Positions 1 through 61,330 of a DNA stretch of 61,330 bases are shown here, piece after piece (the stretch's first letter is position 1; each line of letters starts with the position of its first letter). Position numbers and translations under genes: made by a program. Source of the DNA: an uncultured Bacteroidales bacterium (GTDB taxonomy: Bacteria > Bacteroidota > Bacteroidia > Bacteroidales > Bacteroidaceae); contig CADBXO010000006.1 of assembly GCA_902798685.1 (NCBI GenBank), forward strand, positions 1 to 61,330, written 5' to 3'. Below the pieces are notes generated by a model that saw only the letters and a program-made list of their open reading frames with translations, was not told the DNA's origin and did no database searches.

Positions 1-205
1 CATCGATCCCAAGACCGGTAAGTTCAAACTGTCACGTCGTGCTCTCATCGAGAAGCCCGAGGGTTATGAGGAGCGTCCCGCCCGTCAGCCCCGCCAGGAT
101 CGCGGTGAGCGTCAGGATCGTGGTCCCCGTCAGGACCGTGGCCCGCGTCACCACCACGACCGTAAGGATGACAACAATCCCGTAGAAAACAATGAAGAGA
201 AGTAA
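1..205 (+). CDS. pnp: Polyribonucleotide nucleotidyltransferase, C-terminal end (partial)
   Basis: The reading frame is open from the left edge to a TAA at 203-205. It begins with the segment IDPKTGKFKLSRRALIEKPE, the end of the S1 RNA-binding domain of Bacteroidetes PNPase, the phosphorolytic 3'-5' exoribonuclease. It then enters an Arg/Asp/Gly/Gln-rich tail with the repeated unit R-Q-D-R-G and a cluster of three His, a probably disordered RNA-binding extension. The catalytic RNase PH domains lie upstream of the window. The next gene starts 14 bases before this stop, so the two are probably cotranscribed. Only about 67 codons are visible; the assignment rests on the S1 end and tail composition. 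Confidence 0.8.
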   Translation, partial: IDPKTGKFKLSRRALIEKPEGYEERPARQPRQDRGERQDRGPRQDRGPRHHHDRKDDNNPVENNEEK

Positions 206-1367
206 TTTAGCATTACTTGTTCTGCCCCTTTTAACAGTAGCCTGTCAACCCAAAGTTGACAGGTTTACTTTGAATGGCCAGATAGTCGAGGCCGATGGCA
301 AGACGCTTTATCTTGACCACATGGGTCTGGACAAGATCGAGGTCATTGACTCTGTCAAACTCGATGCCGAGGGTCAGTTCAGTTTCAATCCTGTGGCTCC
401 CCAGGAGTGTTTTGATTTCTATCGTCTGCGCGTAGACGGTAAGGTAATCAACCTGACCATAGATTCTACTGAGACTGTCAGTGTCAGCGCCAGCCTGCCT
501 GTTATGCAGATTGCATATACGGTTGAGGGCTCTGAGAATTCAGTCATACTGAAGGATCTGGTTATGACCCAGATGGAACTGCTCCAGGAACTTCGCAGAG
601 TGGCTTCACAGTATCGCGGTCAAAATGCAAGTCTGCTCCAGGAGCAGGTTAATGAGACTGTCGATGTCTACAAGTCAAAGATCATGTCAGACTACATCTT
701 CCCGGCTCCCGGTTCTCCCTGCGCCTATTACGCACTGTTCCTGAGCATAAACGGCCAGATGCTGTTCAATCCGCAGAACGACCGTCAGGATGCCAAGTGC
801 TTTGCTGCCGTGGCAACCCAGATGGATCTGCACTATCCTGAGGCACTGCGTACATCACACCTTCACAATGTGGCACTCAAGGGAATGGCCAAGACATCAC
901 CTTCACGTAACAACGATCAGGTGAGCGAAGAGACAATCCAGCAGTTTGAGAGCCTGATTGTGGAGACCGGTCTCATTGAGATTCAGTTGCCTGACAGCAA
1001 GGGCGTGATTCAGAAACTCAGTGACCAGAAGGGAAAGGTGGTTCTGCTGGACTTCACAGCTTACAAGACAAACTATTCGCCCAACTATACCTTGCTGCTC
1101 AAAGAGATTTACAACAAATATGCTGACAAGGGTTTCACCATATATCAGGTATCAGTTGACAACGACGAGAGTTTCTGGATGAATACCGCCATAAACCAGC
1201 CTTGGATCTGTGTACATGACGAATCAAGTATTAACTCGACTTACCTTAAATCATATAATGTCCAGCAGTTGCCGACAGTCTTCCTGATTGACCGTGAGGG
1301 TAATATCGTTGACCGTCCCGATAACACTAGTGATCTGGACGAGAAGATTGCCAGGATGCTTGAGTAA
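192..1367 (+). CDS. DUF4369/TlpA-type lipoprotein lacking the active-site cysteines
   Basis: A 391-residue predicted lipoprotein with a signal peptide ending in the lipobox TVAC (Cys18), so it should be anchored in the envelope. The N-terminal part (about 25-130) has the beta-rich look of DUF4369, the domain that precedes thioredoxin folds in Bacteroidetes TlpA-like lipoproteins. The C-terminal part (about 250-391) is thioredoxin-like and keeps the cis-proline motif (QLPTVFLID). Where WCxxC should be it reads FTAYKTNYS, so both redox cysteines are missing. It cannot be a normal disulfide reductase; a binding or structural role is inferred. Its start overlaps the pnp end by 14 bases. Confidence 0.8.
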   Translation: MKRSNLALLVLPLLTVACQPKVDRFTLNGQIVEADGKTLYLDHMGLDKIEVIDSVKLDAEGQFSFNPVAPQECFDFYRLRVDGKVINLTIDSTETVSVSASLPVMQIAYTVEGSENSVILKDLVMTQMELLQELRRVASQYRGQNASLLQEQVNETVDVYKSKIMSDYIFPAPGSPCAYYALFLSINGQMLFNPQNDRQDAKCFAAVATQMDLHYPEALRTSHLHNVALKGMAKTSPSRNNDQVSEETIQQFESLIVETGLIEIQLPDSKGVIQKLSDQKGKVVLLDFTAYKTNYSPNYTLLLKEIYNKYADKGFTIYQVSVDNDESFWMNTAINQPWICVHDESSINSTYLKSYNVQQLPTVFLIDREGNIVDRPDNTSDLDEKIARMLE

Positions 1368-1390
1368 AGGCAAAAAAACAGGTATTTACC

Positions 1391-1420
1391 TTGGATAGTG
1401 TAAAATATATGCTATCTTTG
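1391..1420 (+). promoter_or_regulatory. Promoter of greA (Bacteroidetes type)
   Basis: TTG at 1391-1393, 19 nt, then TATCTTTG at 1413-1420 fits the Bacteroidetes -33/-7 consensus. Transcription would start near 1427, about 100 nt before the greA start codon, leaving a leader long enough for the hairpin at 1449-1476. Confidence 0.7.
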
Positions 1421-1448
1421 CCCTGATACTTGAGACATATTAAATGGG

Positions 1449-1486
1449 TTCCAACATCTGAACTGGATTGTTGGAATTCTTTTTTA
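1449..1486 (+). terminator. Hairpin plus T-run in the greA leader (possible attenuator)
   Basis: TTCCAACA (1449-1456) pairs perfectly with TGTTGGAA (1469-1476) across a 12-nt loop and is followed by a T-rich run (1477-1485). It looks like an intrinsic terminator, but it lies between the greA promoter and the greA start. It could end read-through from the upstream lipoprotein gene, act as a leader attenuator, or release an RNA of roughly 60 nt. Confidence 0.6.
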
Positions 1487-1530
1487 CTCATGTCAAAACC
1501 TGATTGTAGAACTGATAAAATATTGATATT

Positions 1531-1995
1531 ATGGCATATATGTCAGAAGAAGGCTACAAGAAACTGGTAGCCGAGCTACAGTATCTGGAGGGTGTACGCC
1601 GTCCTGAGATCATTCAGCAGATAGCCGAGGCACGTGATAAGGGTGACCTTAGCGAGAACGCCGAGTATGATGCAGCAAAAGAGGCTCAGGGCATGCTTGA
1701 GGCTAAGATTGCTACACTCAAGGCTCAGATTGCCGATGCCAAGATCATCGATGAGAAGAAGATAGACACATCAACTGTACAGATACTTACCAAGGTAAAG
1801 CTTCGTAACACCAAGAACAACGCTACGATGGTTTATTCTATCGTTCCCGAGAGCGAGGCAGACCTCAAGGCCGGTAAGATCTCAAGCAGCACTCCCATCG
1901 CCAAGGGTCTTCTGGGCCACAAGGTAGGTGAGACCGTTGAGATTCAGATTCCCAGCGGCAAGATCGGTTTTGAGATTCTTGAGATTTCTCTTTAA
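1531..1995 (+). CDS. greA: Transcription elongation factor GreA
   Basis: A 154-residue protein of normal GreA length. GreA enters the RNA polymerase secondary channel and stimulates cleavage of backtracked transcripts. The N-terminal coiled coil is clear: YLEGVRRPEIIQQIAEARDK leads into the tip GDLSENAEYDAAKEAQ with its conserved acidic residues (about 41-44). The C-terminal FKBP-like domain includes SSSTPIAKGLLGHKVGE. The ATG at 1531 is the only sensible start and matches the family N-terminus. The gene has its own promoter and a hairpin-bearing leader. The HIT gene follows after 11 bases and probably shares the transcript. Confidence 0.97.
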   Translation: MAYMSEEGYKKLVAELQYLEGVRRPEIIQQIAEARDKGDLSENAEYDAAKEAQGMLEAKIATLKAQIADAKIIDEKKIDTSTVQILTKVKLRNTKNNATMVYSIVPESEADLKAGKISSSTPIAKGLLGHKVGETVEIQIPSGKIGFEILEISL

Positions 1996-2006
1996 TAGGT
2001 ACGTAT

Positions 2007-2396
2007 ATGACTATCTTCAGCCGTATCATTGCAGGTGAGATTCCCTGCTATAAGATTGCAGAGACAGAGAACTGCTTTGCGTTCCTGGACATCAATCCTC
2101 TGGTAAAGGGACATGTTCTGTGCATCCCCAAGCGTGAGGTTGACTATCTGTTCGACCTGACAGACCAGGAGCTTTGTGACCTGCAGCTCTTTGCCAAGAA
2201 GATTGCTACCGCCCAGAAGAAGGTGTTCAACTGCATCAAGGTAGGTGAGGCTGTCCTTGGTCTTGAGGTACCTCATGCACACATTCACCTTATCCCCATG
2301 CAGTCAGAGAAGGATATGCTTTTCAGCAATCCCAAACTCAAACTCACTCCCGCAGAATTCGAGAAGATTGCAGCCGATATCCGCGCTGCGCTTTAA
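2007..2396 (+). CDS. HIT family nucleotide-binding protein
   Basis: A 129-residue cytosolic protein of the histidine triad family, with HAHIHL near residue 90 providing the catalytic and phosphate-binding histidines. Hint-type members hydrolyse nucleoside phosphoramidates and related adenylates; the physiological substrate here is not known. The N-terminus (TIFSRIIAGEIPCYKIAET) and the C-x-P-K-x motif near residue 40 are typical. It follows greA by 11 bases, a common Bacteroidales pairing. Its TAA overlaps the stop codon of the convergent flippase gene within a TTAA. Confidence 0.95.
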   Translation: MTIFSRIIAGEIPCYKIAETENCFAFLDINPLVKGHVLCIPKREVDYLFDLTDQELCDLQLFAKKIATAQKKVFNCIKVGEAVLGLEVPHAHIHLIPMQSEKDMLFSNPKLKLTPAEFEKIAADIRAAL

Positions 2397-3898
2397 TTCT
2401 TTTTGAAATATTTACCGATTACAGGAAGACTTGCCAATGGCAGGTCTTTCTTTATTAGGTATGCCAGGTATATGCCGATAAGTACGGTGTCGATAGCCAT
2501 CGCTATCCACTCATTCAAAGGCTTGCAAGCCAGATAGATCACGTACAGTACCGCTGCCAGCATCACGTACTTGAATATGTCCATCAGGGGATAGTTTACA
2601 GGGTTCTTTTTCTGGCCGATAAAGTATGAAAGCAACATGCATGTGCCGTAACCGGCAAAGCCTCCCCATGCGCAGGCAATATAGCCGTACTTGGGTACAA
2701 ACACAATGTTAATGGTAATCATTACGGCCGATCCGATGCTGCTCATCACGGCGCCCCACCATGTCTGGTCATTCAGCTTGTACCAGAATGACAGGTTGAA
2801 GTAGATGCCCATAAAGAGTTCGGCCAGCATTACGATAGGCACCACGTTCAGGCCGACTCTATACTCTTCTTTGGCTACCAGGAACTTTAGAATCGGCATA
2901 TAGAACATCACGGCAAGGAAAGCCAGTATGCCGAATATCACAAAGTATTTCATGCCCTGTGCCAGCGTATCGGTAGAGTTCTTATCCTTGCTTCCGCCGA
3001 ATACAAACGGCTCATATGCGTATCTGAAGGCTTGTGTGAGCAGCGCCAGAAGCATGGCAATCTTACAGCATGCACCGTAAATACCCAGTTGATTCTTACC
3101 CCATTCGATATCGGGAACAATATGCAGGAATGCAATCTTGTCAAACACCTGGTTCAGGATACCCACCAGACCAAGCAGCAGGATAGGCCATGCGTAACCG
3201 AGCATTCGCTTGGCCAGACTGCGGTCGAATCCGAACGTAATACCCTTGAGTTCTTTGATGAATCCGAATGAAACCAGAACGGTGCAGGTCAGGTTGATAA
3301 AGAAGATCAGACCTACGCCCTCGTTGAACCTGAAATATATATCCTCCAGGGCGGGGAACCTGTCGAACATCTTGGGCATGAGCCAGAAAACAAACAGGTT
3401 AAGCAGCACATTGGGAACAATGAACGCCATCTTAAGGGCCATGAACTTGATGGGACGGTGCTGCTGACGCAGACGGCTGAACAAGATAGCCTGGAAGGCA
3501 TCCAGGGTTGCAATAATGGCAAAGCAGACTATATACTCCTTATGGTCAGAATAGTGAAGCTGTCCGGATATCGGCCCCAGGAATATGATTACCAGTGCCA
3601 GGAACATAAGGCCCACACCTCCAACCAGACGAAGCGCCGTGCTATAGACCATTGATTCATTCTCACCCTCCTTGTTTGCAAAGCGGAAGAATGTGGTCTC
3701 CATACCGAACGTAAGCAGCACGAACAAAAAGGCCGCCCATGCATATAATTCAGTCACTGTGCCGTACCCGTCAGGGTTAATATACATGGTATGAATAGGA
3801 AACAGCAGGTAGTTAAGGAACCTTCCCACTATACTGCTGATACCGTAAATTGCCGTATCCTTGGCCAATGTCGCCATCTTGCCTGCTGCCATATCCAA
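2393..3898 (-). CDS. Polysaccharide/oligosaccharide flippase family membrane protein
   Basis: A 501-residue polytopic inner-membrane protein with about 12-14 hydrophobic segments, resembling Wzx-like flippases of the MOP superfamily. It opens with KDTAIYGISSIVGRFLNYLL, typical of the family, followed by the conserved charged-aromatic segment GMETTFFRFANKEG. Such proteins move lipid-linked sugars or peptidoglycan precursors across the membrane. No glycosyltransferase lies nearby, so the substrate is unknown. The gene starts 7 bases after the stop of the TlpA lipoprotein at 3906 and is probably cotranscribed with it. Confidence 0.88.
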   Translation of the reverse strand: MDMAAGKMATLAKDTAIYGISSIVGRFLNYLLFPIHTMYINPDGYGTVTELYAWAAFLFVLLTFGMETTFFRFANKEGENESMVYSTALRLVGGVGLMFLALVIIFLGPISGQLHYSDHKEYIVCFAIIATLDAFQAILFSRLRQQHRPIKFMALKMAFIVPNVLLNLFVFWLMPKMFDRFPALEDIYFRFNEGVGLIFFINLTCTVLVSFGFIKELKGITFGFDRSLAKRMLGYAWPILLLGLVGILNQVFDKIAFLHIVPDIEWGKNQLGIYGACCKIAMLLALLTQAFRYAYEPFVFGGSKDKNSTDTLAQGMKYFVIFGILAFLAVMFYMPILKFLVAKEEYRVGLNVVPIVMLAELFMGIYFNLSFWYKLNDQTWWGAVMSSIGSAVMITINIVFVPKYGYIACAWGGFAGYGTCMLLSYFIGQKKNPVNYPLMDIFKYVMLAAVLYVIYLACKPLNEWIAMAIDTVLIGIYLAYLIKKDLPLASLPVIGKYFKKN

Positions 3899-3905
3899 TC
3901 TTTTT

Positions 3906-4958
3906 TTATTTCAGAAGTTCTGCGATTTTCTTTTCAAGGTCTTTGCCGCGCAGGTTGGTGGCTATGATCTTGCCGGTGCTTGCCTCAACCAGGAAGTTTG
4001 CCGGGATGGAGTTGATGTTGTACATCTTGGCTACCTCATTGTCCCAGTACTTGACATCACTCACGTGAATCCAGTTCATATCGTTGACCTTGATGGCATT
4101 GAGCCATGCGTCCTTTGAGCGGTCAAGTGATACTCCAAGGATCTGGAATCCCTTACCAAAGTATTTGCTGTATGTCTCCTTGAGGAAAGGAACCTCACGC
4201 ATGCAGGGGCCGCACCATGAAGCCCAGAAATCAATAAGAACGTACTTGACGTCGGGAGTAGCCAGAACATCCTTTGATGATATTACATTGCCGAACTGGT
4301 CTGTCTGGCTGAATTCAATATACTGCTTTCCGGGAGCGGTCTCCAGCTTCTTTTGGTTGCTTTCATCTATTGATTTCCACATCTCAGACTGGCGGACATC
4401 GGCAGTAAGGATATCAAGCAGGCTTCTGATGAGTTCGGGGTCCTCCTCGTAGGCAAGTTCCCTGAGGCAATAGACTGAGTATATCTTGTTGGGATACAGA
4501 GCTAAGCCGTCAATGAGTTTCTGGTGATATTTGGAATCAACCTCTTCCATTACGCCCTCCTGATCACGGTTCTTGTCATAATAGTCTGAGAGCTCATTCT
4601 CAAACTTGGTGAATTCGGTGATAAGGTCGTTTGACTTGCTGCCGGTAACATAGTATCCGTCAAACTCTGTTGAGGGGAATACTGACAGCAGGCCGGGTTC
4701 CAATGCAACCACGCAACTGTTTTTGGCACCACGGACGGTACGGGCATCGGCCACATATACTATCTGGGGGATAGCGGCATCGCCGTTGAATGTAAACTCA
4801 CCGTCTTTTACTGTAGTGGAATCTATTATCTTGTTTGAGCAGATAAGATAAACAGTCTTGGCATCAGAATCATTGAAGTTTCCGTGCAAGTAATAAGTGG
4901 TATTACCGGTGCATGCGGTCAGGACTGCTGCAAGAAGAATGTATAATGCTTTTTTCAT
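3906..4958 (-). CDS. TlpA-family thiol-disulfide lipoprotein with DUF4369 domain
   Basis: A 350-residue predicted lipoprotein: the signal sequence ends in the lipobox LTAC (Cys16). The N-terminal half is DUF4369-like. The C-terminal thioredoxin domain (about 215-350) has an intact active site, DFWASWCGPC, and the cis-proline segment NSIPANFLV. It should act in the periplasm as a thiol-disulfide reductase or as a resilience factor for envelope proteins; the target is unknown. It heads a two-gene reverse transcript with the flippase. A -7 box lies at 5007-5000 inside a 7-bp palindrome. Confidence 0.92.
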   Translation of the reverse strand: MKKALYILLAAVLTACTGNTTYYLHGNFNDSDAKTVYLICSNKIIDSTTVKDGEFTFNGDAAIPQIVYVADARTVRGAKNSCVVALEPGLLSVFPSTEFDGYYVTGSKSNDLITEFTKFENELSDYYDKNRDQEGVMEEVDSKYHQKLIDGLALYPNKIYSVYCLRELAYEEDPELIRSLLDILTADVRQSEMWKSIDESNQKKLETAPGKQYIEFSQTDQFGNVISSKDVLATPDVKYVLIDFWASWCGPCMREVPFLKETYSKYFGKGFQILGVSLDRSKDAWLNAIKVNDMNWIHVSDVKYWDNEVAKMYNINSIPANFLVEASTGKIIATNLRGKDLEKKIAELLK

Positions 4959-4999
4959 ATTGGTTTTAAGTTATGAAAAGGGTTCCTTTATAGTCACTT

Positions 5000-5019
5000 C
5001 AAAGTTATATACTAACTTT
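5000..5019 (-). promoter_or_regulatory. -7 promoter box inside a palindrome, upstream of the TlpA-flippase pair
   Basis: On the minus strand TAACTTTG (5007-5000) matches the -7 consensus, about 40 bases before the start codon at 4958. It lies in the perfect inverted repeat AAAGTTA (5001-5007) / TAACTTT (5013-5019), which could be an operator. No convincing -33 box was found. Confidence 0.45.
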
Positions 5020-5082
5020 ATATATAGCACTAAAAGGGGCCGAACTATTTGAAAAAAAACGATAAAAATAGTTCTGAATTTG

Positions 5083-5113
5083 TTGCACGTAAAAAATCCA
5101 AACTCTATATTTG
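5083..5113 (+). promoter_or_regulatory. Promoter in the gene-free stretch 4959-5694
   Basis: TTG at 5083-5085, 20 nt, then TATATTTG at 5106-5113 matches the Bacteroidetes promoter. Transcription would start near 5120, just ahead of a terminator-like hairpin, so it may make a short RNA or a leader for the operon starting at 5695. Confidence 0.55.
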
Positions 5114-5119
5114 CAACAC

Positions 5120-5180
5120 AAACGAATTGAAAAGTCGCATGCTTAGATTGTAAAGACAGTTCTAAGATGTGACTTTTTTT
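5120..5180 (+). ncRNA. Putative short RNA or attenuator ending in an intrinsic terminator
   Basis: The segment AAAGTCGCATGCTTAGA (5131-5147) pairs with TCTAAGATGTGACTTT (5161-5176), with one bulge and one G-U pair, across a 13-nt loop. T runs from 5174 to 5180. With the promoter at 5083-5113 this predicts a transcript of about 60 nt. The downstream operon begins only at 5695. Whether this is a free small RNA or a premature-termination leader cannot be told from sequence. Confidence 0.45.
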
Positions 5181-5294
5181 ATTTGCTGATTATTAACTGA
5201 TCTTCTACCGATTGATGTATAGATTATTCGTCAATATGATGACCTTGTTTGCGTCCTTTTCATCTCAGAGCTACAATTCTGATTTGGATTATAG

Positions 5295-5340
5295 TCCCAA
5301 GCCGGCCTATGCAGAGAGGCCCGGTTTGGGATTTGTTTTG
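5295..5340 (+). terminator. Strong GC-rich hairpin followed by a T-rich segment
   Basis: TCCCAAGCCGGCCT (5295-5308) pairs with AGGCCCGGTTTGGGA (5317-5331) across an 8-nt loop, with one mismatch and one bulged base, then TTTGTTTT. It is terminator-like on the plus strand, in the gene-free stretch ahead of the 5695 operon. It may also be part of a longer structured leader. Confidence 0.5.
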
Positions 5341-5434
5341 CGTGTCCATAAATTACTTTCATCTGCACTTTTAGTACCCGTTGGAAAACACACCCGTAAC
5401 ACGTTGAAAGACACAAATGTCCCAGCTGTTTCGG

Positions 5435-5499
5435 CCACCCGTACCGGTCAGGACCTACATTCATTTGGTATCAGGCAAGGTCCTGATCCGGACGGTTGG
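5435..5499. repeat. Long imperfect inverted repeat (about 22-bp arms)
   Basis: The arms at 5435-5456 and 5478-5499 pair over about 22 positions with two mismatches and one bulge; the inner 9 bp (TCAGGACCT/AGGTCCTGA) are perfect. The loop is 21 nt. There is no T-run, so it is not an obvious terminator; a structured RNA element or protein site is possible. Beyond the hairpins listed, nothing gene-like was seen in 4959-5694. Confidence 0.5.
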
Positions 5500-5694
5500 G
5501 AAACTTGAGAGCTGTTATCAGGATCTGGAATCAGAATGAGAAAACACACACAGTTACTCTTGCAAAGTACCATGCTAACACCCATAAAGGTTCAAGTCCT
5601 ATGTTTAACCTAAAATCTTCATACCGCAAAGAGAGGCATATTTTATCATGACAAACATTTATAATTAATTACAACAACCTAAAAACTAAAAACA

Positions 5695-6255
5695 ATGAAA
5701 ATAAAAACTCTTATAGCAATATCCGCCTCGATTCTGGTTATTGGGGCAAACCTGTTTGTAATCTCTGCAAAGCAGGGCAGTGTAAACAGCAAAGTACTTC
5801 TTTCTAAGGTCTTTTCCTTTAATCATTTTGCTTACGCAACAGATCCGGGCTTTTATGGTGACTATTCCGGTCCGACAGGATATGCGTACCCTAATGGTAT
5901 CGCTAATTGTAGTAATTTGGCGCCGGAATCATATGATATAGATGTTACCCTCACTTCTAATTCGGGACAAAAACTGAGTAAATATTTAGGTGGAGAGGGA
6001 AGTCTTAGTACGAGTGGTTTACGTTTTGTTAATGGCAATATCAAAGTAGAAGGGGGACACAGTTCCGATAATTCATCGGGCAACACTACAACTTCAAGGA
6101 TAAAAGGTACAATGTATGTTGATGTGTCAGCTGCCAGACCTCAGTATATCTATTGTGACTATTCGGACTTTACACCATGTGTAGAACATACTGATCCTTG
6201 CAATGAATTAAAAAGCCAATACTATAATGAGGCACTTAGTGCGTTCGGTTTTTAA
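5695..6255 (+). CDS. NVEALA-like secreted precursor protein, Cys-containing
   Basis: A 186-residue small exported protein. A basic start (MKIKT) and hydrophobic segment (about 6-24) form a signal or anchor. A spacer of about 20 residues then leads to NHFAYA (43-48). This layout resembles Bacteroidetes NVEALA peptides, whose motif also ends in Ala-x-Ala. Cleavage after AYA48 would give a mature part of about 138 residues, rich in Ser, Thr, Asn, Gly and Tyr, with four Cys (72, 154, 162, 169) and a C-terminal Phe. It is the first gene of a five-gene operon that includes a CxxC protein and a signal peptidase I. Function is unknown; the NVEALA link is by layout, not close identity. Confidence 0.65.
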   Translation: MKIKTLIAISASILVIGANLFVISAKQGSVNSKVLLSKVFSFNHFAYATDPGFYGDYSGPTGYAYPNGIANCSNLAPESYDIDVTLTSNSGQKLSKYLGGEGSLSTSGLRFVNGNIKVEGGHSSDNSSGNTTTSRIKGTMYVDVSAARPQYIYCDYSDFTPCVEHTDPCNELKSQYYNEALSAFGF

Positions 6256-6266
6256 TAGATATATAA

Positions 6267-7469
6267 ATGAAAAGAATACTTAATTATTTGTTCTTTGCGA
6301 GCCTGTCATTAAGTATTTCGTGTAACCATTTGAGTAATTCTGCTGAGGCAGATTACTCAAATGTTACTCAGATACAGTATGATGAAAAGGCGGAGAGTGT
6401 GATAACGATTGATAAGATAGTAGATCGTTGCAGTTTTGTCAGATTGGAAACCGATAAGTCTAATCTGATAGGCAGAATAGATCAAATCCTAATATGTGAT
6501 TCACTTATTGTAGTTGTTGATCAACATATTGCGAAAGCGATATTTGTATTCAATCATGAAGGCAAATTCTTAAACCGTATTTCCAGATTAGGAAATGGTC
6601 ATGGAGAATATCTTTTAATCAATCATGTTGCAATCAATGACAAGAATGAGGTCTGTATCTTGGATAATATTAAAGAGCGTCTACTAAAATTTGATATTAC
6701 CGGAGATTTGGTTGCTTCTCAAGATCTGCCGTTTAAGAGTGCTAAGTTCGAATTTTTAGGTAATGATTATATCCTGTTTGATGTAGAGAAATGCAGTCCT
6801 CTTGATTCATCCGTTGAAGATGATGTTGAAAAGTCGTGTTATCTGTTGACAGACTCGGAACTTAATATCAAATATACGTTTGGTAAAGATCCCTCGTATA
6901 AAAACTCCTCATTTCTACGTTATACCGAAGCCTTTTTAAAAACTGACGGGAAAATATATGGAAGGTTGAATCTTGGCAATACTATTTTTGAATTTGGTAC
7001 TGACTCAGTTAAAGCGATATATGAATTATCTCTAAAAGATGATGTCCTATATGCTCCGTCAATTGAAGACTTGTCAACCGAGGGCTTATATACAGAAAAG
7101 AGGCTGAAACAACCATCATTCTCCGGATGTTTCCATGTTTGCAAGGATTACTCTTGCTATAAAATGATGTTTCCGGAAAGGAAGTTATTGTACACTTGGT
7201 TTTTCAAGTCAAACAAGACAGGATCAATTCTGACACTATCTACAGAATCAGATGATCCGGTTCTGAGGTGTTTCGACAATCCTCTTGTAAGATGGAGCGA
7301 TAACACATTGGTTCAGGATATTTCTCCTACCACCTTGTTGGCCCGCAAGGATGATATCCTTTCAAACAGCATGGTAGAAAATCCGGAGGCTTTGTTTGAC
7401 GGCTTGACTTTAGAGGATAATCCCGTCCTGTTCTTCTATACATTCAACCCTGATAAGGTGGACAAGTGA
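6267..7469 (+). CDS. Six-bladed beta-propeller lipoprotein (DUF4934-like)
   Basis: A 400-residue predicted lipoprotein with a signal peptide ending in LSISC (Cys19). The body shows the spaced hydrophobic strands of the Bacteroidetes six-bladed propeller family: VRLETDKSNLIGRIDQILI, then DSLIVVVD, then IFVFNHEGKFLNRI, then G-x-G-x-G-E-Y. Members commonly accompany NVEALA-type small proteins in Bacteroides. A surface or periplasmic binding role toward the precursor at 5695 is inferred. The gene starts 11 bases after the precursor and one base separates it from the next gene. A second family member is at 36431. Confidence 0.8.
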   Translation: MKRILNYLFFASLSLSISCNHLSNSAEADYSNVTQIQYDEKAESVITIDKIVDRCSFVRLETDKSNLIGRIDQILICDSLIVVVDQHIAKAIFVFNHEGKFLNRISRLGNGHGEYLLINHVAINDKNEVCILDNIKERLLKFDITGDLVASQDLPFKSAKFEFLGNDYILFDVEKCSPLDSSVEDDVEKSCYLLTDSELNIKYTFGKDPSYKNSSFLRYTEAFLKTDGKIYGRLNLGNTIFEFGTDSVKAIYELSLKDDVLYAPSIEDLSTEGLYTEKRLKQPSFSGCFHVCKDYSCYKMMFPERKLLYTWFFKSNKTGSILTLSTESDDPVLRCFDNPLVRWSDNTLVQDISPTTLLARKDDILSNSMVENPEALFDGLTLEDNPVLFFYTFNPDKVDK

Positions 7470-7470
7470 T

Positions 7471-8073
7471 ATGAAAAGGCGCATTTATTGGATAATCAGT
7501 TGTGCCCTTTTGCTGATGTTCAATGTGGTTCTTTTGGCGGAAAGGACGGATGAAGTTGTGGCAGAGAATGTTGACAGCAACATAGGCGGGAGTGCCAGTT
7601 ATTCATATCAGTCATCATTCATCGATTTGTTGGAAAATGACGGTTTGCCCATTCAGGACATGGCGTTGTTGGATATTACGGACAACTCAGTAAAGGCATT
7701 GTCAGAACTGCTTGTTGATGATTCTGTCCTGTTTGTATGCAGAGTATCACAATTCCAATGTCAGGACTGTGCCGGTTATGCATTGGAAAAAGCTATAGAA
7801 CTGATAGAGAAAGATTCAACGGGAATGAAACTGTTGGTTGCCGGCGAGTATGAATACCGGTCTCTGAAGATATTTGTTGATGAACATCCTAACGTAAAAG
7901 GTTACGCCGTTTACCAGGTACCAATTATTGATCTGCCGATAGAAAACAGGACATATCCGTATTATTTCACTCTTTCAAAGGATATGGTGGCACATGATGT
8001 TTTTGTTCCGGAAGCAGACAGTCCTGTAAGGACAGAAATCTATTGGAATTATATTTCTAGGAAATGGAGATAA
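7471..8073 (+). CDS. Membrane-anchored thioredoxin-like protein with CxxC
   Basis: A 200-residue protein with an N-terminal hydrophobic segment (about 6-23), so probably tethered on the periplasmic side. The core SVLFVCRVSQFQCQDCAG has the beta strand and CxxC (Cys97-Cys100) expected at the active site of a thioredoxin fold, followed by a helix (YALEKAIELI). The rest is short compared with TlpA. No family name is certain. Its position beside a four-Cys secreted precursor suggests a disulfide role. It overlaps the next gene by 10 bases, indicating translational coupling. Confidence 0.6.
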   Translation: MKRRIYWIISCALLLMFNVVLLAERTDEVVAENVDSNIGGSASYSYQSSFIDLLENDGLPIQDMALLDITDNSVKALSELLVDDSVLFVCRVSQFQCQDCAGYALEKAIELIEKDSTGMKLLVAGEYEYRSLKIFVDEHPNVKGYAVYQVPIIDLPIENRTYPYYFTLSKDMVAHDVFVPEADSPVRTEIYWNYISRKWR

Positions 8074-9734
8074 ACCGTAAGAACAGGACAATGCCATGTT
8101 TCCTGTGGACGGTTCAAGATATTGTTGTCGTGGCTCTGTTCATGTATATGCGTTACACAAACAAGAGTCAAGGGGATGATGTGTCTGTCATGCTGTTTTC
8201 ATGGGTGAACTTGCTTTTTGCAGGCTATTTTGTGTTGAGGTTGCTGTTTCATGCAGGAGGTAAGGTCGCACAAAAACTCGTTCTGCTAGTGATTGGGGCT
8301 GTAGCCTGCTACGAGTCTTTCCTGTCCCTTTTGCAGATAATAGGTGTGGCGAAGTCAAACAATTATCTGTTCATATGCACCGGAACATTTGATAATCCAG
8401 GTCCGATGGGCGGGTTTCTGGCAATAGGTCTATGTATCTCATTGGCTGAGATCTTTTTGATAAGGCAACAAGGCGGATCAAAACCGTCTTTGACTCTTGA
8501 CAGAATATTATTGGGGATATCATATCTTACAGTTGTTCTTTGTGTCATAATACTGCCATCCACTCAAAGTCGTGCAGCATGGCTGTCAGTAATGGTTTCA
8601 GTGTTTTTCTATTGCCTTAAAAAGCCCAAGACTCTTGCTTGGATAAAGACTCATTGGTCCGTTACCCTTATTTGCATTACAGTTCTTCTGTCATCTGTCT
8701 TCATTTTCAAACGTCCGTCTGCTAACGGAAGGCTTTTTACCTATAAGATAGAGTTGAAGACAATCGTAAGAAACGGTCTCAATGGAGTGGGGATGGGCCA
8801 TTTCTCAAACGCATACGGGATAACCCAAAGAGAGTTTTTTTCAAAGAACGTAGATATCAGGGAAGGCCGATTGATATACGATGAGTCTGACAGAGACAGG
8901 GTATGTGCCGATAATCCCAGGGTTGGTTTCAATGAATACTTACAGTTCGGAATAGAATTTGGCGTAGGCCCTTTGTTCCTTTTTCTGTCATTAGTCTTGA
9001 TGATTCTGTGCCGGTTATCCCAAATGCATTCTCCTTTCTTTTATGGAATGGTAAGTATGCTTGTGTTTGCCTTCTTTTCTTATCCGTTTTCATTATGGGA
9101 GTTTCTAGTTATCTTTCTTGTCTGTGCGGCAATTGCGGGTTGTAAACCTGACATGTCCGGTTCTTCAGTAGCAAGCAGTCTGCTGTTTGCCTTAGGTTGT
9201 TTTGTTCCGGTTGCTGTTTTCCATAAAAGCGCCGATACCGTCAGGATATCAAATGAAACTGAAAAACTGTGGAAACGGCAGAGACCTCTCTTTGATTCCG
9301 GTGATTATGGGTCTTATGAGTATTGTTGTTCACAATTGTATCCAGACCTGCAGTTGAACTGTGCATTCCTGTATGAGTATGCGTACTCCCTATTTGAAAA
9401 CGGAAAGACAGATGAAAGCGAAAAGGTATTAAACCAGAGCCTGGCATTGAGCGGAAATCCTTTGTCATTCATTCTGCTGGGTGATATTCACAAGAAACAG
9501 GGACTGATAGCTGAAGCTGAAAATGATTATTACAATTCTTTTCTGGCTATACCTGACAGACTCTATCCGCTGTATAAACTGACAGTTCTGTACTATGACA
9601 GCAATCAGGAGGAAAAGTATCAGAATATGGTCCGCAGCATTGAAGAATTCCATCCCAGAATAGAATCCGAATCAACAAATCAGATTCGGGAATTGTTGAA
9701 CAGTCTTAGATACAGGCATGATAAAACGATGTAA
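8064..9734 (+). CDS. O-antigen-ligase-like (Wzy_C) membrane protein with C-terminal TPR region
   Basis: A 556-residue polytopic membrane protein with about 10-12 hydrophobic segments up to about residue 385, followed by a soluble TPR-like region (about 400-545). The segment FDNPGPMGGFLAIG and the later STQSRAAWLS are characteristic of the Wzy_C/O-antigen ligase family in Bacteroidetes. This family transfers lipid-linked glycans, and PglL-type relatives glycosylate secreted proteins. No glycan synthesis genes are present here, so the acceptor may be the operon's own precursor, but this is inference. It overlaps both neighbours (10 and 17 bases). Confidence 0.8.
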   Translation: MEINRKNRTMPCFLWTVQDIVVVALFMYMRYTNKSQGDDVSVMLFSWVNLLFAGYFVLRLLFHAGGKVAQKLVLLVIGAVACYESFLSLLQIIGVAKSNNYLFICTGTFDNPGPMGGFLAIGLCISLAEIFLIRQQGGSKPSLTLDRILLGISYLTVVLCVIILPSTQSRAAWLSVMVSVFFYCLKKPKTLAWIKTHWSVTLICITVLLSSVFIFKRPSANGRLFTYKIELKTIVRNGLNGVGMGHFSNAYGITQREFFSKNVDIREGRLIYDESDRDRVCADNPRVGFNEYLQFGIEFGVGPLFLFLSLVLMILCRLSQMHSPFFYGMVSMLVFAFFSYPFSLWEFLVIFLVCAAIAGCKPDMSGSSVASSLLFALGCFVPVAVFHKSADTVRISNETEKLWKRQRPLFDSGDYGSYEYCCSQLYPDLQLNCAFLYEYAYSLFENGKTDESEKVLNQSLALSGNPLSFILLGDIHKKQGLIAEAENDYYNSFLAIPDRLYPLYKLTVLYYDSNQEEKYQNMVRSIEEFHPRIESESTNQIRELLNSLRYRHDKTM

Positions 9735-10479
9735 GGTCTACGGGTTTGCGGTAATTGCATTATATGCTGTCTTCCGTTTATTCGTCTGTTTGAAGTATAC
9801 CATCCTTACAGGATCAATGCTCCCGACTATAAAGGTCGAAGAATCTGTTTATGTCTGGAAACCTTTGTACGGATGGAGATTCTATGACTTCCGGCCCAAA
9901 AGTTCGGATCATTTCTTTAGGATTCATGGAATTAGGGACATTGTACCGGGGGATGTGATCCTGTTCAACTTGCCTTATATCGGAAACAACATAGAAAAGA
10001 TTGCATTTAATCCGGAAGTGGAGTACTGTAAGCGGGTGCTTGGACGACCGGGAGACAGGATAGGGGCGGTTGACGGACATTGCTGGAATGACCGGTTTCT
10101 GAAACCCGTTGGGGTGGTTGATGAGCAGGAAAAACTTCGTTGGATGTTTGACGGCTTTTTCAGGATGACAAACAGCTATGAGGTCATTCCGTACTCTGAT
10201 TCAGATTGGAATATTAAGAACTGGGGTCCGGTTATTGTGCCGGCAAAAGGGCTTACAATGATTCTGGATGATTTCACACGTGAGCTGTATCGTAAGGTGA
10301 TTGAATATGAGACAGGCGAGCCGTTGGATATAACGTTGAATGAGTACACATTCCAAAAGGATTATTATTTCGCGGTGGGTGATAATGCGATGTCGTCATT
10401 TGACTCGCGCTATTGGGGGTTTATCCCGGAGGATTACATAATCGGAATTGTGGGAGGCAAGAGATTTCGGAACAAATAA
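9718..10479 (+). CDS. Signal peptidase I (S26 family), operon-specific
   Basis: A 253-residue membrane peptidase with one N-terminal transmembrane segment (about 9-27). Catalytic Ser33 lies in GSMLPT, catalytic Lys105 in CKRVLGRPGD, and the family box GDNAMSSFDSRYWGFIP at 221-237 is intact, so it should be active on the outer face of the inner membrane. The housekeeping Lep normally sits elsewhere; this copy is the last gene of the precursor/propeller/CxxC/Wzy_C operon and starts 17 bases inside the Wzy_C gene. That location suggests a dedicated role, perhaps cutting the precursor at AYA48. Confidence 0.9.
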   Translation: MIKRCKVYGFAVIALYAVFRLFVCLKYTILTGSMLPTIKVEESVYVWKPLYGWRFYDFRPKSSDHFFRIHGIRDIVPGDVILFNLPYIGNNIEKIAFNPEVEYCKRVLGRPGDRIGAVDGHCWNDRFLKPVGVVDEQEKLRWMFDGFFRMTNSYEVIPYSDSDWNIKNWGPVIVPAKGLTMILDDFTRELYRKVIEYETGEPLDITLNEYTFQKDYYFAVGDNAMSSFDSRYWGFIPEDYIIGIVGGKRFRNK

Positions 10480-10481
10480 AT

Positions 10482-10512
10482 AGTTACTTTTGTGGTGACT
10501 AACGCAGTAACT
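10482..10512 (+). promoter_or_regulatory. -7 box within an inverted repeat, upstream of the 10513 gene
   Basis: TACTTTTG (10485-10492) is a perfect -7 element, and ATG 10513 follows about 20 bases later. Flanking AGTTAC (10482-10487) and GTAACT (10507-10512) form an inverted repeat spanning the expected start site, a possible operator. A longer reading frame from GTG 10492 would start inside the -7 box, so the ATG is preferred. Confidence 0.45.
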
Positions 10513-11220
10513 ATGGGACTTATTCTTAAGAAACGCTTTCTATTGGTGGCACTATACCTGTTTTGCTTTATTCCTTTGGCTTTCTCACAATCGGCTCATG
10601 CTTTGTACATGAAGGACGGCAGTAGAATTATCGGACAGATTCTGGAGGTGGATTCCGTTAATAATGATATCAAGGTTCTTCTTGTTGACGGAACCAGGCT
10701 TTCTGTTCCCCAGAGTAGAGTTGAAGAGATAAACTGGTCTTTTGTCATAAGGAATACAGCTCCCGGCGCCATTTACAGATATGGCGATTCGTTCCGTTGG
10801 AAGTACAATGACACGGAGTTGTCCGATAAGAACTATGAAAAATACTTTGATGATGATCTGTATCATAACTATGTGACCGGCAGTAACATGTTCAACCTGG
10901 GCGGAGCCGGCCTGCTGTATGGTATCACCTGCGCGGTTATGACTGTATTGAGTTTTGATGCTAAGGCCGATCATCAAAGAGCAGCTTTCTTTGCATATGC
11001 CGGCGGCGCTGTCGTACTTACCGGTGCCGGCATTGTCTTAACCAAAAAAGGAAAGGATCGTCTGGACTGGGTGGAGAGAACGTTCAACAGCCGGAATGCT
11101 GCCGATAACGAGACGTCATTCTCTTCAAAAAGCAAAAGATCCATTCAACTGAATCCGTCATTTCTTATGACGGCTCAGCGTGACATGGGTGTGGGCGCTA
11201 CATTAAGTTTATCTTTCTAA
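10513..11220 (+). CDS. Secreted/outer-membrane hypothetical protein
   Basis: From ATG 10513 it encodes about 235 residues with a signal peptide ending near AFSQS. The N-terminal part (DGSRIIGQILEVDSVNNDI, then GTRLSVPQSRVEEI) resembles a small beta domain often seen at the front of Bacteroidetes envelope proteins. A hydrophobic, Gly/Ala-rich hairpin follows (about 125-175), and the chain ends in SLSF, the C-terminal Phe typical of outer-membrane proteins. No specific function is recognised. It lies behind the signal peptidase but appears to have its own promoter, so membership in that operon is uncertain. Confidence 0.6.
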   Translation: MGLILKKRFLLVALYLFCFIPLAFSQSAHALYMKDGSRIIGQILEVDSVNNDIKVLLVDGTRLSVPQSRVEEINWSFVIRNTAPGAIYRYGDSFRWKYNDTELSDKNYEKYFDDDLYHNYVTGSNMFNLGGAGLLYGITCAVMTVLSFDAKADHQRAAFFAYAGGAVVLTGAGIVLTKKGKDRLDWVERTFNSRNAADNETSFSSKSKRSIQLNPSFLMTAQRDMGVGATLSLSF

Positions 11221-11754
11221 GCGGTCGTAGGTGGTATTGAAGACGGTCACCTGGCCGTTTTTGCGGAATCCGTTCTTTGTGTAAAGGTTGTAGGCGGTCT
11301 CGTTTTCGGGGTCGACCAGTATGGTTGCAAGCGGGATTCCGGCCTCGTCGCGCAGCCGGAACATCTCCTGGATTAAGGCCGATGCAATTCCCCTGCGTTG
11401 GAACTCGGGCAGCACGGACAGTGAGTCAAGGTAGAACTCTCCGGCACATGTCTCATCATCCTTGGATTCGTAGTCATCACCCACATAGATGCGTATCATT
11501 GGGAATGTGATATCACGCATCCGGCGGTATCGGGCACCGTCATAAGCTACCATCAGTCCGGCAGGAACGCCATCGTAGAGCGCAATGGTTGAGTTACGCC
11601 AGCTGTAGAGCGTGTCATCACGGCGTGATATGCCGGCCAGATGTTCAATGTGACTGTCATCGGCCTCATCAATATGCAGTGCGCGCAGCACATTCTCGGC
11701 TATGAACCGTGCATCGGCCACTGTTGCTCTCCTTAGTGTTATCTTTCCTTCCAT
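11209..11754 (-). CDS. GNAT family N-acetyltransferase
   Basis: About 181 residues from ATG 11754. The acetyl-CoA binding signature LPEFQRRGIASALIQ follows the strand FYLDSLSV, and the C-terminal NLYTKNGFR is typical of GNAT enzymes, which acetylate amines using acetyl-CoA; the substrate is unknown. A TTG 21 bases upstream is in frame but would place the -7 box inside the gene, so ATG 11754 is chosen. The predicted start site is within a few bases of this ATG, so the mRNA may be leaderless. The 3' end overlaps the convergent 10513 gene by 12 bases. Confidence 0.88.
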   Translation of the reverse strand: MEGKITLRRATVADARFIAENVLRALHIDEADDSHIEHLAGISRRDDTLYSWRNSTIALYDGVPAGLMVAYDGARYRRMRDITFPMIRIYVGDDYESKDDETCAGEFYLDSLSVLPEFQRRGIASALIQEMFRLRDEAGIPLATILVDPENETAYNLYTKNGFRKNGQVTVFNTTYDRLER

Positions 11755-11761
11755 TGCGATG

Positions 11762-11814
11762 CAAAGATAGTACAAAAGGGGAGAGACCCCAATCGTATCT
11801 TTTTCATATCTTTG
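11762..11814. promoter_or_regulatory. Divergent promoters sharing a REP-like element
   Basis: Minus strand: TTG (11792-11790), 20 nt, TATCTTTG (11769-11762) for the GNAT gene. Plus strand: TATCTTTG (11807-11814) for the lipoprotein at 11845, without a clear -33 box. The REP-like copy at 11767-11793 supplies the minus-strand -33 bases and part of its -7. Confidence 0.55.
11767..11793. repeat. REP-like palindrome, copy A
   Basis: AGTACAAAAGGGGAGAGACC and the following CCAAT form a 27-nt element identical to the copy at 13830-13856. Its GGGG/CCCC core and flanks match the larger palindromes at 13877 and 16672. It lies between the divergent GNAT and TlpA genes. Confidence 0.75.
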
Positions 11815-11844
11815 TACTTAACAATAATCCTAATTATTACCAAT

Positions 11845-13833
11845 ATGAAGAAATCCTTGTTATCAATGCTGTTTGCTGTGCTTATTTGTTCTTGCACCAG
11901 CGGACCCCGTGAATTTAAGAACACACAATCTTATGCAGATAATACCTGTGATTGGCATAAAGAACTGCGTGTTACACATGTGGAGTTTACCGATACTGCC
12001 ACTATTCTGACATTCTTCTATCAGGCACGCCAGCCCTGGTTTACTCTCTGTATTGCTCCTGAGGCATATCTTTCTGATGAGCGTGACCGTCATTACAAAG
12101 CTCTCTTTATGGTTGAGCACCCCTTAGGCGAATTCTTTGGCTCCGGTCCTGACGGCACATATTTCCATGTGGGTTTTGAGCCGATGCCAGCCGGTACCAA
12201 GATTTTTGATATGATAGAGGGTACAGGTTCAAACTATTTCAAGATCTTGGGAATTCATGATTCTACATACGTTCCGTCCAAACCCAAATACAGCCGTAAG
12301 GAACTCAAGGAGGCAAAACAAATACGCAGCAATGTCTTCAAGTCCGGCCCGGTTACATTACGCGGTACGATTGTTGATTATGACATCAATGACGGATTCC
12401 AGACATACCAGATGCATTTTACTTTTTATGACAGGGATGATCATGGAACGGTTGCATTGGACATAGATCGTGATGGTCATTTTGAGTATTCATTCGATAC
12501 AGACAATATTCTGGGTGCTTGTATTGTTGATCATACAGGCAGTTGGCATAATATCATCGTTCAGCCGGGTGATACTCTTGATATCACTTACTATAAGGAT
12601 GGTTCGGTGAGCAATATGCTGTCTGATGGCCGTCCGTATCTGCTCAGCAATTATGACCGCATTCCAACGAGTGTATATCCTGTAGATCATTTTAAGTTCC
12701 AGTTAGGTGATTCAATAGACCTGATGGGTGTACAGGCATATTCTTTTGAGTGCAAGGCCAAGGGTAAGGATTATGTCAATTATATCGCAAAGAAGTATCA
12801 TCTGACTGCCTTTGAATATGAATACGCAACAATCATGATGGAGAATGACATCCTTGAAGGTTTCCTGGACTACCGTATGGATGTTAAAGATGATTGGATA
12901 AGTTATTACACCAAGACAGAGAATCCTGATTATAGGGTGATAGCCGAAAAACAGGAAAGAGCGGATAGCATTCTCGTTGATCCTGACGGTTATGCTTTCT
13001 TGGCCGATTTTACCGCCAATGATTCACTTATGATGGTTTTGCCGCATCAGTGGGTTATTTTCAACCGCTATAAGTATGACGGAGCTTTCTGTGCATCGGA
13101 ACCCCGGTTGGATTCATTAAGAGAGCAGATGGCTTATCCGTTCTTTTATGCTCTGGAGTCATATATCAATGATTCCGTCCATCTGGCTAATGACATGAAA
13201 CTGTATGGTGCGTCAGAACCTTCGCTGTTTGGCAAGTTATGCATGATGGAGGATATTGATTATCATCTTAAGGTGATTAACGATGGGCTGAAAGACAGCA
13301 CAGATTCATTTAGGGAAGAATACCTGTTGTCATATTTTGCAAAAACAAAGAGTCTGCTTAACGATCCTGTCCTTGAGGCCCGTGCAGACAAGATTTATCA
13401 GGAGTTTTTGCGCAAGCAGGCTCCGTATTGGGAAATACCGGAGTGCCGCGGCAAGGAGGTCCTTAACGGGATCCTTGCAAATTATCCGGGCAAGTATGTC
13501 TATATAGATTTCTGGTCAACCGGTTGCGGTCCGTGTGTTTCGGGCATAAAGTCTTGCTTTAATTACCGCCGTGAACTTATGACCGGAAAGTTTGACAACT
13601 TTGCACTGGTGTTCATAACCAGTGATCCGGAACAGGCGTATGAGCCCTTCCGTAAGGAGTGGCTTGAGGGAGCCGAGAGTTACCGCATATCACAGGATGA
13701 TTACAATTCTCTGGCCGGCCTGTTCAACTTCTCGGCCATACCTCACCATGAGCTGATAACCCCCGATGGCCTTGCTGTTACGGATGTGATGGAGATGTTG
13801 GGTATCAATCCCAACAATCCTGAAGGAAAATAG
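11845..13833 (+). CDS. Large TlpA-like lipoprotein with C-terminal thioredoxin domain
   Basis: About 662 residues from ATG 11845, chosen because MKKSLLSMLFAVLICSC gives a clean lipobox. The long N-terminal region (about 20-500) has DUF4369-like beta segments and a mid-helical part. The thioredoxin domain (about 535-650) has the strand YVYIDFWSTGCGPC with both redox Cys, though Trp of the usual WCGPC is Gly, and the cis-proline segment FSAIPHHEL. An envelope thiol-disulfide role is likely; the substrate is unknown. The TAG stop (13831-13833) is the first triplet of REP-like copy B. Confidence 0.85.
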   Translation: MKKSLLSMLFAVLICSCTSGPREFKNTQSYADNTCDWHKELRVTHVEFTDTATILTFFYQARQPWFTLCIAPEAYLSDERDRHYKALFMVEHPLGEFFGSGPDGTYFHVGFEPMPAGTKIFDMIEGTGSNYFKILGIHDSTYVPSKPKYSRKELKEAKQIRSNVFKSGPVTLRGTIVDYDINDGFQTYQMHFTFYDRDDHGTVALDIDRDGHFEYSFDTDNILGACIVDHTGSWHNIIVQPGDTLDITYYKDGSVSNMLSDGRPYLLSNYDRIPTSVYPVDHFKFQLGDSIDLMGVQAYSFECKAKGKDYVNYIAKKYHLTAFEYEYATIMMENDILEGFLDYRMDVKDDWISYYTKTENPDYRVIAEKQERADSILVDPDGYAFLADFTANDSLMMVLPHQWVIFNRYKYDGAFCASEPRLDSLREQMAYPFFYALESYINDSVHLANDMKLYGASEPSLFGKLCMMEDIDYHLKVINDGLKDSTDSFREEYLLSYFAKTKSLLNDPVLEARADKIYQEFLRKQAPYWEIPECRGKEVLNGILANYPGKYVYIDFWSTGCGPCVSGIKSCFNYRRELMTGKFDNFALVFITSDPEQAYEPFRKEWLEGAESYRISQDDYNSLAGLFNFSAIPHHELITPDGLAVTDVMEMLGINPNNPEGK

Positions 13834-13856
13834 TACAAAAGGGGAGAGACCCCAAT
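13830..13856. repeat. REP-like palindrome, copy B, carrying the stop codon of the 11845 gene
   Basis: Identical over 27 nt to copy A (11767-11793). It begins ATAGTACAAAAGGGG and ends GACCCCAAT; its TAG at 13831-13833 is the stop codon of the lipoprotein gene. Copy C follows immediately. Confidence 0.75.
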
Positions 13857-13859
13857 AGT

Positions 13860-13909
13860 ATAGGTTTGTTGAAAAGTAGTACAATTGGGGACTGTCCCCA
13901 ATTGTACTA
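13860..13909. repeat. REP-like palindrome, copy C, perfect 16-bp arms
   Basis: A conserved leader (ATAGGTTTGTTGAAAAG) precedes a perfect palindrome: TAGTACAATTGGGGAC (13877-13892), one central base, then GTCCCCAATTGTACTA (13894-13909). The first 31 nt (13860-13890) are identical to copy D. GGGGAC/GTCCCC cores of this kind are typical of REP elements mobilised by Y1 (RAYT) transposases in other bacteria. CTA at 13907-13909 is the stop codon of the reverse-strand gene. Confidence 0.85.
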
Positions 13910-15142
13910 AAATATGATCACGTATCGGACGCCGTCAATATTTTGACTGACCTGGGCAAAGCCCGGGGCCGATATACGCAGTTTGTTATTAAAATCAGCA
14001 ATATCAAGAGTAAACTCTCCGTTTGACTCTGATGTGGTCTGGGTGATTACATTGCCCTTTGAGTCTATCTCAGCAATCGCAGCGTCCTTTATTGGCTCCG
14101 AACCATTCATCACAATACCGCTGACGGTCTTCTCTTCCGGATAGATTTTGCCTGATATAACCACCTGTTTCTTTAATTGTTTGGGCCTTTTAGAATAACT
14201 TGATTCATTCAGTTCAAACCATTTCGCCAAAGAACTGCTTTGGTAATAATCATGGTGTTTTTGGGCAATATTCATTACAACAGGTTTATAGACAATGTAA
14301 GAACGGCGTTCCGGATCATACCGCTTATACGTTGCTCGGATAGAATTTCCGGGATCAACTATCTGCAGCCTGAACAGGCCGCGTTCATCGGTACATGTAA
14401 CATTGACCATTTTTCCTTTCTTGTCAATCTCCTCCACAATACAACCGCTGCTGCCCCAATGATCCACAAAGACGCAACCACCCGTGTATTCACCGGGATA
14501 GACAACAAAATACCAGTCCGATAAATCATTGGAACCTATCCAGTGCTGCGGATCATAAGGTGTTTCAGAACTATCATAATACGGAGTTACTTCCCACCTG
14601 TTGTTATTGGGAAAAGGCTCGGGTCCTAGATCAAATTTGAATGATTCGTACATGTCATACCAATTGACCCAAAGTGTAAACTCTCCCAAATGTTCGGCTG
14701 CCCGGCCGGACATCAGAACCTTAACCACATTATCATCCTTGGCAGCATCGGCATCGGCCTTTTCGCGTTGCTTGGCGTTGTCAAGATCTTTCTTTGCATT
14801 ATTGATCAGTTTTTCCAACTCGCTTTCAACCTCCCATTCTGACAAGCGCATCGTAGCCGATGACATCTCAGTGTCAACCTTGTCCCTGTCATACTTATAA
14901 TAGTTGAGGAGCATCTGGTACCCTGCACTGTCTTTCTGCAGGAACAGACCGTACGGTTTATACCCTGAAGGGCTGAATGTGTAACCGCATATAAAACTGT
15001 CAGGAACAATCTCTATAAGGCTTTGCTTATAATCGCACACAATAAAACTGTCTTGAGCAGACACTGTGGAAAAGGCTATCTGCAACGGCAAGGCTATTGA
15101 AATCAGGACAAACAGCTTCTTGCTAATTCTCATTTTGTTCAT
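13907..15142 (-). CDS. Secreted protein with coiled coil and C-terminal regulatory-like (CarboxypepD_reg-type) domain
   Basis: A 411-residue exported protein with a signal peptide ending near TVSAQ. The middle contains a Lys/Ala/Asp-rich coiled coil (about 95-140). The last 75 residues (KKQVVISGKIYPEE, then TVSGIVMNGSEPIKDAAIAE and NGEFTLDIADF) look like a carboxypeptidase regulatory-like beta sandwich common in Bacteroidetes surface proteins. No known function is recognised. ATG 15142 and 15133 are both possible starts. A -7 box lies at 15164-15157. Its stop codon is supplied by REP-like copy C. Confidence 0.7.
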   Translation of the reverse strand: MNKMRISKKLFVLISIALPLQIAFSTVSAQDSFIVCDYKQSLIEIVPDSFICGYTFSPSGYKPYGLFLQKDSAGYQMLLNYYKYDRDKVDTEMSSATMRLSEWEVESELEKLINNAKKDLDNAKQREKADADAAKDDNVVKVLMSGRAAEHLGEFTLWVNWYDMYESFKFDLGPEPFPNNNRWEVTPYYDSSETPYDPQHWIGSNDLSDWYFVVYPGEYTGGCVFVDHWGSSGCIVEEIDKKGKMVNVTCTDERGLFRLQIVDPGNSIRATYKRYDPERRSYIVYKPVVMNIAQKHHDYYQSSSLAKWFELNESSYSKRPKQLKKQVVISGKIYPEEKTVSGIVMNGSEPIKDAAIAEIDSKGNVITQTTSESNGEFTLDIADFNNKLRISAPGFAQVSQNIDGVRYVIIF

Positions 15143-15188
15143 TGTAATAATATCTGCAAAAATAAAGTTTTAAAACATAAATACATAT

Positions 15189-15198
15189 CCCCAATTGT
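15189..15198. repeat. REP-like half-site
   Basis: CCCCAATTGT equals the first ten bases of the right arm of copy D (16691-16700). No left arm is present. It may be a remnant of the same element family, or chance, as it is short. Confidence 0.3.
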
Positions 15199-15207
15199 TC
15201 TTTTGAG

Positions 15208-15250
15208 CGTTGCAAAAACGTTGCAAAAATATTGCGACAGTTTTGCAACG
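15208..15250. promoter_or_regulatory. Tandem 11-bp repeats with an inverted copy (possible operator)
   Basis: CGTTGCAAAAA occurs twice back to back (15208-15218, 15219-15229), followed by a diverged copy (TATTGCGACA, 15230-15239) and an inverted copy TTTTGCAACG (15241-15250). The 11-bp period places the copies on one face of the helix. The array sits between the divergent genes at 15142 and 15319, just before the -33 box of the latter. Confidence 0.5.
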
Positions 15251-15257
15251 CTGTTTG

Positions 15258-15289
15258 TTTGCTGGCCGCAACCGGGCGCTCTACTTTTG
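15258..15289 (+). promoter_or_regulatory. Promoter of the DUF4419 gene
   Basis: TTTG (15258-15261), 20 nt, then TACTTTTG (15282-15289). Start of transcription is expected near 15296, about 23 bases before ATG 15319; this supports that ATG over the upstream in-frame start. Confidence 0.7.
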
Positions 15290-15318
15290 TCGCAGAACAA
15301 ATCAAACGCGACAAGAAT

Positions 15319-16647
15319 ATGAAAAGATCAGTTTTTACAATTGCTCTGCTGTTGGTAACAGTCTTTGCATCTGCTCAGGAGAAGCAGTCTATTACATTTA
15401 ATGTTGAGGCCGTAGAGATAGCAAAAGCATATCTGCCTACAAAGTATGGTGCTGATCTGGGCCGTAAGTGGGCCGACGGCCAGCCTTATCTGGGATGCAG
15501 TTTTGCTAATAAGTCACTTGTAGACGGCGATGACAATGCCTTCTTCTCAATGGTTTGTCTGGCGTATGCGCAGCATCGGCCTATAGTTCTTTCGCCCGAT
15601 ATAATGTGGATAATTATATGTAACGGTTACTCTCAATATGTGAACCGTGATCCGGAAAAGTTCCGCCAGTATCTGGTCAATCATAATGATAAGGAGACTC
15701 TGGTTATAAGGACCGACTTGCAAACCACTACAGCGCAAAAGGTCCAGAAGTTTGCCGATTTGATTGCAAAGGAGACTAAGGACGATATAGCAGAAGTTAT
15801 GACCTGCAACTTCTCAACTACGGGTATGATAGAGAAGATGGTGTCGCAGATTACGCTTATGGAAACCGTAAAGCAGTACTTTGATTTTATGGAGTTGCTG
15901 GCAGGGTGTGGTATTCCAAGCGTAACCCTTGAGGGTACTCCCGATGACTGGAAATTGCTGCGTGAAAAGACCCGGAAGTTGGGCGAATTCGGAGTTAAGA
16001 AGTGGACCGACAAGCTGGACCCCATACTGGCGGAGTTTGTGTTGGCATCGGAAGGTAAACCTAACCTTAAGTTCTGGTGGGATATGGCCATTAAGGGGCG
16101 TCCCCTTAATTTCCATCTCAAGGCTGGCGGCGGATGTCTGCCCACTTACGGACCGACCCCGTTTGACGGATGGTTCTTGGAGTTTATTCCGTTTGATGAC
16201 TGGGGAGAGCTTCCGTCAAAGATACCGTATGGACATGATCTGCCGCCACTTATGACAAGTGTTCCCATTATACAGTATGTTGAGGATGATTTTGGAAACT
16301 GCATAGGTATAAACACTTTGGAACTGCGTGGCGGAATAGTAGGTCTGGCTCAGGATACAGCCACCATGGCATTGCGTCCGGAGATAGGATGGCTGGTAAG
16401 GGATGACCCAACTATAGAATTTGATGAGGAGGATGTCCGCAGCAAGATACAGCAGGTTAAAGAGATGGGCGATGGCGATGCGGTGATAAAGCAAGGCATT
16501 AAGAAACCCGAGAAAGAGCAGGACAAAAAACTTCTGGGAGAAAGGCCCAGCTACTGGCCTTTTGTTAGAGATGATGATATAGACTTGTCATTGAATCTGG
16601 CAGAGTTTGAAGGCTGGGGTATAGAGATGAAATATATAGTCCGGTAA
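15319..16647 (+). CDS. DUF4419 domain-containing secreted protein
   Basis: About 442 residues from ATG 15319, with a signal peptide (KRSVFTIALLLVTVFASAQ). The domain is recognised by FFSMVCLAYAQHRPIVLSPD and IMWIIICNGYSQYVNRDPEK near residues 75-125, and by the later RGGIVGLAQD. DUF4419 has no established activity; conserved His and Asp residues could be catalytic, but this is speculation. The gene is flanked by REP-like elements and has a dedicated promoter behind a tandem-repeat array. REP-like copy D, followed by six T, probably terminates the transcript. Confidence 0.85.
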   Translation: MKRSVFTIALLLVTVFASAQEKQSITFNVEAVEIAKAYLPTKYGADLGRKWADGQPYLGCSFANKSLVDGDDNAFFSMVCLAYAQHRPIVLSPDIMWIIICNGYSQYVNRDPEKFRQYLVNHNDKETLVIRTDLQTTTAQKVQKFADLIAKETKDDIAEVMTCNFSTTGMIEKMVSQITLMETVKQYFDFMELLAGCGIPSVTLEGTPDDWKLLREKTRKLGEFGVKKWTDKLDPILAEFVLASEGKPNLKFWWDMAIKGRPLNFHLKAGGGCLPTYGPTPFDGWFLEFIPFDDWGELPSKIPYGHDLPPLMTSVPIIQYVEDDFGNCIGINTLELRGGIVGLAQDTATMALRPEIGWLVRDDPTIEFDEEDVRSKIQQVKEMGDGDAVIKQGIKKPEKEQDKKLLGERPSYWPFVRDDDIDLSLNLAEFEGWGIEMKYIVR

Positions 16648-16654
16648 TTGGTAA

Positions 16655-16710
16655 ATAGGTTTGTTGAAAAGTAGTACAATTGGGGCCTGACCCCAATTGT
16701 ACTATTTTTT
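16655..16710 (+). repeat. REP-like palindrome, copy D, acting as a terminator hairpin
   Basis: The leader ATAGGTTTGTTGAAAAG matches copy C. Arms TAGTACAATTGGGG (16672-16685) and CCCCAATTGTACTA (16691-16704) are perfect, with the 5-nt loop CCTGA, followed by TTTTTT (16705-16710). Placed 24 bases after the DUF4419 stop, it should form an intrinsic terminator. Confidence 0.8.
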
Positions 16711-16741
16711 GTATCTTCGCGCTAATAATGTACAGGCGCGT

Positions 16742-17968
16742 ATGGTACTCAACTGGATTTGGATTTCGTTCTTTCTTATAGCTTTTGTGGTGGCTGTGAT
16801 CAGGCTCTGCATGGGTGATGCGGGAGTGTTTCAGGAGATTATGGACTCCACGTTCTCATCGGCCAAAACGGGCTTTGAAATTTCACTCGGACTTACCGGT
16901 GTCCTGTCACTCTGGCTGGGTATAATGAAGATTGGCGAGAAGGGCGGTCTGGTCAATACCTTTGCCCGCTGGCTCAGCCCCGTGTTCTCACGCCTGTTCC
17001 CTGAACTTCCCAAGAACGATCCTGCCTACGGACATATTTTCATGAACGTTGCCGCCAATATGCTGGGTCTTGACAACGCTGCTACTCCCATGGGTCTTAA
17101 GGCTATGGAGCGTATGCAGGAACTCAACAAGACCAAGGATGTGGCATCGAACCCCATGATCATGTTCCTGGTGCTCAACACATCAGGTCTGACTATCATT
17201 CCGGTGAGCGTACTTGTGTACCGTGCGCAGATGGGTGCCGCACAGCCGGCCGATGTATTCATTCCCATCCTGCTGGCAACCTTCTTCTCGACGCTGGTGG
17301 GCCTGCTGGTTACCTGCTTTATCCAGAAGATCCGTTTTGACAAGGTCCTGATAGGTTTTGTGGGCGGACTGAGCGTGCTTGTAGCCCTGATCATCTGGGG
17401 ATTCTCACAGCTTCCGGCAGTCAAGATAGGCCCGGTGTCCACATCGGCCGCCAACATCATACTGTTTGTGGTGATAATAGGGTTTATCATATCGGGCATC
17501 AAAGCCAAGATAAATGTGTATGAGGCGTTCGTTGAGGGAGCCAAGGATGGCTTTACCACGGCGGTCAAGATCATTCCGTACCTGATTGCCATCCTGGTGG
17601 GCATCGGTGTGTTCCGTGCATCGGGCGCAATGGATGCCGTCGTGAACGGCGTTGCATGGTGTGCCGATAAGTGCGGACTGGACACCCAGTTCGTGGGCGC
17701 TCTGCCTACCGCTCTCATGAAACCTCTGTCCGGCGGCGGCGCACGCGGTCTGATGATCGATGCCATGACCACATACGGGGCCGATTCGTTCACCGGACGT
17801 CTGGCCTGCCTGTTCCAGGGCTCGACCGATACCACATTCTACATCCTGGCGGTTTACTTTGGCAGTGTGAACATCAAGAACACACGTCATGCCGTGGGCT
17901 GCGGACTGCTGGCTGACCTGGCGGGTATAATAGCTGCCATATTCCTGGCTTATCTGTTCTTTGCATAA
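16742..17968 (+). CDS. SpmA/SpmB-like nucleoside-recognition (Gate) membrane protein
   Basis: About 408 residues from ATG 16742; an earlier in-frame TTG lies inside the REP element and is rejected. Two Gate-type halves are seen: residues 1-200 (GVLSLWLGIMKIGEKGGL, then NVAANMLGLDNAATPMGLKA) and 250-400 (PYLIAILVGIGVFRASGAM, then LMKPLSGGGARGLM, then QGSTDTTFYI). Bacteroidetes carry SpmA and SpmB fused in this way although they do not form spores; the role is unknown. It heads an operon with ybeY (12-base gap). TATCTTCG at 16712-16719 is a possible -7 box. Confidence 0.88.
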   Translation: MVLNWIWISFFLIAFVVAVIRLCMGDAGVFQEIMDSTFSSAKTGFEISLGLTGVLSLWLGIMKIGEKGGLVNTFARWLSPVFSRLFPELPKNDPAYGHIFMNVAANMLGLDNAATPMGLKAMERMQELNKTKDVASNPMIMFLVLNTSGLTIIPVSVLVYRAQMGAAQPADVFIPILLATFFSTLVGLLVTCFIQKIRFDKVLIGFVGGLSVLVALIIWGFSQLPAVKIGPVSTSAANIILFVVIIGFIISGIKAKINVYEAFVEGAKDGFTTAVKIIPYLIAILVGIGVFRASGAMDAVVNGVAWCADKCGLDTQFVGALPTALMKPLSGGGARGLMIDAMTTYGADSFTGRLACLFQGSTDTTFYILAVYFGSVNIKNTRHAVGCGLLADLAGIIAAIFLAYLFFA

Positions 17969-17980
17969 ACTTTAAAAACG

Positions 17981-18403
17981 ATGATATCATTCCTGACTGA
18001 AAACATAAAGATGCCCAAGCTGGACCGAAAGGCAGTAAGGGCATGGATTACTGAAGTGGCCGCCTCTTATGAGGGCCGGAAGGTAGGTGATCTGAACTAT
18101 ATCTTCTGTAACGATGACCGTATCCTGGAGGTGAACAAGGAGTTTCTTGGACATGACTACTATACGGATATCATAACCTTTGACTACAGTGAGCCGGGCC
18201 GGGTGAGCGGTGATATGTTCATCAGTCTGGACACCGTGTTGAGTAACAGTTCCAAGTTTCATACGTCTTATGAGAAAGAACTGATGAGAGTGATCATTCA
18301 CGGGGTGCTGCATCTGTGCGGCATCAACGACAAGGGTCCGGGTGAGCGCGCCGTAATGGAGGCTGCCGAGGAGAAGGCCCTTGATATGTGGTACAAGAAA
18401 TAA
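17981..18403 (+). CDS. ybeY: Endoribonuclease YbeY (rRNA maturation factor)
   Basis: A 140-residue protein matching YbeY, a metal-dependent RNase needed for 16S rRNA 3'-end maturation and ribosome quality control. The core HGVLHLCGIND has the two conserved His; the third metal-ligand position, His in many phyla, is not His here, which seems usual for Bacteroidetes. LNYIFCNDDRILEVNKEFLGHDYYTDIITFDY is the conserved N-terminal strand region (summarised by YTDIITFD). It lies 12 bases after the SpmAB-like gene and 9 before the TPR gene. Confidence 0.93.
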   Translation: MISFLTENIKMPKLDRKAVRAWITEVAASYEGRKVGDLNYIFCNDDRILEVNKEFLGHDYYTDIITFDYSEPGRVSGDMFISLDTVLSNSSKFHTSYEKELMRVIIHGVLHLCGINDKGPGERAVMEAAEEKALDMWYKK

Positions 18404-18412
18404 TTAGAGCGG

Positions 18413-21400
18413 ATGAGAAAAATACTATTGTCTGCAACGCTGTTGCTTGCAGGCGCATATGCGGGCGTATCGGCCCAGAGTCGTCTGACCGATGCCGATA
18501 CACGTCTGCTTGACGAGTGCCGTACCGTATTCACGCAGGGTGATTACGGCGCTGCCGGTTCGCTGCTTGACGAGTGGGTCAAGGTGGCCGAGAACCGCAA
18601 GCAGGCGCTGACTGAGGAGATTGAGTACATGCAGGTGGTGATTGCGGCTGAGCGAGACCTGTCGACCGCCATGCCTGCCATCCAGATATTCATGTCCAGG
18701 TATCCGGGTTCAATGTACAACAACAGGATGCTTGCCCTGATGGGCTCGTCCCATTTTGTGCTGCGTGAGTATCAGGATGCCATTGAGTGCTTTGACGAGT
18801 GTGACCCGCTGCTTCTGGACAGCAAGGACTGTCAGCGTATGGTTCGCCATAACGCCATCTCCCTGTTCCGATGCGGACGCGCCCAGGAGGGTTACCTGCA
18901 GCTCAACATTCTGGCCCGTCTGGTTGAGGAGACTGATGAGGATGAGGACATAGTTTTCTACCGCGCATACTACGATTATGTGAACGGTCGTAGTGCCGAT
19001 GCCAAGACCGGTTTTGAGAACTCACTTGAGACCCGTCATGATGATGAGGCCCGTCTCTATCTGGCCGATATCTCTCTGAACGCAGGTAACGATATGATCC
19101 AGGCCTACAACACCGCTAATGAGCTGGTTGCGACAACCGAGGATCCTTACATTGAGGCCGAGGCCGAGCGTATTCTTGGTGAGTACTGGTACCGCAAAGC
19201 CGATTACGCCAAGGCAGTTGACCTGTTGACCAGCTATCTTACCACCGGCCAGAGCCAGGATATCCGATATGACACCTATCTGCTGGGAATGTCAGAGTTC
19301 CAGACAGGTGATATGGACAAGGCAATCGAGTACCTCTCACAGGTTACCGATGCCGATGACGCCGTAACCCAGAACGCACTGCTGCACATTGGTCTTGCAT
19401 CACTCAAGAAGGGTGACAAGAACGCCGCACGTATGGCGTTTGAGCGTGCATCGAACATACCCGGCAAGCCCGAAGTCAGGGAGCAGGCTCTCTACAACTA
19501 CGCAATGGTTATCCATGAGACATCATACTCACCGTTCGCCGAGTCAGTGACATCATTCGAGCGTTTCCTTAACGAATACCCCAAGTCTGCCTATGCCGAC
19601 AAGGTTAGCAGCTACCTGGTAGACGTCTACATGAATACCACCAGCTATGATGCCGCGCTGGCGTCAATAGCCAAGATACAGAACCCCGGAGCATCCATCC
19701 TGGCCGCAAAGATGCAGCTGCTCTACAAGAAGGCCATGGACGATATGGTAGCAGGCAACTACGATGACGTACCCTCTATACTGACCGATGTCATAGCACT
19801 TGAGCGTTACGACAAAAAGACCGCCAATGAGGCGCTGTTCTGGCGCGGCGAGTGCTACTACCGCATGGGTCAGACAGACCGTGCCGAGGCCGATTACAGC
19901 CGATACCTGGCACTTAAGGGAAGTGCAGTGACTCACAGCAGCGCCCTTGCCAACTACGGTCTGGGTTATATCTACTACAACAACAAGGAATACAACAAGA
20001 GCGGCAAGGCATTCACCAGAGTACTGGAGTCTGCACGTCAGGCCGGTCTGGAGAATGAGATCATAGCCGATGCCGCCCTGCGTGCCGGTGACTGCATGTT
20101 CTACGGCCGCCAGTATGACCAGGCCAAGGAGTATTACGGAACCGCACTCAACCTTGTACCTTCAACCGGTGACTATGCCCTCTATCAGACCGGACTGGTT
20201 AACGGACTGCAGCGTAACTACCGCCAGAAGATACTTGACCTTGACAAGCTTACCGTCAACTATCCGCAGTCTCCCTATGTGCCGTCAGCACTTTATGAGG
20301 AGGGACGCGCCTACCAGCAGACTGACCAGCCCGAGCAGGCCGTAGCGGTATTCAACAGGATTATCACGGAGTATCCAAATACAGACCTGGCGCGCAAGGC
20401 ATCGGCCGAAGTAGCCCTTATCTACTACCAGACCGATAAGTATGACCTTGCCATCGCAGCCTACAAGGATGTTATTGCCCGCTACCCGGGCAGCGACGAG
20501 GCCCGTACCGCACTTGTGGACCTCAAGTCCATCTACGTGGAGAAGGGTGATATCAATACATATCTGACATATACAGAGACCGTTCAGGGTGCCACACCCA
20601 TAGCAGTGAGCGAGCGTGATTCACTCTCCTATACCGCAGCCGAGGGTCTCTTCAGCCGCGGACAGAAGGCCGATGCCAAGGCCCGTTTCAAGGAGTATCT
20701 GGAACAGTATCCGGGCGGTGCCTTTGCAGCCAACGCATGGTACTATCAGGGACTGCTGCTTGAAGAGGAGAATGACTATGAGGAGGCCTATGAGAGCTTC
20801 ATGCACAGCGCCGCTTATGAAAGCAGCCGATTCTGCGAGAGCGCTCTTGACCACGCATCCGGCATGGCCTGGTCAGTGGGTGACTGGGAGACCGCGATGG
20901 ATACCTACATCCGTCTCTACTCCAAGACCACCAATGCCGACCGTCAGCGTACCAGCCTGTTCCGCATAGTAAGCAGCGCGGGCCAGATAAGTGAGAATGA
21001 TGCCGTCCTGATGTATGCCGACAAGGCCCTGCAGACACAGCTCACTGCCGAGCAGAAGACAGAGGTAACATACTGGAAGGCACAGGCCCTGCTGGATGGC
21101 GGCAAGCGTGCCGAGGCCCGTCCTCTGTTTGAGGAACTCTGCAAGGACACCCGCTCCAGATTCGGAGCCGAGTCAGACTACCTGCTCAGCCAGCTGCTGT
21201 TTGACAGCGGTGACAAGGAGGGAGCCGAGAAGGTTATAATGGATTTCATACAGGAGGGAACACCCCATATGTACTGGCTGGCACGCAGCTTCATACTGCT
21301 CAGTGACATCTATAAGTCCCAGGGTAAGGATGTTGAGGCGCGTCAGTATCTGCTCTCGCTCAAATCCAACTATACCGAGGATGATGACATTGCTGATATG

Positions 21401-21424
21401 ATTGCCAAACGACTTGAAGAATGA
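18413..21424 (+). CDS. Large exported tetratricopeptide repeat protein
   Basis: A 1003-residue protein with a signal peptide (RKILLSATLLLAGAYAGVSAQ). The rest is almost wholly helical TPR repeats; typical units are seen around ALFWRGECYYRMGQTDRAEA, then LANYGLGYIYYNNKEYNKSG, then ALYEEGRAYQQTDQPEQA. It is probably a periplasmic scaffold. The stop overlaps the start of the following outer-membrane protein by four bases (ATGA), so the two are translationally coupled and likely work together. No enzymatic motif is seen. Confidence 0.85.
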   Translation: MRKILLSATLLLAGAYAGVSAQSRLTDADTRLLDECRTVFTQGDYGAAGSLLDEWVKVAENRKQALTEEIEYMQVVIAAERDLSTAMPAIQIFMSRYPGSMYNNRMLALMGSSHFVLREYQDAIECFDECDPLLLDSKDCQRMVRHNAISLFRCGRAQEGYLQLNILARLVEETDEDEDIVFYRAYYDYVNGRSADAKTGFENSLETRHDDEARLYLADISLNAGNDMIQAYNTANELVATTEDPYIEAEAERILGEYWYRKADYAKAVDLLTSYLTTGQSQDIRYDTYLLGMSEFQTGDMDKAIEYLSQVTDADDAVTQNALLHIGLASLKKGDKNAARMAFERASNIPGKPEVREQALYNYAMVIHETSYSPFAESVTSFERFLNEYPKSAYADKVSSYLVDVYMNTTSYDAALASIAKIQNPGASILAAKMQLLYKKAMDDMVAGNYDDVPSILTDVIALERYDKKTANEALFWRGECYYRMGQTDRAEADYSRYLALKGSAVTHSSALANYGLGYIYYNNKEYNKSGKAFTRVLESARQAGLENEIIADAALRAGDCMFYGRQYDQAKEYYGTALNLVPSTGDYALYQTGLVNGLQRNYRQKILDLDKLTVNYPQSPYVPSALYEEGRAYQQTDQPEQAVAVFNRIITEYPNTDLARKASAEVALIYYQTDKYDLAIAAYKDVIARYPGSDEARTALVDLKSIYVEKGDINTYLTYTETVQGATPIAVSERDSLSYTAAEGLFSRGQKADAKARFKEYLEQYPGGAFAANAWYYQGLLLEEENDYEEAYESFMHSAAYESSRFCESALDHASGMAWSVGDWETAMDTYIRLYSKTTNADRQRTSLFRIVSSAGQISENDAVLMYADKALQTQLTAEQKTEVTYWKAQALLDGGKRAEARPLFEELCKDTRSRFGAESDYLLSQLLFDSGDKEGAEKVIMDFIQEGTPHMYWLARSFILLSDIYKSQGKDVEARQYLLSLKSNYTEDDDIADMIAKRLEE

Positions 21425-23070
21425 CCGTTATGAAAAGATATATACTTCCGGTCCTTATGACCGTAATATGCTGGGGCGGTGTAAACGCACAGAATGATGT
21501 GCTCCCCTCCAGATCACTCACCATCGAGGGTTCATACAACCCGTCCATGTCGGACCAGGGTAAGATAATGCCCGTGCCCGAGCGCCCGCGTACCGAGCGC
21601 CAGGCCACAACAGTCAGTTACCGTACCGAGGCCAACCCCCATCAGGGTTATGAGCGCACTCCCATGGGTGTGTTCGGCGAGCAGTCCGATGATATCAAGG
21701 AGAACAGCTACTATGGCCTGATTCGTCTGGGTTACGGACTCAGAAACGTCACTGACGGACTTCTTGATGCAGGCTGGAAGATCTCAGACAGAGACCTGCT
21801 TACCATCTCCGGACTCATGGACGGATGGTCTACCAAACCCGACGGACAGTGGAAATCCAAGATGTTCAACTCAGACCTCAAGCTCGAGTACTCTCACCGT
21901 TTCGACAGCCTGACCGTGGGCCTGTACGGCGCGTACGGACACTCCGGTTTCAACTACCGTGAGGGTAAGGATACCACCGCCGCGATGCTTGCATTAAGCG
22001 ATCTTGGCGTTGGTATAAACAGGGCCGAAGCTGGACTGTGGCTCAACGGAGAGTTCCGTAAGGTTGACTGGCACCTGAGCGCAGGCATGCAGTGGTACAC
22101 CCGCAAGGGAATGACTGTGAACGGAGTCGGTCTGTCTGATAGTGAGCGTCTGCTTCGCATCGATGCCGGCGCAGAACTCCCGCTGTTTGGCGGAACAGCC
22201 GGACTGGATTACCGTCAGAAAACAGCCTCATATGACTGGACCGGACTGTACGGAGCCACCTACGGCAACTTTACCACATTAACCCTGTCTCCTTACTGGA
22301 AGATTACCTGGCGTGACATTGAGACCCGTCTGGGACTCAACATGGATATCCGTACCGGAGCCGGAAACAAGTTCCTGCTCTCACCTATGGTAACCGCCCA
22401 GTACAATGTCAACGGGCAGATCAAGGTGTTTGCCGGAGTGACAGGCGGAATCAAGGACAACAGCATGCGTACCCTTGCCGGTATTTCTCCCTACTGGTCT
22501 GAGGTAAGTCGTATCAGAGACGGATATGAACTCATGAACGCCTCGATAGGAGCATCCTACTCACAGGGCACATGGCTCACCCTCTCACTGCGCGGCGGTT
22601 ACCGTCATACCATCGATGACCTGTTCCAGACAGTACAGGACAGCATCATCATCACCTCTCTGCTCAGTCAGGAGGGATCGGACGTAGTATATGCCCGCCT
22701 GGATGCCGACATGCAGTTTGCCGACAGGGCACAGGTCAAGATGGACCTTACCTGCAACGGCTATACCGGCAAGTACTCAGAGGGCCTTCTGGCACTCAAG
22801 CCGGTAGTTGAAGGCTCACTGTTCGGAAAGGTGAATATCATACCCGGACTGGACGCCATGGTTACATACCGTGCAATGGTGTTCGGCAAGGTTGACGGCA
22901 CCCGTATGCCCATGGTAAATGACTTGGCTCTGACGGTTGATTATGACTTCCGTCCCAACCTCTCATTCTACCTTACCGGCAACCGTCTGGCAGGAGGTAA
23001 CTACTACTATTACGCAGGCTACCGCGCCATCAAACCTTCAGTGCTTGTAGGGGCCACTTACCGCTTCTGA
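21421..23070 (+). CDS. Outer-membrane beta-barrel protein paired with the TPR protein
   Basis: About 549 residues from ATG 21421 (ATG 21430 is an alternative giving MKRYILPVLMTVICWGG). A signal peptide ends near VNAQ. The rest alternates in the pattern of a beta barrel (YYGLIRLGYGLRN, then NSDLKLEYSHRF, then LTVGLYGAYGHSGF) and ends in TYRF, the C-terminal aromatic of outer-membrane proteins. No plug domain or TonB box is apparent. It is coupled to the TPR gene by ATGA overlap. Function is unknown. Confidence 0.78.
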   Translation: MTVMKRYILPVLMTVICWGGVNAQNDVLPSRSLTIEGSYNPSMSDQGKIMPVPERPRTERQATTVSYRTEANPHQGYERTPMGVFGEQSDDIKENSYYGLIRLGYGLRNVTDGLLDAGWKISDRDLLTISGLMDGWSTKPDGQWKSKMFNSDLKLEYSHRFDSLTVGLYGAYGHSGFNYREGKDTTAAMLALSDLGVGINRAEAGLWLNGEFRKVDWHLSAGMQWYTRKGMTVNGVGLSDSERLLRIDAGAELPLFGGTAGLDYRQKTASYDWTGLYGATYGNFTTLTLSPYWKITWRDIETRLGLNMDIRTGAGNKFLLSPMVTAQYNVNGQIKVFAGVTGGIKDNSMRTLAGISPYWSEVSRIRDGYELMNASIGASYSQGTWLTLSLRGGYRHTIDDLFQTVQDSIIITSLLSQEGSDVVYARLDADMQFADRAQVKMDLTCNGYTGKYSEGLLALKPVVEGSLFGKVNIIPGLDAMVTYRAMVFGKVDGTRMPMVNDLALTVDYDFRPNLSFYLTGNRLAGGNYYYYAGYRAIKPSVLVGATYRF

Positions 23071-23094
23071 CTTTTTATTAATATTTATATTAAT

Positions 23095-23136
23095 AAGGTG
23101 GATGGAGATAATTTTTTATGTCCGTCCACCTTTTCT
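23095..23136 (+). terminator. Intrinsic terminator after the SpmAB-ybeY-TPR-OMP operon
   Basis: AAGGTGGATGGA (23095-23106) pairs with TCCGTCCACCTT (23121-23132) over 12 bp with one G-U pair, followed by TTTT. It lies 25 bases after the OMP stop. Confidence 0.8.
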
Positions 23137-23153
23137 ATATGTTTTTTTTGTTC

Positions 23154-23161
23154 TACTTTTG
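23154..23161 (+). promoter_or_regulatory. -7 box of the topA promoter
   Basis: TACTTTTG matches the -7 consensus 36 bases before ATG 23197. The -33 region is a poor match. Confidence 0.5.
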
Positions 23162-23196
23162 CCGCGCCTTTAGTGCATAAACTTTAATTGAATATC

Positions 23197-25539
23197 ATGC
23201 AGAAGAATCTGGTAATTGTGGAGTCTCCGGCCAAGGCCAAGACAATCGAGAAGTTTCTGGGAGCCGATTACAAAGTGATGTCAAGTTACGGACACATCTG
23301 TGACCTGAAGAAAAAGGACCTGAGCATCAACATCGATACGTTTGAACCCATATATGAAATACCTTCAGATAAGAAGAAGGTGGTAAGTGAACTCAAGGAG
23401 GCAGCCAAGAAGGCCGAAATGGTCTGGCTGGCATCTGATGAGGACCGCGAGGGAGAGGCCATCAGCTGGCATCTGTTCGAGACCCTGGGTCTCAAGCCCG
23501 ACAAGACCAAGCGTATTGTTTTCCACGAAATCACAAAGAACGCCATACTGCACGCCATCGAAACCCCGCGTGACATTGATACCAACCTGGTATATGCACA
23601 GCAGGCACGCCGCGTGCTGGACCGCATAGTAGGTTTCAAGCTTTCACCCATCCTCTGGCGTAAGGTTAAGCCCGCTCTTTCAGCAGGCCGCGTACAGTCA
23701 GTAGCCGTACGTCTTATAGTAGAGCGCGAGCGCGAGATCAAGGAATTCGTACCCGAGGCTTCATACAGGGTAGTTGCTATCTTCCGTCTTGAGGGCGCCG
23801 GCGGCCAGGTACAGGATGTACGTGCCGATTACAGCGAGCGTTTCAAGACCAAGAAAGAGGCATATGCCTTCCTTGAGAAGTGCAAGGGTGCCGAGTTCAA
23901 GGTAAAGGATATCACCACCAAGCCTCTCAAGAAACTGCCTGCTCCTCCTTTCACTACATCAACCATGCAGCAGGAGGCAACAAGAAAGTTCGGATTCACC
24001 GTCATGCAGACCATGATGCTTGCACAGCGTCTGTATGAGTCCGGTAAGATCACATACATGCGTACTGACTCTGTAAACCTCTCAACCCTTTGCATCGACT
24101 CATGCCGCAAGGCCATCACCGAGTCAATGGGTGAGGAGTATGTAAAGAGCCGTCAGTACACACAGAAGGCCAAGGGCGCCCAGGAGGCACACGAGGCTAT
24201 CCGTCCTACCTACATGGACAACCAGACCATTGACGGTACCGCTCCCGAGAAGCGTCTCTATGAGCTCATCTGGAAGCGCACCATCGCATCACAGATGGCC
24301 GATGCCGAGCTGGAGAAGACAACCGTATCTATCACATCACCCAAGATTGACGGTGAGTTCTCAGTAACCGGTGAGACAGTCAAGTTTGACGGTTTCCTGC
24401 GCGTTTACCGTGAGAGCCGTGATGATGACGCTAATGATTCACAGGAGGTTCAGGGTCTGCCCGAGTTCAAGAAAGGCCAGGCACTGGAGTTCAGCCAGAT
24501 ATCAGCTTACGAGCGTTTCACTCAGCACCCGCAGCGTTTCAATGAGGCTGCCCTGGTACACAAGATGGAGGAACTTGGCATAGGCCGTCCTTCAACTTAC
24601 GCACCTACCATCGGCACCATCCAGCAGCGCGAGTATGTACTGCGTGAGGACATTGAGGGAACCAAACGTGAGTGCAACATGCTCCGTCTTGAGGAGGGTG
24701 ACATCAAGGACCAGACCATTACCGAGGTTTACGGAACTGAGAAATCAAAGCTTGTTCCCACTGACATAGGTATGGTTGTAAACGACTTCCTGATCGAGTA
24801 CTTCCCCGACATAATGAACTACAACTTTACCGCTCAGGTAGAGAAGGAGTTTGATGATATAGCCGATGGCGACAAGCAGTGGAAGAGTGTTATCAGCACC
24901 TTCTATGATAAGTTCAGCCCGGCAGTCAACAACGCCATGACCCTTAAGAACGAGCATAAGGTAGGTGAGCGTATCCTGGGTACTGATCCCATTTCAGGCA
25001 AACCCGTATCAGTAAAGATAGGCCGTTACGGTCCCATCGTACAGATAGGTAGCGCCGAGGATGATGACAAACCGCGCTTTGCCCAGATGAAGAAGGGTCA
25101 GACCATTGAGACCATCACTCTTGACGAGGCTCTGGAGCTCTTCCGTCTGCCGCGTACACTGGGTGAGTTCGAGGGCTTTGAGGTTACCATCGGCACAGGC
25201 CGTTTTGGTCCTTACATCCGTCATGACAAGTTCTACGTGTCACTGACAGGTGTGGCCGATCCTCTTACCATCACATTCGAGGAGGCTGTACACCTTATCC
25301 AGCAGAAGCGTGAGTCAGAGTCAAAGAAGGTGCTCAAGTCATTCCCCGGCAATCCCGACATGGAGGTTATGAACGGCCGTTACGGCGCTTACATTGCATA
25401 TCAGGGAAGCAACTACAAGATTCCCAGAAACATGGATCCCTCTACTCTTACCGAGGAGGAGTGCCAGGATATCATCAAGCGTCAGATTGAGAAGACCGGT
25501 TCAGCTCCCAAGCGCCGTATATTCAAGACCAAGAAATGA
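23197..25539 (+). CDS. topA: DNA topoisomerase I
   Basis: About 780 residues from ATG 23197 (an in-frame TTG nine bases earlier is less likely). Type IA topoisomerase, relaxing negative supercoils. The TOPRIM domain starts with NLVIVESPAKAKTIEKFLG and carries the metal-binding SDEDREGEA; the catalytic tyrosine is in ITYMRTDSVNLS (about residue 290). The C-terminus has repeat modules with the pattern G-R-Y/F-G-P/A-Y/I (GRYGPIVQIG, GRFGPYIRH, GRYGAYIAY) rather than zinc fingers, as is usual in this phylum. The stop overlaps the aroK start (ATGA). Confidence 0.97.
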   Translation: MQKNLVIVESPAKAKTIEKFLGADYKVMSSYGHICDLKKKDLSINIDTFEPIYEIPSDKKKVVSELKEAAKKAEMVWLASDEDREGEAISWHLFETLGLKPDKTKRIVFHEITKNAILHAIETPRDIDTNLVYAQQARRVLDRIVGFKLSPILWRKVKPALSAGRVQSVAVRLIVEREREIKEFVPEASYRVVAIFRLEGAGGQVQDVRADYSERFKTKKEAYAFLEKCKGAEFKVKDITTKPLKKLPAPPFTTSTMQQEATRKFGFTVMQTMMLAQRLYESGKITYMRTDSVNLSTLCIDSCRKAITESMGEEYVKSRQYTQKAKGAQEAHEAIRPTYMDNQTIDGTAPEKRLYELIWKRTIASQMADAELEKTTVSITSPKIDGEFSVTGETVKFDGFLRVYRESRDDDANDSQEVQGLPEFKKGQALEFSQISAYERFTQHPQRFNEAALVHKMEELGIGRPSTYAPTIGTIQQREYVLREDIEGTKRECNMLRLEEGDIKDQTITEVYGTEKSKLVPTDIGMVVNDFLIEYFPDIMNYNFTAQVEKEFDDIADGDKQWKSVISTFYDKFSPAVNNAMTLKNEHKVGERILGTDPISGKPVSVKIGRYGPIVQIGSAEDDDKPRFAQMKKGQTIETITLDEALELFRLPRTLGEFEGFEVTIGTGRFGPYIRHDKFYVSLTGVADPLTITFEEAVHLIQQKRESESKKVLKSFPGNPDMEVMNGRYGAYIAYQGSNYKIPRNMDPSTLTEEECQDIIKRQIEKTGSAPKRRIFKTKK

Positions 25540-26072
25540 TAAGGGTTTTCCTTATGGGCTTTATGGGGGCGGGTAAGACCACCCTCGGCAAGGCCTTGGC
25601 AAAGGACCTGGGAGTCTCGTTCATAGACCTGGACCAATATATCGAGCGCAGGTATATGAAGAGCGTGAGCCAGATATTCGCCACTCGCGGCGAGCAGGGC
25701 TTCCGTGAGATCGAGAGCCGTATGCTGCGTGAGGTGGGAGATTTTGATGACGTGATAGTGTCATGCGGAGGCTCCACACCGCTTATCGGCGATAACATGG
25801 ACTACATGCTCCAGCATGGCAAGACCGTCTATCTTAAATGTGATAACGATACTCTGCTGCGCCGTCTCAAGGTAGCCCGATCACAGCGTCCGCTCATAGC
25901 ATCCAAATCCGATGAAGAGCTGGCCGCTTTCATAGAGAGTGAGACCGCACGCCGCGAGCCCGGATACCTCAGGGCCGAGTACATCTGCCCCGGAGACCGT
26001 CTGGAATCCCGCGATCAGATATCGGACACAATTACTTATTTGAAACAACTGTTGGACCTTAAGAAAGATTGA
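25536..26072 (+). CDS. aroK: Shikimate kinase
   Basis: A 178-residue P-loop kinase that phosphorylates shikimate in aromatic amino acid synthesis. Walker A is FMGAGKTTLGKAL (about 8-20); the shikimate-binding DLDQYIE and the GGSTP segment (about 81) follow, with lid arginines in RSQRPL. Length is normal for the family. It overlaps topA by four bases and is followed after 6 bases by argB. Confidence 0.95.
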   Translation: MIRVFLMGFMGAGKTTLGKALAKDLGVSFIDLDQYIERRYMKSVSQIFATRGEQGFREIESRMLREVGDFDDVIVSCGGSTPLIGDNMDYMLQHGKTVYLKCDNDTLLRRLKVARSQRPLIASKSDEELAAFIESETARREPGYLRAEYICPGDRLESRDQISDTITYLKQLLDLKKD

Positions 26073-26078
26073 CCATAT

Positions 26079-26852
26079 ATGAAACAGTCACTTGTCATTG
26101 TAAAGGTGGGCGGCAAGATAGTTGAGCAGCCCGAGACTCTGGAGCGTCTGCTCAAGGATTTCAAGGCTATACCCGGCGCCAAGCTTCTGGTACACGGAGG
26201 CGGCCGCTCGGCAACCGCTATGGCCAGCCGTCTGGGCATTGAGAGCAAGATGGTGGACGGACGCCGTATCACCGATGCCGATATGCTTGACGTAGTGACT
26301 ATGGTTTACGGAGGTCTGGTAAACAAGAATATCGTTGCCAAACTGCAGGCCGAGGGCATCAACGCCATTGGTCTTACAGGTACTGACTGCAACGTTATGC
26401 AGTCCGATAAGCGTCCGGTAAAGGAGGTTGACTACGGTTTTGTAGGTGATGTCAAGGCTGTCAATGCCGAGTTCCTGGCAAGCCTGATAGAGAAGGGTAT
26501 TGTTCCTGTTCTGGCTCCGCTTACACATGACGGTAAGGGTCAGCTCCTGAATACCAATGCCGATACCATTGCCGGTGAGGCAGCCAAGGCATTGGCATCA
26601 TACTTCAAGGTAACTCTGATATTCTGCTTTGAGAAGCCGGGTGTGCTGCTGCATGAGGATGATGACAACAGCGTCATTCCTTACATCTCATACTACGATT
26701 TCCCGCGTCTGGTACAGGACGGCACCATAAGCGGCGGCATGATTCCCAAGATCCAGAATGCGTTCACCGCATTGCAGGCCGGAGTGTCATCGGTCCTTAT
26801 TACAAAGGCCGAAGCACTCGATAAGCTTACAGGTACTACAATCGCCCTGTAA
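26079..26852 (+). CDS. argB: Acetylglutamate kinase
   Basis: A 257-residue amino acid kinase catalysing the second step of arginine synthesis. It shows KVGGKIVEQP at the N-terminus, the substrate-binding VHGGGRSATAMA (about 38-50), IGLTGTDCN in the middle and GMIPKIQNA near the end, all typical of ArgB. It is cotranscribed with topA and aroK, and its stop is 5 bases from the stop of the convergent CPBP gene. Confidence 0.93.
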   Translation: MKQSLVIVKVGGKIVEQPETLERLLKDFKAIPGAKLLVHGGGRSATAMASRLGIESKMVDGRRITDADMLDVVTMVYGGLVNKNIVAKLQAEGINAIGLTGTDCNVMQSDKRPVKEVDYGFVGDVKAVNAEFLASLIEKGIVPVLAPLTHDGKGQLLNTNADTIAGEAAKALASYFKVTLIFCFEKPGVLLHEDDDNSVIPYISYYDFPRLVQDGTISGGMIPKIQNAFTALQAGVSSVLITKAEALDKLTGTTIAL

Positions 26853-26857
26853 TAATC

Positions 26858-27697
26858 TTACTTCTCGTAATTGTCTCCCTGGAAAGTGCCTTTTGAGGTG
26901 CTTTCAGCAGGCTCTGCAGCCAATTCTGCGGCAGACTGAGCCTCTTCTTCCTGCTGTTTCTTGAGCTTGGCGTAATATCTGACGATCCAGATTGCTGTGA
27001 TGACGAATACGATTGCCAATACCATGAACGTAACCACTCCTGCGGTAGACTTAATGGTGAATTCATCATCACCCCCGTCAGAACCGGCTCTCATGGCCAT
27101 GAAGGATATGGTGTTGTTCAGTATGTGCAGGCAAATGGGTATCAGCAGGGTTCCTGTCTTGCAGTAGAGCCAGCCCAGTATTATTCCGGCGGGCATTGCG
27201 AATACAACCTGTATGGGATTGATATGAATGATCGCAAAGATTGCGGATGATATCAGAATACCGGCCCACATGCTTTTGGTCTTCATCTTGATCTCCCTCA
27301 GGATAACGCGTCGCATCATCATCTCCTCCATGATAGGGCCGATGATACAGATTGCCAGGAAACCGGTCATGGTTTTTGACATGGCGTCGAACTGATCGGC
27401 CAATGTGTTGGGTATATCAAAGCCTGAAGATAGTATTTCGACAGCCATCATTCCGCTCATACCGAACACCATTGAGATAAGCAACACCATTCCGGGTGCG
27501 GGCTTGAACATCTCTTTTAAAGTGCAGTACTTCATGATAAGAAGCGCAATAATGACTATTGCGTCAGAAACCAGCAGGGAGGGTGCAAGTATTGACATGA
27601 TGTCATTTCCCTGTATCGTTGCCACTATCATGAAGAGAAAGGTGATTACCAACTGAGCGGCAATCCAGATACCTATGGTTCTAAGCGTTTTCTTCAT
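26858..27697 (-). CDS. CPBP family intramembrane metalloprotease
   Basis: A 279-residue membrane protein with about seven hydrophobic segments. The CPBP (Abi/Rce1-like) signature is intact: Glu124-Glu125 and Arg129 in MEEMMMRR, His158 in IIHINPIQ and His191 in LHILNN. Such proteins are putative prenyl-type or intramembrane proteases; the substrate is unknown. The C-terminal tail is Ala/Glu-rich and charged. It starts 2 bases after ribF ends on the same strand and is probably in its transcript. Confidence 0.9.
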   Translation of the reverse strand: MKKTLRTIGIWIAAQLVITFLFMIVATIQGNDIMSILAPSLLVSDAIVIIALLIMKYCTLKEMFKPAPGMVLLISMVFGMSGMMAVEILSSGFDIPNTLADQFDAMSKTMTGFLAICIIGPIMEEMMMRRVILREIKMKTKSMWAGILISSAIFAIIHINPIQVVFAMPAGIILGWLYCKTGTLLIPICLHILNNTISFMAMRAGSDGGDDEFTIKSTAGVVTFMVLAIVFVITAIWIVRYYAKLKKQQEEEAQSAAELAAEPAESTSKGTFQGDNYEK

Positions 27698-27699
27698 AT

Positions 27700-28614
27700 T
27701 TATCCTATTTTTATTGTTTGTCTTACTTTGTCACGGTCAGCTTCAAGCTGTGCAGCCAGACCCTCAGGTGAATCAAAACGCCTTTCGGGACGCAGGAAAT
27801 CCACAAACTCCAGAGTCAGCTCGTGGAAATAGATGTCACGCTCAAATCCCAGCAGGTGGGCCTCGATGGTACGGGCGGTACCTTCAAACGTGGGGCGGAA
27901 TCCTATGTTGAGCATGGCTGGCCATGTCTCGCCGTCAACCTTTGCCAGGGCCGAATATACACCGTCGGCAGGAATCTGCATGAATTCGCAGTAGGGGCCC
28001 AGATTTGCGGTGGGGAATCCCATCTTGCGGCCGTTCTGCAGTCCGTGAATGACGGTTCCGCTTATGGTGTAACGGTATCCGAGCATGGCGTTTGCGGCCT
28101 TTACGTTGCCGGCTACGAGTTCGCGGCGAATGCGTGAGCTGCTCACGGGCGTACCTTCATAGAGATATGCATCGGCCGGTATGACCTCCATGCCGATCTT
28201 TTCTCCTATGCGGCGGTAATCATCTATACCCAGACTGGTATCATGGCCGAAGTGGTGGTCATGACCTACCAGCAGTGTGCTTACGCCCAGTTTCTTCTGC
28301 AGGAAATCCGTCATGAAAGTCTCGGCATCCAGAGCGGCAAGTGCAGTTGTAAAGTGAAGCGGGAAACAGTAGTCTATCCCGGTCTGTTCCAGCAGGTGCA
28401 TCTTGTCTTCCGGGGTGGAGAGCAGACGTGGGCGGTAATCTGACTGAAGTATCTGTCGCGGATGCTCGGGGAATGTTATGGCCATACTCTTGAGTCCGCG
28501 CTTTGCAGCGATGGCTTTGAGCTCCTCCAGCAGGTGTACGTGACCCAGGTGGACTCCGTCAAAGAATCCTATCGTGGCAGCGTATCTGCAGGTGTCGGGA
28601 ACGGGTATGGTCAT
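27700..28614 (-). CDS. ribF: Bifunctional riboflavin kinase/FAD synthetase
   Basis: A 304-residue enzyme making FMN and FAD from riboflavin. The N-terminal FAD synthetase domain has GFFDGVHLGHVHLL (nucleotidyltransferase HxGH type) and VGHDHHFGHD. The C-terminal riboflavin kinase domain has SGTVIHGLQNGRKMGFPTAN (about 185-204) with the conserved GxPTAN. A minus-strand -7 box (TACTTTTG) lies at 28641-28634, about 20 bases before the start. Confidence 0.96.
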   Translation of the reverse strand: MTIPVPDTCRYAATIGFFDGVHLGHVHLLEELKAIAAKRGLKSMAITFPEHPRQILQSDYRPRLLSTPEDKMHLLEQTGIDYCFPLHFTTALAALDAETFMTDFLQKKLGVSTLLVGHDHHFGHDTSLGIDDYRRIGEKIGMEVIPADAYLYEGTPVSSSRIRRELVAGNVKAANAMLGYRYTISGTVIHGLQNGRKMGFPTANLGPYCEFMQIPADGVYSALAKVDGETWPAMLNIGFRPTFEGTARTIEAHLLGFERDIYFHELTLEFVDFLRPERRFDSPEGLAAQLEADRDKVRQTIKIG

Positions 28615-28633
28615 ATGTTTTTGTTTTGGATTA

Positions 28634-28641
28634 CAAAAGTA
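28634..28641 (-). promoter_or_regulatory. -7 box of the ribF promoter
   Basis: Minus-strand TACTTTTG, 20 bases upstream of the ribF ATG at 28614. The -33 box is not clear. Confidence 0.5.
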
Positions 28642-28681
28642 GTGAAGAAACGCGGGGTACGGGAAATTTTTCTCCCAAAAC

Positions 28682-28712
28682 TTTGTAAATACGGGTTTTT
28701 GGAGTACTTTTG
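28682..28712 (+). promoter_or_regulatory. Promoter of the CAT-anticodon tRNA
   Basis: TTTG (28682-28685), 19 nt, TACTTTTG (28705-28712): an exact consensus Bacteroidetes promoter, about 45 bases before the tRNA. Confidence 0.8.
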
Positions 28713-28756
28713 CACCCGAATGAAGCAGTCGGCCATGGGCCGGTGATTCTTTCTCC

Positions 28757-28830
28757 GGGCTTTTAGCTCAGTTGGTTAGAGCAACAGACTCATAATCTGG
28801 AGGTCCTAGGTTCAAGCCCTAGATGGCCCA
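28757..28830 (+). tRNA. tRNA with anticodon CAT (tRNA-Met, or Ile2 if lysidine-modified)
   Basis: A full cloverleaf folds: D arm GCTCAGTTGGTTAGAGC, anticodon stem ACAGA/TCTGG-type pairing with loop CTCATAA, and T arm CTAGG-TTCAAGC-CCTAG. The acceptor pairs GGGCTTT with ATGGCCC, with a T-T mismatch at the sixth pair and a G-T at the fifth. The discriminator is A, and CCA is not encoded (CGA follows). The anticodon CAT is read as elongator Met by default; isoleucine identity cannot be excluded. Confidence 0.9.
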
Positions 28831-28834
28831 CGAA

Positions 28835-28864
28835 ACCGTCCATTCTTTTGGACGGTATTTTTTT
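28835..28864 (+). terminator. Intrinsic terminator of the tRNA
   Basis: ACCGTCCA (28835-28842) pairs with TGGACGGT (28849-28856) across a 6-nt loop, followed by a run of seven T. It ends the tRNA transcript before the blaI promoter. Confidence 0.9.
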
Positions 28865-28910
28865 GGGGCTATCTAGAAGTTTGGAAAGTATTTTTTTATG
28901 AATAAGGATG

Positions 28911-28966
28911 CAAACTAATAAAATTCGTTAATTAGTTTGAGGCGAATTTGTTTAGTTGTATCTTTG
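28911..28966 (+). promoter_or_regulatory. Promoter and probable operator of the BlaI-type gene
   Basis: TTTG (28936-28939), 19 nt, TATCTTTG (28959-28966) is an exact consensus promoter. The perfect inverted repeat CAAACTAAT (28911-28919) / ATTAGTTTG (28931-28939) has its right arm on the -33 box, so a dimeric repressor bound here would block transcription. BlaI-family repressors bind such dyads, so autoregulation is likely. Confidence 0.65.
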
Positions 28967-29040
28967 CACTCAGAACTTTGGTTATTTATTATTTGACACA
29001 GCCAAATAAGTGTGTGAAAACTTACTTTCAAATATAATAC

Positions 29041-29397
29041 ATGAAGAGACTCACTAAAAAAGAGGAGATCATCATGAATTGGTTCTGGGACAAGGGACCA
29101 CTTTATGTCAAGGAACTCCAGGAGCTCTATCCTGATCCCAAGCCTCACTTCAACACCTTGTCCACACAAGTCCGTACGCTAGAGTCGAACGGGTACCTGA
29201 AGCACAATTCCTTCAGCGGTTCATTCCAGTATTATCCTGCACTCAGCAGGGATGAGTACAATGGACTCAGTCTGGATACTCTGATAGGCAAGTGTTTCAA
29301 CAATTCCTATCTGGGCGCTGTATCAGCGTTGGTTACAGAAGAGAAGATTTCTCTTGATGAACTCAAAGACCTGATCAGACAGATAGAAGAAAGCTAA
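29041..29397 (+). CDS. BlaI/MecI/CopY family winged-helix repressor
   Basis: A 118-residue protein with the family pattern: KKEEIIMNWFWDKGPLYVKE at the start, the recognition region NTLSTQVRTLESNGYL, the wing (SGSFQYYPALSRDEY) and a C-terminal dimerisation helix (LDELKDLIRQIE). Relatives repress beta-lactamase or metal genes and are inactivated by a BlaR1-type M56 protease. No such protease gene is adjacent, so this is an orphan copy and its signal is unknown. The inverted repeat over its promoter suggests self-repression. Confidence 0.92.
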   Translation: MKRLTKKEEIIMNWFWDKGPLYVKELQELYPDPKPHFNTLSTQVRTLESNGYLKHNSFSGSFQYYPALSRDEYNGLSLDTLIGKCFNNSYLGAVSALVTEEKISLDELKDLIRQIEES

Positions 29398-29433
29398 TCT
29401 TCTCAATAGCTTGCAATAATAAGTCCTTGTTTT

Positions 29434-29472
29434 AACACTGGCGTCAATGCTTAATGCGTTGGCGCCAGTGTT
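29434..29472. repeat. 17-bp stem hairpin without a T-run
   Basis: AACACTGGCGTCAATGC (29434-29450) pairs with GCGTTGGCGCCAGTGTT (29456-29472) over 17 positions (two G-U) around the 5-nt loop TTAAT. No T-run follows on either strand. It lies between the repressor and the next gene and may stabilise the repressor mRNA 3' end or be a weak terminator. Confidence 0.6.
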
Positions 29473-29548
29473 GATAAATAACGCCATAGCGATTGGGAAG
29501 AGTGCCTTTTAATTTGTATCTTCGCTGAATTTAAAACAGGTGGAGATA

Positions 29549-30691
29549 ATGTCTGATGATAACATATCAGTGATCGCTGTCAGGACAGCCAGGGACCTGC
29601 GCAGGTTTGCACGTTTCAATGTGCAGCTTTACAGGAACCACCCCTATGCCGTACCTGATCTTATAAGCGACACCAAGAACTCTTTCAAACCCAAGCGTAA
29701 TGCCGCACTTGAATTCTGTGAGGCACAGCCTTTCATCGCCCTTAAGGACGGCAAGGTGGTGGGCCGGGTGGCTGCCATCATCAACTGTAAGGCCAATGAG
29801 GCGTGGAAGGTCAAGACCGTAAGGTTCGGTTGGATAGATTTCATTGATGACATTAACGTAAGCCGTGCTCTGCTTGATGCCGTATCGGCATGGGGTAAGG
29901 AGCGTGGAATGGACCGGTTGGAGGGACCTTTCGGATTCACCGATTTTGATCCCGAGGGAATGTTGACCGAGGGCTTTGACCTGATGGGTACAATGGCCAC
30001 CATCTACAACTATCCCTACTATCCCAAGCATATGGAGCAGCTGGGACTCAAGCCTTCGGCAGAGTGGGTTGAGAGACATATTCCCTACAACACCCTTCCG
30101 GAGAAGATGGAGCGTATAGGCAAGATAGTGCTGGACCGCTACAATCTCCATATTGACAAGCTGGAACACAGCAAGAGTGTGGAGGCCAAGAAATATGCCC
30201 ACAAGCTCTTCCATCTGGTTAATGAGGCGTTTGCTCCGCTGTACGGATATTCGGCCTTCTCCGACAAGCAGATTGAAGACTTTGCCCGCAAGTTCGTGCC
30301 GCTTCTGGACAAGCGTTTTGCTGCGTTCGTGCTTGACAAGGATGACAACCTTGTGGCCGGAGCGCTTACGATGACATCCATTGCACGTGCACTGCAGAAG
30401 GCTCAGGGCCGTCTCTTCCCGCTGGGCTGGTGGCATATAATCAATGCGCTCAAGTTCAAGCGCGACAATATCGTGGAGTTCCTGTTCATAGCCGTAAAGC
30501 CCGAGTATCAGAACAAGGGTATCAATGCGGTACCGTTCACCATACTCAATCCCACTCTGGTTGAGCTGGGATACAAGCTTGCCGAGACCAACCCGGAGCT
30601 GGTTGACAACACCAAGGTCCAGAGCCAGTGGTCTTACTATGAGGGAGTGAAGATTGTACGCCGCAGGGCGGTCTTTTTCAAGCCCATCTGA
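29549..30691 (+). CDS. GNAT-like protein of unknown substrate
   Basis: About 380 residues from ATG 29549, preceded by AGGTGGA, one of the few Shine-Dalgarno-like sites in the window. It resembles large Bacteroidetes GNAT-fold proteins: FARFNVQLYRNHPYAVPDL at the front, then GRVAAIINCKANE and EFLFIAVKPEYQNKGINAV, where the acetyl-CoA loop would lie. Whether it binds acetyl-CoA is uncertain. TATCTTCG just upstream (about 29517-29524) is a possible -7 box. Confidence 0.8.
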   Translation: MSDDNISVIAVRTARDLRRFARFNVQLYRNHPYAVPDLISDTKNSFKPKRNAALEFCEAQPFIALKDGKVVGRVAAIINCKANEAWKVKTVRFGWIDFIDDINVSRALLDAVSAWGKERGMDRLEGPFGFTDFDPEGMLTEGFDLMGTMATIYNYPYYPKHMEQLGLKPSAEWVERHIPYNTLPEKMERIGKIVLDRYNLHIDKLEHSKSVEAKKYAHKLFHLVNEAFAPLYGYSAFSDKQIEDFARKFVPLLDKRFAAFVLDKDDNLVAGALTMTSIARALQKAQGRLFPLGWWHIINALKFKRDNIVEFLFIAVKPEYQNKGINAVPFTILNPTLVELGYKLAETNPELVDNTKVQSQWSYYEGVKIVRRRAVFFKPI

Positions 30692-30724
30692 TTTAATTTT
30701 GTTTTGAGATAAGAATAAAGATAT

Positions 30725-32683
30725 ATGGCAGACACTGAAGAATTATTTGACCCGCAGACACCTCAGGTGCAGTACAACGAGGACAATATCCGCCACATGG
30801 ACGATATGGAGCATATCCGTACCCGTCCTGGTATGTATATCGGTAAACTGGGCGACGGCTCGGCAGCCGATGACGGAATCTACGTACTGCTCAAGGAGAT
30901 CATAGACAACAGCGTCGATGAGTTCCGAATGAATACCGGCAAGCGCATAGAGATAGACCTGGCCGATACAGGTAAGGTTTCGGTGCGTGACTACGGACGC
31001 GGTATACCTCAGGGTAAGCTGTTGGAGGCCGTAAGCATCCTGAATACCGGCGGTAAATTTGACAGCAAGGCGTTCAAGAAGAGCGTAGGTCTGAACGGTG
31101 TCGGTCTTAAGGCGGTAAACGCGCTGAGTCACCATTTCCAGGTAAGCAGCTGGAGGGACGGTCAGGTGCGTACACTGCAGTTCGAGCGCGGCAAGCTCCA
31201 GTCTGACAAGACTGAGCCCAGTGCCGAGGAACATGGAACACAGGTGATCTTTGAACCGGACAACGCCCTGTTTGTGGGCTATCAGTTCCGTCCGGCCATC
31301 ATTGAGACCATGCTGCGCAACTATACCTATCTGAACACCGGCCTTACAATCATGTACAACGGCCAGCGTTTCGTATCGCGCAACGGTCTTGAGGACCTGC
31401 TTATGGAGCGTATGAGCGCCCAGAGCCTCTATCCTATCATTCACCTTCAGGGAACAGATATCGAGATTGCGTTCACCCATACCAACCAGTACGGTGAGGA
31501 GTACTACTCATTCGTAAACGGTCAGTATACCTCACAGGGCGGTACACACCAGAGCGCATTCAAGGAGCATATAGCACGCACCATCAAGGAGTTCTACGGT
31601 AAGAACTTTGAGTTGGGCGATGTACGTAACGGCATAGTTGCCGCCATCGCCCTGAACGTTGAGGAGCCGGTGTTCGAGAGCCAGACCAAGATCAAGCTGG
31701 GTTCTACCACCATGAGCCCCAACGGCGGTGTTTCACTCAACAAGTTCGTGGGTGACTTCATCAAGAAGGAGGTCGATGACCTGCTCCATAAGGATCCTGA
31801 GGTGGCCGATGTCATCCTCAAGAAGATCCTTGAGTCCGAGAAGGAGCGCAAGGAGATAGCCGGTATAACCAAGCAGGCCCGCGAGCGCGCCAAGAAGGCC
31901 AACCTGCACAACCGCAAGCTGGCCGACTGCCGCATCCACCTGAACGATCTGCGCGGTGACCGTCAGGAGGAGAGCTGTATCTTCATAACCGAGGGTGACT
32001 CTGCGAGCGGATCAATCACCAAGAGCCGTGACGTGAACACCCAGGCTGTATTCAGTCTGCGCGGTAAGCCTCTGAACTGCTACGGACTCACCAAGAAGGT
32101 GGTCTATGAGAATGAGGAGTTCAACCTGCTGCAGGCAGCCCTCAACATTGAGGAGGGTCTTGATGACCTGCGCTACAACAAGATAATCGTTGCAACCGAT
32201 GCCGATGTGGACGGTATGCACATACGTCTGCTTATGATAACCTTCTTCCTGCAGTTCTTCCCCGAGCTGATAAGGAAGGGACACGTATACATACTTCAGA
32301 CTCCGCTGTTCCGCGTGCGTAACAAGCGTAAGAAGAAAAAAGGTGCCGATGCCCATGTGGACGGCGTGGTAACCGAGAAGGGTGAGTTCGAGACCATCTA
32401 CTGCTACACCGATGAGGAGCGTAAGCAGGCAATTGAGAAACTCTCACCCAATCCGGAGATCACCCGATTCAAAGGACTCGGTGAGATATCGCCCGATGAG
32501 TTCAAGAACTTTATCGGCCCCGATATGCGTCTTGAAATGGTGACCCTCAAGAAGACCGATGCGGTCGATGACCTGCTCTCATTCTATATGGGTAAGAACA
32601 CCATGGAGCGTCAGAACTTCATCATTGACAACCTGGTAGTCGAGGAGGACAGGGTTGATGAGGATGAAGGTGAGAAATTCTAA
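30725..32683 (+). CDS. parE: DNA topoisomerase IV subunit B (type IIA topoisomerase B subunit)
   Basis: A 652-residue GHKL ATPase/TOPRIM protein that decatenates chromosomes together with the A subunit. ATP site motifs are [17 protein letters not shown] and [14 protein letters not shown]; the TOPRIM domain has [12 protein letters not shown] and [11 protein letters not shown]; the end has [11 protein letters not shown]. The start [20 protein letters not shown] is more like the ParE-type than the GyrB-type Bacteroides paralogue. The A subunit is not in the window. coaD follows 16 bases later. Confidence 0.88.
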
Positions 32684-32699
32684 ACAAAAAAGTAGTATT

Positions 32700-33155
32700 A
32701 TGAAACTGTTATTCCCAGGGTCATTTGACCCCTTCACGATAGGACATGCCGACCTGGTTGAGCGTGCTCTTGACCTGGGCTGTGAAGTGGTGATAGCCGT
32801 TGGCATCAATGAGGAGAAGAAACCTCTGTTCAGTGCCGAGCAGCGTCTTGAGGCTATCCGTAACCATTACAAAGGGTACTCACGTGTAAGCGTTATTGAG
32901 TACAAGGGCCTTACCGTGGATGCCGTAAGGGAAAACGGTTGTGACGCAATACTTCGCGGCATCCGCTCAGTGACCGATTATGACATGGAGCGTAACATGG
33001 CCGATATAAACCGCACCATCGACGGCGTTGAGACAGTCCTGCTGGTTTCAACTCCCGCAGTGCAGCATGTCAGCAGCAGTCTGGTACGTGAGCTTATCTC
33101 TTTCGGCCGTAATGCTGATGACCTGATGATTGATACATTCAAACCATATATGTGA
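32700..33155 (+). CDS. coaD: Pantetheine-phosphate adenylyltransferase
   Basis: About 151 residues from ATG 32700, chosen because MKLLFPGSFDPFTIGHADLV is the family N-terminus; an earlier in-frame start would overlap parE. The nucleotidyltransferase TIGH motif is present, with RGIRSVTDYDMERNMADIN in the middle and STPAVQHVSSSLVREL near the end. It makes dephospho-CoA in coenzyme A synthesis. The next gene starts 4 bases later. Confidence 0.96.
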   Translation: MKLLFPGSFDPFTIGHADLVERALDLGCEVVIAVGINEEKKPLFSAEQRLEAIRNHYKGYSRVSVIEYKGLTVDAVRENGCDAILRGIRSVTDYDMERNMADINRTIDGVETVLLVSTPAVQHVSSSLVRELISFGRNADDLMIDTFKPYM

Positions 33156-33159
33156 TAAT

Positions 33160-34815
33160 ATGAAGAGGATACATATTCTGTTTGCAGCTCTTTTGATGCC
33201 GTTTATGCTGATGGCTCAGCCGGGTCGCGGACTCCAGCAGCCCCAGCGTCCGGGACAGCCTCAGATGCAGCCCCAGTTGCCGCGTCAGCCCCAGACTCCC
33301 ATGCAGCCGCAGGCTACCACCATAGATGCCGAACTCCAGAAACTGCTGGTGGCCGAGGGAGCCATATCGGCCCTCTATGTGGAGGATGTTGATGAGAAGA
33401 AGATCGTGGAGAAAGCCATCAGGGGTATGCTTGAGGAGCTGGATCCGCATTCCACATATCTGACTGCCGAGGAGAATGACAAGTCAAACGAGACTCTCAT
33501 GGGTTCATTTGACGGCATAGGCGTACAGTTCAACATGATTGAGGATACGCTGTTCATCGTACAGCCCATACCCGACGGTCCGTCCGAGAGGGTAGGTATC
33601 CTTCCCGGTGACCGCATCATAACCGTCAATGACACCACCATTGCAGGCGTCAAGATGTCACAGGAGGCTATCATGAAACGTCTGCGCGGTCCCAGAGGCT
33701 CCAAGGTCGACCTTGGAATATGCCGCCGCGGAGTCAAGGAGACACTCAAGTTCACCGTCATCCGTGACAAGATCCCCGTAAATACCGTGGATGCCGCGTA
33801 TATGATTCGCCCGGGTGTAGGTTACATAAAGATATCAGGCTTTGGCGCCACCACCGTCGATGAGTTTCAGCAGAAGCTCTCTGAGCTGAGCGCCATGGGT
33901 GCACAGTCACTCATACTTGACCTTCAGGGTAACGGAGGAGGTCTGCTTATGGCCGCAGTCGGTCTGGCAAACGAGTTCCTGAACCGTGACCAGATGGTTG
34001 TTTACACTGAGGGCCGACGCCAGCCCAAGAGCGGTTACCTGGCAGATGGCCGCGGACATTTCCGCACCGGCAAGCTGGTAGTGCTCATTGACGAGTACTC
34101 GGCATCGGCCAGCGAGATTGTATCGGGTGCCGTTCAGGACTGGGACCGTGCCACCATCATAGGCCGCCGCTCATTCGGCAAGGGTCTTGTACAGCGTCCC
34201 ATCGAGTTCCATGACGGATCACTGATACGTCTTACCGTAGCCAAGTACTACACTCCTGTGGGCCGATGCATACAGAAACCCTACGGCAAGGATGTGGACT
34301 ACGGCGATGACATCGAGGAGCGCCTGCGCCACGGTGAACTCACCAACCGCGACAGCATCCACTTCCCTGATTCACTCAAGTACAGCACCATGATAGAGAA
34401 GCGCACCGTCTACGGCGGTGGCGGAATCATGCCCGACATCTTTGTGCCGCTTGATACCACCAGGGTCAACCAGTATTACCGTAACATAACCGCCAAGAAC
34501 GTGGTGTTCAACACCGCATTCAAATACGTGGAGCGTAACCGTCGCACCCTGCAGCGCCGTTACCGCTCATTCGAGGATTTCAACCGCACGTTTGAGGTAG
34601 GCCCGGATGTACTACGTATGTTCCTGGACCGTGCCAAGGAGGACAAGGTCGAGTATAATGAGGCCCAGTATCTGGATCAGCTGCCCATATTCAAGACTCA
34701 GCTCAAGGCATTCATAGCCCGTCTGCTGTGGGGCATGAACGCCTACTATCAGGTAATACAGGAACTTGACGAGACCTTACAGAGAGCTGTGGTCTTCATG
34801 GAAACGGGTCAATAA
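33160..34815 (+). CDS. S41 family C-terminal processing protease
   Basis: About 551 residues from ATG 33160, with a signal peptide (KRIHILFAALLMPFMLMAQ) and a Pro/Gln/Arg-rich linker of about 30 residues. Then comes the S41 N-terminal region (LEELDPHSTYLTAEE), a PDZ domain (PDGPSERVGILPGDRIITVN), and the protease core with DLQGNGGG, catalytic Ser in YSASASEIV and catalytic Lys in RSFGKGLVQ. It degrades or trims periplasmic proteins. It is the third gene of the parE-coaD-S41 cluster. Confidence 0.93.
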   Translation: MKRIHILFAALLMPFMLMAQPGRGLQQPQRPGQPQMQPQLPRQPQTPMQPQATTIDAELQKLLVAEGAISALYVEDVDEKKIVEKAIRGMLEELDPHSTYLTAEENDKSNETLMGSFDGIGVQFNMIEDTLFIVQPIPDGPSERVGILPGDRIITVNDTTIAGVKMSQEAIMKRLRGPRGSKVDLGICRRGVKETLKFTVIRDKIPVNTVDAAYMIRPGVGYIKISGFGATTVDEFQQKLSELSAMGAQSLILDLQGNGGGLLMAAVGLANEFLNRDQMVVYTEGRRQPKSGYLADGRGHFRTGKLVVLIDEYSASASEIVSGAVQDWDRATIIGRRSFGKGLVQRPIEFHDGSLIRLTVAKYYTPVGRCIQKPYGKDVDYGDDIEERLRHGELTNRDSIHFPDSLKYSTMIEKRTVYGGGGIMPDIFVPLDTTRVNQYYRNITAKNVVFNTAFKYVERNRRTLQRRYRSFEDFNRTFEVGPDVLRMFLDRAKEDKVEYNEAQYLDQLPIFKTQLKAFIARLLWGMNAYYQVIQELDETLQRAVVFMETGQ

Positions 34816-34851
34816 ATGACAGGCCTATACATCAAAAACCGATTTTTTGTG

Positions 34852-34859
34852 TAAGTTTG
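34852..34859 (+). promoter_or_regulatory. -7 box upstream of the GPH-type transporter
   Basis: TAAGTTTG fits the -7 consensus, 52 bases before ATG 34911. No good -33 box. Confidence 0.45.
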
Positions 34860-34910
34860 TGGGCCGAAATAACAGATAACCAATAATTATTAATCAATAA
34901 AATCATCTTT

Positions 34911-36311
34911 ATGGCAAACGAAGTAAACAACGGTTATTACAAACTGAGTTGGGGTCAGAGAATCGGTTTCGGTTCAGGTGACCTTGCCCAGAATCTTATT
35001 TTCCAGACAGTTGCATGCTTTTTGATGCTGTACCTGTGCACAGTATTGAAAATCAATCCCGGCTTTGTAAGTGGACTTATCCTCGGAGTAAGACTCCTTG
35101 ACTGTTTCTGGAGTCCCGTAGTCGGAAAATATATCGATAACCACAATCCCAAGCTCGGTAAGTATCGTACATATCTGCTTTACGGTGGTATACCTCTTAC
35201 AGTTGCCGCTTGCTTCCTGATGCTTCCCGCAGTAGCTACATGGGGTATGACATGGAAGATTGTATACGCTACAGTCAGCTATACTCTCCTCAGCATGATC
35301 TACTCAGTAGTTAATATTCCTTACGGTTCTATCATGGCGTCAATGACCCGTGATAATGATGAGGTTCTTATCCTCACTTCAACCCGTATGGTATGCGCCA
35401 ATATCGGTCAGATCGTAGTACAGGCCGGTTTCCCCATCGGACTGGCTATGGCCGTAGGCATTGCAGTTGACTGGAACCAGGCTGTATTCATGGCTATCGG
35501 TACCATTCCTGCATTCATCATCCTTCCTTTGCTTCCCGTTTTGAAGAAGCTGTTCGGAAAGAAGGGACTTTATTATCTGCTTCTCTGTGTAGGTCTTGTA
35601 GGATTCATCACACTCTTCATCATCGGTAAGTTCTTTGATGTTCAGAAGTGCAATGTAATCGTTCAGGGTGCTAAGGTTCTTACCGGTGTAGGTCTGCTGG
35701 TCGGTTCACTCATGTGGGCTCTTGTTCCTGAGGTAATCACTGATGCTGAGTATCGTACCGGTAACCGTCCTGCTGCTACCGTTAACGCTCTGGCCGGTGT
35801 TGCTTTCAAGGCCGGTTTCTCACTTGCTGGTTTCATCACTCCCTGGGTTATGGGTCTGATCGGCTTCAACCTGGCCAGCGAGGAGTCAGCTCTGCCTACT
35901 GATCCTAAGGCATGGTTCACTGTAACATGCATCTTTGCAGTTGTAGGTTTCGTTCTGCTGACACTCTGCTTCCTTGGCAGTAAGGAGAACATCACCACCA
36001 CTCCCGAGAAGCCCGTTTCATTCAAGGAGATGTGGCTGGAGTTCAAGGCCAACAAGTGCCTGCAGCTGGTACTGAGCATCTTTATCGTAGTGTTCCTGGC
36101 TTCATTCATCAGCGCTCCGGTAAATGCTTACTATACTCACCTGAGTGATTATAACGAAACCGTACAGAACGCTATCCTGTGGTTCACCACCATTATCCCG
36201 GCTATCCTGCTTATTGTTGTAGGATATCTGGTATTCAAGTATCCTCTTACTGATGAGAGACTTGACGAGATGAACAAGGAGATCGAGGCAAGACACAATG
36301 CTGCCAAGTAA
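34911..36311 (+). CDS. GPH-family (MFS) sugar:cation symporter
   Basis: A 466-residue inner-membrane transporter with about 12 transmembrane segments. The N-terminal SWGQRIGFGSGDLAQNLIFQ and the loop DNHNPKLGKYRTYLLYGGIP are hallmarks of the glycoside-pentoside-hexuronide:cation symporters. The long central loop and NVPYGS-like segment (VVNIPYGSIMASMTRDNDE) agree. The sugar is unknown, as no glycosidase or regulator lies nearby. Codons are more T-ending and regular than in adjacent genes, suggesting high expression. It ends with a strong terminator. Confidence 0.9.
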   Translation: MANEVNNGYYKLSWGQRIGFGSGDLAQNLIFQTVACFLMLYLCTVLKINPGFVSGLILGVRLLDCFWSPVVGKYIDNHNPKLGKYRTYLLYGGIPLTVAACFLMLPAVATWGMTWKIVYATVSYTLLSMIYSVVNIPYGSIMASMTRDNDEVLILTSTRMVCANIGQIVVQAGFPIGLAMAVGIAVDWNQAVFMAIGTIPAFIILPLLPVLKKLFGKKGLYYLLLCVGLVGFITLFIIGKFFDVQKCNVIVQGAKVLTGVGLLVGSLMWALVPEVITDAEYRTGNRPAATVNALAGVAFKAGFSLAGFITPWVMGLIGFNLASEESALPTDPKAWFTVTCIFAVVGFVLLTLCFLGSKENITTTPEKPVSFKEMWLEFKANKCLQLVLSIFIVVFLASFISAPVNAYYTHLSDYNETVQNAILWFTTIIPAILLIVVGYLVFKYPLTDERLDEMNKEIEARHNAAK

Positions 36312-36339
36312 TAAATAACAGCTTCTAATGCACAAAGGG

Positions 36340-36370
36340 GCCGGTTCTGAGAAGGACCGGCTCTTTTTTT
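36340..36370 (+). terminator. Intrinsic terminator after the transporter gene
   Basis: GCCGGTTC (36340-36347) pairs with GGACCGGC (36354-36361) across a 6-nt loop, followed by TC and seven T. Confidence 0.88.
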
Positions 36371-36402
36371 AAAAAATATGTTAATTATTGCGTATGGTTG
36401 TG

Positions 36403-36410
36403 TAACTTTG
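36403..36410 (+). promoter_or_regulatory. -7 box upstream of the second propeller lipoprotein
   Basis: TAACTTTG, 20 bases before ATG 36431. No clear -33 box. It argues against the in-frame TTG at 36398 as a start. Confidence 0.45.
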
Positions 36411-36430
36411 CAGGCAAAATAAATAGAGGT

Positions 36431-37570
36431 ATGTTGTCAAACGTGAAAAAGGTAATGAGATTAAGCTCATTTCTGATTGTCCTTTTCCTTCTGCCCTGCT
36501 GCATGGGTAAACAGAAGGTTTGCGACACATGCCTTCATGAGATATCAGCCCCTCTTCTCCACGACGATCCCACGGAGTATCCCATCATGTCAAGCATGTT
36601 TGAAAGGGTAGACACCGTCTATCTGGAGAATGCCGGCGTTGAGAGCATCATTACTTCTGTCGATGAGGTGGTATCATTCGGTGACACAATCATTGTCCGT
36701 TCATCAAACAGCCTCTTTTTCTTCAACGGAAAGGGCAAGTTCCTGTACCGTTTTGACCGCCAGGGCAAGGGTACCGGCAATTACCGTATCATTGAGCGTT
36801 TTGATGTACTTCCGGAGCGTGATGAACTCTTCATCATGGACGGCCATAACAACAGAATCTTTGTCTATGGTTTGGACGGCAGCTACAAGAGGAGTGTCAT
36901 AATCGATGATTTTGTGACTGATTTTGCTGTTATGTCCAACGGTGATTTCCTCTTCTCCAACCCTATTGTCTATTCGGGCCGACCCTATCGCAGAGGCCTC
37001 TGGAGAACCGGTCCTGACGGCAGGTTCAAGCAGCAGCTGGTGGAGTTTGACCCGGAGTTCGCACACGTGAGCATCAACAATCCCTATATTAACCACATCA
37101 GTAAGGATGTGATAGGTTTCATGGGTATTGAGGATAATGACAAGTTCTATCACTATACGGCCGATACCGTCAGCGTTACATGCCGTATGGTTACGGATAT
37201 AGTAATCCCTGATGAACTTAAGCGCAGCGACAAGGTATTCACCAATCCCGAGAGGGAGTATACCAAGTGCGGTTATCTTGAGACTCCGCGCTTCCTTTAC
37301 TTTGTCAATACCAACTACGGCGCCAACCTGATGATGGTCTTTGTAGACAAGTCCACCTGGACCACCTATCGCATGTACGTACTTACCGGTGAGTTCAATA
37401 ACGACAAGATGACCCGCGAACCCTTCCCGTTCCTGGTCAGCTCATACAACGGAACTTTTGTAGGTTTCTATGACTCGGGAATGATCACGGAAAACGAACG
37501 TTTCAAATCCCTCTTCCCCACCATCACAGCCGAGTCAAATCCGGTACTCCTGTTCTTTAGAGAGAAATAA
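36431..37570 (+). CDS. Six-bladed beta-propeller lipoprotein (DUF4934-like), stand-alone copy
   Basis: About 379 residues from ATG 36431 (ATG 36455 also possible). A short signal ends in LFLLPCC, a loose lipobox. The body has the propeller pattern ESIITSVDEVVSFGDTIIV, then LFFFNGKGKFLYRFDRQGKG, then G-N-Y and ERDELFIMDGHNNRIFVYGL, like the protein at 6267. In contrast to that one, no small precursor, CxxC protein or peptidase gene lies beside it. It has its own -7 box and a terminator. Function is unknown. Confidence 0.8.
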   Translation: MLSNVKKVMRLSSFLIVLFLLPCCMGKQKVCDTCLHEISAPLLHDDPTEYPIMSSMFERVDTVYLENAGVESIITSVDEVVSFGDTIIVRSSNSLFFFNGKGKFLYRFDRQGKGTGNYRIIERFDVLPERDELFIMDGHNNRIFVYGLDGSYKRSVIIDDFVTDFAVMSNGDFLFSNPIVYSGRPYRRGLWRTGPDGRFKQQLVEFDPEFAHVSINNPYINHISKDVIGFMGIEDNDKFYHYTADTVSVTCRMVTDIVIPDELKRSDKVFTNPEREYTKCGYLETPRFLYFVNTNYGANLMMVFVDKSTWTTYRMYVLTGEFNNDKMTREPFPFLVSSYNGTFVGFYDSGMITENERFKSLFPTITAESNPVLLFFREK

Positions 37571-37571
37571 A

Positions 37572-37605
37572 AAATGCTTGCCTGTCTGGCAAGCATTTCT
37601 TTTTT
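37572..37605. terminator. Bidirectional intrinsic terminator
   Basis: AAATGCTTGCC (37572-37582) pairs perfectly with GGCAAGCATTT (37588-37598) across TGTCT, with A-run before and T-run after. It serves the propeller gene (plus) and the polyferredoxin gene (minus), whose stop codon overlaps the T-run. Confidence 0.9.
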
Positions 37606-39091
37606 AGAAGCCGAAGTCGAAATCCTGAGTTTGTATTGCTTCGTCCTGTTCGGGAGCCTTAGCCTCCAGATGAACCGGATTGCCCTCAATGTGGACTGCC
37701 TTGACGGGGCAGATGAATTCGCAGCCGCCGCATCCTACGCACAGTTCGGGAGTGGTCTCCGGAATGGTCAGACCTCCCTGAAACGGAACCATGTGGATAG
37801 CCTGTACGGGGCAGTGCTCAGCGCATGCTCCGCAACTGGTACGGTTCACGTTAACGACACAGATGTTGATGTCGAACACTACGCGGCCCGGTTGGGTCTT
37901 ATGCTTCTCCTCGACAGTGAGCGGCTTGATGGCGCCGGCGGGACATACCTGGCTGCAGAGGTTGCAGTCATAGTTGCAGTAACCTTCGTCAAACTTCATG
38001 ACAGGCTGCATGATACCACCCAGACCGTACTCCATACCTGCAGGCTTAAGCACATGGCTGGGACACTTGCTCACGCAGAGATGACATGATGTGCAGTGGT
38101 TAAGCAGGTTCTTGTGGCTGATGGAGCCGGGAGGTGACATGGGCACGCGGGTGTCCTTTACTCCCGTAACCTTGGATTGGAGCGCTGCGGGTGCCAGGGC
38201 GGCAATAACCAGTGATGACTTGAGGAACTGACGCTTGGACTCGTCAACAGTATCAGTATCAGCACTTTTGCTGCCGCATTTTACAGGGCCGAAGCTTATG
38301 GCCTTCTGCTTGCATGACTCTATGCAGTCAAAGCAATCCACGCAGCGTGAATAGTCAATGGTCTGATTCTTGGAGTCTATGCAGTATGCCTTGCACTTGC
38401 GCTGGCATGCCAGACAGTGGTTGCACTTGTCCTTGTCTATGCGTATGCGCAGGAGTGAGAATCTTGAGAAAAATCCCAACAAAGTACCAACCGGGCAGAT
38501 GGTGTTGCACCAGGTGCGTCCATGGTGGTATGATATGTGGCCGATGACCAGCAGCGTGAGTATTGCAACCACGAATGCGGTAACGGACTTGAGGGAGATG
38601 ACAACCTTAAAGAAACTGTAGTTGCCGAACTTCTCACATATGGCTGCCAGTATGTTGTTACCGAAGATATAGACCGGACGGAAGAGTTCATCGGCCATAC
38701 GTCCGTATGCGCTGTAGGGCTCCAGAAGTCCTACCAGGAAGGTGAATCCGCACAACCATGCTATTACCAGGACTGCCAGGACTCCCCAGCGGAGCCAAGG
38801 TCTCTCAGGACGGAACTCATACTTCTTCTTTTTGTCAAATTTTTTTGACAGCCAGTTGAATAAATCCTGGAATATTCCCAGAGGACATATAACTGAACAG
38901 TAGAGTCTGCCGAGCAGAAGCGTGGCGGCTATCAGGCATACCAGCGTGACAATGCTGAGCGACAGCAGGGCAGGGCCGAACTGTATCTTCTGTAACAGCG
39001 GGTTGTCAATGACTCCCGCAAAATCTATGAACCCGTATGTGAGTATGGCAATGACGGCTATTGCCACTGCCGTTCTAATCCTACGCAACAT
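37604..39091 (-). CDS. NapH-like membrane polyferredoxin (4Fe-4S binding protein)
   Basis: A 495-residue protein with about five transmembrane segments in the first 190 residues, including CSVICPLGIFQDL and CNTICPVGTLLGF as in NapH/MauN/RdxA-type electron-transfer proteins. Two ferredoxin-type clusters follow in the middle (CNHCLACQRKCKAYC, CVDCFDCIESC), then a Ser/Lys hydrophobic stretch, then four more (CTSCHLCVSKCP, CNLCSQVCP, CGACAEHCP, CVGCGGCEFICP). It probably passes electrons across or along the inner membrane. Start and the DUF362 stop share one base (TGATG), indicating coupling. The electron partner is unknown. Confidence 0.9.
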   Translation of the reverse strand: MLRRIRTAVAIAVIAILTYGFIDFAGVIDNPLLQKIQFGPALLSLSIVTLVCLIAATLLLGRLYCSVICPLGIFQDLFNWLSKKFDKKKKYEFRPERPWLRWGVLAVLVIAWLCGFTFLVGLLEPYSAYGRMADELFRPVYIFGNNILAAICEKFGNYSFFKVVISLKSVTAFVVAILTLLVIGHISYHHGRTWCNTICPVGTLLGFFSRFSLLRIRIDKDKCNHCLACQRKCKAYCIDSKNQTIDYSRCVDCFDCIESCKQKAISFGPVKCGSKSADTDTVDESKRQFLKSSLVIAALAPAALQSKVTGVKDTRVPMSPPGSISHKNLLNHCTSCHLCVSKCPSHVLKPAGMEYGLGGIMQPVMKFDEGYCNYDCNLCSQVCPAGAIKPLTVEEKHKTQPGRVVFDINICVVNVNRTSCGACAEHCPVQAIHMVPFQGGLTIPETTPELCVGCGGCEFICPVKAVHIEGNPVHLEAKAPEQDEAIQTQDFDFGF

Positions 39092-40038
39092 CAGAGCTTA
39101 ATTCTCTTTACGTTGATTGACTCCAGATCCATTGTGCCCAGTCCCAGTTTCTGTCCGTCCGGAATGTGCTCAATGTCCTCAAACTTGATGTTCTTGTTGA
39201 TACCGGTAAAGAACTTGCCGGCAGCGGTGTCGACTGCTACGATATCGGCCGATGCGAACAGAGCTTTGGTAAGAACTACATCATTGGCGCTGCGTCCCTG
39301 AGGGCCGTTAGTGGCAACGGTGCGGTATGCGTCAACTATGTGGAGCACTGCAGGCTTGTAGGTGCAGATATCTGCTATGCACTGGTGGAGTCCGCGTGAA
39401 TGGAAAGCGCGACGGTCCCAAACTATACCCATGTGGTTCTTCATGGCGCAGGTCATAAGAGCTCCGCCATGGTTCTTGAGAACCGGTACGTTGATCCATT
39501 TGTCGCACTCGATGATGGCCTTGTGAACCTGTGCGTTCTTGAGAGTCTTGCCGTTAGGTATTTCAACCTTCTCGTATGAGGACTGCTCATGACCGTAAAC
39601 CATGGTGGCCCCGGCTTTCTTTACGGCAGCCTCTATTCCGCTGTGGTCATAGCATCGGCTCCAGTTGTCACAGGTGTGGTCAAAGACCTTTATCTCGGCT
39701 GCACCTGCATCCTGGCACATCTTGATGAGTGCCGATATGAGGTCCGGGTTGGTGTTGCCGGCCAACTCGGGAGTGCGGTCCCAGCCGATATTGGGTTTGA
39801 TTACAATCTTGTCACCTTTCTTGATGAAACGCTCTATGCCGCCCAACTCTTTCATTGCGGCCTCAAGCATCTGGGCGGGCTCGCCGTTCATGACGGCTGC
39901 CAGATCTGCGTTGTCTGCTGCGGCTGCCTGACTTCCCGACGGAACTGTGGAAGCCATGACATCCATCATTCCGCTGGTCTTTACGGTTACCAAAGCACCG
40001 GCTGCAGCCAGGGTTTTCAGGAATTCTCTTCTATCCAT
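39091..40038 (-). CDS. DUF362 domain-containing protein with Tat signal
   Basis: A 315-residue protein beginning MDRREFLKTLAAAGALVTV, a twin-arginine signal followed by a hydrophobic segment, so it should be exported folded. The body contains IVIKPNIGWDRTPE and NVPVLKNHGGALMTCAMKNHMG, characteristic of DUF362, often fused to or paired with ferredoxins. Here the Fe-S clusters are in the downstream, translationally coupled polyferredoxin. No enzymatic activity is established for the family. Start at ATG 40038. Confidence 0.9.
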   Translation of the reverse strand: MDRREFLKTLAAAGALVTVKTSGMMDVMASTVPSGSQAAAADNADLAAVMNGEPAQMLEAAMKELGGIERFIKKGDKIVIKPNIGWDRTPELAGNTNPDLISALIKMCQDAGAAEIKVFDHTCDNWSRCYDHSGIEAAVKKAGATMVYGHEQSSYEKVEIPNGKTLKNAQVHKAIIECDKWINVPVLKNHGGALMTCAMKNHMGIVWDRRAFHSRGLHQCIADICTYKPAVLHIVDAYRTVATNGPQGRSANDVVLTKALFASADIVAVDTAAGKFFTGINKNIKFEDIEHIPDGQKLGLGTMDLESINVKRIKL

Positions 40039-40173
40039 AATGATCTGCTGTAGAAAAACAATGGTTAGTATTGTAACTGTCTGCTAAGGTATGCTTTTTA
40101 TTGTCAAATTGAGCATGATGGGCGCACTTTTGGTTTTATTATATTTTTTATTTGCTATTTGCAGTGTATACTC

Positions 40174-40204
40174 TTGCGATAGTAGGGGGAATTTGTTAAT
40201 TTCG
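40174..40204 (+). promoter_or_regulatory. Promoter of purH
   Basis: TTG (40174-40176), 20 nt, TAATTTCG (40197-40204), about 40 bases before the purH start. One mismatch in the -7 box. Nothing else was identified in the 204-base gap 40039-40242. Confidence 0.55.
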
Positions 40205-40242
40205 CGAAAAATTATTCAGATAAACCGATAACCCATAAAAAT

Positions 40243-41769
40243 ATGTCCGAGACAAAGAGAATTTCATCAGCTCTGATTTCGGTCTTCCATAAGGACGGCC
40301 TTGACGAGATAATCAACAAACTCCATCAGGAGGGTGTAAAACTTATTTCTACCGGCGGTACCCAGCGCTTCATTGAGTCGCTTGGAGTTCCCTGCCAGGC
40401 AGTAGAGGAACTTACAGGCTATCCGTCAATCCTGGGCGGCCGCGTCAAGACCCTGCATCCTAAAGTATTCGGCGGCATTCTGGCCCGTCGTGAGGAAGAT
40501 AATGATATGGCTCAGATGGCCAGCTATGATATACCTGAGATCGATCTTGTAATTGTTGACCTTTATCCCTTTGAGGATACAGTAAAGTCAGGCGCCGAGG
40601 ATGCCGACATCATCGAGAAGATCGATATAGGCGGTATCTCACTCATCCGCGCCGGAGCCAAGAACTTCAAGGATGCTGTCATCGTTGCCAGCAAGGATCA
40701 GTACAAGCCCCTGCTTGACATCCTGAACGAGCGCGGTGCCGAGACCACCCTTGAGGAGCGTCGCTGGTTTGCCAAGGAGGCATTCGCCGTTTCATCATAC
40801 TATGACAGCTGCATCTACAACTGGTTTGCAGGTGATGAAGAGGAGGATCATTTCCGTCTGGCACTGGATGGCCACAAGGCAATGCGCTACGGTGAGAATC
40901 CTCACCAGAAGGGCGTGTTCCACGGTGACCTGGATGCAATGTTTGACCAGGTTCACGGTAAGGAGATCTCTTACAACAACCTGCTCGACATCAATGCAGC
41001 AGTTGACCTGATCGATGAGTTCAATGAGACTACATTCGCCATCCTCAAGCACAACAACGCATGCGGCGTGGCTTCTCGTCCTACACTGCTCGAGGCCTGG
41101 AAGGATGCACTTGCAGGTGATCCCGTATCGGCCTACGGTGGAGTACTTGTAGCAAACGCTCCCATTGACAAGGCAACCGCCGAGGAGATCAACAAGATCT
41201 TCTTTGAGGTTATCATCGCTCCTGATTATGACTTTGACGCACTGGAGATCCTGGGTCAGAAGAAGAACCGCATCATCCTGGTCCGCAAGGATCAGAAGCT
41301 GCCCGTCAAGCTGGTTCGCTCAGCCCTGAACGGTGTGCTTGTACAGGATAAGGATACCAAGATTGAGACTCCCGATGAGCTCAAGCTGGTTACCTCACGC
41401 AAGCCCAGTGATGATGAGATCGAGGATATGCTCTTTGCCAACAAGATCGTAAAGAACAGCAAGAGTAACTCAATAGTCTTTGCACGCGGCAAGCAGCTGC
41501 TGGCAAGCGGCGTTGGCCAGACCTCACGTGTTGACGCCCTCAAGCAGGCAGTTGAAAAAGCACACGGATTCGGATTTACACTGGAGGGTGCAGCAATGGC
41601 AAGTGACGCCTTCTTCCCCTTCCCCGACTGCGTGGAGCTGGCCGATAAGGCAGGCGTCAAGAACGTAATACACCCGGGAGGCTCAGTACGTGACCAGGAG
41701 TCAATCGACTACTGCGAGCAGAACGGCATGACCATGGTTATTACCGGATTCCGTCATTTCAAACATTGA
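40243..41769 (+). CDS. purH: Bifunctional AICAR formyltransferase/IMP cyclohydrolase
   Basis: A 508-residue enzyme for the last two steps of IMP synthesis. The N-terminal MGS-like cyclohydrolase domain includes ISTGGTQRFIESLGVPC and LGGRVKTLHPKVFGGIL; the C-terminal transformylase domain includes RYGENPHQKGVF and the catalytic-site segment LKHNNACGVA. Length agrees with the family. It ends 25 bases before mreB; no terminator is visible in the gap, so read-through into the elongasome operon is possible. Confidence 0.97.
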   Translation: MSETKRISSALISVFHKDGLDEIINKLHQEGVKLISTGGTQRFIESLGVPCQAVEELTGYPSILGGRVKTLHPKVFGGILARREEDNDMAQMASYDIPEIDLVIVDLYPFEDTVKSGAEDADIIEKIDIGGISLIRAGAKNFKDAVIVASKDQYKPLLDILNERGAETTLEERRWFAKEAFAVSSYYDSCIYNWFAGDEEEDHFRLALDGHKAMRYGENPHQKGVFHGDLDAMFDQVHGKEISYNNLLDINAAVDLIDEFNETTFAILKHNNACGVASRPTLLEAWKDALAGDPVSAYGGVLVANAPIDKATAEEINKIFFEVIIAPDYDFDALEILGQKKNRIILVRKDQKLPVKLVRSALNGVLVQDKDTKIETPDELKLVTSRKPSDDEIEDMLFANKIVKNSKSNSIVFARGKQLLASGVGQTSRVDALKQAVEKAHGFGFTLEGAAMASDAFFPFPDCVELADKAGVKNVIHPGGSVRDQESIDYCEQNGMTMVITGFRHFKH

Positions 41770-41794
41770 TTTTTAACTAGAAACAAATATTACT

Positions 41795-42817
41795 GTGGGA
41801 CTATTTTCATTAACACAAGAGTTGTCGATGGACCTTGGCACTGCCAACACCATCATAATGCACAACGATAAGATTGTAGTTAACGAGCCGTCAATCGTTG
41901 CTCTCGATAACCGCACCGATAAAATGGTGGCAGTGGGCAACCAGGCCAAGATGATGTATGAGAAGACCAACAAGGACATTCGCGTAGTCCGTCCTTTGAG
42001 AAACGGTGTGATAGCCGACTTCGATGCCTGCGAGCAGATGATGCGCGGACTTATAGGCATGGTTGATACCGGTCGCCGTCTTTTCTCACCTTCACTCAAG
42101 ATGGTGATTGGTGTTCCTTCAGGCAGTACTGAGGTTGAGCTCCGTGCCGTACGTGACTCTGCAGAGCACGCCGGCGGACGTGAAGTATATATGCTGTTCG
42201 AGCCTATGGCAGCAGCCATCGGTATAGGTATCGACGTTCTCGCCCCGGAGGGCAACATGATCGTTGATATAGGCGGCGGTACAACTGAGATCGCTGTTAT
42301 CTCACTTGGCGGTCTGGTATCCAACAACTCTGTAAAGGTAGCCGGTGATGATTTCACAGCCGATATCCAGGAGTACATGGGACGTCAGCACAACGTCAAG
42401 GTATCAGAGCGTATGGCTGAGCGTATCAAGATAAGCGTGGGTGCCGCTCTTACCGAGCTGGGTGACGAGGCCCCTGAGGATTACATCGTCAACGGCCCCA
42501 ACAAGATCACCGCACTGCCCATGTCAATTCCCGTATGCTATCAGGAGATTGCACATTGTCTGGACCGCTCAATCGCCAAGATTGAGTCAGCCGTGCTGAA
42601 CGCACTTGAGAACACACCCCCTGAACTGTATGCCGATATCCTCAAGAACGGTATCTATCTGTCAGGTGGCGGCTCAATGCTGCGCGGTATCAGCAAGCGT
42701 CTGGCCGACAAGATCGGAATTGAGTTCCACGTGGCCGATGAGCCTCTTCTGAGTGTTGCCAAGGGTACAGGCGTGGCTCTTAAGAACGTTGACCGTTTCT
42801 CATTCCTGATGAGATAA
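41795..42817 (+). CDS. mreB: Rod-shape determining protein MreB
   Basis: A 340-residue bacterial actin. The start is GTG 41795, fixed by the conserved N-terminus MGLFSLTQELSMDLGTANT. Nucleotide-binding motifs are DLGTANTII, DIGGGTTEIAVIS and LSGGGSMLRG. It organises lateral cell-wall synthesis with MreC, MreD, PBP2 and RodA, all encoded directly downstream. Confidence 0.97.
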   Translation: MGLFSLTQELSMDLGTANTIIMHNDKIVVNEPSIVALDNRTDKMVAVGNQAKMMYEKTNKDIRVVRPLRNGVIADFDACEQMMRGLIGMVDTGRRLFSPSLKMVIGVPSGSTEVELRAVRDSAEHAGGREVYMLFEPMAAAIGIGIDVLAPEGNMIVDIGGGTTEIAVISLGGLVSNNSVKVAGDDFTADIQEYMGRQHNVKVSERMAERIKISVGAALTELGDEAPEDYIVNGPNKITALPMSIPVCYQEIAHCLDRSIAKIESAVLNALENTPPELYADILKNGIYLSGGGSMLRGISKRLADKIGIEFHVADEPLLSVAKGTGVALKNVDRFSFLMR

Positions 42818-42832
42818 AAATAAAGGATAGCC

Positions 42833-43645
42833 GTGCGTTCACTGCTTGACTTCATAGTAAAGCACAGCTACGTTTTCCTTTTCTTTCTTCTGGAGATATT
42901 GTCGCTGGTGCTCCTGTTCGGTTTCAACGACCGGCAGAAAGAGGCCTTTTTGACCTCGGCCAACTCCATGTCCGGAACCATCTATGAGTGGCGTGCCGGA
43001 GTGGATCAGTTCTTCTTCATCAGAAAGGAGAACACCCGTTTGGTTGAGGAAAACACCAGACTCCGTGAGATGCTCTATGAAATGACCGACAGCCAGTATG
43101 TCGATCAGGAGAGAGCGTTGTCCTCATCGAGGGTGGTGGCAGCACGTGTAGTGGACAACTCAATCCGTAAGGATGACAATTATCTGACCATCAACAAAGG
43201 CCGCCGCGACGGAATTGCCCCGGGTATGGGAGTTTACAGTTCTGACGGCGTGGTAGGTGTTGTAATGGTCACAGGCAAGCGTTATTCAATAGTCCTGCCG
43301 GTGTTGAACGGCAATTCAAGCATAAGTTGCAAGAAAAAGGGAAGTGACAGTTTCGGTTTCCTGGAGTGGTCCGGAGGAGATCCTTATGTGGCCCAACTCA
43401 AGGATATGCCTTACCACTCGGCTGTGGAGATAGGTGATACCATTGTCACGACCGGTTTTTCATCGGTATTTCCAGAAAACGTTCCGGTAGGAACCGTGGC
43501 TGGAGTTGAACGCTCCAAGAACGGTTATACCCTCAGAATCAAGGTCAATCTGTCTTGTGACCTGTCCGACCTGGGATGGGTATACATACATACGCTGACT
43601 GAAGATGAAGAGATTGAGGAACTCAATGAACAGATATTGAAATAG
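42833..43645 (+). CDS. mreC: Rod-shape determining protein MreC
   Basis: A 270-residue protein starting at GTG 42833. One transmembrane segment (about 10-28, YVFLFFLLEILSLVLLF), a coiled coil (about 60-85, ENTRLVEENTRLREML) and a periplasmic beta domain (GRRDGIAPGMGVYSSDGVVG) match MreC, which links MreB filaments to the periplasmic synthases. It lies 15 bases after mreB and 5 before mreD. Confidence 0.95.
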   Translation: MRSLLDFIVKHSYVFLFFLLEILSLVLLFGFNDRQKEAFLTSANSMSGTIYEWRAGVDQFFFIRKENTRLVEENTRLREMLYEMTDSQYVDQERALSSSRVVAARVVDNSIRKDDNYLTINKGRRDGIAPGMGVYSSDGVVGVVMVTGKRYSIVLPVLNGNSSISCKKKGSDSFGFLEWSGGDPYVAQLKDMPYHSAVEIGDTIVTTGFSSVFPENVPVGTVAGVERSKNGYTLRIKVNLSCDLSDLGWVYIHTLTEDEEIEELNEQILK

Positions 43646-43650
43646 AGCTT

Positions 43651-44169
43651 ATGGAGAAAAGATCTTTCATGTTCCGTTTGTTCCAGTTGATCGGACTGGG
43701 GTTGCTTCAGGTGCTGATCCTGAACCGGATAAGCCTGTTCGGTTATGTGACTCCGTTGTTCTACATCTGGATGATAATCAGATTTGACACCTCAATGAAC
43801 CGTTCAGCCGTATTGCTGTGGGCGTTCTTCCTTGGTCTGTCAATTGATCTGTTCTCGGGAACTCCGGGCCTGAACGCCGCTTCAGCTACCTTCATTGCCA
43901 TGCTCCAGCCTGCTATTGTCAAACTGTTCGTTCAGTTGGACCGTCATGATGTTCTGATTCCCTGTTCTGCCACCATGGGCGGCAGATCGTTTGCAGGTTA
44001 TCTGCTTCTGATGATAACACTGCATCATACATGCTATTTCATACTGCGCAGTATTCCTCTCGGCGATTGGACGGTGCTGGTTCTCAAGATCGTATTCAGC
44101 ACTCTCATGACTTTCATACTTATGATTGTGACGGAAAGCGTCACCATGTCCTCAGGTTACAAACGTTGA
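43651..44169 (+). CDS. mreD: Rod-shape determining protein MreD
   Basis: A 172-residue membrane protein with about five hydrophobic segments, placed between mreC and mrdA as in other bacteria. The motif GLSIDLFSGTPGLNAASATF is characteristic of Bacteroidetes MreD. It stabilises the elongasome in the inner membrane. Position and hydropathy carry most of the assignment. Confidence 0.93.
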   Translation: MEKRSFMFRLFQLIGLGLLQVLILNRISLFGYVTPLFYIWMIIRFDTSMNRSAVLLWAFFLGLSIDLFSGTPGLNAASATFIAMLQPAIVKLFVQLDRHDVLIPCSATMGGRSFAGYLLLMITLHHTCYFILRSIPLGDWTVLVLKIVFSTLMTFILMIVTESVTMSSGYKR

Positions 44170-44175
44170 TAGGTA

Positions 44176-46020
44176 GTGAAGAGCCACAGATTTGATAACA
44201 GGAAGTACTCCATCGGTCTGATGGTGGTATCTGTCGTGCTCCTGTATATCATCCGTCTGGTTCAGATTCAGCTTATCGATACCCGTTACCGTAATTCGGC
44301 CGATAACAACGCACTCTACTACCGCACGGTCTATCCCACACGCGGAGTCATCTATGACCGCCAGGGCCGTATGATAGTGAGCAACCAGCCGTCATTTGAC
44401 GTTACGGTGGTTATGCGCAACATCCGCAACCTGGATACACTTGCCTTCTGCCAGTCACTTGACATTACTCAGGAGTTCTTTGATACCCGTATGGCCGATA
44501 TCCGTAACCGCCGCAAGAACCCCGGTTACTCTCCCTATACAGAACAGACATTTCTGGCACAGCTCTCGTTTGAGGAGATATCGGAGTTCAGGGAGAAGAT
44601 GTACCGTTTTAACGGTTTCGGCATAACCCAGCGCCAGCAGCGCAAGTACAGCTATGAGGCAGGAGCCCATCTCCTGGGTGACCTTGGTGAGGTCTCCAAG
44701 AGTGAGATAGAGGGTGACAGCTGGTATGTCCAGGGTGACGTGATCGGCAAGCAGGGCGTAGAGAAATACTACGAGTCGCAGCTGCGCGGAGAGAAGGGGA
44801 CCGAGGTGCTGCTCAAGGATGCCTACGGACGTATCCAGGGCAGTTACTACAACGGTGAGTTTGACAAGGAGGCCGTCCCCGGACGCAACCTTACGCTGGG
44901 ACTTGACATAGAACTGCAGATGCTGGGTGAGAAACTCATGCAGAACAAGATAGGCAGCATCGTTGCCATCGAACCCAAGACGGGTGAGATTCTTTGCATG
45001 GTATCGGCCCCTTCATTCAACCCCTCGGAACTGTCTGGCCGCCATCGCGGAGAGCATTATCAGGAGTTGCAGGCCAGACCTGACAAACCCCTGCTGAACC
45101 GTCCCATTCAGGGAACCTATCCTCCAGGCTCAACTTTCAAGACATCACAGGCGCTCACCTTCCTTCAGGAGGGAATAATTGATACCGAGACCAAATACAC
45201 CTGCAATGACGGATTCTCATTCCGCGGACTCAGGGTGGGCTGTCACTCACATTCATCACCCCTGTCACTGAATTTTGCCATTGCCACATCATGTAACGGT
45301 TACTTCTGCTGGGGATACTACTACATGATCGGTGCATCCAAATACGGTTCACCTCAGAATGCGCTTACCGTATGGAAGGATTACATGGTCGATATGGGAT
45401 TCGGCTATACGCTTGGAGTGGACCTTCCGGGTGAGGCCCGCGGCATGATCCCCAACTCGGACTATTACGACCGTCATTACAACCGTTCATGGAACGGCCT
45501 TACCACTATAAGTAACGCAATCGGTCAGGGTGAGGTTACACTGACACCCCTCCAGATTGCAAACCTTGGTGCCACCATCGCCAACCGCGGCTATTATATC
45601 ACACCTCATGTGGTCAGGTCAGTTGACGGAGAGGATACTGATACGGCCTATACCAACCGCCATTATGTAAACGTAGACAAGGAGAACTACGAGATAGTGG
45701 TTCAGGGTATGCGCCAGTCAGTCATTGACGGTACATGCCGTGCCGCCAACAACCGTGATTATCTGGTTTGCGGTAAGACAGGTACTGCCCAGAACCGCGG
45801 CATAGACCATTCGGTATTCATGGGATTCGCTCCGATGGAGGATCCCAAGATTGCCATTGCAGTCTATGTTGAGAACGGCGGATTCGGTGCCGTTTACGGT
45901 GTGCCTATAGGTGCGCTGATGATGGAGCAGTACATAAACGGCAGCCTGTCGGAGGCTAGCCAGCGTAAGGTAGAGGATTATTCAAGTCGTGTGATTGATT
46001 ATGGAGAGGAGGAACGTTGA
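44176..46020 (+). CDS. mrdA: Penicillin-binding protein 2 (elongation transpeptidase)
   Basis: A 614-residue class B PBP starting at GTG 44176. It has one N-terminal membrane segment, the dimerisation region (YPTRGVIYDRQGRMIVSNQP), and the transpeptidase domain with SxxK in PPGSTFKTSQA (catalytic Ser about 317), SxN in TSCNGYF and KTG in CGKTGTAQN. It cross-links lateral peptidoglycan with RodA, the next gene, which starts 4 bases later. Confidence 0.96.
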   Translation: MKSHRFDNRKYSIGLMVVSVVLLYIIRLVQIQLIDTRYRNSADNNALYYRTVYPTRGVIYDRQGRMIVSNQPSFDVTVVMRNIRNLDTLAFCQSLDITQEFFDTRMADIRNRRKNPGYSPYTEQTFLAQLSFEEISEFREKMYRFNGFGITQRQQRKYSYEAGAHLLGDLGEVSKSEIEGDSWYVQGDVIGKQGVEKYYESQLRGEKGTEVLLKDAYGRIQGSYYNGEFDKEAVPGRNLTLGLDIELQMLGEKLMQNKIGSIVAIEPKTGEILCMVSAPSFNPSELSGRHRGEHYQELQARPDKPLLNRPIQGTYPPGSTFKTSQALTFLQEGIIDTETKYTCNDGFSFRGLRVGCHSHSSPLSLNFAIATSCNGYFCWGYYYMIGASKYGSPQNALTVWKDYMVDMGFGYTLGVDLPGEARGMIPNSDYYDRHYNRSWNGLTTISNAIGQGEVTLTPLQIANLGATIANRGYYITPHVVRSVDGEDTDTAYTNRHYVNVDKENYEIVVQGMRQSVIDGTCRAANNRDYLVCGKTGTAQNRGIDHSVFMGFAPMEDPKIAIAVYVENGGFGAVYGVPIGALMMEQYINGSLSEASQRKVEDYSSRVIDYGEEER

Positions 46021-46024
46021 CATA

Positions 46025-47458
46025 ATGGGTAAGCTTGACTGGCTCACGGTTCTGCTTGTGCTGGTCATAATGGTCTGCGGATGGTTCAGCATCTGCGGTG
46101 CCAGCGCCAATGTCGAGAACGTTGACCTGTTCTCATTCGCCACACGTCCCGGCAAGCAGATGGTCTGGATAATCTGTGCATTGGTACTGGGTACGGTGGT
46201 TCTGTTCATCCATCAGAACTTCCTGAACTCATACGCCTATATCATATACATAGCGTTCCTGCTGCTGCTACTTATCACGATCTTTGTGGCCAAGGACACC
46301 AAGGGTTCCCGCTCGTGGCTGAACCTGGGTCCGGTGAGTCTGCAGCCGGCCGAGTTCGCCAAGTTCGCGACAGCACTGGCACTGGCCAAGTTCGTTGACC
46401 GATTTGATTTCAATCCTGCCCATCTGGGTGACCTGCTCAAGGCATGTGCCGTGTTTGTGGTGCCCATGTTCCTTATAGTATGTCAGAATGAGACCGGATC
46501 GGCACTCGTTTACATGGCCTTCCTGCTGGTTCTTTACCGTGAGGGAATGACCGGAAGCGTATTGTTCCTGGGATTCTGTGCCATACTCTTCTTTATACTG
46601 GAGATAAAGTTCAGTCCGCTCAATTTCGGTGACCAGCCGTTCCAGGTTGGAACCTGGCTTGTGCTGACCATAATACAACTGCTTGAACCTCTCATATTGT
46701 GGTTAATGTCTAAGAACCGTCAGTTGACACTTACCGTTGGAGGTATAGGATTGGGCGGAATGCTCATAGGCCTGGCCGTATCACTTTCAATCGTACCGTT
46801 CAAGGTTACCTGGCTGCAGATAGGTCTTATAGTTCTTACCAGTGCCTATATCTTTTTCCGTGCGGTAAAGGATATGACCCACAAGTATATTCTTGTGGCA
46901 CTGTTTGCCTTGGGATCTGTAGGATATCTGCTCTCCGTGGATTATGCCTTCAACAAGATTCTCCAGCCGCACCAGCGCACGCGTATCAACGTAACTCTGG
47001 GACTTGAGGATGATCCTCAGGGAACGGGTTATAACGTAAACCAGTCACTCATTGCCATCGGCTCAGGCGGTCTTACGGGAAAGGGTTTCATGAAGGGAAC
47101 TCAGACCAAGCTCAAGTATGTTCCTGAGCAGGATACAGACTTCATATTCTGCACCGTGGGCGAGGAGCAGGGATTCAAGGGCTCGGTGATTGTACTGCTG
47201 CTCTATCTGGGACTTCTTTTACGTCTCATAGTGCTGGCCGAGCGGCAGTCATCCGTATTCGGACGAGTCTACGGCTACTCGGTGGCGTGCATACTGTTTT
47301 TCCACCTATTTATTAATATAGGCATGGTACTGGGTATTACCCCCGTAATCGGAATCCCGCTGCCTTTCTTCAGCTACGGAGGCTCCTCACTCTGGGGTTT
47401 CACCATCCTGCTTGCAGTCTTCCTGCGCATAGACTGCGAACGCACTACCAGTTACTGA
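46025..47458 (+). CDS. rodA: Peptidoglycan glycosyltransferase RodA (SEDS family)
   Basis: About 477 residues from ATG 46025, which follows the mrdA stop by 4 bases. About 10-12 transmembrane segments. SEDS motifs include GSRSWLNLGPVSLQPAEFAK (about 98-117), QNETGSALVY and EQDTDFIFCTVGEEQGF near the end. RodA polymerises glycan strands together with PBP2. Its stop codon lies in a 7-base overlap with the stop of the convergent ricT gene. Confidence 0.96.
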   Translation: MGKLDWLTVLLVLVIMVCGWFSICGASANVENVDLFSFATRPGKQMVWIICALVLGTVVLFIHQNFLNSYAYIIYIAFLLLLLITIFVAKDTKGSRSWLNLGPVSLQPAEFAKFATALALAKFVDRFDFNPAHLGDLLKACAVFVVPMFLIVCQNETGSALVYMAFLLVLYREGMTGSVLFLGFCAILFFILEIKFSPLNFGDQPFQVGTWLVLTIIQLLEPLILWLMSKNRQLTLTVGGIGLGGMLIGLAVSLSIVPFKVTWLQIGLIVLTSAYIFFRAVKDMTHKYILVALFALGSVGYLLSVDYAFNKILQPHQRTRINVTLGLEDDPQGTGYNVNQSLIAIGSGGLTGKGFMKGTQTKLKYVPEQDTDFIFCTVGEEQGFKGSVIVLLLYLGLLLRLIVLAERQSSVFGRVYGYSVACILFFHLFINIGMVLGITPVIGIPLPFFSYGGSSLWGFTILLAVFLRIDCERTTSY

Positions 47459-48591
47459 TTCTGCTGATTCTGCTGTGGACGCTGTCCGTCACCCGGGCGG
47501 CGGTTACGGTTGTGGTGCTTTTTCTTCTTTTTCTTTTTGTCGAAACGTGAAAGGTCCTCGTCAGTCAGGATATCGTTCTCAATGCGGGAATCGGTCTTGA
47601 CGACTGTCTCATCCAGACTCAGGGGTCTCTGACCCTTACGGTTCATGCCAATGATCTCAAGGGCACGCTCCGGGGTGATGGTCTCAACGTTGGCTGCGAA
47701 TACCTTATCGGTTGAGTATGATATCTGGCCGTTAAGGATATCGGCCTTGAAGAAATAGTATGTGCTGTCTTTGGTCTCCAGAGGAATGTCGCGTGAGGGG
47801 AATCCCTTCTGAGCCTCAACATAGGCGTCCACCTCATAGTTGAGGCAACACTTGAGCTTGGCGCACTGGCCGGCCAGTTTCTGCGGGTTCATGGAGAGGT
47901 CCTGGAAACGGGCGGCACCGGTAGAAACTGATACGAAGCTGGTCATCCAGGTGGTGCAGCAGAGCTCACGTCCGCAGGGGCCGATGCCACCGATGCGGCC
48001 TGCCTCCTGACGGGCACCGATCTGCTTCATCTCAATACGTACATGGAAGGCGTCGGCCAGCACCTTGATGAGCTGGCGGAAGTCTACACGACCGTCGGCA
48101 ATGTAGTAGAAGATTGCCTTGAGGCCGTCACCCTGATACTCTACGTCGCCTATCTTCATCTCCAGACCCAGGTCTTTGGCAATCTGGCGTGAGCGGATCA
48201 TGGTGTCATGCTCGCGGCTCTTTGCCTCGGCATACTTCTCCATGTCAACCTCACGTGCCTTACGGTAGATGCGCTTGATTTCGATGTCGGGGCGCAGGTT
48301 GGCCTTCTTCATCTGGAGTTGTACCAGACGGCCGGTCATGGTGACCGTACCTATATCATGTCCGGGATTGGATTCCACAGCCACAATATCACCTTTTTCA
48401 AGCGGGATCTTGTTGGAGTTGATGAAGAATCCCTTGCGGGTGTTCTTGAACTGGACCTCAACGTAGTCGCCCTCATCGGCCCCGGGCACACCGGCCAGGT
48501 AGTCAAATGAGTGGAGTTGTCCCATTCCGCGGCCACAGCCTTTGCAGCATATGCCACCGCTTCCGTTATTGAGTATGAAATCCTGATCCAT
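47452..48591 (-). CDS. ricT: RicT/YaaT-like PSP1-domain Fe-S protein
   Basis: A 379-residue cytosolic protein with the PSP1 domain of RicT. Cys motifs are CCKGCGRG at the N-terminus, CGRELCC in the middle and CAKLKCCLNYE; RicT homologues bind a [4Fe-4S] cluster in the Ric complex of Bacillus, whereas the role in Bacteroidetes is unclear. The C-terminus is unusual: eight Lys in a row region (KKKKKKKHHNRNRRP) and a Gln/Asn tail, possibly nucleic-acid binding. It is the last gene of the rsmI-hflX-fum-holB-ricT operon. Confidence 0.9.
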   Translation of the reverse strand: MDQDFILNNGSGGICCKGCGRGMGQLHSFDYLAGVPGADEGDYVEVQFKNTRKGFFINSNKIPLEKGDIVAVESNPGHDIGTVTMTGRLVQLQMKKANLRPDIEIKRIYRKAREVDMEKYAEAKSREHDTMIRSRQIAKDLGLEMKIGDVEYQGDGLKAIFYYIADGRVDFRQLIKVLADAFHVRIEMKQIGARQEAGRIGGIGPCGRELCCTTWMTSFVSVSTGAARFQDLSMNPQKLAGQCAKLKCCLNYEVDAYVEAQKGFPSRDIPLETKDSTYYFFKADILNGQISYSTDKVFAANVETITPERALEIIGMNRKGQRPLSLDETVVKTDSRIENDILTDEDLSRFDKKKKKKKHHNRNRRPGDGQRPQQNQQNQ

Positions 48592-48597
48592 TCCTTT

Positions 48598-49734
48598 TTA
48601 TTGTTTCATTAGCATGATGGTCTTGAGTGACAGGTCAAAGAAAACCATCTTGGAGTTTACATTCTGTTCTATATCGCGTTGGGCATCGGACAGCGTGTCC
48701 ATGAGCCCTATTATGTTGTTCTCATTCACGAACGGGGCGAACTTTACCGAGAACTGCCGTTCCTGCTCAGTCATGTAGTTGAGCTCGGGCATGTGGAAGT
48801 TACAGATAAAGTTCTCACGTATCATGCGCTGACAGTATGCCAGGAACCGTTTCTGCCATTCACGTCCTCCTCCTGCGATCTCATCGGCCCAGCGTTTGAG
48901 GTCCTTGAGACGACGGCCGTAAGAGAGTCTCATGAGCTGCATGAAGTAGTCCAGGAACTCATCACTCTCTGTGTTGATTCTCAGGGTGCTTATGGCCTTG
49001 AGCCAGCTGCCTGCGCTCAGATGGGCAATCTTGGCGGCGGTGTCGGCGTCCAGCATGAAGCCCGGTCCGGTCAGCCTCTGCTCTATCAGCTCTGACGGGA
49101 TGCGCTTGAAGTCTATGCGCTGGGTACGGCTCAGTATGGTCTCGAGCATCTGCTCGGGGGTATCGGTGGTAAGTATGAAGATTGTCCCGGCAGGGGGCTC
49201 CTCAAGCAGTTTGAGCAGGGAGTTGGCGCACTGCTGGTTCATCTTCTCGGCATGCCAGATAATCATGATCTTGTAGCCGCCCTCCACTGACTTGAGTGAG
49301 AGCTTTGACATGATTGACTCGCTTTCGGTGACGAATATGCTGGCCTGCTTGTTCTCGGCATCAAGGGCCGATAACCACTCCTCAAACCCGAAGTACTGTT
49401 TGTCCAGCACACACTCGCGCCAGGTCTTTATCTCATCGTCCGATACGGTGGAGCGTTCCGAGCTCTTGCTCTTGTTTATGACGGGGAATACAAAGTGCAG
49501 GTCAGGATGGACCAGTTTGTCCATCTTGACGCACGATGGGCAGTGGCCGCATGAGTCTGCGGCGTCAGCTTTGTCACGGCAGAGCAGATAGCGTGCAAAA
49601 GCAATGGCTGTCTGCAGTTTGCCTGTACCTTCAGGACCTGTGAACAGCAGAGCGTGGGGTACAGTACCGGCCTGAGCGTCCTTTACGAGACGCTCAATCA
49701 CCTCCTGCTGTCCTATTATGTCCTTAAAGTACAT
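48598..49734 (-). CDS. holB: DNA polymerase III subunit delta'
   Basis: A 378-residue AAA+ clamp-loader subunit. It starts MYFKDIIGQQEVIERLVKDA, has the P-loop region FTGPEGTGKLQTAIA, a zinc-binding segment CGHCPSC and the conserved NSLLKLLEEPPAGTIFIL. It places the sliding clamp on DNA with DnaX and delta. No gap separates it from the upstream fumarase stop, and ricT begins 6 bases after it. Confidence 0.94.
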   Translation of the reverse strand: MYFKDIIGQQEVIERLVKDAQAGTVPHALLFTGPEGTGKLQTAIAFARYLLCRDKADAADSCGHCPSCVKMDKLVHPDLHFVFPVINKSKSSERSTVSDDEIKTWRECVLDKQYFGFEEWLSALDAENKQASIFVTESESIMSKLSLKSVEGGYKIMIIWHAEKMNQQCANSLLKLLEEPPAGTIFILTTDTPEQMLETILSRTQRIDFKRIPSELIEQRLTGPGFMLDADTAAKIAHLSAGSWLKAISTLRINTESDEFLDYFMQLMRLSYGRRLKDLKRWADEIAGGGREWQKRFLAYCQRMIRENFICNFHMPELNYMTEQERQFSVKFAPFVNENNIIGLMDTLSDAQRDIEQNVNSKMVFFDLSLKTIMLMKQ

Positions 49735-51378
49735 TTACTTCAAAATGGAACAACCCTGGCAGGGCTTAAGTTGTTTGAAGAAGTCATTGCCCTTGTCATC
49801 AACGAGGATGAATGCGGGGAAGTCCTCAACCTCGATTTTCCAGATGGCCTCCATACCAAGCTCGGGATACTCGACGCACTCGATTGACTTGATGTTGTTC
49901 TGAGCCAGGATGGCAGCGGGGCCGCCTATTGAACCCAGATAGAAACCGCCGTGCTTCTTGCAGGCATCGGTAACAGCCTGTGAGCGGTTACCCTTGGCCA
50001 GCATGATCATTGAGCCGCCGTTATCCTGGAACTCATCAACATAGGGATCCATACGTCCTGCGGTGGTGGGGCCCATTGAGCCGCAAGCCATGCCAGCAGG
50101 TGTCTTGGCGGGACCTGCGTAGTAGATGGGGTGCTCCTTGAGGTACTGAGGCATAGGCTCACCGGCGTCAAGGCGTGCCTTGATCTTGGCGTGGGCTATG
50201 TCACGACCTACTATGATTGTGCCGTTAAGGCTAAGACGTGTGCTTACGGGATACTGTGAGAGCTGCTTGCAGACCTCAGCCATGGGGCGGTTCAGGTCAA
50301 CCTTTACTGCATCGCCCTCGCCGGCCTGACGGAGCTCTTCGGGAATAAGCTCGTATGGTTTGTCATCCATCTTCTCAATCCAGATGCCGTCCTTGTTGAT
50401 CTTGGCCTTGATGTTACGGTCAGCTGAGCAGCTTACGCCCAGACCGATGGGGCAGCTTGCGCCGTGGCGCGGCAGACGGATAACGCGAACGTCATGTGCC
50501 ATGTACTTACCGCCGAACTGGGCACCCAGACCGATCTTGTAAGCCTCCTGCAGGAGCTGCTTCTCAAGTTCAACGTCACGGAATGCACGGCCGGTCTCGT
50601 CACCGGTGGTGGGCAGTGAGTCATAGTAGTGGGTTGATGCCAGCTTTACAGTGAGAAGGTTCTTCTCAGCGCTGGTACCGCCTATTACGAATGCGATGTG
50701 GTAGGGAGGGCAGGCTGCTGTACCCAGGCTCTTCATCTTCTCAACCAGGAAGGGAATCAGTGTGCCGGGGTTCTGGATGCGTGCCTTGGTCTCCTGATAG
50801 AGGTATGTCTTGTTGGCTGAGCCGCCGCCCTTGGTAACCATAAGGAAGCGGTACTCCATGCCCTCGGTAGCCTCGATGTCAATCTGGGCGGGCAGGTTGC
50901 ACTTGGTGTTCACCTCATTGTACATATCCAGGGGAGCATTCTGGCTGTAACGCAGGTTCTCCTCAGTATAAGTCTTGAAAACGCCCTCTGACAGAGCCTC
51001 CTCATCACAGAAACCGGTCCATACCTGCTGGCCCTTCTCACCGTGGATGATGGCGGTACCGGTATCCTGGCACAGAGGGAGCTTACCCTTGGCCGATACC
51101 TCTGCGTTGCGCAGGAATGTCAGTGCTACATACTTATCGTTGTCTGATGCCTCGGGGTCACGCAGAATCTTGGCAACCTGCTCGTTGTGTGAACGGCGCA
51201 GCAGGAAGCTTACATCGCGGAATGCGGCGTTGGCCATCTTGGTGAGACCCTCCTTCTGAACCTTCAGAATGGGTTTGCCTTCAAACTCGCTTACGCTTAC
51301 GTAATCCTTGGTGAGCAGATAGTACTCTGTCTCGTCCTTGCCCAACTGGAACATTGGGGCATACTTGAAATTTGCCAT
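49735..51378 (-). CDS. Fumarate hydratase class I (iron-sulfur)
   Basis: A 547-residue class I fumarase, interconverting fumarate and malate with an oxygen-sensitive [4Fe-4S] cluster. Candidate cluster cysteines are in [11 protein letters not shown] (about 105), VSCSADRNI-like region (about 317) and [18 protein letters not shown] (about 435). The whole length matches the single-chain form. It lies between hflX (2-base gap) and holB (no gap), a common Bacteroidales order of unrelated functions. Confidence 0.94.
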
Positions 51379-51380
51379 TT

Positions 51381-52655
51381 TTATATGTTTTGATTTTCTG
51401 AATTATCCATATCCGGGTAGAGGAAATCGTTGTAAGGGTACTTCTGTACGTGCAACTGCTTTACTCTATCGTATAATACCTTTCTCATATTTTCAATGCC
51501 GGTCTTTTTGAGGGCCGATACAAACAGGCACTCGCCGTTCAGACGACCCATCCATGTGCGCTGCAGTTCATCAAATGTGATGTTTTCACGTGTGGCAGGG
51601 GTCAGGTCATCGGCCTCCTTTTCCACCCATGTGTATGCATCTATTTTGTTGAAGAGAACTATTACCGGTTTCTCGGCTGCACCCAGATCTGCAAGAGTCT
51701 TGTCAACCACCTTCATCTGGTCCTCAAAATCGGGGTGGGAGATATCTACCACATGTATAAGAAGGTCTGCCTCACGGACCTCATCAAGGGTTGACTTGAA
51801 TGACTCAACCAGGTCGGTGGGCAGCTTGCGTATGAATCCTACGGTATCTGAAAGCAGGAACGGCAGGTTGTCAACCACCACCTTGCGGACGGTTGTGTCA
51901 AGGGTTGCAAAGAGCTTGTTCTCAGCAAAGACATCACTCTTGGAGAGCAGGTTCATAAGGGTTGACTTGCCTACGTTGGTGTATCCAACCAGTGCAACGC
52001 GGATCAATCGGCCACGGTTCTTGCGCATGGTGGATTTCTGGCGGTCAATATCGGCCAGCTGCTCCTTGAGCCAGCTAATACGCTTGGTGATGATACGGCG
52101 GTCCATCTCAAGCTGGGTCTCACCAGGTCCGCGAAGACCTACCGAACCCTTACCGCCGCCGGCACCGGATCCACCTCCCTGACGCTCCAGGTGAGTCCAC
52201 ATTCGCTGCAGACGGGGCAGCAGATAGCGGTACTGCGCCAGCTCCACCTGAGTCTTGGCGTGGGCTGTCTGGGCACGCATGGCGAATATATCCAGGATTA
52301 GGGATGTGCGGTCCAGAACCTTTACGTTCAGCACACTCTCTATGGCAGACATCTGCTTGGCGGTGAGCTCATCATCAAAGATGGCCATACCCACCTCATT
52401 CTCCATGTCCTCCATGCGCTTTATGTAATCACGCATCTCCTCAAGCTTACCTTTACCTACGTAGGTGGCGGCAAGTGCCTGGGGTATCTTCTGTGTGAAA
52501 CGGCGCATCACGCGGACTCCGGCGGTATCGGCCAGGAACTCCAGCTCGTCAAGATATTCGTTTGTCTTGCGCTCGTCCTGATCCTGTGTGATGATACCAA
52601 CCAGTATGGCGGTTTCAGCCTTTTTCTCTGTTATGACTTGGAACTCTTCCTTCAT
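51381..52655 (-). CDS. hflX: GTPase HflX
   Basis: A 424-residue GTPase that binds 50S or stalled ribosomes and can rescue them after stress. An N-terminal HflX domain and Gly-rich linker ([20 protein letters not shown]) precede the G domain with [24 protein letters not shown] and LFNKIDAY. The end of rsmI and the start of hflX overlap by four bases. Confidence 0.96.
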
Positions 52656-53329
52656 TTATCTGCTCCTCCCAATACTATTACTATCTCACCCTTGGGCTCG
52701 TGGGCCTTGAAGTGAGCAAGTACTTCTGTTAATGTTCCGCGCACGCAATCCTCATGCACCTTTGAAATCTCACGGCATACGGCAACCTGACGGTCCGGAC
52801 CATACGCCTCGATGAACTGCTCCAGCGCCTTAACCAGACGGAACGGAGACTCGTAGAACACGATGGTGCGGGGCTCGTCCTTCAATGCATTGATTCGGGT
52901 CTGGCGGCCCTTCTTCTGCGGCAGGAATCCCTCAAAGAGGAACCTGTCACAGGGCAGTCCGGAGTCAATCAGTGCAGGCACGAATGCCGTGGCGCCCGGC
53001 AGGCACTCCACGTCGACACCCTGCTGTACGCACTCCCTTACCAGCATGAATCCGGGGTCCGATATGCCCGGAGTACCGGCATCGCTGATGAGTGCTATCG
53101 ACTCGCCGGCCTGGATGCGGCGGGCTATTTGGGCCGATGTCTCATGCTCGTTGAACTTGTGGTGAGACTGCAGCGGTTTGTGAATGTCATAGTGCTTGAG
53201 CAGCACTGAACTGGTGCGGGTGTCCTCGGCCAGGATAAGGTCCACCTCCTTGAGTATGCGTAATGCCCTCAAGGTGATGTCCTCAAGATTTCCCACCGGT
53301 GTGGGTACCAGATATAGTTTTCCTGCCAT
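52652..53329 (-). CDS. rsmI: 16S rRNA (cytidine(1402)-2'-O)-methyltransferase
   Basis: A 225-residue SAM-dependent methyltransferase. It starts with GKLYLVPTPVGNLEDITLRA, has the conserved LAEDTRTSSVLLKHY and the SAM-binding ISDAGTPGISDPG. It is shorter than the E. coli protein, as usual in Bacteroidetes. It leads the reverse operon; a minus-strand -7 box (TACTTTTG) is at 53365-53358. Confidence 0.95.
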   Translation of the reverse strand: MAGKLYLVPTPVGNLEDITLRALRILKEVDLILAEDTRTSSVLLKHYDIHKPLQSHHKFNEHETSAQIARRIQAGESIALISDAGTPGISDPGFMLVRECVQQGVDVECLPGATAFVPALIDSGLPCDRFLFEGFLPQKKGRQTRINALKDEPRTIVFYESPFRLVKALEQFIEAYGPDRQVAVCREISKVHEDCVRGTLTEVLAHFKAHEPKGEIVIVLGGADK

Positions 53330-53357
53330 CGTGTGTGCGCGCGTGCGTTGCAGAAGA

Positions 53358-53406
53358 CAAAAGTAGTCAAAATCCCCGTATCAACCGCTTTTTTTCATTA
53401 TGTTTG
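53358..53406. promoter_or_regulatory. Divergent -7 boxes for rsmI (minus) and the DUF6057 gene (plus)
   Basis: Minus-strand TACTTTTG (53365-53358) lies 29 bases before the rsmI ATG. Plus-strand TATGTTTG (53399-53406) lies 24 bases before ATG 53431. Neither has a convincing -33 partner. Confidence 0.5.
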
Positions 53407-53430
53407 CATTTACAAAACCAAGAATGTGAA

Positions 53431-55185
53431 ATGATGAGAAAATACAGATTCCTGGATGCTGTGTGTGCGGTATTGGTGCTGGTAACAATTTTTGGAGTAT
53501 TGTTCCATCAGGCATCTTATCGCCTTGAATTCAAGGAACAGATAAGCATATTTCTTTGGGGTGCTGACCGTATAAGCTGGTACCTTTCAAATCCCGGTGT
53601 CATAGTATCGGTCTTAGGAGACTGGCTGACCCAATTCTACATCAACTCCTGGACGGGCGTTCTGCTGAGCATGCTGTTGCTGCTGTTGACTACGGCCGGA
53701 TTATACCGGTTCTACAGGATTGCCAACCCAAAGCATCATGTTGTCATGATGTTGCTTATCCTCCCTGTATTGCTGGAGGGTTATTTCATCCCGTTCCCCA
53801 ATTATCCGGTATCGGCCACTGTCGGACTAACCCTCTCGGTCTGGACGGCTTGTGCCCTGGCTCATCTCAAGGATTCAAGATTTGCTCCCTGGATTTACGG
53901 TCTGTCGGTTCCGGTAATGTTTGTGATAGCCGGCGGTCATGCGCTCACCCTGGCGTTTATGCTGGGTTACCTTAAAAGACGTGATGCCGTTCAGACTTTG
54001 ATGTGCCTTCTGGCTGGACTGATTGCAATGGGGCTGATAGGAAGACTGTATAATCTGACCTTGCTTCAGACTCTCATCTGGCCTGTATATCCCAAACACA
54101 TTATCCCTGATGTGAAGTGGCTTCTGTTTGAACCTGCTCTGGTAGTGATTGTAATGGTTCTTTCCACTTTGTCATCCCGTATAAGGAACATAAGAGTAAG
54201 AATGCTCATCATTCCGTTCGTGTTGTTTTTGAGTGATACGTTGTTCCTGACAACCGCCGATAAGGAGCTGGAGAATGTGATCAAGATAGGTACGCTGGCT
54301 TATAGGAATGACTGGCAAGAGGTCAAGAGGATGGCATCAAGGGAGACGACAAACAGATACTGCATATATTACTGGCATCTGTGCAATGCCCGTGAGGGCC
54401 GTCTGCCCGATGAACTGCTTCACGGCCGATGGGGTTTGTCTTCACGCGGTCTCTTCCTCTCTACCGGCAAGGGCGATCCCTGTTTCTCAATGATGTACTT
54501 TACCGATGCCCTGCTGGAGATAGGCGATGTGTCACAGGCAACTGACTGCGCTTTTTTGGCACAGACCGTGATGCCGGGACACTATTCGACACGTATGCTG
54601 CGCCGTCTGGCCGAGATAGGTGTGGTAACGGGTGACTATGCAGTGGCATACAAATACCTCAATATCCTGTCCCGTACCAGAAACCACAGGGAGTGGGCCG
54701 ATGACATGATCAAGTGCATCGAGGCAGACAGTATACCGGATCAGTATCTCATATGGCGCAGCCGTACATCTCAGACAGATCATTTCTTTGCTCAGGGTGA
54801 CATAAGGTCTTCATTGTCTATCCTGGCGCAGGAGTCTCCTTACAACAAAGTGGCCATTGACTACCTGCTCTGCTCATACCTTCTTGACAAGAACATCAAC
54901 TCTTTCATTGAATCATATGAGAGATTCTACCTTGGCAAACTGGATCAGATTGTCAAGGTACCTGATATCTATCAGGAGGCCTTGCTGATAAATGTAAACT
55001 CCAATGAGTCATTTAGGGAGACCGTTGAGAAATACCATATTTCACAGGAAATCGCGAGCAAGTTCATACGCCTGATGGAGGTCCGTTCCAGGTCTGAAAA
55101 TCCGCACGTCCTCACTGAGGAGGCAGCCGGTACATATTGGAACTACATCATGGCAGTCAGTCTAACCAACCCGAATATGAAATGA
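53431..55185 (+). CDS. DUF6057-like multi-pass membrane protein with soluble C-terminal half
   Basis: About 584 residues from ATG 53431 (ATG 53434 equally possible). The first 310 residues hold about nine hydrophobic segments; the rest (330-584) is soluble and helical, TPR-like (ASRETTNRYCIYYWHLCNAR, then AYKYLNILSRTRNHREWADD). The layout agrees with the Bacteroidetes family DUF6057, of unknown function. It leads the operon with the CxxCH lipoprotein, small lipoprotein and radical SAM enzyme, and overlaps the next start by four bases (ATGA). Confidence 0.75.
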   Translation: MMRKYRFLDAVCAVLVLVTIFGVLFHQASYRLEFKEQISIFLWGADRISWYLSNPGVIVSVLGDWLTQFYINSWTGVLLSMLLLLLTTAGLYRFYRIANPKHHVVMMLLILPVLLEGYFIPFPNYPVSATVGLTLSVWTACALAHLKDSRFAPWIYGLSVPVMFVIAGGHALTLAFMLGYLKRRDAVQTLMCLLAGLIAMGLIGRLYNLTLLQTLIWPVYPKHIIPDVKWLLFEPALVVIVMVLSTLSSRIRNIRVRMLIIPFVLFLSDTLFLTTADKELENVIKIGTLAYRNDWQEVKRMASRETTNRYCIYYWHLCNAREGRLPDELLHGRWGLSSRGLFLSTGKGDPCFSMMYFTDALLEIGDVSQATDCAFLAQTVMPGHYSTRMLRRLAEIGVVTGDYAVAYKYLNILSRTRNHREWADDMIKCIEADSIPDQYLIWRSRTSQTDHFFAQGDIRSSLSILAQESPYNKVAIDYLLCSYLLDKNINSFIESYERFYLGKLDQIVKVPDIYQEALLINVNSNESFRETVEKYHISQEIASKFIRLMEVRSRSENPHVLTEEAAGTYWNYIMAVSLTNPNMK

Positions 55186-56621
55186 AGAACAGGTTTATCA
55201 TAATATTGGCTTTTGCAACATCTCTTCTGGCCGGTTGCTCAGACCGTAAGACAGATGCTTTCAACGGTTTGTTCCCGGATTACAGCGACGTCACCATTCC
55301 GTGCAATATCGCCCCTCTGAATTTCAGGGTTGGTAATGCCGGCGGAATTACGGTTACGGTCCGGGGAAAGGGCGGTGAGTACTCTTTCAAGGGCCGCAAG
55401 GGATTGGTAAAGTTCCCTCTCAAGAAGTGGCACCGCATGCTTGAAGCTGAGAAGGGTAATGTGCTCTCAGTCAATGTTGAGTGGAAAGACCGGACAGACC
55501 GTTCAGCCTGCTCGGAGTCATTCTCATGGACCGTGGTTGCCGACCCCATTGACAAGTATCTGAGCTATCGTCTGATAGAGCCCGCATATGAGGTTTGGAA
55601 AGGTATTCAGATTGAACAGCGTGACATGGAGAGTTTCAAGTCGGTTCTGCTGGGTGACAACCGTAATGCCGATTACTGCTGCATGAACTGCCACACCTCA
55701 AACCGCAACGGAACAACCTTCATGCATCTGCGCGGTGCCAAGGGCGGTACCATTCTCAACCGTAACGGCAAGCTCACCAAACTCAATACCCGCACTGACA
55801 TGACCGGTAACACCGTCTACGGAGATATATCGGCCGATGGACGGTACGGAGTATTCACTACGGCCGATATCACATTCGCCATCCACAGTCAGGTTGACAT
55901 GAGAATGGAGGTGTATGACAAGCGCAGTGACCTGGTGGTCGTTGATTTTGACGACCTGACCGTAACTGAGAGTCCGGCTACCACAGGCGATGAGTTTCAG
56001 GAGACGTTCCCCTGCTTCTCGGCCGACGGCAAGACCATATTCTTCTGCCGTGCCGAGCATCATAATCAGCCCGACAGCATCGCTCAGATGCATTATGACA
56101 TAGCCGTGCTGGCCTTTGATCCCGAGACCGGAACCATGGGCGACAGGGTAATCACCATTGTCGCAGCCGGTGAGAACCTCTCATTCAGCCACCTCAAGGC
56201 ATCCCCCGACGGTCATTGGCTGATGGCAACCGCAGCCGAATACGGCACATTCCCCGTCTGGCACAAGGAGAGTGAACTGTGGCTCATTGACCTTACTACA
56301 AGAAAGATTGATGTCCTGCCGGGCATCAACGCATACGGAGCCGATACCTATCACAGCTGGAGCGCCAACAGCCGCTGGATAGTATTTGCCTCCAAGCGTG
56401 ACGACCTGGTTTACGGACGTCCCTACATCGCGTATATCGGCCCTGACGGCAAGACAGGAAAGCCTTTCCTGCTTCCGCAAGAGGATCCCGACAAGTACAA
56501 TATGATGCTCAAATCATTTAACCTTCCGGAACTCTATCCTATATCAGAAGTATACAACGCACGCACCGCAGCTGCGTTCTACAATGATGTGGAGACGGAG
56601 CAGGTGCAGTACAAACCTTGA
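55182..56621 (+). CDS. PD40/TolB-like propeller lipoprotein with one CxxCH heme motif
   Basis: About 479 residues from ATG 55182, chosen because MKNRFIIILAFATSLLAGC gives a clear lipobox (Cys19) and an ATGA overlap with the previous gene. An N-terminal beta domain (20-120) is followed by CMNCH at 167-171, a c-type heme motif, and then WD40/PD40-like repeats (ISADGRYGVFTT, FSADGKTIFFC, ASPDGHWLMAT, WSANSRWIVFAS). It is a likely heme-carrying envelope protein. Heme attachment is inferred from the motif alone; there is no other cytochrome gene nearby. Confidence 0.78.
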   Translation: MKNRFIIILAFATSLLAGCSDRKTDAFNGLFPDYSDVTIPCNIAPLNFRVGNAGGITVTVRGKGGEYSFKGRKGLVKFPLKKWHRMLEAEKGNVLSVNVEWKDRTDRSACSESFSWTVVADPIDKYLSYRLIEPAYEVWKGIQIEQRDMESFKSVLLGDNRNADYCCMNCHTSNRNGTTFMHLRGAKGGTILNRNGKLTKLNTRTDMTGNTVYGDISADGRYGVFTTADITFAIHSQVDMRMEVYDKRSDLVVVDFDDLTVTESPATTGDEFQETFPCFSADGKTIFFCRAEHHNQPDSIAQMHYDIAVLAFDPETGTMGDRVITIVAAGENLSFSHLKASPDGHWLMATAAEYGTFPVWHKESELWLIDLTTRKIDVLPGINAYGADTYHSWSANSRWIVFASKRDDLVYGRPYIAYIGPDGKTGKPFLLPQEDPDKYNMMLKSFNLPELYPISEVYNARTAAAFYNDVETEQVQYKP

Positions 56622-56632
56622 TATCAAATGTC

Positions 56633-57025
56633 ATGGCATACAAAAGATTCAGGATAGTTCTGTCAAAGGGATGGACGCTGTTGGTCTGCTCTTTTTCTGT
56701 TGTCCTGCTGGCGTTGATGAGTTCGTGCCGCAGCAAGAAGCTGAACAAGACCGTTGAACCCGAACCGGTTGAGGAAGAGGTGAATGATGAGGATTCCGGC
56801 TCAATAAACGATTATACTCCCATAGCCGCATTACCCGGTGACTCAAAGGAGGTAAGGGCCAAGATTGATGAGGTCAACACCCTTAAGGGTGAACTCAATT
56901 CCCGTATGAATGTGGTTGTCTACGGCCCGCCTGAAGTGATGGAGCGCCGCGCCCAGGAGAACAGGGAGATGAGAGAAAAAATCGATAATCTTTCAAAGGA
57001 GATCAATAACTCCCGCCGCAGATAA
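56633..57025 (+). CDS. Small lipoprotein of the rSAM/lipoprotein type
   Basis: About 130 residues from ATG 56633, 11 bases after the previous stop. YKRFRIVLSKGWTLLVCSFS and ALMSSC form a signal with lipobox Cys near 32. An acidic linker follows, then VVVYGPPEVMERRAQENRE and a basic coiled-coil tail. The Y-G-P-P segment and its immediate position before a radical SAM/SPASM gene (one-base overlap, TAATG) resemble the Bacteroidetes rSAM/lipoprotein pairs. It is the best candidate substrate of the enzyme, but no modified residue is known. Confidence 0.65.
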   Translation: MAYKRFRIVLSKGWTLLVCSFSVVLLALMSSCRSKKLNKTVEPEPVEEEVNDEDSGSINDYTPIAALPGDSKEVRAKIDEVNTLKGELNSRMNVVVYGPPEVMERRAQENREMREKIDNLSKEINNSRRR

Positions 57026-58107
57026 TGGATTGCAGACTGTCCTTTCCAAAAAGACTTGTTCTTGAAACCGGCAGAGCGGCCCTGAGGACCGAGGTGCTGG
57101 AGCATACGCTTACCCAGCTTTTCTGGGAGTGTACCCTGCGCTGTAACCTGAGCTGCCGTCACTGCGGAAGTGACTGCCGCAAGACCGCCGGTATGGCAGA
57201 TCCTCCGCTGAGTGATTTGTTGGGCGTTCTGGACAGTTGTCCCGATGGTTTTGACCGTGGCCGATGCGTTATCGTCACCACAGGCGGTGAGCCTATGGTC
57301 CGCAAGGATATCATGCAGGTGGGAGCCGAGATAAAGAAACGCGGCTTCCTGTGGGGCATGGTCTCCAACGGAATGCTGCTAACCCGTGAAGCGGTGAACG
57401 AGCTTGTCGAGACTGGCCTTGACACCATAGGAATGAGCTTTGACGGATTTGAGGATGAGCATAACTGGATGCGCGGCAGCGAACTGAGTTTCAAGCGTGC
57501 CGATGCCGCTATAGACTGGTTCAAAGAGCATAAGGGACTGACATGGGATCTGATAACCTGTGTCAACCAGCGTAATTTCGGTTCTTTGGAGAAGTTCAAG
57601 GAGTATCTTATTAGCCGCGGAGTAAGACAGTGGCGAATCTTTACAGTTGCGCCCATGGGCCGTGCAGCAGGTGATGATGACCTGATGCTCACTAATGAGC
57701 AGTACGTACAGTTGCTGAACTTTATCGCTTCAGTTCGCCGTGAGGGCAGGATCAGACTCAACTATTCATGTGAAGGTTTCCTGGGACCCTATGAGGGCGT
57801 GGTCCGTGACCATGTGTTCCGCTGTGTTGCCGGACTCTCAGTTGCCTCAATCCGTTATGACGGTGCCATCTCCGGATGTCTGAGCATCCGCAGTGACTAC
57901 AACCAGGGTAATATCCATACCGACAACTTCTGGGATCTGTGGGAGAACAGCTTCAAGCTCTACCGCGACCGCAAGTGGATGAAGAAAGACGAATGCGGCG
58001 ACTGCAAGGTGTGGCGTTACTGCCAGGGCGGTGCCATGCACCTGCGTGACGGTGAAGGCAAGATTCTGTCCTGCAATTACCTTAAGATCAAAAACGCTGG
58101 AGAATAA
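57025..58107 (+). CDS. Radical SAM/SPASM enzyme
   Basis: A 360-residue enzyme with the radical SAM cluster motif CNLSCRHC (Cys40, Cys44, Cys47) in WECTLRCNLSCRHCGSDC, the GGEP motif (TTGGEPMVRKD) and a C-terminal SPASM region with Cys pairs (GCLSIRSDYNQGNI, ECGDCKVWRYCQGG, then SCNY), giving auxiliary Fe-S clusters. SPASM enzymes modify peptides or proteins. It overlaps the small lipoprotein by one base and is the last gene of the operon, consistent with the rSAM/lipoprotein system known from Bacteroides genomes, whose product is not characterised. Confidence 0.9.
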   Translation: MDCRLSFPKRLVLETGRAALRTEVLEHTLTQLFWECTLRCNLSCRHCGSDCRKTAGMADPPLSDLLGVLDSCPDGFDRGRCVIVTTGGEPMVRKDIMQVGAEIKKRGFLWGMVSNGMLLTREAVNELVETGLDTIGMSFDGFEDEHNWMRGSELSFKRADAAIDWFKEHKGLTWDLITCVNQRNFGSLEKFKEYLISRGVRQWRIFTVAPMGRAAGDDDLMLTNEQYVQLLNFIASVRREGRIRLNYSCEGFLGPYEGVVRDHVFRCVAGLSVASIRYDGAISGCLSIRSDYNQGNIHTDNFWDLWENSFKLYRDRKWMKKDECGDCKVWRYCQGGAMHLRDGEGKILSCNYLKIKNAGE

Positions 58108-58138
58108 AAAAAGGGGTTATCTATGATGACCCCTGGCC
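58107..58138 (-). terminator. Intrinsic terminator, minus strand
   Basis: AGGGGTTATC and GATGACCCCT (within 58115-58138) form a 10-bp stem with one G-U pair; the A-run before it (58108-58114) reads as a T-run on the minus strand. It would stop transcripts coming leftward from tRNA-Lys before they enter the radical SAM gene. A second small stem (TGGCCC/GGGCCA, about 58134-58151) adjoins it. Confidence 0.6.
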
Positions 58139-58157
58139 CTGCCACGGGCCATCATAC

Positions 58158-58219
58158 AACAAAATAAGCCTGAACTCCCTTGAAAGCAAGCTTTCAGATG
58201 ATTTCAGGCTTATTTTGTT
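58158..58219. terminator. 17-bp perfect inverted repeat between the rSAM gene and tRNA-Lys
   Basis: AACAAAATAAGCCTGAA (58158-58174) pairs perfectly with TTCAGGCTTATTTTGTT (58203-58219). The 28-nt loop contains a second stem (TGAAAG/CTTTCA). T-rich arm ends make it terminator-like on both strands. Its right end touches the encoded CCA of tRNA-Lys. Confidence 0.6.
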
Positions 58220-58294
58220 GGTGATCCGCTCGGGGTTCGAACCCGAGACCCCATCCTTAAAAGGGATGTGCTCTACCTGCTGAGCTAGCGGATC
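58219..58294 (-). tRNA. tRNA-Lys (anticodon TTT)
   Basis: On the minus strand the acceptor GATCCGC pairs with GCGGATC; the D arm is GCTCAGCAGGTAGAGC; the anticodon arm CATCC-CTTTTAA-GGATG gives anticodon TTT; the T arm is CTCGGG-TTCGAAC-CCCGAG-like. The discriminator A is followed by an encoded CCA (58221-58219). A promoter is at 58352-58321. Confidence 0.96.
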
Positions 58295-58320
58295 TACCTC
58301 TAATTGCTGTTAAGCGGGTG

Positions 58321-58352
58321 CAAAATTATGCCTTTTTGCGGATGTAGGCAAA
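58321..58352 (-). promoter_or_regulatory. Promoter of tRNA-Lys
   Basis: Minus strand: TTTG (58352-58349), 20 nt, TAATTTTG (58328-58321), about 27 bases before the tRNA 5' end. Confidence 0.7.
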
Positions 58353-58363
58353 CTTTTACAGAT

Positions 58364-58748
58364 TTATTTAACAATCTTGATGGTGCGGTTGCCGGTTTTG
58401 AGCAGATAGATACCTGATGGCAGGTCATTCAGGTCAAACGGCTTGTCACAACTGATGTTGGTGTGTGTCTTGACGGGACGTCCGCTCAGATCATAGATGG
58501 TGTATGTCTCTTCAAACTGAAGTTTCTCTGCTTCAGAGCTGAAGTTTCTCTGCTTCAGAGAGCTTAAGGCTCTTGGTTGTGCCGTCGGAATAGGTGGTAA
58601 CAACGTTGCCGTCCTTGAAAGATATCTTGCGGAGATTGTCAAGTTCCAGATTCTGAGTAAGGCTGTCGCTGGCGGCAGAAACCGCATCCTGACTGAACGA
58701 AGGTGCAGTCAGAAGGGCAGTAAGAGCAAAAAGGAGCAGCCTTCTCAT
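58364..58748 (-). pseudogene. Small secreted protein with T9SS-type C-terminal tail, frameshifted by a 22-bp tandem duplication
   Basis: The N-terminal frame from ATG 58748 encodes a signal peptide (RRLLLFALTALLTAPSFSQ) and about 50 more residues, ending at a TGA (58535-58533). The rest lies in another frame and gives FEETYTIYDLSGRPVKTHTN and SGIYLLKTGNRTIKIVK, a type A secretion (Por) sorting tail. The break coincides with two exact copies of a 22-bp unit at 58517-58538 and 58539-58560. Removing one copy restores a single 120-residue protein with LSEAEKLQFEETYTIYDLSG continuous. It is either a pseudogene, a phase-variable gene or an assembly artefact. Confidence 0.8.
58517..58560. repeat. 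Exact tandem duplication of a 22-bp unit
   Basis: The two copies are 58517-58538 and 58539-58560, each beginning CTGAAGTTTC and ending TGCTTCAGAG. Each unit contains CTGAAG and CTTCAG as an inverted repeat, so it can fold back. Because 22 is not a multiple of three, copy number sets the reading frame of the secreted protein. Confidence 0.95.
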
Positions 58749-58752
58749 AAGG

Positions 58753-59640
58753 TCAGAAATCAAATTTGTAACTCAGGCAGATGAATGAACCCGCGGGCTC
58801 GTCATCATCATGTTGGTTCTGCCACATGTATGCCACTTCAAAGTTATGCATTTTATTGAAACTGAACTCAACACCTGCTGTTAATCTTGACTTTTCAGAT
58901 TTGAAGCCGTTATCAAGACCGTGGAACACCTCATATGATACGAACGGGTCATACTTCCAGTGAGGAATGTTGTAATCCACGCTGATCTTGGAACGGAGCA
59001 CATTCTTGTTTGATCCCGATTTCCCGGAGATATCATTACGGGTGTAATAAGCCCTCTCTTCGGAGCCTACAAAATACGTGTGTTTGCTGTAGCCCTTATT
59101 TACCCAGTTTGTCTGACCATCCTCAAACCTGTACTTGTCCACATTATAGCTGACACTGTCTGTATGGGTGAACTGGTAGGTCTCACGCAGAGATATCTTG
59201 AAACGTCCAACCTCCCAACCTGCCTGCAGTGAGGCCGTTACACGGTGACGGTCGTCAACATATGAGTCCTTCAGGTTGAAGTCAAGTTCGTTGTCCAGAT
59301 AGAACTGGGGCTCCAGCTTGTTCTCAATGCCTTCATCATCATCCTTGTACTTGGTTGACCAGCTGTGGTAAACGTTCATGTACTTGTATCCCAGACCGGC
59401 CTTGACGGTAAAGGTCTTGGCATCATTACGGTACAGGCGCTTGTCCAGAGAGAGACCTATGCTCCAGCGGTCCGTATTCTTGAAATTGTCTGTCTGGTAG
59501 TATTTGGCCTCGACTCCTGCGTCAAGACCTTTGGTTATCTTCTTGTCCACCCCTATACTGCTCCTCAAACCCCAGTTTGACTGGGCCGATAAGGATACGG
59601 TAAGAAGGCACAGACCTGCTGTCAGAAGGAACTTTCTCAT
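58753..59640 (-). CDS. DUF2490-like outer-membrane protein
   Basis: A 295-residue protein with a signal peptide ending near SLSAQ. Alternating strands with aromatic belts (NWGLRSSIGVDKKITKGLDA, then EAKYYQTDNFKNTDRWSIGL, then NFEVAYMWQNQHDDDE) and the terminal LSYKFDF fit an outer-membrane barrel of the DUF2490 type, of unknown function. It overlaps the DUF4956 gene by four bases and ends 4 bases before the T9SS-tail gene starts. Confidence 0.85.
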   Translation of the reverse strand: MRKFLLTAGLCLLTVSLSAQSNWGLRSSIGVDKKITKGLDAGVEAKYYQTDNFKNTDRWSIGLSLDKRLYRNDAKTFTVKAGLGYKYMNVYHSWSTKYKDDDEGIENKLEPQFYLDNELDFNLKDSYVDDRHRVTASLQAGWEVGRFKISLRETYQFTHTDSVSYNVDKYRFEDGQTNWVNKGYSKHTYFVGSEERAYYTRNDISGKSGSNKNVLRSKISVDYNIPHWKYDPFVSYEVFHGLDNGFKSEKSRLTAGVEFSFNKMHNFEVAYMWQNQHDDDEPAGSFICLSYKFDF

Positions 59641-60395
59641 TTGATCTTTCCGGTTTTCATTACTGAATCAATGGTGCCGAACTCATCCATGATGGGCTCG
59701 TAATAGATCTTGATGATAGCCGAGTCCTTGAGGAAATCGACGTTGCCCACCTCAATGCGGATGATCTTGAGGCCCAGACGTTTCTCCAGGTCGGCCTTGA
59801 GTTCATCCTCCTTGCCGTGTGCCACAAGCTTGACATTGTCATACTTGATGAGTTTGGAGGGTACATGTTTCATCCACTTGGTGTTCTCACAGATGGCAAG
59901 TGCGATGATGAATATCAGGTTGGTGCCCAGAAGCTCAAAGTAGCTTACGCTGGTGGCAAGTCCGTTGATTGCAGCCACTGCAATGATAACGAACATATAG
60001 GTCATCTCACGGATGGGAACCTGCTCGGTACGGTACTTGATGATGCCGAATATGGCAAACAGACCCAGAGCGAATCCTATCTTGAGCTTTACGCCTCCCA
60101 TCAGGTAGATGAGCAGGAATATGCTCACTCCAATGATAGAGAAAGTGAAATAGTAGTCACGTCTCTTGGCTTTGGGATAGTAGAAAGCATGTACTATGAT
60201 TCCTATGGTAATAACATTGATGAGGAGACGCATTATCATCTCCCAAACACTTGACCATACAGGCCAGAACGGTGTTGAACCAAGTGAGGCGAACAGGCCC
60301 TCGGCCTCATCACCAAACAGTTCCTCTTCTTCGGATGCCGCAGCGGCCAGCTGGCTGAGTCCGCCCACCAGCGGGGCTAAAAGATTCATAAGCAT
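59637..60395 (-). CDS. DUF4956 membrane protein
   Basis: A 252-residue inner-membrane protein with about four transmembrane segments (about 45-150) and a soluble C-terminal domain. The stretch KLKIGFALGLFAIFGIIKYR, then TEQVPIREMTYMFVIIAVAA, then GLATS is the DUF4956 hallmark. In many bacteria this family sits beside VTC-type proteins, as here, where its start lies within the 3' end of the VTC gene (10-base overlap). A joint role in polyphosphate or another polymer is inferred. Confidence 0.9.
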   Translation of the reverse strand: MLMNLLAPLVGGLSQLAAAASEEEELFGDEAEGLFASLGSTPFWPVWSSVWEMIMRLLINVITIGIIVHAFYYPKAKRRDYYFTFSIIGVSIFLLIYLMGGVKLKIGFALGLFAIFGIIKYRTEQVPIREMTYMFVIIAVAAINGLATSVSYFELLGTNLIFIIALAICENTKWMKHVPSKLIKYDNVKLVAHGKEDELKADLEKRLGLKIIRIEVGNVDFLKDSAIIKIYYEPIMDEFGTIDSVMKTGKIK

Positions 60396-61156
60396 ATCGA
60401 TGTCAGTTTTTCTATTTTTCTAATCCTTTCATTAAACAGATTACGCTTTATACCAGGGGTGGTGAGCGCCATGCCGATGCAGTACTTGCTGAATCCGCTC
60501 GGGAAGATGCGGAGTTTGCGCAGCAGGTCCTGAATGGGTGAGTATGTATTTCCGTCACGCTTTACCTCAATTACCACCAGATTGTCCATTGTGCGGTCCA
60601 GACCGGTCTCTGCATTATGGAATGAGAGCTCGCGGTCAATGGTAAGACGCTCCGTCTTGGCATTGTTGACCAGAGTTATGCGCTTGAAGTGGTTTGCCAC
60701 CTTGGGCGTGAGGTCACTGAGCGGTATGGGAAGCATTGCATGCTCCTGGAGAAACTCGGCCGCTCCGTCCTGTACGTACGTATCGGCCCCTGTCAGATGT
60801 ATGCGCTTTTTCTTGGTGCGTCCGTGGTTGTTCTTGAGTTTTACCTCAAAGAAATTGTCACCGGTATCTACGTAGGTGCGGATGCGGACCTTCTGTCTGG
60901 TGAGACGTCCGTTGTGGTGGTTCAGGTACATTGTGTTGAACCTGTCATCAAGATACTGGGTGCTGTACTCTGACTGGCAGATTCCATTTATGGATTGGAC
61001 CATATACTCGTCGGCTGCAAGCTCCAGAAGTTCCCTGAGCTGATCCTCATTGGCCAGATACTTGCTGTCAATCCTGTTCATAAGGCGTATGGAAGACATC
61101 TCGTCAAGAGAGATAGTCTTGAATCCTTCCAGAATATGTGCACAATCAGTTAGCAT
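60386..61156 (-). CDS. VTC-domain (polyphosphate polymerase-like) protein
   Basis: A 256-residue tunnel-fold protein of the VTC/CYTH type. Expected tunnel residues are present: basic RQKVRIRTY (RxR), acidic-basic FFEVKLKNNHGRTKKKR, HFKRITLVNNAKTERLTIDREL, VVIEVKRDG and SGFSKYCIG. Yeast Vtc4 with this fold polymerises ATP phosphate into polyphosphate; for bacterial homologues the activity is less settled. It lacks SPX and membrane parts, which the coupled DUF4956 protein could replace. A minus-strand -7 box (TAATTTTG) is at 61190-61183. Confidence 0.88.
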   Translation of the reverse strand: MLTDCAHILEGFKTISLDEMSSIRLMNRIDSKYLANEDQLRELLELAADEYMVQSINGICQSEYSTQYLDDRFNTMYLNHHNGRLTRQKVRIRTYVDTGDNFFEVKLKNNHGRTKKKRIHLTGADTYVQDGAAEFLQEHAMLPIPLSDLTPKVANHFKRITLVNNAKTERLTIDRELSFHNAETGLDRTMDNLVVIEVKRDGNTYSPIQDLLRKLRIFPSGFSKYCIGMALTTPGIKRNLFNERIRKIEKLTSICL

Positions 61157-61182
61157 AAGGTCCTTATCCGTTTGAGGTGACG

Positions 61183-61232
61183 CAAAATTACTAATTTAAT
61201 GCGGTTTATTGAAAGAAAATGGTTTATCTTTG
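61183..61232. promoter_or_regulatory. Divergent -7 boxes for the VTC operon (minus) and frr (plus)
   Basis: Minus-strand TAATTTTG (61190-61183) precedes the VTC ATG at 61156 by 26 bases. Plus-strand TATCTTTG (61225-61232) precedes the frr ATG by 24 bases. The -33 regions are weak for both. Confidence 0.55.
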
Positions 61233-61256
61233 CTTTATCGAAATAAAGTCAAAGTT

Positions 61257-61330
61257 ATGTTAGATGTAAATATTTGTCTCAGCGAGGCTGAGGAGCAGAT
61301 GGAAATGGCCATCATGCATCTTGAGGATGA
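61257..61330 (+). CDS. frr: Ribosome recycling factor, N-terminal part (partial)
   Basis: The last 74 bases open a frame starting MLDVNICLSEAEEQMEMAIM, closely matching the N-terminus of Bacteroidetes ribosome recycling factor, which splits post-termination ribosomes with EF-G. The gene runs off the right edge, so only 24 residues are visible. Confidence 0.8.
   Translation, partial: MLDVNICLSEAEEQMEMAIMHLED

What the first reader, a model, noticed from the sequence alone, without database searches (positions are those of the whole stretch)
5695..10479. Candidate undescribed system: secreted Cys-containing precursor with its own maturation set
Seen: five tightly linked genes (gaps of 1-11 bases, or overlaps) encode a small exported NVEALA-like precursor with four Cys, a propeller lipoprotein, a membrane-tethered CxxC protein, a Wzy_C/O-antigen-ligase-like TPR membrane protein and a signal peptidase I with intact Ser33/Lys105. 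Known: Wzy_C relatives include protein O-oligosaccharyltransferases, and small NVEALA proteins are often next to propeller lipoproteins in Bacteroidetes. Inference: the operon exports, cleaves, oxidises and perhaps glycosylates its precursor, then displays or senses it through the propeller. The canonical Bacteroides O-glycosylation motif D-(S/T)-hydrophobic is absent from the mature part, so any sugar site would be non-canonical.
Basis: partly seen in the sequence, partly recalled or inferred. Interest (0 to 1): 0.82.

Follow-up and report, generated by a model that had tools for sequence, protein, structure and literature searches.

The report
Bacteroidales secreted Cys-protein maturation cassette
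Gut and rumen Bacteroidales carry a recurring gene cassette that seems to export and trim small cysteine-containing proteins with its own signal peptidase, and whose interior has been swapped between strains; its ligase-like member lacks the usual catalytic histidine.

Summary
The five-gene operon is real and not a chance neighbourhood. Of 40 cassette-type signal-peptidase loci with at least 6 kb upstream, 28 have a leader-motif precursor, 30 a propeller, 30 a CxxC-family protein, 30 a Wzy_C protein, 22 all five; around 20 housekeeping LepB genes none occurs. Seven NVEALA matches found by Pfam model alone (2 of 7 over its cut-off) all have an adjacent propeller. Related cassettes hold true PF14055 NVEALA proteins; the window precursor, with an AYA-type motif, does not match that model. 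Motif type follows the peptidase tree, which points to the peptidase as processing enzyme. Glycosylation loses support: 32 of 32 cassette Wzy_C proteins (>=400 aa) have Phe/Tyr at the catalytic His column, where 15 of 30 further Wzy_C proteins of the order have His. Many cassettes include transglutaminase-like lipoproteins; the window keeps only a relic behind a promoter-like element and terminator-like hairpin. At this site the cassette interior was exchanged between lineages. Best reading: leader-directed export and maturation of variable small Cys proteins. Cleavage, disulfides and location are inferred; no structure could be predicted.

The parts
5083..5113 (+). Promoter-like element of Bacteroidetes type (TTG, about 20 bases, TATATTTG)
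   Evidence: with the hairpin below in the window and 6 of 19 other loci looked at; the promoter type is recalled knowledge
5131..5180 (+). Terminator-like hairpin with T run about 17 bases after the promoter-like element; candidate attenuator
   Evidence: kept in the 7 aligned loci; 2 of 20 pairs with double changes, covariation term +0.29, so covariation gives no support
5045..5503 (+). Relic of a transglutaminase-like lipoprotein gene: upstream region plus 5' end (5045-5307) and an internal piece (5353-5503); intact in L015
5695..6255 (+). Precursor, 186 aa; leader to Ala48 with motif FNHFAYA (residues 42-48); inferred mature part residues 49-186 with 4 Cys
6267..7469 (+). Six-bladed propeller lipoprotein (PF17170), 400 aa
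7471..8073 (+). Membrane-anchored CxxC protein, 200 aa; C97 and C100 invariant
   Evidence: the anchor is read from the sequence
8064..9734 (+). Wzy_C/TPR membrane protein, 556 aa; Arg170 and Arg223 kept, Phe289 at the catalytic His column
9718..10479 (+). Cassette signal peptidase I, 253 aa; Ser33/Lys105 intact; residues 1-100 vary with cassette type, 101-253 conserved at this site

Best explanation
The cassette is a leader-directed export and maturation pathway for small, variable, Cys-containing proteins. The precursor enters the membrane by its hydrophobic N-terminus and presents, about 20 residues beyond the hydrophobic core, an N(V/I)EAL- or AYA-type motif. The cassette's own signal peptidase I cleaves at that motif and releases the mature protein into the periplasm. 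The CxxC protein, anchored in the inner membrane, handles the Cys pairs. The propeller lipoprotein is the cognate partner that binds, guides or displays the product. The His-less Wzy_C/TPR protein is an inner-membrane platform that may still bind a polyprenyl-phosphate lipid but does not act as a canonical O-ligase. Transglutaminase-like lipoproteins complete many cassettes. Shown by sequence: gene set, co-occurrence, residues, co-variation of motif and peptidase, exchange of the interior. Inferred: cleavage and its site, disulfides, localisation, binding. The ecological role (surface layer, signal or antagonism) is open.
For: Co-occurrence: 22 of 40 with all five against 0 of 20 LepB controls. 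Seven PF14055 matches (E<=1e-3; 2 of 7 over the cut-off) have an adjacent propeller in 7 of 7; three of these (G047:C147, G031:C56, G028:C13) are not among the peptidase-chosen loci. Five F/Y-type Wzy_C genes not chosen through the SPase: NVEAL frames nearby in 3 of 5, any partner in 4 of 5, against 0 of 14 His-type loci. Ser/Lys dyad invariant in 12 of 12. Motif-based census: 44 precursors with charged start, hydrophobic core, spacer median 20.5 residues (12-29) and motif; 43 of 44 have Cys after it. The 9 SPases with AYA-type precursors form one branch of 52 (SH-aLRT 98; one change against 8.0 in shuffles, 0 of 500 as low), although their precursors fall into two groups (5 and 4 loci) without detectable similarity between them; the N-terminal half alone groups 8 of 8 (support about 90, not starred). 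Type A and type B cassettes share SPase residues 101-253 (72-87%) while precursor, propeller and CxxC protein show no tblastn match at E<=1e-3.
Against: No experiment. Several leaders, the window's among them (VISA|KQG), have an ordinary-looking SPase I site right after the hydrophobic core, so LepB could cut first and the motif could be a pro-segment. The census picked precursors by the motif itself. 18 of 40 loci lack at least one of the five; L082 and L098 have none of the partners in the searched range, nor have L097, L105, L110 and L136 among the 12 loci with less upstream sequence. Loci of close relatives are not independent. The motif/SPase link could be plain linkage; the C-terminal half alone has support 0. 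14 of 44 tails have an odd number of Cys and one has none. No thioredoxin family match for the 10 aligned CxxC proteins.
Confidence: 0.6

Rival explanations
1. Glycoprotein system: the Wzy_C protein is a PglL-like O-oligosaccharyltransferase that glycosylates the precursor, as pilin-linked PglL proteins do.
For: Wzy_C matches in 7 of 9 members at E<=0.1, Arg170 in 31 of 32 and Arg223 in 32 of 32, gene near its likely acceptor, as in 21 of 31 PglL cases (PMC3643930 section 15).
Against: The column of the catalytic His (WaaL H338/PglL H349) is Phe (28) or Tyr (4) in 32 of 32 cassette proteins of at least 400 aa, while 15 of 30 further Wzy_C proteins from 13 genomes have His there. An H324A PglS served as inactive control in PMC12800693 (passages). 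No D-(S/T)-hydrophobic motif in the inferred mature part.
Confidence: 0.1
2. The precursor is an ordinary secreted protein cut by LepB after its hydrophobic core; the motif is a pro-segment read by another partner (propeller or Wzy_C), and the linked SPase serves other clients.
For: Ordinary-looking sites such as VISA|KQG in the window leader (read from the sequence); SPase loci without detected precursor exist (12 of 40).
Against: SPase clade and motif type change together; none of 20 LepB genes neighbours these families.
Confidence: 0.17
3. Antagonism or signalling pair: the mature Cys protein is a bacteriocin or pheromone and the propeller lipoprotein is its immunity or receptor protein; maturation is as in the main reading.
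For: Precursor-propeller adjacency 7 of 7; exchange of the interior at one site; two different precursors in tandem in some loci.
Against: No toxin or defence model over a cut-off. Weak hits seen: window CxxC protein to a methyltransferase model of PADLOC (E 0.0096), the L016 precursor to Ntox16 (E 0.79), one L012 precursor to Atracotoxin (18.2 bits against 25), all chance-like. Variation alone also fits surface antigens.
Confidence: 0.2
4. Chance neighbours without joint function.
For: Partners are missing in part of the loci.
Against: The gene set recurs, in varying order, beside the peptidase in seven families of the order, with at least one partner in each; operon-like gaps in the window; controls at zero.
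Confidence: 0.02

Closest known systems
PF14055 NVEALA proteins
   Same: Position in the cassette and leader layout; true members sit in related cassettes (of 10 chosen N-x-E-A-type precursors all match at E<=0.01, 6 over the cut-off)
   Different: The window precursor does not match the model and has FNHFAYA in place of NVEALA; its tail is longer than in those members
SipW-TasA (Bacillus matrix fibre with a dedicated signal peptidase; recalled, seen only in a search listing)
   Same: Small secreted proteins with their own type I signal peptidase in one operon
   Different: Gram-negative host, leader motif far from the membrane, extra propeller, CxxC, Wzy_C and transglutaminase-like partners; no sequence link tested
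PglL/TfpO pilin O-oligosaccharyltransferases (PMC3643930, section 15 and passages read)
   Same: Wzy_C membrane protein beside a small secreted protein; Arg residues kept
   Different: Catalytic His replaced by Phe/Tyr; no pilin match for the window precursor
PEP-CTERM/exosortase and similar sorting systems (recalled)
   Same: Constant sorting signal joined to variable passengers, with a dedicated membrane protease; window propeller and TPR protein have far-below-cut-off hits to two PEP-CTERM-linked models
   Different: Signal is N-terminal and the protease is an S26 signal peptidase
Bacteroides thetaiotaomicron BT0662-BT0667 (PMC10434189, passages only)
   Same: Annotations O-antigen ligase (BT0662), 6-bladed propeller (BT0664) and signal peptidase I (BT0667) close together
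   Different: Sequences not compared here; the passages seen are lists of expression changes

Membership tests
PF14055 NVEALA | Match to the curated model | tested here: not met
   0 families at E<=1 for the window precursor; 0 of 6 AYA-type precursors match NVEALA
PF14055 NVEALA | Signal-like N-terminus, spacer, conserved motif, Cys-containing tail | tested here: inconclusive
   layout shared in the census of 44, but the motif itself differs
Signal peptidase I (S26) | Family model and Ser/Lys dyad | tested here: met
Signal peptidase I (S26) | Cleavage of the linked precursor | not testable with these tools
   needs experiment
PglL/WaaL O-ligase | Wzy_C model at curated cut-off | tested here: inconclusive
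   24.8 bits against 31.7 in the protein scan; over it in the genome scan with neighbours in the frame joined (35.5)
PglL/WaaL O-ligase | Catalytic His (WaaL H338, PglL H349) | tested here: not met
   Phe289 in the window; Phe/Tyr in 32 of 32, His in 15 of 30 further proteins; placed by alignment, not by structure
PglL/WaaL O-ligase | Conserved Arg residues in the Wzy_C region | tested here: inconclusive
   Arg170 31 of 32, Arg223 32 of 32; their match to WaaL R215 and R288 was not shown
DUF5128 propeller | Match to PF17170 | tested here: met
   131.4 bits, cut-off 22.9
Thioredoxin superfamily (CxxC protein) | Match to a thioredoxin family or fold | tested here: inconclusive
   no such match for the 10 aligned; AhpC-TSA 21.7 bits against 26 for one member of a related cassette; structure jobs failed
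Bacteroides general O-glycosylation client | D-(S/T)-hydrophobic motif in the mature part | tested here: not met
   read from the translation
PEP-CTERM/exosortase | PEP-CTERM or exosortase model over its cut-off | tested here: not met
   only ScyF model 19.4 bits against 350 (propeller) and PrsT model 10.4 against 312.2 (TPR); no exosortase hit; six window proteins scanned

The most novel reading that the evidence does not exclude
Bacteroidales have an undescribed sorting pathway: a motif in an extended N-terminal leader sends many unrelated small Cys proteins to a co-evolving, dedicated signal peptidase and to a ligase-derived membrane protein that gave up its catalytic His for a conserved aromatic. 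The cargo module (precursor, propeller, CxxC protein) is exchanged as a block at fixed chromosomal sites, with joints inside the peptidase gene and in a shared upstream leader, so that strains switch their secreted protein.
Probability: 0.42. Interest if true: 0.8.

Novelty: new variant of a known kind. Interest (0 to 1): 0.66.

Why it matters
NVEALA proteins (PF14055) are, as far as my searches show, an orphan family of Bacteroidales. Tying them to a dedicated signal peptidase, a propeller lipoprotein and a His-less ligase gives the family a testable pathway, possibly in laboratory Bacteroides thetaiotaomicron. A conserved loss of the catalytic His in a whole O-ligase subfamily also asks what this fold can do without ligation. 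Block exchange of the cargo would make it a strain-variable secreted trait of gut bacteria.

Tried and rejected
Rejected: protein glycosylation as the main reading (His lost). Rejected: a novel structured RNA in the whole 5000-5694 leader; most of it is the relic of a transglutaminase-like gene and Rfam has no match there; only the promoter-proximal hairpin remains as an RNA candidate. Not supported: defence or phage origin (one PADLOC hit at E 0.0096 and one PHROG of unknown function for the peptidase) and plasmid carriage of the precursor (no match). Led nowhere: solved-structure searches with the precursor (nothing), the Wzy_C profile (TPR hits in the 60 rows shown of 86) and the CxxC profile (five chance-like hits). 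Papers: NVEALA 0 papers; PF14055/PF17170/DUF5128/NVEAL nothing relevant in 6 listed; at least two of the BT_066x tags in 2 papers, of which only PMC10434189 concerns Bacteroides. That the cassette is undescribed rests on these searches of an open-access library only.

Weak points of my counts. The HMMs were built from members of these clusters, and three of the seven loci helped to build one propeller model; the controls used the same HMMs. 'CxxC' joins three models and 'propeller' two; members were not each checked for CxxC. Precursors were found by the motif. In one search transglutaminase-like genes more than 6 kb upstream (for example L074, L079) were not counted. Of 36 listed Wzy_C matches, 30 became loci: 15 have His in the column, 8 Phe/Tyr, 7 another residue or a gap; in L152 a wrong frame was picked. 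14 of the 15 His-type loci were fetched. Two of the five F/Y-type loci (L173, L176) lie on contigs that also carry a cassette peptidase 10-14 kb away. In one search shorter Wzy_C fragments (<400 aa) were left out. In one search, 16 of 52 peptidases were dropped because a cut pattern was not found, among them L106, one of nine AYA cases. In some searches the label of L029 was set by hand, variants such as DVKADA and NVEAK counted as N-x-E-A type, 21 of 52 rows had no label, and the trees are quick trees. A broken peptidase piece with four stops (G007:C30) was not examined. Lipobox patterns were found in 23 of 34 propellers and 20 of 28 transglutaminase-like proteins.
Full report
What is there. 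The five genes lie as described on the + strand between 5695 and 10479 with gaps of 11 and 1 bases and overlaps of 10 and 17. Family scans put the propeller (PF17170) and signal peptidase I (PF10502, TIGR02227) above their cut-offs; Wzy_C and TPR are weak, and the precursor and the CxxC protein match nothing convincing. Ser33 and Lys105 of the peptidase are invariant in the 12 aligned peptidases.

Relatives. A scan of genome contigs with the peptidase gave 16 loci. L009-L018 are Bacteroidales genomes, by title mostly from rumen or reticulum and horse faeces; L019-L024 are distant peptidase matches. Eight of the ten (L009, L011-L016, L018) keep the order precursor, propeller, CxxC, Wzy_C, SPase; L010 lacks Wzy_C and L017 is a lone peptidase. 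The window's own genome has a second cassette (L029) with two NVEAL-type reading frames. Of 61 relatives, 33 of 37 genomes of the same genus and 1 of 24 from other families have the cassette-type peptidase; an even draw over the order found it in 10 of 295 genomes at E<=1e-32, in seven families. Outside the genus the order of genes varies: Wzy_C or the transglutaminase-like gene may follow the peptidase.

Co-occurrence with controls. The 40 strong hits (38 fetched, 2 own) and 12 regions covering the 13 new hits make 52 loci, 40 of them with at least 6000 bases upstream. In those 40, within 6 kb upstream and 3 kb downstream: precursor 28, propeller 30, CxxC family 30, Wzy_C 30, transglutaminase-like 16, DUF1573 9, all five genes 22; L082 and L098 have none of the partners. 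Twenty LepB loci of the same genus: 0 of 20 for every partner. Many of the loci come from close relatives and are not independent. Two checks do not start from the peptidase. First, seven PF14055 matches in 6 of 61 genomes (2 over the cut-off) have an adjacent propeller gene in 7 of 7; four of these loci are also peptidase-chosen loci, three are not. Second, five F/Y-type Wzy_C loci chosen only through Wzy_C have NVEAL frames in 3 and any partner in 4, against 0 of 14 His-type loci. Labels were checked by Pfam on samples: DUF1573 over its cut-off in 3 of 3; the second propeller model gave PF17170 over its cut-off in one of two and TolB_like below it in the other; transglutaminase core below its cut-off in 4 of 4 long members.

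The precursor. A census by motif gave 44 precursors: charged start, hydrophobic core, a spacer with median 20.5 residues (12-29), then an N(V/I)EAL-like or AYA-like motif, then a variable tail; 43 of 44 tails contain Cys, an even number above zero in 29 and an odd number in 14. Ten N-x-E-A-type ones chosen for Pfam all hit NVEALA at E<=0.01, six above the cut-off; those of L029 and L016 give E 0.012-0.023 or nothing, and that of L018 no NVEALA match. AYA-type precursors do not match NVEALA (0 of 6). The window precursor has FNHFAYA at residues 42-48 and belongs to the AYA group, so its kinship with NVEALA proteins rests on layout and place, not on a model match.

Peptidase and motif. In a tree of 52 peptidases the 9 with AYA-type precursors form one branch (SH-aLRT 98), and the label needs one change, against 8.0 in shuffles. 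The N-terminal half alone gives the same grouping with support about 90 (not starred), the C-terminal half with support 0; 36 of 52 peptidases could be cut for this. The nine precursor loci fall into two groups, five related to the window precursor (28-58% identity where measured) and four without detectable similarity to it. Motif and peptidase thus go together across unrelated tails. This is the best sequence evidence that the cassette peptidase reads the motif; linkage alone is not excluded.

The ligase-like protein. In 32 of 32 cassette Wzy_C proteins of at least 400 aa the column of the catalytic His holds Phe (28) or Tyr (4); Arg170 is kept in 31 and Arg223 in 32. Of 30 further Wzy_C proteins from the 13 genomes searched (three overlap with the cassette set), 15 have His in that column (AHSEYL, HNQFL and the like), 8 are F/Y-type (AFNEYL and the like) and 7 have another residue or a gap. 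The importance of that His (WaaL H338, PglL H349) is from PMC3643930 (section 15 read) and PMC12800693 (passages). In the own genome only the two cassette Wzy_C proteins were found (genome about 84% complete).

The missing partner. In many cassettes one or two transglutaminase-like lipoproteins stand nearby; Cys245 and His278 (numbering of the L074 protein at 4708) are conserved in 27 of 28 long members. In the window only two pieces remain, 5045-5307 (upstream region and 5' end) and 5353-5503 (internal), 64% and 72% identical to the intact gene region of L015. The same relic is seen in L009, L012, L013, L014 and L106. In front lies a promoter-like element followed by a terminator-like hairpin, found in the window and in 6 of 19 other loci looked at, all six with this relic or, in L015, the intact gene; the alignment shows conservation but no net covariation support. 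Regulation by read-through is a guess, untested.

Exchange of the cassette interior. The window, L009, L012, L013 and L014 share the genes upstream: GreA 98.7-100% by the rounded table (99-100%), HIT 98%, a polysaccharide-flippase-like protein and a TlpA-like protein; L106 shares the TlpA-like neighbour and the relic but not the genes before them in the stretch fetched. Downstream, L009, L012, L013 and L106 share the next two genes; the contig of L014 ends there. Precursor, propeller and CxxC protein of the window match L009 (58%, 76%, 79%) but not L012, L013, L014 or L106 (tblastn, E<=1e-3); Wzy_C is 77% against 27%. Peptidase residues 1-100 are 76% identical to L009 and have no match in L012 and L013 and 30-38% over part of the length in L014 and L106, while residues 101-253 are 72-88% identical throughout. 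The flanking genes reject a common branch of window and L009: downstream gene p 4e-141, TlpA-like p 7e-4, flippase-like p 0.009; the peptidase C-terminal half does not (p 0.18) (five or six rows each). I read this as exchange of the interior between lineages, with one joint inside the peptidase gene.

Conclusion. Export and maturation of a small variable Cys protein by a dedicated peptidase is the best reading (0.6). Glycosylation is unlikely with this ligase-like protein. No paper found in the searched library describes the set; PMC10434189 (passages) lists B. thetaiotaomicron genes with these annotations close together.

Noticed in passing
5083-5180: Promoter-like element followed directly by a terminator-like hairpin, in the window and 6 of 19 other loci looked at: a candidate attenuator of the cassette.
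   Followed up: partly
L029 5350-6064: The second cassette of the same genome has two near-identical NVEAL frames whose starts look disturbed; a short stretch is duplicated before the second. Assembly error or real change is open.
   Followed up: no
192-1367: TlpA-like protein with DUF4369 that lacks the CxxC found in its relative at 3906-4958 (WCGPC).
   Followed up: no
10513-11220: Conserved gene after the cassette with a weak match to a Leptospira N-terminal domain model (NF047433, 21.2 bits against 43); 90% identical to L013 but 63% to L009.
   Followed up: partly
L139, L140, L137: Precursor, propeller-sized and CxxC-like genes seem to repeat as triplets around one peptidase, as if each cargo had its own partners (read by eye; several of these genes matched no model).
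   Followed up: partly
L078 12024-12401 and similar: DUF1573 lipoprotein (PF07610 over its cut-off in 3 of 3 scanned) next to the cassette in 9 of 40 loci.
   Followed up: partly
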